Virus record (IMG/VR): IMGVR_UViG_3300044974_000389 | Coordinates: 1 to 30,628 of that record | DNA length: 30,628 nucleotides | Source: a virus | Direction: 5' to 3' (one strand) | In this document: one piece after another, positions 1 to 30,628 of the stretch | Position numbering within the stretch: position 1 is the stretch's first letter | How the letters are laid out: each line of letters starts with the position of its first letter | The notes under the pieces: generated by a model | The model's input: the letters and a program-made list of their open reading frames with translations, nothing else | What the model was told of the DNA's origin: nothing | Database searches by the model: none | Program-made: the position numbers and the translations under genes

Positions 1-125
1 AATTCAGCGTCTATCAATTTCTCCAGACCTCCATTGTAAAGCATATCCATGTACTGCTCAAAGGTTTTCTCCTCCGCAGCAGTAGCGCCTGGCATTTTTA
101 TAGTTACCTTACAGGGTTTCGCCAT
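1..125 (-). CDS. N-terminal fragment of an unidentified small protein, cut by the window edge
   Basis: A minus-strand frame starts at the ATG whose complement lies at 123-125 and stays open to the edge of the window, giving 41 codons. The start overlaps the TAA of the ferritin-like gene (TAATG), the same coupling used elsewhere in this cluster, which supports it as a real gene. The visible part begins MAKPCKVTIKMPGATAAEE and continues into an acidic, probably helical stretch containing YMDMLYNGGLEKLID. I recognise no family, and the C terminus is missing. Confidence 0.6.
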   Translation of the reverse strand, partial: MAKPCKVTIKMPGATAAEEKTFEQYMDMLYNGGLEKLIDAE

Positions 126-616
126 TAGAACAGTTTTTCTTCGAGAAGCAATAACTTGAACTTATCCTTTCCGTCTACATCCTCAAGCAGGTTTAGCTTG
201 TCGCTGTATTCCGCAACAGACTTGGTCTGTATCAATCGGAACTGCTGCAAGAAGTCAAACGTGCAAAGGTCCATGTTGAAGAGTTTCTTAGACGTTTCTT
301 CATACGCCTCGTACAAATCGTATTCGATCTTGTATGCCTCTTCCAACACCTCGAGAAGTCCGGAGAAGTCTACCTGCGGCTTGGGTACGGTAGGAAGCGG
401 AACAGTGATATTCCAGTCTACCAAATACTTTTCAATCTTAGCCGCGTGTTCAAGTTCGTCCTGAGACTCAGCAGCAAAGAAAGCTGCGGCCTTGAAATAT
501 CCAACACCCTGACACCAGTTGCTGGCGGCACGATAGAAGTAAAACGCATCCATCTCGTCCAAATGACGTGGGGCTAATAGGTCTACTACACCTTTATCTA
601 AACTATGAGGTTTCAT
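125..616 (-). CDS. Ferritin-like four-helix protein with an incomplete ferroxidase centre
   Basis: This 163-residue protein aligns by eye with bacterial non-haem ferritin (FtnA, about 165 residues) over most of its length. Shared landmarks are the helix A ending in NWC, the GYFKAAAFF segment, the SQDELEHA helix B motif and the CTFDFLQQF start of helix D. Iron site A ligands appear kept as E21, E54 and H57, and the helix C glutamate of site B as E98. Helix D reads QTKSVAEY where FtnA has EQHEEEKLF, so the FtnA E126 and E130 equivalents are Ile and Ser. Ferritins oxidise Fe2+ and store ferric mineral; with site B damaged, this one may bind iron or protein without full ferroxidase activity. It starts 7 bases after the giant gene ends, so it is probably co-transcribed with virion genes and may be a virion component. 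Fold assignment is fairly secure, function is not. Confidence 0.75.
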   Translation of the reverse strand: MKPHSLDKGVVDLLAPRHLDEMDAFYFYRAASNWCQGVGYFKAAAFFAAESQDELEHAAKIEKYLVDWNITVPLPTVPKPQVDFSGLLEVLEEAYKIEYDLYEAYEETSKKLFNMDLCTFDFLQQFRLIQTKSVAEYSDKLNLLEDVDGKDKFKLLLLEEKLF

Positions 617-622
617 GTTTTA

Positions 623-3600
623 TTACGGGCAACCGTCAGTTTTATTTGTTATCACACCCGCTTCTTGCAGGCGCTTATTAATCTTTGGAATATTGTCGTA
701 AATATACTTCAACTTTGGGTCACGACCCAAAATTTCATCAATAGCGTCCCTTGCTCCAGGTGTTTTATCCTTGAGTTTATAGTAGTTGTCAACCAACTCG
801 CTTATGCTTGCTTTGACCCCGGATGGCTTCTCTGCCTTTGGAGTCTCAGTTTTTGACTCAACCTTAGGCTGTGCCTTGGGAGTAGCCCCAAATTCATCTT
901 GCAGAATCTCGTCAAATTGCTCTTTAAGCTTAGAGGTTAGCCCATTGTACCAATCTTGACTACTAACGATATTATTTACAGCAGTCTGAGGATCAGTGCC
1001 AGAGGCAATCGCTTGCTCAACAGCATCTGCCGCATTCTCCATCAAAGACTGAATCTCAGCATTTGTTCTTGGTGTAGGTTCACGCAGCTCATTGGGGATC
1101 GAGTTAGTTCCGTATTCGGCCTGGGTTTCGTTTAGCTTACCTTGATCGGCGTAAGACTCATAATAACCTTTAACGCCTTCACTGTCGCTATTGATAATTA
1201 CATAGTCAAGAACTTTAACATCAGCAGATTCCAAAGCATTCATCATTCGCTTAAAACCTGATGAAAATTGATCTTGATTTGAATAAAATATGATTCCAGT
1301 TCCGATTCCGGCCTCAGCAATGAATGATGTGGTCTCGTTGTAGTCAAACGCTTTCTTGAAAATGTAATTCCCTATGATTTCGTTCCTATTGTTCAGCAAT
1401 AACATTCCATGCTTTGGCAATGCTGTGAACCTTAACTGCATCAAGAACTGAGAAACATCCATTGAGTTGCTTATAGAACCCATAGGGCCGGACAGAATCT
1501 CTTGCTCGTCCATCATCTCAACCTTGAGCGCTTTATTGTATTCCTCTATGCTCTCTTTGGTTATATCTCTATTTTTAACAAAAGATATATCGTCTGGATA
1601 AAGGTGTACGTATTGCTTTTTATACGTATCCATGATTACGTGCTCAAGCTCGATCCCTAGAGGACTCAAAACATTATCAACTCTATTGGTGAGTTGTATA
1701 TCCGGTCTACTTGCCACTAACGATCCCGAAGGATGGTTGTGAACAAGGTAAACTTTCTTCGACTTGAATTTCTTTGCCCCAGCTAAAACAAGTCGAGGGT
1801 CCACGATTGTTGATGTAGGACCGCCCATGCCCAGGAACTGGATGTGGGCCTTTCCATTCTTATCAACGTGTACAGCGAAGGCGTGCTCAACAGCCTTGTC
1901 TTCAAGTTTACGCATGATGTGTGCTACATCTTCCGCATCCTTGACCTTGACACTTCCGTTAAACTTGATTTGCTTGTATTTGTTCCATACAGCCTTTACT
2001 GTATTACCGACTCCTCCCTCTCGTACACCCTGCCCCCGTACTCCACCACGTTCACTATACGGCATATTTCCGGTTTCGGATACAAACGGGCCGGCGGCTG
2101 TGTCTGTTCTTGTAAGTCCTTCGTTTGGTCCATCTGTTATTTTTTTATTTTCAATTAAATTTTCTACCGCCTTTACGAGTTCTGGGTTTGAACCGTCTTT
2201 TTTAGCCTTGTGGTAAAGCTCGGATATTAAATTTGCATTTATATCAGACAGGTTTGATTGATCAAAAACGATTACCTCCTGTCTTTGAGACGGTAATTTT
2301 AGACGAGTAAAATTATTCAAAAGACCATCATAGCCCATTCCCTCCAATGCTCTTCTGAACTGTTCATTTTCCTTTAATTCCTGAGGATAAGTCTTCCCGA
2401 CATAGGCCCCATTTAAAACCTCTTTAGGTATTATTGAAGTCCTTGTGCTTGATGATTTTCTCCACGCATCTATCAACCTGTCGTTAAGATCTTTTGTAAC
2501 AACAGTATCAATGTCAAAAAGATTAGATGTTTTTAAAGACAATTCTTTTAACACACCTTTGCCCTTCGTGTACATCTTGCCAATTATCTCGTTGGGCGAT
2601 ATGAATATGTCTTTTTTAGGCAGCTCTTCAACTGGCTGGCCTCTGAAATACTTTGTGGACTTTGTCTTTTCAAATAAGGGTTCCACATCTAATCCTTCCA
2701 ATGCCTTAGCTGTCTCTTCTATGGATGACAATGGAGATCCATAGCCTACTTCTTGCTCTTGAACTTTTATGGCCTTAGGATTTCTAACCGCGTAAACCAT
2801 TTCTCCAGCATTACCGGCGTCCTCTCCATATATCACATCAGCACTGTCAAACTCTTCTTTGAATTTATTAAACTCCTCAAGACCAATAGCTCGCTTCATC
2901 TTTCCAAACGTGCCTTCTCTGCCCCTGGTTGTGAAGTTCCTATCCTCATCAAACATACTTTGATCAATGGTAAGGAACGGTTGCCCCATGCCATTGTCTG
3001 GTATCCCGGCGTCCTTTAACTTTTTATTCCATTTAGCCAAGTCAAGGACCTTGTTTTTGGAGATGTTTGCCTTAATGATGTTTTTTCCAAATACCCCCGC
3101 ATACTTTTCGTTTTCAGCAAAGTATTGTACGCCGTTGTAATCTTGAACATATTCGCCCGGTAATCCCCTGTAGCCAACAGCTTCTTTTACATTTTGCCCT
3201 TCGTAACCTACTTTTTGTTCTTGAGCTTCTTGCGTAGTTCCTTCAAGTGGACTAATGCCATAACCGCCTTGTCTTCCTTGCTCAGGTTGTTCACGTTCAA
3301 CTTCTTGGTAGAATTTTTCATAATCCTCTATTGTTTTTACTTTTTCGTCTTCACTTAATGACTCATAATACTCAACGAGCTCATCTTCGCTTAGGTTGCC
3401 CAAATCATTGTTTCTGATGGCGTCTCTCATCTGCGACTCGTACTCGTACCTTGCCGCCTCGTCCATGTCATTAGTCAGCTTATCACGCATCTCGATGAGC
3501 TCGTCCTCCATTTGAGACTTGTTCTCAAAAGAAGCAAGCACGTCAAGAACTTCGTTGATAGCATCCTGTTCGTCGAACACAATTCCGCCAAGCTCTGGTA

Positions 3601-6600
3601 AATCTTCAAGGGCGATCAGATCCACGCTACGACCATTGTCAGAAATAAAACCCGCTCTTTTTGCGGCGGCTATTTCATCCTTACCGGCAAGTTCGGACTG
3701 GCTTGTCATCACCTTGCCGCCTCGCATGAAATAAAGAAGAACGCTTGCCCTTAGACCTAGCAATGAATCTTGGGCCATTGACTTGGCTTCTTTCAGTTTG
3801 TCGTTACGCTCCTTGTTAAACTTGCGGTCAACATCTCTTCTGGCTACGACTTTACCATTTTCCTTGCTTGTCAGACTGATGTTTCCGCCCTTTACGTTTA
3901 CAACAGCAAACCCAAGTCTTTCCGCCTCATCCTTGATCTGATTCAACAGATTACCACCCATTGGCTTTCTGCTTTTGGGTATCTTGTTGTATCGGTTTTT
4001 CTTAGTGATAAGCTCGTTTACCTGTTCGTTTACGCTTGGACCTTCCTCGACAGGGGCTTCTTCAGTTACAGTTTCCTCCGGAGTTACCTCGGCAACATCT
4101 TCTTCCTCCACTTCGGGCGCGAAATCCTTTGGTAAGAACCCTTCGTTGTTTTCCGGGTTCCAATCACTCGTTCTGCCGTCAGGCGATACTAACTTCCAAA
4201 CAGATTTGCTAGTGTCCTCAATGGTGTATTCTTCGTATCTACCATTGTAGTTTCGATACACTATGTCGCCTTTTCCAAAATTACTTAAACGCTTTCCGTC
4301 CTTCTCGCTTGTCCGGTTAAGCATACTATCGATTCTAAAAGCAAAGCTCGATGAGGCTCTATACGATTTGAATTTTTCAATTGAGTCAACAAATCCCTCT
4401 CCCATGTATTGAATCTCGTACTCAAGGAAATCAGCAACTTCCCTGGTGATTCCTTGCTCCTCAACCATCTTGTTAGCCGCATACTCATACCCATCCCCGA
4501 CTAGTGCATCAGGATTGTTCTTGCTAAACGTGTTGTAGTAATCAAACATTTGTTTGAACAGCCCGTAACTCTTTTCGTAATTCAAAGGTGGTACAGCCTC
4601 GAATCCCTCGTATACATTTGCGAACTCTTCTATCCTGCCTTGCATGGCATTTTCAGTCAAGTTCTTTACTCTTGTGAAACCTTTTTTGCCAGGGCCTAAA
4701 ACTTGATAATGAGGAGCCCAATCGTTTTCCCCTTTAATTATTTGACCTACCTTAAATTGATCGGCGCTTTTAAACTTTTTATCCTCGACGGTAGCAGCGG
4801 CTGATGGCGCTGTTTCTTCTTTTTCTACAGTTGCCTGTACGGGTTTTGTTTCCGTAGGCTTTTCCTCCGCCTCAAACAACGAGGCTATCTTACCCTTGCG
4901 GGTTGGTTTTTCTTCTGTCGCTTTAGCACCAGGGAAGAAAACCACTTCTTGATTAGATTGATTTTTGTATTTGCGATCAATCAATCTAATCGTTTCGCCA
5001 TTCGGTGTTGTAACATCTACAAAGGACGAACTTGGAGTTGATTCGTACTTAACGGTATAGCCGTCGGCTTCGTAGGTGTTTACCTTCTGTTCTTTTCCGT
5101 CTACCTTTTCGTAATTAGGATTACCTCGCTTTTCATCAAAAGAAAAATTGCCCTCTTGTATTGCTTTTTTCTCTAGTGATTCAATTTCTTTTTGAAATAT
5201 GTTGACTTCATTTCTTGACAGAGCACCTTTAGCATTACCAATCAAGTCTTTTACTTTGTCTCTAAACTTATTTGCTACATACTCTATCTTGTCTCTTTGT
5301 TTTTTAGGTTCAGCCTTTTCCTCTCCTTTGAACAAACCTGCAAGACGTTCCTTACGGCTTGGCTTAGCAGGCTCGGTCTTTTCAGGCAGGGCTGCCGGCT
5401 TGACTTCTTCAAACTCAGTCTCTATTCCGCCAACATCTTTTCTTGATTGATCAAGAGACTTTCGGTATGATTCAAAGTCATATCCCGCAAGGCCGGCTGT
5501 AGCCTTCTCGTATTGCGCGGCAAGAGGTAATAACTTTTCAGGCAACTCTTCCGCGTCAACGATTTCCCCGGTCTTGTTGTCCGTGATGATTATCTCATTA
5601 TCGTAGTCCCAATCAATGGAATATCCATTGTTGCCAAACTCCATTTCAACATTAGCCATCTCATCTGTTATGGGCTTCATGTTGGCTTCGACTTCTTCCG
5701 GGGCGATCTCGGGAACTACTTCCTCTTGTGCTTGAAGAACTCCACTTGCTGGAGCCTCTTCTTTGCTTGGAGCTTCGACAGGTTTGGCTTCGACAGGTTC
5801 TTGCCCGACTCCGACTTCACCTGATACCCGGATTTGGTTTTCTTTATCATATTTTAATGAGTTTAGATTTTCAAGCAGTTGTTTTGAATTACCCTGCTGC
5901 CCCTCGCGTATCTGCAACGTCCTTCCATCCTCCGTAGTGATGTTTACCGATACTATCTTGCCGTTCTTCTCTGCGTAATTATTGAGAGTAGCGTTCTTGC
6001 CGGCGTAGTTGATCGTTGCACCCTTTTCAAGAGTAGGGGTAATAAGCGTGTTCTGATTCTCGATGTTCATCTCCCCGACGATTCCCTCGTCAGTCTCGAT
6101 GCCCATCTCACGGATCTTTTCAGCAACTCCCTCTCCCTTTTCAATGATAACGCTTCTTCCGTTGTTGTATTCTATCTCGTAATCACCGTCCTCGTTGATA
6201 AAGAAACTAGCATACTCGTCACCTACCTTTACTCGCTGAGGTGTAGTTGATGTGCCTACTGACTTAGCATCAATACCATTTTCACCAAGCATCAGGATCT
6301 CTTCGCGCTCGTTCTTCAATTTTTCGATCTGAGCGTTCGTGATAGGGTCTTTAAGACCGCCTTCCTCCAGAGTTCTTATCTGTTGGGTTATACCGAATGC
6401 CCGCGCTTGCTTGGGGCGTGGGAGGTTTTTCCAGTTGGGATGAGCCGACAAAGCTTGGAAGTCTTCGCGAGGACCTTTCAAGTCCTGCTTCACCTTAGCA
6501 ACGTCTGCGCTATTGGTTGATGCCGCGATTATGCCATCCGCATTTTCAGCGGCCTCAAGCATAACGTCTTCCGCAAAGTTGGAGGCTCCTACCGGTCTTC

Positions 6601-8875
6601 TAAAGAAATTACCCGCCTTACCACCTATCAAACCACTCAATGCGGCGTCCTTGTACCCACGGCCAGAATTTAAGTCCTTAAAGTATTCGGTTTCACCCAG
6701 GTAGTTGATAATCTCTTTGGTGGCATTATCAACCTTTTGTTGAGTAACTTCTTCGCCCGCTTCTTTCAATCCAGACTTGAGATATGATGCGGAAGATTCC
6801 GCAAAAGAATCCCTGAATGCTTGCGATAAACTTTTACCGTTTGCCAAATCATTCAGTACAGACTTCCTGAAAACGCTAGGCTCAAAGTATTTAACGTCAG
6901 GTATCAATCCTTCAGCCAATGACACGGCGATAGCGGTTGCTGTAGAAGCTGCCGCAGCTTGCCTTGGAGACATCTTGTGGGTATTGATGGCTTCCTCGTA
7001 TGCGTCAGCTTCTGTTACAAGCCATGACGTTGCGAACGTAGCCCCATACTGAGCCATCTTAGATGCCCCTGCAAACGTGCCGCCTAAGGCGAATGTGGCA
7101 AGTGAAGCCAGCGCGTTACCTCCTAGCGAGGTCAAGTATTGGATGTTTGATTCTGATTCAATCGTCGGGAAGTCTACCCTCTTTTCCATGCGGTAGTTTT
7201 CCAGTCCGTCATAAATCTCGTCAAGGAAGTTGTATTCCGTATTCCCGGTCACAAGGTCTTCCAATATCTTGGGTATCTCCAGGACATTGATGGCCATGTT
7301 TCCGATTCCAGCAGCAAACGTATTTGCAAGTTCGCCCGGGGCATATATCATTTTCATCATCGGAGAAGCGTTGTCCCACCTCTGCTTTCCAGCCTCCTGC
7401 TCCTTCTCGATTCGATCCTTTAATGTCTTGTATTCAGAATAGTAATTTATGTTGTCCTGGTTTAAAGCACCAAGCACCTTGAGTGATAAAGTAGACTGAC
7501 CAAGAGAGTTATACGCAGTCTTAGCCTGTTCCAACTTAGCCACGTTCTCGTCGGTCATTCTTGAACGAACCTTGAGGTCTTCGTAGTCGGATTGCAACTT
7601 ATTGCTGCGCTCTTGTAGCTTGCTGAAATCTGGGTAGTTCGCCTTGTATGCGTTGTATTCGTCCTTGTACTCTTGGCTGATTCTATTAAACTCAGCCTCG
7701 TAGTCCTCACGCTTCATGGTGGAGGACTTCGCATTCAGATCCTGGATAGCCTTATTAAATTCAGCGTCTCTTTGATTCCATGAAGCAAACGACTCCTTCG
7801 CCTTTTGCTCGAGTCTCTTGTATTCGGCATCTATAGCCGCACGCTCTTGATTCAACGCGATAACCCCGGCGTCAAACAGGCGGGAGTCAATTGAAGCCTC
7901 TATCTTAGAATATTCGTTGATGCCTGACTTTTGCTTGTCGTAGTTCCTCTTGATTGCGGCCATCTTCAACTGAATAGCCCTGGTCTCCATAGAGTTTAAC
8001 CACTCTTCGTTCTTGGCGCTTCTGTCTGTGCTTGACTTTAGTTGAGAGTATTTATTAAACTCAGCCTCACCTATTTCGGGTCTCGTCTTCTTCATGTAGT
8101 CGAAATAGTCGTCCATCAAAGCGGAAACCATCTCGCCTCTCTTGCCTTCTTTCTCGATGGTGGTTCCGTTGGGAACCTCTCTTTCGCCAAGAGCAATTTG
8201 AAGATCCGTTAAATCAGTCGGAGCAACAGTAAAGTATGGGAAAAACTTATCCGACTTGTTGCCGGCATTGTTCATGTAACTATCTATCTCCTCGCCAAAC
8301 TGAGCTTCGTATTCATTGGCTATCTTCTTATCTATATCCTCTTTGGACAGAATGTTTACACCCTGATCCTCAAGAGCTTTTTGACTTTTCTCAAACGCGG
8401 CCTGGTTGACCTTTTTAATAGCGTCCTCTGAGGTAAAATCAGTTCCTTTTTCTTTGGACACAGAAGCTACCGGGGATTGAATGAACTTGCCCTGCTCTGC
8501 TTTCTTCTCGACTTCTTTTACAGTCTTGATAGGCTGAGGAATCTGCGCCTGTGTTGTTTCAGACGGCATCTCCTCTCTACGAAACGTAATGTCTTGCTGC
8601 TTCTTTTGGGGCTCTTTCTTCACCCCTTTCATTACCGGCTCCCCGCTAACGAGGGTTTCGGTCATTACTTTCTGGCCAAAACTCGGCGCAGAAGGCTTTG
8701 TAGGCTGCTCTTGAGGCGAACCAGAAACGGGTTGCCCACCCCCTTTTTTTTTTAAACCAGAGATAAACGCATCGCGAAACTTGCGAAGGTCGTCTTTGCT
8801 TGCGCCAGTGCTTGCGTATTTAACAAGCCCTTTTTTCAGTTTTTCCTTTTCGTCCGGAGTTAATCCTACTGGCAT
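623..8875 (-). CDS. Giant multidomain (polyvalent) protein, probable ejected virion protein with ART-like and RadC/JAMM-like domains
   Basis: A 2750-residue protein. Residues 1-100 are basic, then Pro/Gln-rich. Roughly 290-500 is charged and probably coiled coil. Ala/Gly-rich hydrophobic segments near 512-540, 578-630 and 638-665 could insert in membrane. Small beta-rich units joined by Glu/Pro/Ala linkers fill about 850-1650, followed by charged helices to 1880. Next come two ADP-ribosyltransferase-like modules: YRG at R1903 with GEMVYAV at E2025, and YFRG at R2078 with GYDG (2181-2184) and QEVIVFD at E2200. A RadC/JAMM-like domain has E2330, H2379, H2381 and D2392, an exact H-x-H-x10-D. A second domain of the same outline (about 2486-2560) has YSNQDQ where the metal ligands should be. 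The gene sits where T7 has gene 16, last of the ejection proteins, so packaging and injection is my inference. An alternative is a non-virion antidefence polyvalent protein. No lytic transglycosylase or RNA polymerase motif was seen. Confidence 0.7.
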   Translation of the reverse strand: MPVGLTPDEKEKLKKGLVKYASTGASKDDLRKFRDAFISGLKKKGGGQPVSGSPQEQPTKPSAPSFGQKVMTETLVSGEPVMKGVKKEPQKKQQDITFRREEMPSETTQAQIPQPIKTVKEVEKKAEQGKFIQSPVASVSKEKGTDFTSEDAIKKVNQAAFEKSQKALEDQGVNILSKEDIDKKIANEYEAQFGEEIDSYMNNAGNKSDKFFPYFTVAPTDLTDLQIALGEREVPNGTTIEKEGKRGEMVSALMDDYFDYMKKTRPEIGEAEFNKYSQLKSSTDRSAKNEEWLNSMETRAIQLKMAAIKRNYDKQKSGINEYSKIEASIDSRLFDAGVIALNQERAAIDAEYKRLEQKAKESFASWNQRDAEFNKAIQDLNAKSSTMKREDYEAEFNRISQEYKDEYNAYKANYPDFSKLQERSNKLQSDYEDLKVRSRMTDENVAKLEQAKTAYNSLGQSTLSLKVLGALNQDNINYYSEYKTLKDRIEKEQEAGKQRWDNASPMMKMIYAPGELANTFAAGIGNMAINVLEIPKILEDLVTGNTEYNFLDEIYDGLENYRMEKRVDFPTIESESNIQYLTSLGGNALASLATFALGGTFAGASKMAQYGATFATSWLVTEADAYEEAINTHKMSPRQAAAASTATAIAVSLAEGLIPDVKYFEPSVFRKSVLNDLANGKSLSQAFRDSFAESSASYLKSGLKEAGEEVTQQKVDNATKEIINYLGETEYFKDLNSGRGYKDAALSGLIGGKAGNFFRRPVGASNFAEDVMLEAAENADGIIAASTNSADVAKVKQDLKGPREDFQALSAHPNWKNLPRPKQARAFGITQQIRTLEEGGLKDPITNAQIEKLKNEREEILMLGENGIDAKSVGTSTTPQRVKVGDEYASFFINEDGDYEIEYNNGRSVIIEKGEGVAEKIREMGIETDEGIVGEMNIENQNTLITPTLEKGATINYAGKNATLNNYAEKNGKIVSVNITTEDGRTLQIREGQQGNSKQLLENLNSLKYDKENQIRVSGEVGVGQEPVEAKPVEAPSKEEAPASGVLQAQEEVVPEIAPEEVEANMKPITDEMANVEMEFGNNGYSIDWDYDNEIIITDNKTGEIVDAEELPEKLLPLAAQYEKATAGLAGYDFESYRKSLDQSRKDVGGIETEFEEVKPAALPEKTEPAKPSRKERLAGLFKGEEKAEPKKQRDKIEYVANKFRDKVKDLIGNAKGALSRNEVNIFQKEIESLEKKAIQEGNFSFDEKRGNPNYEKVDGKEQKVNTYEADGYTVKYESTPSSSFVDVTTPNGETIRLIDRKYKNQSNQEVVFFPGAKATEEKPTRKGKIASLFEAEEKPTETKPVQATVEKEETAPSAAATVEDKKFKSADQFKVGQIIKGENDWAPHYQVLGPGKKGFTRVKNLTENAMQGRIEEFANVYEGFEAVPPLNYEKSYGLFKQMFDYYNTFSKNNPDALVGDGYEYAANKMVEEQGITREVADFLEYEIQYMGEGFVDSIEKFKSYRASSSFAFRIDSMLNRTSEKDGKRLSNFGKGDIVYRNYNGRYEEYTIEDTSKSVWKLVSPDGRTSDWNPENNEGFLPKDFAPEVEEEDVAEVTPEETVTEEAPVEEGPSVNEQVNELITKKNRYNKIPKSRKPMGGNLLNQIKDEAERLGFAVVNVKGGNISLTSKENGKVVARRDVDRKFNKERNDKLKEAKSMAQDSLLGLRASVLLYFMRGGKVMTSQSELAGKDEIAAAKRAGFISDNGRSVDLIALEDLPELGGIVFDEQDAINEVLDVLASFENKSQMEDELIEMRDKLTNDMDEAARYEYESQMRDAIRNNDLGNLSEDELVEYYESLSEDEKVKTIEDYEKFYQEVEREQPEQGRQGGYGISPLEGTTQEAQEQKVGYEGQNVKEAVGYRGLPGEYVQDYNGVQYFAENEKYAGVFGKNIIKANISKNKVLDLAKWNKKLKDAGIPDNGMGQPFLTIDQSMFDEDRNFTTRGREGTFGKMKRAIGLEEFNKFKEEFDSADVIYGEDAGNAGEMVYAVRNPKAIKVQEQEVGYGSPLSSIEETAKALEGLDVEPLFEKTKSTKYFRGQPVEELPKKDIFISPNEIIGKMYTKGKGVLKELSLKTSNLFDIDTVVTKDLNDRLIDAWRKSSSTRTSIIPKEVLNGAYVGKTYPQELKENEQFRRALEGMGYDGLLNNFTRLKLPSQRQEVIVFDQSNLSDINANLISELYHKAKKDGSNPELVKAVENLIENKKITDGPNEGLTRTDTAAGPFVSETGNMPYSERGGVRGQGVREGGVGNTVKAVWNKYKQIKFNGSVKVKDAEDVAHIMRKLEDKAVEHAFAVHVDKNGKAHIQFLGMGGPTSTIVDPRLVLAGAKKFKSKKVYLVHNHPSGSLVASRPDIQLTNRVDNVLSPLGIELEHVIMDTYKKQYVHLYPDDISFVKNRDITKESIEEYNKALKVEMMDEQEILSGPMGSISNSMDVSQFLMQLRFTALPKHGMLLLNNRNEIIGNYIFKKAFDYNETTSFIAEAGIGTGIIFYSNQDQFSSGFKRMMNALESADVKVLDYVIINSDSEGVKGYYESYADQGKLNETQAEYGTNSIPNELREPTPRTNAEIQSLMENAADAVEQAIASGTDPQTAVNNIVSSQDWYNGLTSKLKEQFDEILQDEFGATPKAQPKVESKTETPKAEKPSGVKASISELVDNYYKLKDKTPGARDAIDEILGRDPKLKYIYDNIPKINKRLQEAGVITNKTDGCP
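8739..8753 (-). other. A10-G5 homopolymer run near the start of the giant gene
   Basis: On the coding strand TTT is followed by ten A and five G (codons TTA AAA AAA AAA GGG, about residues 40-45). It contains T-TTA-AAA-like and A-AAA-AAG heptamers that favour -1 slippage. A -1 shift would terminate after about 32 further codons, giving a product of about 76 residues; +1 also ends within about 30 codons. It may cause real slippage or just sequencing error; the long uninterrupted frame supports the reading as given. Confidence 0.5.
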
Positions 8876-8878
8876 ATC

Positions 8879-10198
8879 TTACTGATTATTATAAAGTTCG
8901 TTGAGAATTTCATTAGCCGCGTCTTGCGGTGATTGCGTTGATCCACTTGAAGATCCAGACGAGTCGGATGAGCCTAGCCCATTTCTTGTTTCAAATTCTA
9001 TTCTAGGGTCAAATCCGTCAAGATATGATTTAAACTTAGGCTTATTGTCTTCGTAGCTAACCCAGATTTCTTGTGGCTTTCCGGTTCCTTCATCTTTAAC
9101 AGGATCACCCTGATTGTCGAGCTCATATCCTATTACACTAACGTCTCCGTTTTGAGCGTAATAAAAACCGATCGGTTGGAAAACAGGTATGTTTCTGTAA
9201 CCGTTCGTGCTTCCCCCAGCAACACCTTGAAGCGGCTCTAGCTCTTGGTTGTTTTTAGTAATAGCCATTCTATTATAACCTGGCGCAAAATACTCGACAG
9301 GAGCCCCTTCCTCAACTTCAATTGATAAATTACCCCATTTACCCGTTCCGTATTTTGGAACATCATCCTTTTTAGGAGCGCGAGAACTACTTTTTGTAAC
9401 CGGCTTAGGCTTGCCTGGGTTCATGTCTTTAAACATGGACGTAGCCTCTTCGTACAACTTTGCTGGGTCGTTTGCGTACCTTGTTATTAGTGCTTCATAA
9501 TCTTTCGCGCCAACCTGGTCTTTAAAGTATATACCCAATAGGTTCTTGAACTTTTCGGGATCTTTCTTAATCATGGTTCTTCCGTTAACCTTGATCTCTT
9601 CCTCGTCCATGAGCTCGTCTATCTTCTCGACTACATCAACCAGTTCTACATTCTTTCTGTAAATACTATTTGCCTGAGCATAGCTTAATCTTTCTTCCGG
9701 AGTAATGTCAGGGTTCATAAACTGTTGCCCCCATGTTGCCGCGTAACCGGTATCCCATTCGTCGGGGTTTTTGCTTACATCATCCCGTCCTTTCTCCCAG
9801 ATTTTAGCATTCATCTTAGCCGCGTTTGTTTGCTTTTTGATTTCGCGGGTCATTTCATTAATCCTCTTTCTCTGATCTGTCGATAGGTTTCTTGGGTCTA
9901 CCTTAGGATCATTCATCAAGCCATGAATATACTCGTTATACTCCGTTACCTTTTCCTGAATCTTGGGAAGGTCTATGTTCCATACGTCTGGGTCTTCCAT
10001 AAGAAAGTCATCCCAAGCCTTTACTTTGTCTTGCTGGTTTTTCTTTCTTTCGGCTTCGTATGATCGGATATCCTCAAGACCTTGATTGACTATGTTCAAG
10101 GTTTCGCCTAATCCCTCCGAATATGCTGCACCACGATTTGAGCCTGGCATATCCCCGGCTGCCCCTGTATAAACTATTGCTGCGCTTGGTACTCCCAT
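8879..10198 (-). CDS. Helical virion protein, candidate internal core/ejection protein (T7 gp15 position)
   Basis: This 439-residue protein has no motif that I recognise. Residues about 35-250 are dominated by charged amphipathic helices and contain many Asp, Glu and Lys. A Lys/Pro/Ser-rich linker follows (around 265-285), then a region of short beta strands and Gly turns (about 290-400). The C terminus is a Ser/Gly-rich tail, including SSDSSGSSSGSTQ, ending in a short helix. It lies 3 bases upstream of the giant gene and 11 bases downstream of the 205-residue protein. By position it matches T7 gene 15, although T7 gp15 is longer (747 residues) and no sequence similarity is claimed. The ATG at 10196-10198 is the first in frame after the preceding stop. 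Role as an internal virion protein is inferred from context. Confidence 0.55.
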   Translation of the reverse strand: MGVPSAAIVYTGAAGDMPGSNRGAAYSEGLGETLNIVNQGLEDIRSYEAERKKNQQDKVKAWDDFLMEDPDVWNIDLPKIQEKVTEYNEYIHGLMNDPKVDPRNLSTDQRKRINEMTREIKKQTNAAKMNAKIWEKGRDDVSKNPDEWDTGYAATWGQQFMNPDITPEERLSYAQANSIYRKNVELVDVVEKIDELMDEEEIKVNGRTMIKKDPEKFKNLLGIYFKDQVGAKDYEALITRYANDPAKLYEEATSMFKDMNPGKPKPVTKSSSRAPKKDDVPKYGTGKWGNLSIEVEEGAPVEYFAPGYNRMAITKNNQELEPLQGVAGGSTNGYRNIPVFQPIGFYYAQNGDVSVIGYELDNQGDPVKDEGTGKPQEIWVSYEDNKPKFKSYLDGFDPRIEFETRNGLGSSDSSGSSSGSTQSPQDAANEILNELYNNQ

Positions 10199-10209
10199 CT
10201 CAATTGTTT

Positions 10210-10827
10210 TTATGATGGGATTGAATAATCCCCAATATTGCTATATCCTCCTGCTGCGGAACCAAACTGACCGCCTACTCTTGCGGCATTGGCAAATGCG
10301 TCAAACGTGTTGTTGGATTCCTGGTATCTCTTTTCGCGTAATGCTGAAATAGCGGCAGATGTTCTAAGGAATGGATTGAGCTGATTCTGCGTGTACATCT
10401 CGTCTCTATACCCGCCAATCTGTGCTGATAAGTTAGTCAAGCCCTGCATCTTATTTTTTTCAGCCTCTCTTTGATAGTCTGCTGCGGTTTGGGCAAGGTT
10501 TAATCCACCCATCATTCTTTGTGCGCCTAATGTAGTTGTGGCGGCCATAATATCAGATGAGCCTTGAGCCCCTTGGCTAATTGCGCCTAATGTTTGACCA
10601 ATAGACATATCCATTCCGTACTCAGCGGCCTTCCGCCCGGGCATATCAGTTCTCTGGCCTAGCTGCCTGTTGTATGTGGCCATGAGTTCTTGTGGAAGCT
10701 CGTACTTGGGCTCCTTGAGTCCTGCTTCAAGTTTTTTAATCTCCTTCTTTGCTCGATTGGCACGAATAGCACTTTGGACACCTTTTCCAACCGCTATTCC
10801 ACCTGCTACTGCTAATATTACCGGCAT
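10210..10827 (-). CDS. Ala/Gly-rich small virion protein, candidate ejection protein (T7 gp14 position)
   Basis: A 205-residue protein whose first 20 residues form a small-residue hydrophobic segment (ILAVAGGIAVGKGVQSAI), followed by a basic helix (RANRAKKEIKKLEAGLK) and long Ala/Gln/Met-rich helices to about residue 175. The C terminus is Gly/Ser-rich. Low cysteine content, many small residues and one N-terminal hydrophobic helix are usual for podoviral internal proteins that reach the host membrane. T7 gp14, in the same place between the tail tube and the two large core proteins, has 196 residues. The start overlaps the GNAT-like gene by 10 bases. I infer a role in the ejection channel; sequence homology to gp14 cannot be shown by eye. 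Confidence 0.55.
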   Translation of the reverse strand: MPVILAVAGGIAVGKGVQSAIRANRAKKEIKKLEAGLKEPKYELPQELMATYNRQLGQRTDMPGRKAAEYGMDMSIGQTLGAISQGAQGSSDIMAATTTLGAQRMMGGLNLAQTAADYQREAEKNKMQGLTNLSAQIGGYRDEMYTQNQLNPFLRTSAAISALREKRYQESNNTFDAFANAARVGGQFGSAAGGYSNIGDYSIPS

Positions 10828-11252
10828 GACTTATATCTTAGTTTAACAACATTGTCTAAATTACAATCCTCCCTTTCCATCCCGCACTTCTCAAACCACC
10901 TTATCGCTCTCTCGTTTCTTTCCCACATATAGGTCACGAAACTATCCCCCATCCATTTTTTTATATCGTCAAATAAAGATGTCAAAAAATCTTTATTCCT
11001 AAACTCTTTGTTGACGCCAAAACTAACAAGCACATCTGAAAAGTAATATACAAATCCAACCTCCCTGTCTCCAACCTTCAAAACCTCAAATGCACCATCC
11101 ACCATCTCCTCGTACACCAGCAGCTTCTCGTGTGCGTCGATACTCACGCTTTCCGGCGTGGGCCTCTCGTTGCTAGGATCACAGTATTTGCTTATATCGT
11201 GATCCCCATCAAAAGCTGCATAAATAGCACTGTAGGATATTTTAGTATCCAT
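10818..11252 (-). CDS. GNAT-fold acetyltransferase-like protein in the virion gene cluster
   Basis: A 144-residue protein. Its second half reads like a degenerate GNAT fold: a beta strand (DVLVSFGVNKEF) leads into FRNKDFLTSLFDDIKKWM where the acetyl-CoA loop and helix normally lie, then SFVTYMWERNERAIRWFEKCGME, matching the GNAT strand-plus-helix in which an Asn precedes a helix ending F-x-x-x-G. The usual Q/R-x-x-G-x-G/A pyrophosphate loop is poor, so activity is uncertain. I chose the ATG at 11250-11252; an upstream in-frame TTG (11259-11261) would add three residues. It sits between the muzzle gene and the small ejection-protein candidate, where T7 has gene 13 (138 residues), and GNAT-like genes are known at that position in some T7-like phages. 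It may therefore be a virion-assembly protein rather than a metabolic enzyme. Confidence 0.65.
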   Translation of the reverse strand: MDTKISYSAIYAAFDGDHDISKYCDPSNERPTPESVSIDAHEKLLVYEEMVDGAFEVLKVGDREVGFVYYFSDVLVSFGVNKEFRNKDFLTSLFDDIKKWMGDSFVTYMWERNERAIRWFEKCGMEREDCNLDNVVKLRYKSCR

Positions 11253-11263
11253 TAGTGGCAAAT

Positions 11264-14200
11264 TTATGATAAAACACCCTTGATTCCAACTGATACGAGA
11301 ATAGATCCTGTACCGTTTATTGTAGGGTCGTAAGATAAAGTGTGCGTCAGTGCATTTGCCCTAATGTCTTGTCCATTACATAGGGCTCTCTCACTAAAAT
11401 ACCAGGTCCCCGTAAAGCCGTTTGTGCCAGGCTCTTGCCCGTCTAAAGCCACTACCGTAACGTCTCCTATCGCATCATATACAGCATAGTTTACTACACC
11501 TGTATAAATGTTTCCATCGCCACCCGCTAATATGTCCGTCTGATTGATTGTAATCGTTTCGTTCAAAAGATACGACAGGTCACCAGGCATAGTCCAACCG
11601 TTTATCGGACTTGTGGGTGGATCATAAGATGTGGTAGATGTATTTGAGTCAACAAAAAACTTAGGATCGTACAAGTTCTTTCTGTAATTAACCTTGCCAT
11701 ACCCCTCGTATGTGCTAATCAGGTTTGTTGGCATATTTGTTTTCATGCCAAGAGGGTAGCTTCTGTTGGGCTCTGATTCAGCTTCTATAGAAAACAGGTC
11801 GTCTGAAATCAACGTAATATCCTGGTAGCGCTTAACCATAAGCGGCTCTTCATTCGATACGAAGGATACTTTCTGAATAAAAGCATCCCCATGGAAATTC
11901 CATTGATTAGGTTGATTGTGAAGATACATTTGATTGTCCGCGCCCCATCCAACCAGGGTTTGCCCCAGATTACAGAACTGCTGGAAGTTATAATCATACG
12001 TAGACCTCCATCTCATATTCACATAATCAAACACTACGTGGTCGTAAGACAGTCCGCTTGTTGTATAGTAATATCCTGGCTGAGAATAATCAGCGACGTC
12101 TGGTATAACGCCTTCAAGTCCTATAAAGGTAAAATTCAAAAATGGAACATACTGAACAAAATCAACCGTTCCCGAGTAGGCATTCCCTGTTCCATTAAAA
12201 TAAAAAACCATGTCATATCCATATAGATATTCAAAGTTACCGGCAGGAATAATAAATGCCTCTGTTGATGATGCGGGAGGAGAATACCCACCAAAAGCTT
12301 CGCCTCTAAATGGAACGTCAAAACGGAATGCAAAACCAACCTCTCCTACGGACTCGTTTACATAAGTGCGAACCATTGGCTCTGAGCTTGCGTTGTATGC
12401 TGCCGCCAAAGCCTTTGTCTTTGTTCTAAACTTGTAGTCAGCTTTTGTGTCCGGATCAATTTCACTTACTTGTATTTGACCGTTTGCGCCTGAGTAAACA
12501 AAAACACCGGCGTTGTTGTCAAAATACATTGTGGTTCCATTCGGCAGAATCGCGGTAGCCCCAGCATTCTCGCATCCAAGCAAACTCTTGTAATCAAACC
12601 AAGACGCAAATGTCTTGTTAGATACGCGCACGGTTGAGTCTGATCCTACCTCATTGGGGTAGTATTGAATGTAAATCGAGTTCTCCTTCTTGGGCTGAAT
12701 GCACTTGAGCGTCTTACCTTCTCGGCCCGACATATAAGCTCTAACAACAGGGCCGAATACCGGATTCATATCTTCAATATTCTGATTGTCCAGATTAAAC
12801 GAAGAAAGGCCGTTTATTTGAGTTCCTACTATGAATGAGTTTGAATGTATTGCCGTGGCTTGACGATGAGTCATCTTGGCGTTTACATCTTCTATTCTTA
12901 TCCTACCATCGCTATGAACATCGCTAGACCAATAATCGGAATAATGAGGATCTTCCATAAAGTAATACGCCTCCTCATCAACACCCCCAAGACCGGTATT
13001 CCAGTTTCTTTTTCTTATGTAAACATCCCCGTATGCAATTCCGAAGTTCGCCGCCGTTGTAGAGTTTAAGCCGGACACAACCTGTGGAACGGATGATAAC
13101 CCTCTTAGACACATATACCAAATCCTTGCATCCGCAACAATGGCTGGTATTTCTATTCTGGTTAAATTTAAGCTTGGAACATACTGCGCGGTTACAACTT
13201 GTCCAGAAAACTCATCAGTATCATTGTTGTCATAATAAACAGTTACAAAAAATGTTTGCCCGTTTATATTAGAGCTATCTCCAGGGATATAAAAATAAGG
13301 TATAACGCCTTGAACATAAGCAGCATAATCGCAGCCAGGAGCATCATGAGCCCTGTCTTCTGTATGCGGATTTAAGATCTCAATAGGATCGGTAATGTCT
13401 TTCCAGGTTGAAATAAAAATGCTTCCTGTATCATCGACAGATGGACGTGGTGTGTATATCTCTACCATCTGGCCAAACACAAAACCGGAAGTGGAAGGTG
13501 GGTCTGGCTCCACTAAGCTAATGTCAAATAAGTTAGTGTACACTGCTGTTCTACCATCAGTTCCTGACGTGTCAACGTCTATGATGTCAACCTCTAGGTA
13601 ATTCAAATAAACAGCTCCGGCCCCATAAAGACCCTCTCTTACAAACCTTAATTTGTCGCCAACTTTGATCTCATGTTTTATAGTGGCGCCAAGGTTTTGG
13701 TTTTCGTAGTAGTTGTCAATGTAGATTATGTATCTATTATTGGTAACAGAGTCTAATTTTATAGACTGAACATATCCCGATCCTGCCGCACCACCATCCT
13801 GTTTGTTGTTTGATACGTACTGACCAAAACTTAATATTTCCGTGGCCGGCTTGCTAACGATCCAATATTTGGTTGCCCAAATTGGCGGGATGTGGTTGAT
13901 TGTAATTCTTGGAGTAACAGTATACGGGTCTCGATCATCTACAAATCCAGCTCTTGCAGGTTCGTCCGAAAACCATGGGACAAAAAGATTTAATGAATTT
14001 ACTGTATAAACAGTGCTGTCCCTATATGCTCTGTCGCCATAAACAATTCCAAATTCATGAGTAGCCCCAACCTTTAAGCTGGGTGTAGCGTCAGTAGACC
14101 TGTCCCAAGAAGCAAACCGCCGAGCCCCCCATGAGGCTGGAGGAGCGCCAGTAGGTGATGCTGTGTAAGTCAACCCTATCCCGCTTATAGTAACAATCCC

Positions 14201-15631
14201 TGGAGTAGTATATATGGTTGGAGCTAATTGGGTTGCTAAGGCGTCTCCAATTATCTGAAAGATATAGGAGTTTTGATCAAACGGCGTTGCAAGCGTTAAT
14301 GCTTGGTCAATATTTCCTTGAGATATTGCATAATACAAGAAAACATTTCTATACTCAAGCGGGAAAACTGTATTAGGTGTAGTTATAGATATAACCATTC
14401 CAGCCTCAAAAACAAAAAAGCTACTTGTATCTATAGCGGGGTTACTGATGTTATTAAACTCCATAACAAAAGTACCTCCTGCGCCCGACAAGATAACTAT
14501 TTCCGTAGAGTTTAAAAGAGCCCATGGTTTCCAGATAATCTCCCTTACATCGTAACTCATTGATGCGTCAAGAATAAAAGGGATTTCTGTAGGCTTGTCG
14601 TAGCCCTCTCTGAAATTAACGTAAGTCAACTGATTGGTTGGAAGATACTCTTGGCAATCAGCGACTATGGGGAGCCTGTCATAATTCTTTAAAAAGTCAA
14701 CTGCCGGAGCGGTTGCTGCATTACCATAAAACTCAGCTACGTAAATAGCATTGTCAGCTATTACATCTTGATCTTTATCAAGCTGCAAGAAAATACCGAA
14801 AGGAGGCTCCGCACCTAACGAATCCTTGTCAAACTGCTGAACGGCAAGATTAAATTTTCTGATTATTGAAGGGCCGGTATCAAATCGTATACGTATTCCG
14901 TTATCGTTATTTAAAAACACCCAGTTAGTTCCTGATACAAGCTCTGATTGAGACGGTAATTCCAACTCAGAATACATTGACCACGCACCTAATTCTCCGT
15001 TTTCGTACACGGGCTGGATGATGAACTTAAACAGCTTGTTTCTTAGCTTGTTGTCATTTCGTGTAGTATCGGTGAAATAACTTACAAAAGGTGGATCCAT
15101 TGGCCATTTAATGGCGTCAATGGTTTGCAAATCAATTACAGTGTAGTCCCCATCAAGAGCCTTGCGTAGGTTAATTTGATAAGGTGGGTTAAATAAACGA
15201 TTTCCATCAGCATCATACATGAGCGGATCCCAGCGACCGTCAGTCCACTTTAAAATATCATCTATGACATTAGCGTGAAAAATCGGCCAATCACGACTGA
15301 AATTGAGCTCGCTACCCTGTACAGCGACAGTATGAGTTTGATTGTCAATATTGTAAACCCATATCTCATGGATGAGAGTAGCCTTAAAAACAAAGTATAC
15401 AATAGAGTTTTCTTTCTGCCAAGGAGTTGCGCCAACTATTTGGTCCTGCACTTCTATGGGTGGATTATTTATAAGCAGTGTTCCGTCAGAAGTTTCTACC
15501 GCGTAAGCATTGCCTGAGTTGTAACCCAATCGGCAATATGAAAAATCACGATAATCACCCTTAGGCATACCCTGGGGCGTGTCGTCGGTATTTATACCGC
15601 CTTCAAAACTTATAGTCTCGTTAAAACTCAT
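11264..15631 (-). CDS. Large tail-tube B / muzzle-type protein at the tip of the short tail
   Basis: A 1455-residue, beta-rich protein with many aromatic residues, Asn and Gly, and few charged helices. The N terminus contains FEGGINTDDTPQGMPKGDYR, which resembles the conserved start (GG-N-DD-P-PKGDY) that I recall from muzzle or tail tubular B proteins of crAss-like and other Bacteroidota podoviruses. Such proteins extend the connector and form the distal tube through which DNA leaves. It follows directly on three connector-type genes, its ATG overlapping the TAA of the upstream gene (TAATG), and it precedes the ejection-protein candidates, as T7 gene 12 does. Its length is about twice that of T7 gp12 (794 residues) and near that expected for crAss muzzle proteins. 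Confidence is high for a structural tail role and moderate for the exact subunit name. Confidence 0.7.
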   Translation of the reverse strand: MSFNETISFEGGINTDDTPQGMPKGDYRDFSYCRLGYNSGNAYAVETSDGTLLINNPPIEVQDQIVGATPWQKENSIVYFVFKATLIHEIWVYNIDNQTHTVAVQGSELNFSRDWPIFHANVIDDILKWTDGRWDPLMYDADGNRLFNPPYQINLRKALDGDYTVIDLQTIDAIKWPMDPPFVSYFTDTTRNDNKLRNKLFKFIIQPVYENGELGAWSMYSELELPSQSELVSGTNWVFLNNDNGIRIRFDTGPSIIRKFNLAVQQFDKDSLGAEPPFGIFLQLDKDQDVIADNAIYVAEFYGNAATAPAVDFLKNYDRLPIVADCQEYLPTNQLTYVNFREGYDKPTEIPFILDASMSYDVREIIWKPWALLNSTEIVILSGAGGTFVMEFNNISNPAIDTSSFFVFEAGMVISITTPNTVFPLEYRNVFLYYAISQGNIDQALTLATPFDQNSYIFQIIGDALATQLAPTIYTTPGIVTISGIGLTYTASPTGAPPASWGARRFASWDRSTDATPSLKVGATHEFGIVYGDRAYRDSTVYTVNSLNLFVPWFSDEPARAGFVDDRDPYTVTPRITINHIPPIWATKYWIVSKPATEILSFGQYVSNNKQDGGAAGSGYVQSIKLDSVTNNRYIIYIDNYYENQNLGATIKHEIKVGDKLRFVREGLYGAGAVYLNYLEVDIIDVDTSGTDGRTAVYTNLFDISLVEPDPPSTSGFVFGQMVEIYTPRPSVDDTGSIFISTWKDITDPIEILNPHTEDRAHDAPGCDYAAYVQGVIPYFYIPGDSSNINGQTFFVTVYYDNNDTDEFSGQVVTAQYVPSLNLTRIEIPAIVADARIWYMCLRGLSSVPQVVSGLNSTTAANFGIAYGDVYIRKRNWNTGLGGVDEEAYYFMEDPHYSDYWSSDVHSDGRIRIEDVNAKMTHRQATAIHSNSFIVGTQINGLSSFNLDNQNIEDMNPVFGPVVRAYMSGREGKTLKCIQPKKENSIYIQYYPNEVGSDSTVRVSNKTFASWFDYKSLLGCENAGATAILPNGTTMYFDNNAGVFVYSGANGQIQVSEIDPDTKADYKFRTKTKALAAAYNASSEPMVRTYVNESVGEVGFAFRFDVPFRGEAFGGYSPPASSTEAFIIPAGNFEYLYGYDMVFYFNGTGNAYSGTVDFVQYVPFLNFTFIGLEGVIPDVADYSQPGYYYTTSGLSYDHVVFDYVNMRWRSTYDYNFQQFCNLGQTLVGWGADNQMYLHNQPNQWNFHGDAFIQKVSFVSNEEPLMVKRYQDITLISDDLFSIEAESEPNRSYPLGMKTNMPTNLISTYEGYGKVNYRKNLYDPKFFVDSNTSTTSYDPPTSPINGWTMPGDLSYLLNETITINQTDILAGGDGNIYTGVVNYAVYDAIGDVTVVALDGQEPGTNGFTGTWYFSERALCNGQDIRANALTHTLSYDPTINGTGSILVSVGIKGVLS

Positions 15632-16362
15632 TATCCTAAATTAAACTCTGAACTCTGTGCAAGTGCATCAATCATTTCGCTGAGTCGCGGAGCCTTGACA
15701 AGCAAGTTTGCGCTCCATTGAGCGGCCTCATACTGAATCTGTAGTTCTTTGTATTTAGCCTTGTCCTCGCTGTTGCCCTTGTGCAAGCAGTATTCGCTCA
15801 TCAAATATAAGCGAAAAGGCTCTGCGTAAGCCGTGTCAATTAAGGTATTTTCATCTACGGCAGCACCATTTGAGAAATACTCAATTACTAATTGGCCGTC
15901 CGGTATATTGTGATCGAATATGATGTTGTTTCCATCTATTCGGTAATAGTTTTGATTTCTTCCGCCACCAAGACCATACTGTGTTTGGTTATAGAAAAAG
16001 CCGAAATAACCATAAGGGAAAAGGCCATCAAGAACAACCGGATCGGTAGCATCGCTTTCGCATTGGAAGAACTCTTCCGGATACGTTAACGAGGTATCTG
16101 GAGTGAGCGTCCAAATGCGGCGACCTGATTTCAATCCCACCTTAGATATTCTCATGCAGTCGCCCGGCATGGTAAATACGCGTGCACCCGTGTCGATCTT
16201 GCCGTAAATGGTTCTAAGCGACACGTTGCCGTCAAGCGGTGATTTCTCGCTCAAGTAGTCGATAGCCACCTGAGTCATCCAAGTCAACTCACGTCCAACG
16301 GGATTCTTACCCAGACGATACAGGGCAGATGTGGCGATATATTTTACATTCTTAATTGTCAT
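15631..16362 (-). CDS. Connector/tail ring protein (tail-tube A-like)
   Basis: A 243-residue protein that starts with two amphipathic helices (about residues 5-40, including TSALYRLGKNPVGRELTW and QVAIDYLSEKS), then a beta-rich core (about 45-170) with aromatic Tyr/Phe/Asn-rich turns such as YGYFGFFYNQTQYGLGGGR, and finishes with a long helical region (about 180-235). Helix, beta domain, helix is the usual plan of podoviral gatekeeper and tail-tube A proteins that stack below the portal. It overlaps the upstream connector gene by 4 bases (ATGA) and the muzzle gene by 1 base, implying translational coupling and production in matched amounts. Which ring of the stack it forms cannot be told from sequence alone. 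Confidence 0.6.
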   Translation of the reverse strand: MTIKNVKYIATSALYRLGKNPVGRELTWMTQVAIDYLSEKSPLDGNVSLRTIYGKIDTGARVFTMPGDCMRISKVGLKSGRRIWTLTPDTSLTYPEEFFQCESDATDPVVLDGLFPYGYFGFFYNQTQYGLGGGRNQNYYRIDGNNIIFDHNIPDGQLVIEYFSNGAAVDENTLIDTAYAEPFRLYLMSEYCLHKGNSEDKAKYKELQIQYEAAQWSANLLVKAPRLSEMIDALAQSSEFNLG

Positions 16363-16979
16363 CCGTTAGAGTATAATCTTGAACTGTCTCTTGCAAGCGC
16401 TTGAATATCGATACCATCGTTGTTCAAGTCGTCTTGGAACTGTTGTGACATTAGTACCTGCATACACATTTGGAACAACATCATTTCGCCTTTTCCGGTT
16501 TCGTCGCTCGGTATAATCAAAACATCATCATCATCCATTTGGTACACATTAGGAACCATGGTCACGGTGACGTTTCCTTGAGGAGCCCTGTTAAATCGCA
16601 ACTTGTCCTTAAAAAGGATAGCTGCCGACTTATTTCCTCCGCGTAAGATATTGATAGCCGTAGCCTCCGCCTTAGTTTGAACAATGTAGCCGTTATCCCC
16701 GGTTGACTGATCTTCCACACTAAAGATTGCCATAGTCCCCGCGATTGGCTGTGGGCTGAGCGTTACATAGTAACCATTGGCGTCAGTAGCTGGAGTAAAA
16801 ACATACGGAACCGCCATGTCGCTTGCCTCATAAGGATCGCGCGATACGATGTCGGCAAGAGCCAAGTTAAGCACACGAGAAATGATCGAGCGAGGATACA
16901 GACGGCGCAAATCTTCCGGAGTGTCTCCCCCAGTCAATCTGTGCTGTATTAATTCGATAGCTTGACGTTTCGTGATCAT
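16359..16979 (-). CDS. Head-to-tail connector (ring) protein
   Basis: A 206-residue protein. The N-terminal helix MITKRQAIELIQHRLTGGD and the following helical hairpin (YPRSIISRVLNLALADIVSR) resemble the adaptor proteins I recall from Bacteroidota podoviruses, which begin with the same ITK-x-x-A-x-x-x-I-Q type helix and contact the portal. A beta domain follows (about 60-150), containing an acidic patch MDDDDVLIIPSDETG, and a C-terminal helical part (about 158-200) closes the protein. It overlaps both neighbours by ATGA junctions of 4 bases. Adaptor or ring function is inferred from fold pattern and from position between the fibre-like gene and the muzzle gene. Confidence 0.6.
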   Translation of the reverse strand: MITKRQAIELIQHRLTGGDTPEDLRRLYPRSIISRVLNLALADIVSRDPYEASDMAVPYVFTPATDANGYYVTLSPQPIAGTMAIFSVEDQSTGDNGYIVQTKAEATAINILRGGNKSAAILFKDKLRFNRAPQGNVTVTMVPNVYQMDDDDVLIIPSDETGKGEMMLFQMCMQVLMSQQFQDDLNNDGIDIQALARDSSRLYSNG

Positions 16980-17731
16980 ACTTTACTTGGCATTTGAGTC
17001 TGAATGTTCCATTGGTTTTCGTTACCAATACCGATGTAAGTCTTAATCATATCAGTTAGGTGGTCCACACAGCTTTCTGGGTATTCAAATTCAACGCTAA
17101 GACTAGGAGTGCCGGCAGGTAGCACTGTGTTATTCGTATGAACAGTGCCTGGTGGTAAATATACGGGAATCCCGTTCACAATGTCATAGTCAAATACAGG
17201 CTGAATAGGCTCTCGTATGTAAGTAAAGGTTATCCGTGGCATATACGGATAAATGAAATACTTGTCATTTCTTGTAACAAGTATTGGATCATTTTCTTCA
17301 GGATTGTCTACTGGGCTTATTATCGAGTTACGCATCTTGGCGTCAAACTCATGCTGGCTGACAAACTCTACACTTCGGTAGTTGGTCTCGTATGAACATT
17401 CCTTATTCAGTATCTCAAGAAAACTTGCAGTTGCCTGATACCAAATATCGACAGGAATATCCGCGTAACCTCCGCGCTCTGGACGTCCTGCCAAAACAGG
17501 AGTAAACGACATTGCGGGGTACTGAGGAGAACCTAGTGTCTTGATAAATGTTTGTAGGTCACTGGTAATTTCTCGGTTCTTCTCAAAATTGTCTACGAGC
17601 GTGTTTAGGTATCGCTGGTTTACAATGTTAATCGCACGATTGAAATCGTCGGGCGTGATGTAGCCACCCCTCAGGTCTTTGCCAGCCCTGAAGAGAAGCT
17701 CATCATATATTTGTCCGAGGTTAGTAGTCAT
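16976..17731 (-). CDS. Head-to-tail connector (ring/stabilisation) protein
   Basis: A 251-residue protein with an N-terminal helical bundle (about residues 1-70, including QIYDELLFRAGKDL and DDFNRAINIVNQRYLNTLVD), a central beta-rich part with many Pro/Tyr turns (about 75-215), and a C-terminal helix (SCVDHLTDMIKTYIGIGNE). The N-terminal pattern resembles P22 gp4 and other tail-accessory or completion proteins, which have helices that contact the portal and a beta domain facing the tail. Its start codon overlaps the stop of the fibre-like gene (TAATG) and it is coupled by ATGA to the next ring gene. Three successive proteins of this type before the muzzle match a stacked-ring collar. The specific ring number is not determinable here. 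Confidence 0.6.
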   Translation of the reverse strand: MTTNLGQIYDELLFRAGKDLRGGYITPDDFNRAINIVNQRYLNTLVDNFEKNREITSDLQTFIKTLGSPQYPAMSFTPVLAGRPERGGYADIPVDIWYQATASFLEILNKECSYETNYRSVEFVSQHEFDAKMRNSIISPVDNPEENDPILVTRNDKYFIYPYMPRITFTYIREPIQPVFDYDIVNGIPVYLPPGTVHTNNTVLPAGTPSLSVEFEYPESCVDHLTDMIKTYIGIGNENQWNIQTQMPSKV

Positions 17732-20139
17732 TATTGGTAAATTCTAACTTCTATACAAGCATTTGTCAAAACTTGATCGTCTAATGTCAAGGTGTCCGCA
17801 AACTTAGTTTCTATAACGATGCGTCCGGCTTGAACTCTAGCAACAACGCAGGGCGTGCGAGTAGGCAGAACAATATCCCCATTAGAAATCAAAACCATAG
17901 TTTTTGTTGTACTAAAACTAACTCCGGAAGTTATATCGTAGTTTCCAACTCCGTTTCTGTTGGGAGTCATTGTCAAACCTGTATCATTGTATATCTCAGT
18001 AAGAACAGGATCTGCTGTACCAGTCTGATTTATCAATGCTACGTAGGTAGTAAATGCAGCAGGAGTTGCCACCTTTTGTACAAGTCCGGTGCTGTTTACG
18101 CCTAGCATATACGTAACAGCCCCTTCTTGGTTTGTGCCATCGTATTCGTTAAGGGTTACTGAACCGTCCGCATTCAATGTAAAGCCGACATTCTCTGTTC
18201 CAGCATTCTTTGTGGTTATCTGAAAATTAGAGCTTTGCGTTGAAGCGTTGGTCCATGTGCTTCTAATGTTAGAAGTCGAAACTGGTGATCCAGCTGCTGT
18301 TTCTGCCGCAAACTGGATTGAACTTCCTATTCCGTTTGCACCAGCACCTGCGCTATTGGTTGTTGTAAGAATAGCGTTTATGCCTACACTCGTGCCTGGT
18401 TGATTTACATTTAGCAACAAAGGAACGCCACCGGTAGCTATAACTTCCAAAGTCGAATCATCACTTTCTATAATGAAGTCATTTCCATTGACGTTTATTG
18501 TGGTGTCTGTATCAAGTGTTCCGCCCAATTGAACGTCATTTGCTACCTCTGTCAAACCGTTAGAGGCGCTTACTATGGCGTCTGCCTGAATAGTAGCAAC
18601 GTCCGTCTGTAGAGTTAAAACATCACCTAATACAGAAGTAAACAACGCATCAGCTTGACTTAGCTGTCCTTGCACATCGCCGGCTGTTAAATTAGTGCCG
18701 CCTACCGCCGAAACATCAGCCGCAGCAACTACTTCTTGATAATCGTAAAATTCCACCCATGTGGCGCTGCCAGGCGTATTGTTGGTGCAGATATAAATAA
18801 CCCCAGTAGTGGTATTTTCCCACAAAGCACCTACCTCAACACCTTGTGCCGAACTTGGAACTACGCCGTCTATAACTGGAGATCCGGGGCCTGCCGGATC
18901 AAGAGTGAATAGTCTAAATTGAAAAGATGCAATTATACTGTCTATCACAGAAGTAGCCGAATTGTTCGATACCCAGTAATAGGTGTTTTCATCACAACAA
19001 GCGCATTCACATCCTGACGCATCAAGGTTAGCCTTTATTAGAGCAAGAGCAGCTTTGTAATTATCTGTTTCTCCGCAAGACCTGTAGTTCTGAGCTTCCG
19101 CATAATACAGAAGAACATTGTCTACATATACTTGATATTTTGAAATCCTGTTTCTAACAAGTTCCGACTGATGGGCTACGCGAAGACTTTCAATGCAAGG
19201 TGTGAGACCGCAAAGACTGCCAGCACAACTTACAACAAATTCTTTGCTTACGGAAGTAGTGTACAAAAGAATCAATCCATCCGTCTGTGTTTGCTGTATC
19301 TGTTGAGATAAAGAAACGGTATACGTTCCTGTCGCAAGAGGATTTAATTGAGTTACTAGGTTTGGATAAGGCAAAGCTGTTGTCACTACATTTCCGGGGA
19401 AAGTAGGACTAAGTGTTGCCCAGCCTGGGTAGTTAATGGTACAGCTTAAAGACGACACCACCTCATTTGAAGCGAGTACCGTTGTGTTAGCCGCTGCCCA
19501 AGATCCGCTATCTCCATATTCGCAATCGTAAGTAAAGCTTACGTCTGCGGTGGTTTGAGTGCATCCGGAATAAGTAAACGTACCACTAAACTGCAAATTT
19601 GTTAAATCAAACCTCAGGTTTGTGTAAGCGCCAGAAGGTATAGCGTCAGAGGTTGTAATAGTTATGTTTGGATCAAGAAACACAGCAGAAGCAACCTCAA
19701 CAAAGACAGCCGGCGCTCCAACAAGAAGTTCTATATCATTCGTCGGCTCTAAGAAGTTGGCCAACCAAGATTCTGTGGTTACAATTGAAATTGTGTTTGC
19801 AGTGGGAATTGCAGCAATATCAAATGGTATTAACTCCGTGTCTAATCGAAGACTGTATTGAAATGTGTATACGCCATTTGCTACGTTTCCATCTACATCA
19901 AGCTCCAGGGGGAAGGTAAAAACCTGGGGATTGCTCCCCAAGTTTTCAAAATCTATCATAGGATTGAGGATTGTATTTCTATCCTCAACTATATCACCAT
20001 TAAAAGAAATCACACCCAATCCCTTGGCTCTAGCGAGAACAAGGTCTATGCCTAATGCAGCATAGTCTGTTGTGTCTGTTACTATACCCGTTGGCGGCGA
20101 AGCCGTTAGATCAAACGCAAGGGTTACGGTGCTAATCAT
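17731..20139 (-). CDS. Fibre-like virion protein with an internal cysteine cluster
   Basis: An 802-residue, Thr/Ser/Asn/Val-rich protein. Residues 1-300 look like beta-sandwich repeats (many TY-SC, TVS and TIN strands). A helix-rich segment with clustered cysteines follows: C305, C310, C315, one near 356, then C-x-C-x-C-C at 377-382. A short phage-fibre hinge around 425-455 contains GALWENTTTGVIYICTNN, a motif style common in fibre stems. A helical stalk (about 470-520, LSQADALFTSVLGDVLTLQT) and repetitive beta regions with NVNGNDF and GGTLDTDT turns extend to about 680. The C terminus (about 690-802, containing ALINQTGTADPVL) resembles receptor-binding or fibre-tip beta domains in phages of Flavobacteriia, as I recall them. 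It precedes the connector genes, so it may be a head or collar fibre rather than a tail-tip fibre. Host-recognition role is inferred. Confidence 0.6.
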   Translation of the reverse strand: MISTVTLAFDLTASPPTGIVTDTTDYAALGIDLVLARAKGLGVISFNGDIVEDRNTILNPMIDFENLGSNPQVFTFPLELDVDGNVANGVYTFQYSLRLDTELIPFDIAAIPTANTISIVTTESWLANFLEPTNDIELLVGAPAVFVEVASAVFLDPNITITTSDAIPSGAYTNLRFDLTNLQFSGTFTYSGCTQTTADVSFTYDCEYGDSGSWAAANTTVLASNEVVSSLSCTINYPGWATLSPTFPGNVVTTALPYPNLVTQLNPLATGTYTVSLSQQIQQTQTDGLILLYTTSVSKEFVVSCAGSLCGLTPCIESLRVAHQSELVRNRISKYQVYVDNVLLYYAEAQNYRSCGETDNYKAALALIKANLDASGCECACCDENTYYWVSNNSATSVIDSIIASFQFRLFTLDPAGPGSPVIDGVVPSSAQGVEVGALWENTTTGVIYICTNNTPGSATWVEFYDYQEVVAAADVSAVGGTNLTAGDVQGQLSQADALFTSVLGDVLTLQTDVATIQADAIVSASNGLTEVANDVQLGGTLDTDTTINVNGNDFIIESDDSTLEVIATGGVPLLLNVNQPGTSVGINAILTTTNSAGAGANGIGSSIQFAAETAAGSPVSTSNIRSTWTNASTQSSNFQITTKNAGTENVGFTLNADGSVTLNEYDGTNQEGAVTYMLGVNSTGLVQKVATPAAFTTYVALINQTGTADPVLTEIYNDTGLTMTPNRNGVGNYDITSGVSFSTTKTMVLISNGDIVLPTRTPCVVARVQAGRIVIETKFADTLTLDDQVLTNACIEVRIYQ

Positions 20140-20142
20140 CTT

Positions 20143-21066
20143 TTATAGTTTTCTTAATTTACCTAATAATTCTTCATTCACTTTGAGGTGGTCAATCAAA
20201 GCAAAAGCATCCTTTTCTCCTGTTGATTCAAAGAATGGACTCTTTAGCCATTTAGTTCCATCACCTCTACGGTCGCGAAGATACCAAATTCCGTCTTCAT
20301 TTTTAATAAAACCTTCAGAAGAAAGTCGATTAATTAGCTCGTGAATAGTTTCTTCGGATTTTACCTGCTGTCTCTTGGTTACTCCACCTAGGATTTCAAA
20401 CGCATTTTTCTTAAATGTCTCAGAACCTCCTTTTATCGAGTCGTGTAAGAAAACTCGGTTTTCTTCTTCGGTGTCTTTAATCTTGAGGCCAAGACCAGTC
20501 ATAGCCTTTAGGATAATTTCGTATGAAGCATCAAAATAGATCAAGTTCTCTAAATCACGAGCTGAACGAGCTGATTCGATTTTATTCTTAGCTTCAACCT
20601 CTGGCTTGTCATAGGTATACCACGGATCTTGAGATTTTCTAGCACATCTGTTATCTGCTATGATTGGGCAAATAAAATGAACGTAAAATAGAAGATCTTT
20701 TTGACCGGGTCTGATTTCCATGCCGTGTCTTATGGTTACGTTGTTTCCAGGATAAGGAAACTCCATTCCGTACTGACCCGGGCGAGGTGATGTTGTTGAG
20801 TATTGGATGTGATACTCGTCACCTGTTTCCGGATCCACTACAATTCCTCTTGCCTTTCTTGAGTTTCCGCGTGGCGGCTCTACGAAAAGACGAGGTGTTC
20901 CTTCTTTGTCAATTGATGGAACTTTGTAGCTCCTTCTCATTTTTTTATCCAGAATTTTTATCTTAACAGGCTTGCCCTTAAAGAAATCTGGAAAATCATC
21001 TCTCATTTGTTTTTCAGCCCAATCAGGTATAGAGATTGGCTGATTTGTACTTATATCGAAAAGCAT
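20143..21066 (-). CDS. Unidentified protein encoded between capsid and fibre genes
   Basis: A 307-residue protein that I do not recognise. Residues 1-60 are basic with beta character (KIKILDKKMRRSYKVPSIDK). A region with Pro/Gly turns follows (about 60-130) and includes YSTTSPRPGQYGMEFPYPG. Two cysteines lie near FICPIIADNRCARKS (about 132-145). The second half (about 160-250) is charged helix. The C terminus has EETIHELINRLSSEGFIKNE followed by GIWYLRD, which has the outline of a small winged-helix unit. It begins just 18 bases downstream of the capsid terminator and ends 3 bases before the fibre gene, so it depends on read-through or an unseen promoter. Placement after the capsid gene suggests head completion or capsid decoration, but a regulatory or DNA-binding role is equally open. 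Confidence 0.5.
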   Translation of the reverse strand: MLFDISTNQPISIPDWAEKQMRDDFPDFFKGKPVKIKILDKKMRRSYKVPSIDKEGTPRLFVEPPRGNSRKARGIVVDPETGDEYHIQYSTTSPRPGQYGMEFPYPGNNVTIRHGMEIRPGQKDLLFYVHFICPIIADNRCARKSQDPWYTYDKPEVEAKNKIESARSARDLENLIYFDASYEIILKAMTGLGLKIKDTEEENRVFLHDSIKGGSETFKKNAFEILGGVTKRQQVKSEETIHELINRLSSEGFIKNEDGIWYLRDRRGDGTKWLKSPFFESTGEKDAFALIDHLKVNEELLGKLRKL

Positions 21067-21083
21067 AACGTATGTTGGGTTTT

Positions 21084-21113
21084 AAAAAAAGGGGGCGGAA
21101 TTGCCCCCTTTTT
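21084..21113 (-). terminator. Intrinsic terminator after the major capsid gene
   Basis: A perfect 11-base-pair stem lies at 21086-21096 paired with 21103-21113, five A-T pairs and six G-C pairs, around a six-base loop (21097-21102). Read on the minus strand, the G-C arm is followed by a run of seven T (complement of 21084-21090). It begins about 17 bases beyond the capsid stop codon. The stem is nearly symmetrical, so it could also stop plus-strand transcription. As the next gene starts only 18 bases on, it probably lowers rather than abolishes downstream expression, giving capsid protein in excess over tail proteins. Confidence 0.9.
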
Positions 21114-21129
21114 ATCATTATTCACTAGA

Positions 21130-22530
21130 TTAGATAGGGTCGTGGAAGATACCGTATTTGTTAGCGTTGATGAATTTGAACGCGATTTCAGATACGATGT
21201 GAACTCCAAGCTGCCATGCGTCAGTTTTGTTGGTTGCCGCACGACCACCTGTTTGCCACATATTCATGAATGCACCTGGCTTGTGACACAGACGGATATA
21301 CTTACCAAGATTACCCATACCATCGTCTACGTTTCCAGGAGCCATTGGCAAGAATACTGCGTAATCTGACCAGCTAGAACCTGAAGCGCCGAAGGTTTGT
21401 GGGTTATCGAAAATACCCATACGAACAAGACCAAAGTTCTTATTGTTGAACACGAGGTTGTTGAATGAGTAAGTGGTTGACATCAAGTCTGCGTAAGCAC
21501 CCTCACCCCAGAAAGTCTTCTCCATCTGAACCTTGTTGATTTGGATATTAGCGTTCTGGTTGTAAGTCAACATGGCTGTTTCAATCTGAGCAGATGTTAC
21601 GCCGCTAGTCCAAACCATGTAATTCTTTACAGAAGCATCTTGTTGAGTCAAAGCTCCTTCCAAAGCATAGAAGTCAGTAGTATTAATTGCACCGCCAGTA
21701 TCTTCTACTTGACCATCAGCAAAAATCGTTGGGATCAAACCTGGAGTGGTTTGGAACGAAGTAGCAGAAGTCAAAGAAGTGTTGGTGGTAGCTTCACCGG
21801 CCAAGAAGGTATTTACGATTGCAACTTGATGTTCACGCTGCAAGTAGATGATATCGCGTGAGTTAGAGTACGGAGTTGCAGTACCGTTCTCAAGCTGAGA
21901 ATACCACAACTGGTTGTACAATGACTCAGAGCTAGTCGTAATGTCGTGACGCATTGTTTGCAAGAACGAAGTCTTCACTTCATCAAACATAAACTTACCT
22001 GCTTGAGCAGTAGAGTTTTCAGGAACAGATACACCGACATAGAACAACAAGTCAGTAGCCGCGATAACAGCACCTACGCCGTCTGTAGTAACAGGACGAA
22101 CAGTAAGAGTGATACCATCAGCTGCCTTAGCTGTGATTTGAACCAAAGCTCCAGATGGAGCGTGACGCCAAATCTCGTGAACTGTTGGCCAGGAGTAGAA
22201 ATCTCCAGATCCAGTAGGAAGTTCTTGACGATCGCTAGTGTTCAATACGATAGTGTTGTCACCGGCAACAAGGGTTGCGCCAGTAGCAACAAGAGCAGGA
22301 ACCTCCATGCGAGTCAACTCAAACCAACGAACGCGAGGATTGGTAGCAACCTCACGGTTACCAATACCGTTCATGATTTGGTTCATTGCGCTCCAATATT
22401 CATCACCGAAAGGCAAATATGCTACGGCGTCGAAGTCTTCTTTAATTGCGTCCCAGTTGTTCATAATTCCGCCGAAGGTCATCGCTGACGTTGACAACGG
22501 ATTAATGGTGGGACTCTGTACAAATGCCAT
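21130..22530 (-). CDS. Major capsid protein (HK97-fold expected)
   Basis: A 466-residue protein between a scaffold-type gene and a strong terminator, downstream of terminase and portal. The length is in the range of crAss-like and related podoviral major capsid proteins, as I recall them. The sequence is rich in Thr, Asn, Ala and aromatic residues, has a single hydrophobic-aromatic N-terminal arm (FVQSPTINPLS), a helix near 130-190 that may be the spine helix (MFDEVKTSFLQTMRHD at about 178-193), and a C-terminal beta region with FGASGSSWSDYAVFLPMAPG. No catalytic motif is present. Its ATG is preceded by AGCTTAATAAA and no Shine-Dalgarno sequence, the A-rich start context of strongly translated Bacteroidota genes. 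Assignment rests on position, length and composition; alternatives such as a decoration protein are less likely. Confidence 0.8.
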   Translation of the reverse strand: MAFVQSPTINPLSTSAMTFGGIMNNWDAIKEDFDAVAYLPFGDEYWSAMNQIMNGIGNREVATNPRVRWFELTRMEVPALVATGATLVAGDNTIVLNTSDRQELPTGSGDFYSWPTVHEIWRHAPSGALVQITAKAADGITLTVRPVTTDGVGAVIAATDLLFYVGVSVPENSTAQAGKFMFDEVKTSFLQTMRHDITTSSESLYNQLWYSQLENGTATPYSNSRDIIYLQREHQVAIVNTFLAGEATTNTSLTSATSFQTTPGLIPTIFADGQVEDTGGAINTTDFYALEGALTQQDASVKNYMVWTSGVTSAQIETAMLTYNQNANIQINKVQMEKTFWGEGAYADLMSTTYSFNNLVFNNKNFGLVRMGIFDNPQTFGASGSSWSDYAVFLPMAPGNVDDGMGNLGKYIRLCHKPGAFMNMWQTGGRAATNKTDAWQLGVHIVSEIAFKFINANKYGIFHDPI

Positions 22531-22554
22531 TTTATTAAGCTTTTTTAAGAGTTA

Positions 22555-23628
22555 TTATGATTTAATTTTTTGAGACGGCAAAGGAAGTCCTCGTTCCAAC
22601 AAATCTCTTTGTGCCGGAGTTAAATCCTTGGCGTCTACAGTTGTTTTGCCTACACGATTAACTGTTTTGGGCTGACCGTTGTAGACATCACGCACTACCT
22701 TTTTTTCGGTTTGAGCAGAAAGCGATTTGGCAATTTGAACTCCTAGATCCCCAGACTGAACCTTATGAATGAGGATTTGGTTCGACAACCATTCGCGCAC
22801 CGCTTGTTTACCTTCCTTTGTGGCAGCATCAAAGGCTTGACCTAAATAGCCTGCATACTGTGACTTCAAAATCGACTCAATCTCTTCGTTTGAAACTTTT
22901 AACGAAACTTCCGTGTCGCCGAATTTGTAGGGGACTTCTTTTAGCTGTTTAGCGTAGGACTCTGCCTCGTTAAATGCTATTGTCTGTCTTTCCGCAATCT
23001 GCTTTTGATTCTGGCTCTTTAGCTCTTTTGCAAATGTAAAAGGATTTTTAACATCCTCAACTTCTTTTTTAGTTTTATTTATGATCTCTATTGCGTCAAT
23101 AGCATCAGATTTCATAAGCGCTGAAGCATAATACTCCCCTTCTCCCAGGTTGTACTTCTCTCGAATTGCTTCTTCAATAGTCTGTTGACCTAATTGCTTG
23201 AACTTGTTTGGGTTCTTTACCGCCTCGGCAAGTATCAATGCTTTCAATGGATCCTCCATCAAAGACTGCTCGTTGGAAGATACAATTTGGTTTGCAACAG
23301 AAGCACTTAGACCTTTTTTACCAAAGGCTACAATAGTTCTGGCTTCGTCATTCCCGCCAAACGGGTCCTCAGCTTCTTGCAAGAGCGCAATACCTTCCTC
23401 TATATCTTTCTGCCTTTCAGCAAGTTCTTCTGCCAGGCTTTTGTAAGAACGAAGCTGTTCAAACTCAGTTTTGAAAGAATCCTCGCTTTCGTATCCATAG
23501 GTAGCAAACCAAGCCTGTTCTGCCGGCGTAGCCTGATCGGTTACTTGTTCGGCAACCTGGTCGGCTACTTGTTCGGTTACTTGATTGTTCGCTTGTTCGT
23601 TTTGGGTTTCAAATTCGTTGTTTTCCAT
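22555..23628 (-). CDS. Acidic helical protein in the scaffold position
   Basis: A 357-residue, Glu/Gln/Lys-rich protein that is almost wholly predicted helix. Residues 17-32 are four tetrapeptides of V-[TA]-[ED]-Q form, then a WFATYGYESEDSFKTEFEQL segment, a long coiled-coil-like stretch (about 55-230) and a basic C-terminal tail (about 305-357) with TVNRVGKTTVDAKDLTPAQR. An acidic helical body with a basic C-terminal helix-turn is the usual plan of phage scaffolding proteins, whose tail binds the capsid shell. The gene lies 4 bases after the portal gene and 24 bases before the capsid gene, the usual scaffold location. No serine-protease motif was seen, so I do not call it a maturation protease. 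Confidence 0.65.
   Translation of the reverse strand: MENNEFETQNEQANNQVTEQVADQVAEQVTDQATPAEQAWFATYGYESEDSFKTEFEQLRSYKSLAEELAERQKDIEEGIALLQEAEDPFGGNDEARTIVAFGKKGLSASVANQIVSSNEQSLMEDPLKALILAEAVKNPNKFKQLGQQTIEEAIREKYNLGEGEYYASALMKSDAIDAIEIINKTKKEVEDVKNPFTFAKELKSQNQKQIAERQTIAFNEAESYAKQLKEVPYKFGDTEVSLKVSNEEIESILKSQYAGYLGQAFDAATKEGKQAVREWLSNQILIHKVQSGDLGVQIAKSLSAQTEKKVVRDVYNGQPKTVNRVGKTTVDAKDLTPAQRDLLERGLPLPSQKIKS
23533..23580 (-). repeat. Tandem 12-base repeat within the scaffold-type gene
   Basis: Four in-frame copies of a 12-base unit encode V-[TA]-[ED]-Q at residues 17-32. The copies alternate Thr-Glu, Ala-Asp, Ala-Glu and Thr-Asp, so they have diverged at the third base and at single codons. 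The number of copies may vary among relatives through replication slippage. Confidence 0.8.
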
Positions 23629-23632
23629 AATC

Positions 23633-26029
23633 TTATACTATTCCTGTTATTTCGTTTCCGTATTGAGCCTCGAGAGTTGCCTCGAGTTGTATCTGTTCGA
23701 GTGTTTGTTTTCCTTTTAGTAATTGAACCTGATAATTGGCATCCGCCTTCATCTTGGCAAGCTCCTGCTCTTTCATCAGTTCCATGTTTGCCATTTCACG
23801 CTGCTTCATGATTTCAATCTCAGCAAGCTGCATTGCGGTTTGACGTTTTGCTTCCTCAGCCATCATAGCTGACTGCTGCTGGCCTTGGATTGTCTGTTGA
23901 AGCATTTCCTGGGCATTCTTCTCCTCGCGCTGGCGTGACTCGGCTTCTTGAGTGGCCATAAACCAAAGGGCTTCGTCAATGTCTCCGTTCTTCAGAAGTT
24001 GTGCAACGTGCTCCACGTTTGATGGAGACAAGAGTACACCGCCGTCCTTTGTCGGTATCTGCGACATCTGTATCGCTCTTTGAAGAATAGAACTCTTTTC
24101 TTTCTCGTTTGGCAAAGACTTTACAGTTATAGCCAACGCATCAAGAGAAATACCCTCCAGCTCATCTATTGAATTGATCATAGACTTACCCAAAATAGAC
24201 TCGTAAAACTCACGTATCTTGGAATCGTACTCTATATCTATTCTGGCTTGATGGATTATACGCTCACCAACCTTGCGCTTAAAGTTTCGTTCAGATTCTC
24301 TAAGCGGCCAATTCGCATGATTGCCAGCTTGATAATCTTGCTCAATCACGCCAACTAGCCTTTCTGCGCTTTGATCAGGGCTTGCAGCCATGGCATCTGG
24401 TATGCCCATGGTGTCCTTGATCATCATCTGCAAATTGGCTATTTGCTGTATCCATTCGGCTCCCTGTGGACCCAAACCATTGTCCATTTCCTGCAATGGC
24501 TGTGATACATATTTACCGGTCGCGGCATTAAACTTAGTTGCCACTACCTGTATACCATTCTGCCTGTGTACGTGAACCAAATCAAAAAGATCATATTCTA
24601 CGCCACCAATCTTGATGTTAGCAGCTTCTCCGACATCAATTCTGTATCCCTTAGGAGCGGCAGCCCAAACAGCTGCGCGTAATTTCAGCATGGCGAACAT
24701 CAAGTCGTCAAGCAAACCTTTTACGCTTCTGGTTGGGGATTGACCCGGTATGCGGTCTATTACATAAGAACTCATTGGGCTTAGGCCCTTCTGCATCTGA
24801 TTTGGTTTTTTACGCCAATCGTAAATGCGGTCAAGTCCTGTTCCTGAAATAATGTAAGAGCCCTCATACCAATAGTTGCAACTTACTTCATCGTAAGTAT
24901 CGCTTGGGTTCTTCTTCTTTTCCTCTACTGGCTTATTGTTGCGTAGGTACGTAGCGTATCCCTGCTTGTTTGTTCTTTCTACGTACTGCTTGTAGTCAGT
25001 AGAAAGATACTCGAACTTCAAAACGTATACTTTAAAGTCCATCCAAATCCAGCGATTGGTTGTAGCGTCCTTACGCTCAAATGCCCAAACCGGGATCATT
25101 GACGCATCCGTCTGATACGGAACATAAGACTTTGCCATCGCCTGTATCTGCTTCTCGTCAAACCCAGCTTCTATCAGCTTGGGGTATATTGACTGTATGG
25201 TCTCAATTTCAATGTGACCTATTGCAACAGGATCTTCTTGATTGTCCTCGTTCCAGAGCATGACCAATCGGGCGGGATCAATGTATTGAACTTTAACCTG
25301 TCCTGTAATTGGGTCGTTGTAAATCTTGGCAGCGCGAAAATGATAGTCTATAGCGTCCCTGTTGATTTCATTCCTCATAAAGTGCCAATTGGAAGCCCTA
25401 AAGCCTGATTCGGCCAGCTTCTCTAAAGCAACTTCATATTTAGTTTTAAAAAACCCAAGTCGATCAGCCATCTCTATCATGCTATCGTCCTTGGGTACAA
25501 AAGGAACATCAAACTCCGGAAGACCGAGCTCCCGCATCAACGGGTTCGTAAAATTTGTTTTAATGTAGATATCATTCTTCGCATAATTCTTTTTGTTGAT
25601 GATGTTTTTATCAAGAGAAACACAATCAAGTTTATAATCGTTATCCGCAAGAATTGATAGAAGAACATTTGTTAGCTTTTTCATGGGAGAGAAGATGTCG
25701 TAGCTAATATTAGCCATCGCCTTTCTCTGCGCCTTAGTCATGCCCCTGGTTGTCTGTACTGCTTCGGCTCCCCCGGTAGATTTGTTTCCAATTGGGGATC
25801 CGTTAGAAAACCAGTTTTTATATTTTTCATTGTTCTGAATGCCGGAACCATAATTTCTAGTCTCCTGCATTTCAGATAGTTGATTAAAAGAAAAGTAAGC
25901 ACCGCCGGAGCAGTAACGAGAATACAACGCTCTACCGCATCGCAAGCCAAAATCGGGCTTCAACTTCTCTATCTCTGGTACATTGTCTTCGGGGAACAAA
26001 ACCCCGCCGGCCAATTGAGGCAGTATCAT
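23633..26029 (-). CDS. Portal protein
   Basis: A 798-residue protein just downstream of the large terminase, the normal place for the portal, which forms the 12-fold DNA channel of the head and docks terminase. Its length fits the large portals (about 750-820 residues) of crAss-like and related podoviruses. Residues about 100-330 contain alternating helix and strand with YIDPARLVMLWNEDNQEDP, a pattern of the portal wing/clip region. Residues about 450-560 hold a segment like the channel helix and its loop (SVKGLLDDLMFAMLKLRAAV and MIKDTMGIPDAMAASPDQSA). The last 110 residues are a Gln/Glu/Met-rich helix, a likely barrel helix extending into the capsid. The ATG was chosen because the gene follows a 64-base spacer with a promoter-like element. 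Confidence is high from position and general pattern. Confidence 0.82.
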   Translation of the reverse strand: MILPQLAGGVLFPEDNVPEIEKLKPDFGLRCGRALYSRYCSGGAYFSFNQLSEMQETRNYGSGIQNNEKYKNWFSNGSPIGNKSTGGAEAVQTTRGMTKAQRKAMANISYDIFSPMKKLTNVLLSILADNDYKLDCVSLDKNIINKKNYAKNDIYIKTNFTNPLMRELGLPEFDVPFVPKDDSMIEMADRLGFFKTKYEVALEKLAESGFRASNWHFMRNEINRDAIDYHFRAAKIYNDPITGQVKVQYIDPARLVMLWNEDNQEDPVAIGHIEIETIQSIYPKLIEAGFDEKQIQAMAKSYVPYQTDASMIPVWAFERKDATTNRWIWMDFKVYVLKFEYLSTDYKQYVERTNKQGYATYLRNNKPVEEKKKNPSDTYDEVSCNYWYEGSYIISGTGLDRIYDWRKKPNQMQKGLSPMSSYVIDRIPGQSPTRSVKGLLDDLMFAMLKLRAAVWAAAPKGYRIDVGEAANIKIGGVEYDLFDLVHVHRQNGIQVVATKFNAATGKYVSQPLQEMDNGLGPQGAEWIQQIANLQMMIKDTMGIPDAMAASPDQSAERLVGVIEQDYQAGNHANWPLRESERNFKRKVGERIIHQARIDIEYDSKIREFYESILGKSMINSIDELEGISLDALAITVKSLPNEKEKSSILQRAIQMSQIPTKDGGVLLSPSNVEHVAQLLKNGDIDEALWFMATQEAESRQREEKNAQEMLQQTIQGQQQSAMMAEEAKRQTAMQLAEIEIMKQREMANMELMKEQELAKMKADANYQVQLLKGKQTLEQIQLEATLEAQYGNEITGIV

Positions 26030-26035
26030 ATCTTA

Positions 26036-26063
26036 CAAATTTAAGTAATCAAACACAAATGTA
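26036..26063 (-). promoter_or_regulatory. Possible Bacteroidota-type promoter elements before the portal gene
   Basis: In the 64-base spacer between terminase and portal, the minus strand contains TACATTTG (26056-26063) and TAAATTTG (26036-26043). Both match the Bacteroidota minus-7 consensus TAnnTTTG. No good minus-33 TTTG is found at the usual distance from either. The first would give a transcript starting about 20 bases before the ATG; the second is too close to the start codon and may just be A/T-rich leader. Treat as tentative. Confidence 0.3.
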
Positions 26064-26093
26064 TGAAAAATTATCATAAATGGTTGAAAACAA

Positions 26094-28556
26094 TCAGTCT
26101 ATTTCAAAAAACGAGAATCCGCCTTTAACCTCTACAGGCTGATACGCCTCCTTGTAAAGGTCTGGCATTCTGCTTTTTATAGCTCTCATGCACCATCCTG
26201 TCGCAGCGCACAAGTCATGGTTTGTGAGATCGTCAATACCCCTCATCTGACTCCATTCCTCGATTATCTCCCACATCTTCACGTACTTAACATTGTTGTT
26301 AAAGTAGGTCATGATATCCCCAGCCATCTCGTTCTTCTCAGCCTCTCCTGCCCATACCCCGGGCCTTGAGTCCTGCTTTCCATCAGAGCCCAGGTCCTTC
26401 AAAAGGTATCCGTCAAACCCGTTGTCCCTAAAGTATTCTACAAGGGCCTCGCCATCGGGCCATTCTGGGTAGACGTAAGCCCCAAGGAATACAGCTGCCT
26501 TCAACCATTCTTCATGGTACTCAGCTTTATCCTCGGTTTGTCTGTTGTAAATCAATATCCAGTCATTGCTAACCCATTCGTTTCTTGGCTTACTGTCTGG
26601 ATCTACTTGACTATCTCGCTTATAGAAAACAGCCGCTGCCGCATTTGACTTCTTCTTACCTACCGTGTTTCGCTTATGGAACTTTACCGGGTCACAGCAA
26701 AGGAAATACTTGTTCATTACGGATGAGTCGGGAGCGTAAATAACACCTTTTTCTTTTGGCGGTATGTATCCTTCCTCTGCCGTAACAATTGTTTTTCTAT
26801 TACGCATCTCGTGCGGTGGCAGGTAGCTCATAGTCCAACTACCCTTAGGGTCGTTCTCTACGTATACGTCCCCGCCGAACTTATCTCCGATCCACTTGAA
26901 GTTGATCTTCGTAGAAATTGGTGTTCGGGAAAACTTGAGTTCCGATATGCGATCACGCATCTTCTCGATAGGCATACCCATGTCCTTGGGTATTACGGCA
27001 AACGCTTGCTTCCATGTCATTGGGAAGTTTTGCTGCAACTTGATAAGCTTCTGCCATTCCCGCTTGCGCTCGAAATAGTCCGCCTGGTTCAATAGATAAG
27101 ACTTGGCTCCCTTGGTAATCCACTTGCCTTCGTTGGACATAACCGGTTCCGATGGATCGTCAATAATGCTTGCCCCATACTCGTCGATGTACCCCTCCAC
27201 TGCGTAGTAACCGGGAAGGAAGAAGTTGATGAGTCCTGACGGAGTTGTTCCGTTCTCGTTACGATCAGAGAAATGCGAGTCGTTGGCAATATCAAAGAAT
27301 TGTGCTCCACCACCCGTATCCATATCACCTACTGTGGACGGCATGATACAGAATCCGCGAATATTCTCGCCTCGCTCGATTGCTGGCTTCATCGTGTTGT
27401 ACCACCACGTCGGGATGTTTTGGTCTGCCGCCTTCGCATCCGTTTTCTTCGCTGGCTCGTCACGGTAGACAAAAGCAATTTCCGCTTCACCGTCCGCCGC
27501 TTTCTCCGTCGAAGGGAGCGGCGTGATGAAGCATTCCATTTGTTCTGGGATAATCCCGGCTCTGGCTGCTGATGCAATTGCTCCTTCATATTGAAAACGC
27601 AAGCCCTCCTTGGCTTCTATTCGGCCACGGTAGTACGGGCGAAAGAAGAAAGGCAATTTGCTTACTGGTGTTTGAATTTGCTTTATGAATATCTTGTTTA
27701 CCGCCTGATCCTCATTCATCGCCTGGATGATAAAGGTTTGGTCGGGCATATTTAGTGTTCCCCACGTACAGAAACAACAAGCAATTGCTGTCTTCGCGAT
27801 TCGTCGCCCGGACACAAAGTTGATTCCATGCACCGTTCTCTTGCCTTTTGACACTGTGATGTTTAGGTTTGGTTCCATGAAATACTCAACATTCATCTCG
27901 TTCATTTCCTCAACCACCTTTTTTACATCTTGGTTTGAGTATTTTGTTTTTACCACACCATCTTCCCTGTAGATAATCTTGTGCTTATAGAATGCGTCTT
28001 CTGTGCTATAAGCGTACATGAACAGGTGAAACATCTTGCGCTGGTAATCTCGGTAGTCTGGCCGGTTGTTGTTCTTGCCAAAGTTCTTTACTGTCCAAAA
28101 GTTCAAAAAGAAATAGTTTGCCCCATTTATGTATGTCGGTTTCCCTTTAATGAAACACCAATACCCAACGTACCTGCGCTTGATTTGGAGTTTGATCCAC
28201 TCAATCTCCATAGCATAATACTTCTGATTGGACTCAATCTCCTCGTAAATATCTTCAAGCCTTACGTCACCTACTTCCTTGTATTTGGACTTGTTGGTTG
28301 CGTGCTTTTTATTGAAGACCACTTCGTATATCAGCTTTATCTTTTCGGGAATTTCCTGATATTGAAACTTTTGCTCTCTCGGATACATTCCGTATCCATC
28401 CACGTAAGTAAGAGCTTCTTCCCTTGTGACTTCTCTTTTTAAATGGTGTGAATACCATTCCTCCAAGCGCGGAAGCGGGATGCGGATTGTATCCAGCTCA
28501 TCGTCGTCTTCATGAAACGAAACGTATTTATCTTCCTCCTCGTATTCGTACTTCAT
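26094..28556 (-). CDS. terL: Large terminase subunit (TerL), DNA-packaging ATPase and nuclease
   Basis: An 820-residue protein that cuts concatemeric DNA and pumps it through the portal. An extended N terminus includes GYWCFIKGKPTYINGANYFF (about 131-150), a signature I recall from Bacteroidota podovirus terminases. The ATPase domain has Walker A SGRRIAKT (249-256, K255), with Ala where Gly normally precedes the Lys, and Walker B FVYRDE ending at D366-E367. The RNase H-like nuclease has a first acidic residue in LCCDPV (D622), a candidate second in WPDGE (E703) and a third in NHDLCAATG (D781). The gene begins 12 bases after the upstream gene and precedes the portal. All motor and nuclease residues seem present, so the protein should be active. 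Length exceeds the usual 500-700 residues mainly through the N-terminal extension. Confidence 0.92.
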   Translation of the reverse strand: MKYEYEEEDKYVSFHEDDDELDTIRIPLPRLEEWYSHHLKREVTREEALTYVDGYGMYPREQKFQYQEIPEKIKLIYEVVFNKKHATNKSKYKEVGDVRLEDIYEEIESNQKYYAMEIEWIKLQIKRRYVGYWCFIKGKPTYINGANYFFLNFWTVKNFGKNNNRPDYRDYQRKMFHLFMYAYSTEDAFYKHKIIYREDGVVKTKYSNQDVKKVVEEMNEMNVEYFMEPNLNITVSKGKRTVHGINFVSGRRIAKTAIACCFCTWGTLNMPDQTFIIQAMNEDQAVNKIFIKQIQTPVSKLPFFFRPYYRGRIEAKEGLRFQYEGAIASAARAGIIPEQMECFITPLPSTEKAADGEAEIAFVYRDEPAKKTDAKAADQNIPTWWYNTMKPAIERGENIRGFCIMPSTVGDMDTGGGAQFFDIANDSHFSDRNENGTTPSGLINFFLPGYYAVEGYIDEYGASIIDDPSEPVMSNEGKWITKGAKSYLLNQADYFERKREWQKLIKLQQNFPMTWKQAFAVIPKDMGMPIEKMRDRISELKFSRTPISTKINFKWIGDKFGGDVYVENDPKGSWTMSYLPPHEMRNRKTIVTAEEGYIPPKEKGVIYAPDSSVMNKYFLCCDPVKFHKRNTVGKKKSNAAAAVFYKRDSQVDPDSKPRNEWVSNDWILIYNRQTEDKAEYHEEWLKAAVFLGAYVYPEWPDGEALVEYFRDNGFDGYLLKDLGSDGKQDSRPGVWAGEAEKNEMAGDIMTYFNNNVKYVKMWEIIEEWSQMRGIDDLTNHDLCAATGWCMRAIKSRMPDLYKEAYQPVEVKGGFSFFEID

Positions 28557-28567
28557 GGTATAATACT

Positions 28568-29221
28568 TTATGGTATAATCTCCGGGAATATTTCTTTTTT
28601 CTCACGCCATATACGGCTATAGTGCTCTGGCTGTATGCCCAAGTTCTCTGCGCGAACCGAAAACGTGATTGCCTTTTGCAAGGTTATACTCACCTCATCA
28701 TTCATGATTCGACTACGAGCATCTACAAGCGTTTGTCTCCAACTCTCAAGCCCCGCTTGGAAGTTCTTATCGTCATTAGACCTATCAACAGGCTGAGTCA
28801 AAAGTGCTCTTTGCAATGCGGATATTCGGATGTCAGCCGTACTCATAATTGAGTAGTCCTCCGAGCATTGTAGGCGGGTGAATACGATGTAACGCTCCAC
28901 CGCCCAGTCCACATTCATCATGCAGAGCTGGGCGTACCCGTTGTCCGGATCCGTATCATCAACCATGATATTCAGCTTGTTCAAGGTATATCGTTTGCGC
29001 TGGTTGATGTCCGGATACGCGTCCTTCACGGGAGTACCTGGAGCGAACATATATATGAGATAGCGTACAATCTTGTCAGCGCTAACCCCTTCAGGAAGAT
29101 CGTCAGATCTGTCGAGAATGTGGGCTTGACTAGCCAGGTCCGAGAAGCGGTAGATTACCGACTCGTCATCCGGGATGCCTTCAATGTTGTACGATATTTT
29201 ACTAAAGTCTAATTTTATCAT
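28568..29221 (-). CDS. Unidentified 217-residue protein next to terminase, candidate packaging partner
   Basis: A mostly helical protein with an N-terminal short beta part (MIKLDFSKISYNIEG), then YLIYMFAPGTPVKDAYPDIN followed by QRKRYTLNKLNIM, a pattern (hydrophobic helix, PGTP turn, charged helix with KR) that I recall from proteins next to terminase genes in Bacteroidota phages. The remainder is helix with Asp/Arg pairs (about 95-205). It starts in an ATGA overlap with the tandem GroES-like gene and lies just before terL, so a small terminase or packaging accessory role is possible. No helix-turn-helix is certain, and the two smaller proteins upstream are rival TerS candidates. Confidence 0.5.
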   Translation of the reverse strand: MIKLDFSKISYNIEGIPDDESVIYRFSDLASQAHILDRSDDLPEGVSADKIVRYLIYMFAPGTPVKDAYPDINQRKRYTLNKLNIMVDDTDPDNGYAQLCMMNVDWAVERYIVFTRLQCSEDYSIMSTADIRISALQRALLTQPVDRSNDDKNFQAGLESWRQTLVDARSRIMNDEVSITLQKAITFSVRAENLGIQPEHYSRIWREKKEIFPEIIP

Positions 29222-30021
29222 TCTTCAAATGCAAGTATTACTCGAGGCTGGAACCGAACAAGGTCAGTGCTGTTCGCAAGTGTTGAATCAAGAGCTATTG
29301 CAAATGTCTCTTTCAAACAAATAATATCTCCCTTTTTAACGTCACTATTTGTCCACACATCAGGCTCCCTGTATTTAGGTTTTCTAGACGGAACAACTTC
29401 TACTGATATTCTTGCTATTTTAGAATCAGGCAAAAACAAAGAGCCATACGTTCTGTCGTTTGGTATTCTCCTGCCTATGATATATCCGTTTAAACTAACG
29501 ATTTCATCATTTCTTTTTGCCGCAAAAATAGACCTTGCCGGGATCAGTAGATATGTTTTATCTCCTATGATGATACCGCCCTCCTTCTCTTCAAGCCGTT
29601 CCCTGGAGTACGAAGAGTCAAACCAAACCTCATCCCCAACCAAGCCATCAAACTCGCAATCAAAGTCCCATCCGTTATAACCAAGTTCTTTTTCAGGCAA
29701 CTTTACGATTTTGCCCCGGCGAACCGCTTGCTTTGCTTCGTGGTTAATCTTGTTTGGATCAGCCTCCTTTTTCTGAGACATCATCATCTTCATGTACTCC
29801 TTCCTGGCATTCTCGTCCTTGTACCTAGATTTTTTCAGAGCATTAAGGGCGGACATCATTTCGTTTATAGAAAAGTCATCCACATGGTCTTTTACGCTAG
29901 TGACAAGTTTCAATTTACCTCCATTAAACTCCACCTCATCTTCTACCATGGTGCGAATCTCAACCAGGCATTCTCCGTTTAGTAGTCGTAAACTGTCTAT
30001 GTTGATGCTGTCTAAATTCAT
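29218..30021 (-). CDS. Tandem GroES-like (co-chaperonin-type) protein
   Basis: A 267-residue protein that appears to contain two GroES-type beta barrels. Unit 1 has a first strand with NGECLVEIR (15-23), a loop ending GGKLKLVTS (34-42) at the mobile-loop position, a helical insertion (about 50-99), then RRGKIVKL (101-108), LVGDEVWFD (127-135) and TYLLIPARSIFAA (156-168). Unit 2 repeats the order with LNGYIIGRRI (177-186), GSLFLP (193-198), ISVEVVPS (205-212), VKKGDIICLK (228-237) and VILAFEE (261-267). The GKIV/VGDEVWF/YLLI-x-x-x-x-IFA order matches GroES. A role helping GroEL fold capsid or terminase subunits is plausible, as with T4 gp31, but is inferred. Two barrels in one chain recall chloroplast Cpn20. 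An alternative is a non-chaperonin barrel protein. Confidence 0.55.
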   Translation of the reverse strand: MNLDSINIDSLRLLNGECLVEIRTMVEDEVEFNGGKLKLVTSVKDHVDDFSINEMMSALNALKKSRYKDENARKEYMKMMMSQKKEADPNKINHEAKQAVRRGKIVKLPEKELGYNGWDFDCEFDGLVGDEVWFDSSYSRERLEEKEGGIIIGDKTYLLIPARSIFAAKRNDEIVSLNGYIIGRRIPNDRTYGSLFLPDSKIARISVEVVPSRKPKYREPDVWTNSDVKKGDIICLKETFAIALDSTLANSTDLVRFQPRVILAFEE

Positions 30022-30269
30022 TTCTTGGACTGTTTGTATATTTCAAAAAGCTGCTTTTGCGTTTCAAAGTTCTTTTTGCCAACCGGCATTTTTCTCTTTA
30101 TCTTATTCACGCCTCTTCTCAATGATGAATAGGTTCCAAACAGATTTATTGCGTCCCAATTACTCATCAGGCGCTCAACATCCTTCATGTCTGTCTGCTC
30201 TCGCTCAATGTAGTATTCGTAAACCTCTATGATTTTGAGGTAGTTACTTTTTGTTTTTGTCCTTATCAT
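30018..30269 (-). CDS. Small basic helical protein of unknown function
   Basis: An 83-residue protein rich in Lys, Tyr and Glu. It appears to form two or three helices (NYLKIIEVYEYYIERE, MKDVERLMSNWDAINLFGTY and KKNFETQKQLFEIYKQS) separated by a basic SLRRGVNKIKRKMPVGKK stretch that could bind nucleic acid. It overlaps the upstream gene by 26 bases and the downstream gene by 4. Position just upstream of the terminase block makes it a candidate small terminase or DNA-binding accessory, without direct evidence. Confidence 0.5.
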   Translation of the reverse strand: MIRTKTKSNYLKIIEVYEYYIEREQTDMKDVERLMSNWDAINLFGTYSSLRRGVNKIKRKMPVGKKNFETQKQLFEIYKQSKK

Positions 30270-30546
30270 AATGCTCTTTCAGTTTTTGGAAGTAGGTAGA
30301 TCGCTTGATGCGAACCTCAACCTCCGTCTTGCCCATCTCTTCTAAAGTAGATTTGTATCTCTGTATGGCTTTTTCCACCTGATCCAAATCAGAACTTGTT
30401 ATATTGGGGTTGCAATACAACAGGTTTCTTCTGGCCGGGCTTGCCATGGGTGTGAATATCTTCATCACCTCGTATATCTCTATCTTGTCATCAATCATTG
30501 TTTTGACAATAGAGATAGCTCTTTTCCAATTATCAATGTTACTCAT
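30244..30546 (-). CDS. Small helical protein of unknown function
   Basis: A 100-residue protein with alternating charged helices (NWKRAISIVKTMIDDKIEIY near the N terminus, SSDLDQVEKAIQRYKSTLEE in the middle) and a Lys-rich C terminus ending DKDKNKK. Its ATG overlaps the stop of the cut gene upstream by 8 bases and its end overlaps the next gene by 26 bases, typical of this dense cluster. No recognised domain. A DNA-binding or packaging role is only a guess from context and the basic tail. Confidence 0.5.
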   Translation of the reverse strand: MSNIDNWKRAISIVKTMIDDKIEIYEVMKIFTPMASPARRNLLYCNPNITSSDLDQVEKAIQRYKSTLEEMGKTEVEVRIKRSTYFQKLKEHYDKDKNKK

Positions 30547-30628
30547 AAATAAAAGCTACGTCTCGTTCATGAACAGTGTATACGTCAAGACCTTGAATTT
30601 CAACCTTTTCAATTTTACCAATTACACA
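30539..30628 (-). CDS. C-terminal fragment of an unidentified protein, cut by the window edge
   Basis: The minus strand is open from the edge for 29 codons and ends in TAA at 30539-30541. The peptide contains VIGKIEKVEIQGLDVYTVHE and ends DVAFIYE. The alternating hydrophobic and charged residues suggest beta strands. The stop overlaps the start of the following gene by 8 bases, as at other junctions here. Too short to identify. Confidence 0.55.
   Translation of the reverse strand, partial: CVIGKIEKVEIQGLDVYTVHERDVAFIYE

What the first reader, a model, noticed from the sequence alone, without database searches (positions are those of the whole stretch)
623..8875. A 2750-residue probable ejected protein carrying several host-directed effector domains
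Seen: N-terminal hydrophobic Ala/Gly-rich segments, long linkers, then two ART-like modules, an intact RadC/JAMM-like domain and a degenerate copy of it, in one open frame located where T7 encodes its last ejection protein. Known: T4 packages the ADP-ribosyltransferase Alt and N4 packages a giant RNA polymerase; polyvalent proteins in phages and plasmids combine such enzymatic domains. Inference: the phage may inject a bundle of protein-modifying enzymes to reprogramme the host or blunt its defences in the first minutes of infection.
Basis: partly seen in the sequence, partly recalled or inferred. Interest (0 to 1): 0.85.

Follow-up and report, generated by a model that had tools for sequence, protein, structure and literature searches.

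The report
Phage giant ejection protein, swappable cargo
An uncultured phage, probably of Bacteroidota, encodes a 2,750-residue protein in the place where short-tailed phages keep a protein they inject into bacteria; its ends are shared with relatives while its enzyme-bearing middle is swapped from phage to phage, so it looks like an exchangeable payload carrier, though nobody has yet shown that it is in the virion.

Summary
The ORF is real: 2,750 aa, minus strand (8875 to 623), last of a podovirus virion cluster. One domain is certain: RadC/JAMM (res. 2312-2416; Pfam 1.2e-19; fold match 2qlc, Z 15.6), motif intact. A degenerate second copy is weakly supported. The two ART-like modules are plausible but unproven; L002, 87% identical, has an ART-PolyVal relative in the same slot. 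Comparing 19 related proteins changes the picture: an N-terminal chassis with hydrophobic segments, exchangeable middle modules (zincin motif, SprT-like, GNAT, LPD23, RadC) and a conserved C-terminal tail. In some genomes chassis and cargo are separate genes, and the tail is on the cargo gene. Short DNA islands at module borders stay about 80% identical while modules change. A two-part 'clasp' brackets ART2 and also unrelated cargo in giants of other phages. Positional equivalents in cultured relatives are annotated as structural proteins, by MS/MS in phi18:3. Best reading: an ejected polyvalent effector carrier; virion location, activities and targets are inferred. RadC in a phage-type polyvalent protein departs from the published survey. 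New variant of a known kind.

The parts
623..8875 (-). giant gene, 2,750 aa, ATG start
   Evidence: relatives
5726..8875 (-). chassis, residues 1-1050; conserved (77% and 98% over residues 51-1050) in the two closest full-length relatives; a separate gene (1,159-1,846 aa) in some genomes
8665..8710 (-). conserved DNA island 1 (gene nt 166-211, peptide PSAPSFGQK)
7274..7330 (-). hydrophobic segment 1, residues 516-534
7070..7126 (-). hydrophobic segment 2, residues 584-602
6902..6958 (-). hydrophobic segment 3, residues 640-658
5716..5850 (-). conserved DNA island 2, chassis-cargo junction (gene nt 3026-3160, VGVGQEP...GVLQAQ)
5348..5683 (-). exchangeable module, residues 1065-1176, also in L089, L091, L093 in other contexts
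5324..5365 (-). border motif KPSRKERLAGLF, residue 1171
4868..4909 (-). border motif KPTRKGKIASLF, residue 1323
3266..4036 (-). exchangeable module, residues 1614-1870, function unknown, 42-57% identical in L089, L091, L093
2756..3193 (-). ART-like module 1, residues about 1895-2040; replaced in L002 by an ART-PolyVal relative
   Evidence: not confirmed by fold
2690..2728 (-). clasp, N half (SSIEETAKALE, residues 2050-2062)
2240..2668 (-). ART-like module 2, residues about 2070-2212, lying inside the clasp
   Evidence: not confirmed by fold
2153..2227 (-). clasp, C half (YHKAKKDGSNPELVKAVENLI region, residues 2217-2241)
1628..1951 (-). RadC/JAMM domain, residues 2309-2416, motif intact
1106..1483 (-). 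degenerate RadC-like copy, residues about 2465-2590, HxHP lost (YSNQ)
   Evidence: weak; negative
626..1069 (-). conserved C-terminal tail, residues 2603-2750 (ends KTDGCP); last 171 nt are DNA island 3
8879..10198 (-). 439-aa neighbour, upstream in the same cluster, in the gp15 position
10210..10827 (-). 205-aa gp14-like protein with N-terminal hydrophobic segment; weak profile match to MS-detected phi18:3 gp120

Best explanation
The gene encodes the giant internal-virion (ejection) protein of an uncultured podovirus, probably of Bacteroidota. It is a carrier of exchangeable cargo. Residues 1-1050 are the chassis, with three hydrophobic Ala/Gly segments, expected to be packaged with the gp14-like 205-aa and the 439-aa neighbours and to help cross the envelope. 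Residues about 1060-2600 are cargo: here modules of unknown function, two ART-like modules and a RadC/JAMM metalloenzyme domain with a degenerate partner copy. The last about 150 residues are a constant tail that travels with the cargo, most simply a signal for incorporation into the virion or for docking to the chassis. On infection the protein would be extruded into the host, where cargo modifies host molecules or blocks defence. SHOWN here: modular exchange, constant tail, chassis/cargo split in nature, RadC fold and motif, virion gene cluster. INFERRED: packaging, ejection, enzyme activity, targets and the role of the tail.
For: Gene order TerL, portal, scaffold-like, capsid-like, tail genes, gp14-like, 439 aa, giant. 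Positional equivalents: phi18:3 gp123 1,935 aa, noted as found by MS/MS; elemoA 3,667 aa 'structural protein' with DUF3293; Gundel_1 2,482 aa 'structural protein' with a weak GNAT-like stretch. Module exchange: window against L002 is 96% identical in DNA over gene nt 1-3567, then broken, with residues about 1900-2250 replaced; against L003 the whole of about 1060-2600 is replaced; against L013 the tail genes are 85-94% identical in protein while the giants share little beyond their ends. The RadC pair sits in L086 behind a 30%-identical chassis, with RadC1 91% identical. Chassis and cargo are separate genes in G006, G017, G018 and G030, with the tail on the cargo gene. Hydrophobic segments are in the chassis and absent from the L091 cargo gene and from four of the five L095-L099 cargo genes. 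Cargo families in relatives: RadC, SprT-like, DUF6782, GNAT, Pribosyltran, LPD23, ART-PolyVal in clasp-bearing phages and a relative of it in L002.
Against: No virion proteomics exist for this phage. The chassis profile finds no relationship to phi18:3, elemo, Gundel or T7 ejection proteins. No transglycosylase or lysozyme domain was found. The ART modules are unproven. The zincin motif seen in many relatives, thought to cut polyvalent proteins apart, is missing from this protein.
Confidence: 0.66

Rival explanations
1. A virion protein, but the middle is not effector cargo: the modules are structural spacers or degenerate enzymes that determine packing or channel length, and the exchange is ordinary phage mosaicism.
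For: The second RadC copy has lost its motif; the ART modules cannot be confirmed; other virion genes of the cluster also vary (the 802-aa protein is 34-38% identical where its neighbours are 75-97%).
Against: The RadC1 catalytic motif is intact and its surroundings nearly invariant in three relatives; relatives carry known enzyme families in the exchangeable region; cargo-only genes exist.
Confidence: 0.2
2. A late-expressed protein that is not ejected: an adhesin or tail-fibre-like protein, or an intracellular effector made late in infection, with constant ends and a variable middle driven by host range or competition between phages.
For: Constant ends with a variable middle also describe tail fibres; there is no direct virion evidence for this phage.
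Against: The variable modules recognised are intracellular enzyme types, not binding or sugar-active domains; hydrophobic chassis segments; MS-supported virion protein in the same position in phi18:3.
Confidence: 0.12
3. RadC acts during assembly rather than in the new host: the JAMM domain with its degenerate partner processes the giant or other virion proteins, taking the place of the missing zincin protease.
For: Window and L002 carry RadC and lack the HEGIH zincin that many relatives have; JAMM domains are peptidases elsewhere (AMSH, Rpn11 among fold matches).
Against: L086 carries both HEGIH and RadC; Iyer et al. 2017 (PMC5512222) argue that RadC domains lack the ubiquitin-tail groove and favour a nucleic-acid or nucleotide substrate.
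Confidence: 0.12

Closest known systems
Phage-type polyvalent proteins (Iyer et al. 2017, PMC5512222)
   Same: Large multidomain protein among virion genes; relatives carry LPD23, SprT-like, GNAT and zincin motifs, and clasp-bearing giants carry ART-PolyVal and LPD38.
   Different: [quoted passage not shown] Constant chassis and tail around swapped cargo, the natural chassis/cargo split and the clasp were not described in the passages read.
T7 gp14/gp15/gp16 ejection proteins
   Same: Giant is the last gene of an internal-virion-like cluster, preceded by a small protein with an N-terminal hydrophobic segment.
   Different: No detectable sequence homology, no transglycosylase domain found, much larger, enzyme-like cargo.
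Cellulophaga phage phi18:3 gp123 and equivalents (Pachyviridae, elemoviruses)
   Same: Same gene position; portal and terminase are homologous; gp123 found in virions by MS/MS.
   Different: Giants are not detectably homologous; Pfam finds no RadC in them.
Crassvirus cargo proteins gp45-gp50 (Bayfield et al. 2023, PMC10172136)
   Same: Large proteins stored in a Bacteroidota phage virion; ejection with partial unfolding proposed.
   Different: Cargo there is presumed channel proteins and RNA polymerase; no constant-tail, swappable cargo described in the passages read.
Phage T4 Alt and N4 virion RNA polymerase
   Same: Enzymes packaged in the head and injected.
   Different: Dedicated enzymes, not exchangeable bundles (own knowledge, and PMC5512222).

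Membership tests
RadC/JAB (PF04002) | profile match above curated cut-off | tested here: met
   70.8 bits against cut-off 22.1, residues 2312-2416
RadC/JAB (PF04002) | Glu plus HxHP...SxxD metal site | tested here: met
   E2330, H2379, H2381, S2389, D2392
RadC/JAB (PF04002) | RadC fold | tested here: met
   2qlc Z 15.6, rmsd 2.7, 121 residues; Foldseek 2.6e-8; local pLDDT about 50-80
RadC/JAB, second copy | profile match above cut-off | tested here: not met
   16.7 and 15.2 bits against 22.1
RadC/JAB, second copy | fold | tested here: inconclusive
   same element order, pLDDT about 55, not reached by the fold matches
ART-PolyVal (PF18760), window modules 1 and 2 | profile match | tested here: not met
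   no PF18760 match in the window record at E 1; by contrast L002's module matches phage members of the family at 98%
ART superfamily, window modules | ART fold | tested here: inconclusive
   single-sequence model with pLDDT 38
Phage-type polyvalent protein | two or more disparate enzymatic domains in one chain | tested here: inconclusive
   window: only RadC is certain; several relatives carry further families
Phage-type polyvalent protein | encoded among virion (late) genes | tested here: met
Phage-type polyvalent protein | packaged in the virion and injected | not testable with these tools
   needs virion proteomics
T7 gp16-type ejection protein | sequence homology | tested here: inconclusive
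   no match of the chassis profile to T7 gp16
T7 gp16-type ejection protein | last internal-virion gene behind gp14- and gp15-like genes | tested here: inconclusive
   order seen; 205-aa protein resembles phi18:3 gp120, hhalign 89.8% over 40 columns, but not T7 gp14; the 439-aa protein has no match

The most novel reading that the evidence does not exclude
These phages run a cargo-exchange platform inside the ejection machinery: a constant C-terminal tail acts as the virion-loading signal, short conserved DNA islands and the two-part clasp act as exchange points, and effector cassettes (RadC pair, ARTs, zincins, ParB-like domains) are swapped between phages, on one fused chain or as a separate cargo gene.
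Probability: 0.4. Interest if true: 0.8.

Novelty: new variant of a known kind. Interest (0 to 1): 0.62.

Why it matters
If true, it gives a family of phages in which ejected effectors are readable as cassettes: the constant parts tell where to look and the variable parts list what phages deliver in the first minutes of infection. It extends RadC to a phage-type polyvalent protein and offers a testable candidate loading signal for podovirus heads. The natural chassis/cargo split is an unusual handle for separating the channel role from the effector role.

Tried and rejected
ART fold by AlphaFold2: single sequence, pLDDT 38; the best Foldseek rows are unrelated and the few ART-fold rows have E above 2, so they were not used. 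No homologue of ART module 1 was found in viral contigs, phages, plasmids or held loci. RadC1 against RadC2 by profile and by shuffled pairwise alignment gave no signal. The idea that the downstream 986-1,168-aa genes carry a second copy of the C-terminal tail was dropped: the match is weak and mid-protein. Homology of the chassis to giants of cultured relatives: none detected. Host from bacterial genomes: the tail-gene search found no relative. Chance or annotation artefact for the ORF: rejected by conservation. Rfam and PADLOC searches were not run. A long hhalign batch timed out and was repeated in reduced form.

Full report
OBSERVATION. The finding's coordinates hold one open frame of 2,750 codons, but on the minus strand, from an ATG at 8875 to a stop at 623. 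The + strand of the same interval is full of stops. The record is a 30,628-base viral contig. Relatives at 87% (L002, 2,616 aa) and 69% (L003, 2,826 aa) and a 97% fragment (L004) exist in public viral contigs.

DOMAINS. Pfam gives one family above cut-off, RadC (PF04002), residues 2312-2416, E 1.2e-19; NCBIfam and PHROGs agree and PDB sequence search gives the Chlorobium RadC 2qlc. A two-sequence AlphaFold2 model of 2262-2600 (pLDDT 50 overall, about 50-80 in the first domain) matches 2qlc with Z 15.6, rmsd 2.7 over 121 residues. The metal-site residues E2330, H2379, H2381, S2389 and D2392 are in place. The second copy, about 2465-2590, keeps the order of strands and helices and reaches PF04002 only below cut-off, in complementary halves in two relatives; profile-profile and shuffle tests are negative. 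It lacks HxHP.

The two ART-like modules remain leads. Neither is matched by Pfam, by PF18760 in a one-record search, or convincingly by PDB. The single-sequence model has pLDDT 38 and no meaningful match. A custom profile of ART-PolyVal domains from other phages, found with PF18760 in G045, G047 and G048, scores ART1 at 8-11 bits, above all 200 shuffles in two of three versions, and ART2 at 9 bits in one version only. In L002 the slot of ART1 is filled by another module, and that one matches the same profile at 98% probability, E 9e-14. By eye both window modules show a YRG/FRG start and ART2 a QEVIVF end; this is a resemblance, not a test.

SETTING. Upstream lie terminase (phrog_6681), portal (phrog_6547), a scaffold-like protein, a capsid-like protein, tail genes, a 147-aa GNAT-like protein, a 205-aa protein with an N-terminal hydrophobic segment, and a 439-aa protein. 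Portal relatives are podoviruses of Flavobacteriia: Cellulophaga phi18:3 and its kin, and elemo phages; Gundel_1 of the same group has podovirus morphology (PMC8776804). In each, the gene at the equivalent position is a giant: phi18:3 gp123, 1,935 aa, noted as found by MS/MS; elemoA, 3,667 aa; Gundel_1, 2,482 aa. The elemo and Gundel labels may rest on similarity. The giants themselves are not detectably homologous to ours. The 205-aa family has a weak, co-linear profile match to phi18:3 gp120, which was found by MS/MS.

COMPARISON OF RELATIVES. A conserved 243-aa tail gene led to 48 contigs; 18 of 41 searched carry the C-terminal tail. Nineteen proteins were compared. Window and L002 are 96% identical in DNA over the first 3.57 kb, then alternate between similar and unrelated stretches. 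Window and L003 share chassis and tail; everything between is replaced. L013 has tail genes 85-94% identical in protein but a giant that shares mainly the two ends. The RadC pair recurs in L086 behind a 30%-identical chassis, with RadC1 91% identical. Against L086, L089, L091 and L013 the DNA matches reduce to short islands, chiefly gene nt 166-211, 3026-3160 and 8083-8253, at about 77-87%, plus any shared cassette (the last island is not found as DNA in L013). Border motifs recur in the giants and in no other ORF examined (the shuffle control ignores kinship).

CARGO. Across the family Pfam finds RadC (3 members), SprT-like, DUF6782, LPD23, GNAT, phosphoribosyltransferase and DUF7178; LPD23 passes its cut-off in two genomes. 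HEGIH zincin motifs are in 8 of the 19 and HEVTH/HEVSH-type motifs in five more; the window and L002 have neither. ParB-like sequence is suggested in L013. Iyer et al. [quoted passage not shown]

FISSION AND FUSION. In G006, G017, G018 and G030 the chassis is a gene of its own (1,159-1,846 aa) and the cargo another (1,183-1,603 aa) that begins MAKGCVYI and ends in the conserved tail. The chassis-only gene of L091 has no tail match, and the other three end in unrelated sequence. Hydrophobic segments lie in the chassis; the L091 cargo gene and four of the five L095-L099 cargo genes have none, L099 has one. The simplest reading is that the tail serves the cargo, for loading or docking. That is inference.

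CLASP. A search with the ART region returned 14 other contigs, matched mostly through a 25-residue piece, YHKAKKDGSNPELVKAVE. In those giants, and in L013, L092 and L099, it closes a segment that opens with a VESTAKALE-like motif; between the two lie ART-like, ParB-like or metallopeptidase-like sequence, or almost nothing. The motif occurs in 15 of 32 proteins against 0.23 expected in shuffles; every protein with the opening motif also has the closing piece. Eight of the 12 clasp contigs hold a phrog_6547 portal. No Pfam family matches the clasp in these proteins.

MECHANISM. Packaging in the head with the gp14-like neighbour, extrusion with partial unfolding as proposed for crassviruses (PMC10172136), refolding in the cytoplasm, and action of cargo on host molecules is the best-supported course of events. 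Shown: anatomy, exchange, RadC fold and motif. Inferred: every step in the cell. The substrate of RadC is open: peptide (as in other JAMM proteins) or nucleic acid (as Iyer et al. argue).

LIMITS. No host is known (negative); Bacteroidota is inferred from portal relatives. Structure predictions were limited to two jobs with almost no alignment depth. Conclusions on exchange rest on metagenome-derived contigs, but recur in many separate ones.

Noticed in passing
window 125-616 (-): Ferritin-like gene (PF00210, E 3.5e-19) directly after the giant, 97-99% identical in L002 and L003 although the giants differ; a 163-170-aa gene sits there in the relatives examined.
   Followed up: partly
window 10818-11261 (-): 147-aa GNAT-like protein with a TTG start inside the virion cluster, weak Pfam match; found in 12 of the related loci.
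   Followed up: no
window 17731-20139 (-): 802-aa protein that is only 34-38% identical to its equivalents while the adjacent tail genes are 75-97% identical: another fast-changing virion gene.
   Followed up: no
L102-L115: Two-part clasp around varied cargo in giants of other phage contigs; in L114 and L113 almost nothing lies between the halves, like an empty cassette.
   Followed up: partly
L085 8948-11908, L099 6627-10133: Gene after the ferritin-like gene has a mid-protein stretch weakly resembling the first half of the giant's C-terminal tail.
   Followed up: partly
L100 5176-7335 and 7238-7822 (-): Subtilase (PF00082, E 6.3e-36) with CARDB, and a CHAP-domain protein, further downstream in the L002 genome.
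   Followed up: no
L005 1363-1812: Tenacibaculum phage Gundel_1 carries a stand-alone JAB/RadC gene, the only cultured-phage match to the window's protein in the phage collection.
   Followed up: no
L107 and its contig G045: An open frame of 5,210 aa in a clasp-bearing phage contig, with a sub-threshold ART-PolyVal match.
   Followed up: no

What the first reader, a model, noticed from the sequence alone, without database searches (positions are those of the whole stretch)
2267..3180. Two ADP-ribosyltransferase-like modules in tandem
Module 1: YRG (R1903), YFAENEKYAGVFG, E2025 in GEMVYAVRNP. Module 2: YFRG (R2078), IFISPNE, GYDG at 2181-2184, E2200 in QEVIVFD. Both follow the Arg / aromatic-Ser / Glu order of ART enzymes and the GYDG-n-E-VVF ending of ART domains in polyvalent proteins. 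They differ in sequence, suggesting different targets or one regulatory copy. They are joined by a linker with a repeated VGYGSPL-type motif (compare GYGISPLEG upstream).
Basis: partly seen in the sequence, partly recalled or inferred. Interest (0 to 1): 0.7.

Follow-up and report, generated by a model that had tools for sequence, protein, structure and literature searches.

The report
Swappable paired ART-like modules, phage protein
A giant protein of an uncultured phage carries two domains side by side that look like ADP-ribosyltransferases (enzymes that tag host molecules using NAD); they sit in a slot that related phages fill with other effector domains, and the second travels between phages as a unit.

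Summary
Module 1 (M1, aa ~1898-2042) is very probably an ART-fold domain of the ART-PolyVal kind. Aligned with 37 relatives it gives a confident AlphaFold2 model (pLDDT 84) whose structural matches are nearly all ART-superfamily proteins. A sister phage (G012) has an undoubted ART-PolyVal-family domain in the same slot, between flanks 82-90% identical in DNA. Its R2078, S2093, D2183 and E2200 are invariant in two orthologues (64-72% identical) inside otherwise unrelated giant phage proteins. The catalytic assignment needs correction: the modules follow the PolyVal H-Y-D layout with Arg for His (M1 R1903-Y1918-D2013; M2 R2078-F2091-D2183 or E2200); E2025 is not at the catalytic Glu position, which is V2027. 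The linker hint led to the most novel part: M2 is bracketed by a short motif pair (IEETAKAL ... YHKAKxDGSNPELVKAVE) that brackets different modules in three other relatives. Tandem ARTs in polyvalent proteins are known (up to 12 copies). The swap junctions and the M2 family look new. Activity, targets and injection are untested.

The parts
623..8875 (-). 2750-aa polyvalent protein, after the portal/structural gene run
   Evidence: synteny with Elemovirus, where a 3694-aa 'structural protein' holds the same place
2144..3182 (-). DNA block exchanged relative to sister phage G012 (holds M1, linker, M2)
   Evidence: blastn homology to G012 stops at 3183 (90%) and resumes at 2143 (82%); G031 homology resumes at 2160; GC 39.6% against 43-44% in the flanks
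2750..3184 (-). Module 1, ART-PolyVal-like (R1903, Y1918, D2013; V2027 at the catalytic Glu position)
2699..2722 (-). 5' junction motif IEETAKAL, preceded by the VGYGSPL linker
   Evidence: motif pair shared with G084, G083, G008, G028, G023
2219..2698 (-). Module 2, ART-like by motif (R2078, F2091/S2093, D2183, E2200)
   Evidence: orthologues in G084 (72%) and G083 (64%); block test
2147..2218 (-). 3' junction motif LYHKAKKDGSNPELVKAVENLIEN
1628..1942 (-). RadC/JAB domain following the cassette
   Evidence: Pfam PF04002 E=1.2e-19

Best explanation
Two divergent ART-fold domains lie in an exchangeable effector slot of a giant polyvalent phage protein that is probably carried in the virion and delivered with the DNA. 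Each would bind host NAD+ in the split-sheet ART pocket and move ADP-ribose onto host macromolecules early in infection, to favour phage takeover or blunt a defence. M1 belongs to the PolyVal H-Y-D layout with Arg for His; M2 is a separate mobile cassette with R-F/S-D-E. Shown: sequence positions, the slot swap, M2's presence in other giant proteins, M1's modelled fold. Inferred: the M2 fold, catalysis, packaging, injection, targets.
For: G012 carries in the same slot a single domain that an ART-family profile matches at E=3.5e-29 with itself left out; 27 of the 38 sequences of alignment A5 match Pfam ART-PolyVal (best 1.9e-14), 2 match PARP. M1 aligns in register with this family, and MAFFT put the family rows on M1 unprompted in the tandem. 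AlphaFold2 of M1 with the family: pLDDT 84.1, pTM 0.79. PDB matches are nearly all ART superfamily: AcrIF11 6kyf, ParT, PARP2, diphtheria toxin, exotoxin A, MbcT; NatT, PARP1/2, tankyrases at Z 5-6. Viral matches include 'PolyVal ADP-Ribosyltransferase'. The alignment starts put R1903 on the catalytic His of PARP1, PARP2, TNKS1/2 and diphtheria toxin, if there is no gap in the first nine residues (catalytic residue numbers from general knowledge). M2 core residues are invariant in 3 of 3. Delivery: the same place in cultured Elemovirus holds a protein annotated as structural; polyvalent proteins are held to be injected (PMC5512222).
Against: No sequence profile matches M1 or M2 significantly. 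The M1 model used a family alignment, so it is partly circular; without it the tandem gave pLDDT 38 and no match. PDB Foldseek E-values stay above 0.001 and VIA Z is 5-6, below the level the tool calls safe. M2 has no model and fails the full-profile test. M1 has Arg for His and Val at the Glu position, so it may be weak or inactive.
Confidence: 0.68

Rival explanations
1. Only M1 is an ART; M2 is another small alpha/beta module (for example a nuclease or binding domain) whose motifs resemble ART by chance.
For: M2 is not separated from background by a full-length ART profile; hhalign of the 3-sequence M2 family gives only 3.6% probability; the same junction pair also brackets a ParB-like module in G028, so the slot does not demand an ART.
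Against: Five ordered motifs fit, 1 of 2000 shuffles as good; the global hhalign score of the M2 family (11.0) exceeds all 40 column shuffles (max 8.3) and lines up the strands unprompted; R2078, S2093, D2183 and E2200 are invariant.
Confidence: 0.22
2. Degenerate ART folds: one or both modules have lost catalysis and act as binding or regulatory domains.
For: M1 has Arg for His and Val at the catalytic Glu position.
Against: 5 of 38 family members share the Arg; D2013 is at the family's conserved Asp column; Glu-less ARTs such as PARP10 are active mono-transferases (general knowledge); M2 keeps Arg, Asp and Glu.
Confidence: 0.25
3. Not ART at all: chance motifs in a fast-evolving linker-rich protein.
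For: No significant plain profile hit; the single-sequence model failed.
Against: Slot-mate ART in G012, the M1 model and the M2 orthologues with conserved core.
Confidence: 0.06

Closest known systems
ART-PolyVal (Pfam PF18760; Tox-ART-HYD2 clade of Iyer et al. 2017)
   Same: M1: order of core strands, Y1918 and D2013 columns, location in a giant polyvalent phage protein, multiple copies per protein
   Different: Arg in place of His; lacks the N-terminal YSxYLDTIFPNSKVKD helix; below Pfam detection
AcrIF11 (PDB 6KYF), phage ART anti-CRISPR
   Same: Top PDB structural match of M1 (E 2.9e-3, prob 1.00); small phage ART with an Asp-based active site
   Different: Stand-alone anti-CRISPR; 9% identity; key residues H-F-H-D (PMC12421852)
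T4 Alt/ModA/ModB (R-S-E ARTs)
   Same: Idea of a phage ART that modifies host proteins early; M2 could be read as R-S-E
   Different: M1 is not R-S-E; no sequence similarity found
PARP / diphtheria toxin type ARTs
   Same: Fold of the M1 model; R1903 falls on the catalytic His position
   Different: No Glu at the catalytic position in M1

Membership tests
ART superfamily (fold) | Split beta-sheet ART fold | tested here: met
   M1 model pLDDT 84, matches nearly all ARTs; model partly guided by the family alignment. M2 not modelled
ART-PolyVal (PF18760) | Match to the Pfam profile at its cut-off | tested here: not met
   Neither M1 nor M2 matches; 27 of the 38 sequences in A5 match at E<=0.01
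ART-PolyVal (PF18760) | H (strand 1), Y (strand 2), D (late strand) active site | tested here: inconclusive
   M1 R1903-Y1918-D2013; M2 R2078-F2091-D2183; Arg for His also in 5/38 family members
ART-PolyVal (PF18760) | Embedded in a large multidomain phage protein with other effector domains | tested here: met
   2750-aa ORF with RadC domain
Alt/VIP2 R-S-E ARTs | R, S-T-S strand, ExE or QxE motif | tested here: not met
   M1: no S at strand 2, E2025 off the catalytic column; M2 has R, S and E but RxE
Polyvalent protein (injected effector) | Present in the virion and delivered with the DNA | not testable with these tools
   Only synteny with an annotated structural protein
Active ADP-ribosyltransferase | NAD+-dependent transfer | not testable with these tools
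   Needs biochemistry

The most novel reading that the evidence does not exclude
These phages build their giant injected protein from interchangeable effector cassettes joined by standard junctions: a short 5' motif (VE[ES]TAKAL) and a ~23-aa 3' motif (AYHKAKxDGSNPELVKAVEDLIGK), 72-91% identical in DNA among the four phages of the window's group, bracket unrelated modules there (M2, a YRG ART-like domain, a ParB-like domain, an unassigned domain). The junctions would serve as recombination joints for swapping effectors, much like polymorphic toxin cassettes but inside one virion protein.
Probability: 0.42. Interest if true: 0.66.

Novelty: new variant of a known kind. Interest (0 to 1): 0.52.

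Why it matters
If the modules are active, one phage would deliver two different ADP-ribosyltransferases in one molecule, and related phages would swap them for other effectors at fixed joints. That gives a way to find new phage effectors: read what lies between the two junction motifs. It also corrects which residues to mutate in any test.

Tried and rejected
Plain Pfam, PHROG, NCBIfam and PDB sequence searches of M1/M2: nothing useful. tblastn to phages and plasmids: none, or chance hits; the Listeria-labelled hit proved to be a helicase-like protein. Pattern scans for M1, alone and with G012: none. The first M2 scans of viral and genome contigs found nothing because of the words chosen; a hand-made FISPNE pattern found the orthologues. 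Genome contigs with the M2 alignment: none. Single-sequence AlphaFold of the tandem: pLDDT 38, no matches. M1 against M2 direct alignment: no similarity, so no recent duplication. No DNA repeat pair was found around the linker. The positional Elemovirus protein shows no clear sequence match to the polyvalent protein and no ART hit by the family profile, though a viral-model hit from an elemo phage structural protein appears weakly. G008 and G023 interiors: no known relative found; the G008 query typed there differed from the translated sequence in its first residues.

Full report
Setting. The window is a 30.6-kb virus record of IMG/VR. Portal and terminase resemble phrog_6547 and phrog_6681; the portal is 22-23% identical to Cellulophaga and Flavobacterium phages. 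The finding lies in ORF 623-8875 (-), 2750 aa, whose only Pfam domain is RadC/JAB at aa 2312-2416.

Module 1. Plain sequence searches fail. The terminase brought 80 relatives; their giant proteins were fetched. G012 matches the window protein at 87% over aa 1-1615 and 83% over aa 2245-2750, with flanking DNA 82-90% identical, but the stretch between window 3183 and 2143 is replaced by one domain, LYRG...KYFTPN...NLLDL...ADAIVG. That domain recruits a family of 57 loci; 27 of the 38 sequences in A5 match Pfam ART-PolyVal, and a profile without G012 matches its domain at 3.5e-29. M1 aligns with this family in register; family rows choose M1 unprompted in the tandem; a full profile separates M1 from all 700 controls. 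AlphaFold2 with the family gives pLDDT 84, and the structural matches are nearly all ARTs. The model is guided by the family alignment, so it is support, not proof.

Catalytic residues. In the family the conserved positions are H (33/38, else R), Y/F, and D (30/36) in the xDG strand; the Glu before the last strand is present in only 15/38. This agrees with the H-Y-D site described for ARTs of polyvalent proteins (PMC5512222). M1 therefore reads R1903-Y1918-D2013. The VIA alignment ends put R1903 on the catalytic His and V2027, not E2025, on the catalytic Glu of several PARPs, provided there are no gaps near the ends.

Module 2. A motif pattern found two orthologues: G084 (72% over aa 2039-2243) and G083 (64%), each inside a giant protein with no other similarity to the window protein. 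The G083 terminase is only 37% identical to the window's, so M2 has moved on its own or is unusually conserved. KYFRG, DIFISPNE, SNLFDID, MG[YF]DGLLNNFTRL and QE[VI]IVF are conserved. ART identity of M2 rests on ordered motifs and a weak profile-profile signal above shuffles.

Junctions. The C-terminal part of M2 matches other relatives. Two motifs, [VI]E[ES]T[AS]KAL and YHKAKxDGSNPELVKAVE, bracket M2 in three phages and different modules in G008 (YRG, ART-like by eye), G023 (unassigned, possibly ART) and G028 (ParB-like by eye). Among the four phages of the window's group (W, G008, G023, G028) the motif DNA is 72-91% identical while the interiors share nothing. G031 joins KRTPALASV directly to VENKKITDGPN, apparently an empty junction. 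G003 has neither ART nor RadC in this region.

Known and new. Several ARTs in one polyvalent protein are known, up to 12 copies (PMC5512222), and tandem ART-PolyVal domains occur in L155 here. New here, as far as these tools show: the M2 family, and the paired junction motifs around exchangeable modules.

Noticed in passing
125-616 (-): Phage-encoded ferritin-like protein directly after the polyvalent gene (Pfam Ferritin E=3.5e-19, Rubrerythrin 2e-5).
   Followed up: no
29218-30021 (-): GroES-like co-chaperonin signal (phrog_3188 E=3.4e-4) upstream of the terminase; Elemovirus has an annotated cpn10 in the same place.
   Followed up: partly
L128 (G008), L125 (G017), L127 (G010), L123 (G013): A second variant of the 3' motif, AYHNAVENGVEPELVAAVENAV, follows a hydrophobic helical segment in several relatives.
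   Followed up: no
L113, L114: Giant proteins of relatives carry an FHEGIHPVINIIRNT motif suggestive of a metallopeptidase domain.
   Followed up: no
L155 aa 199-403 and 428-575: A true tandem of two ART-PolyVal domains in another phage protein.
   Followed up: partly
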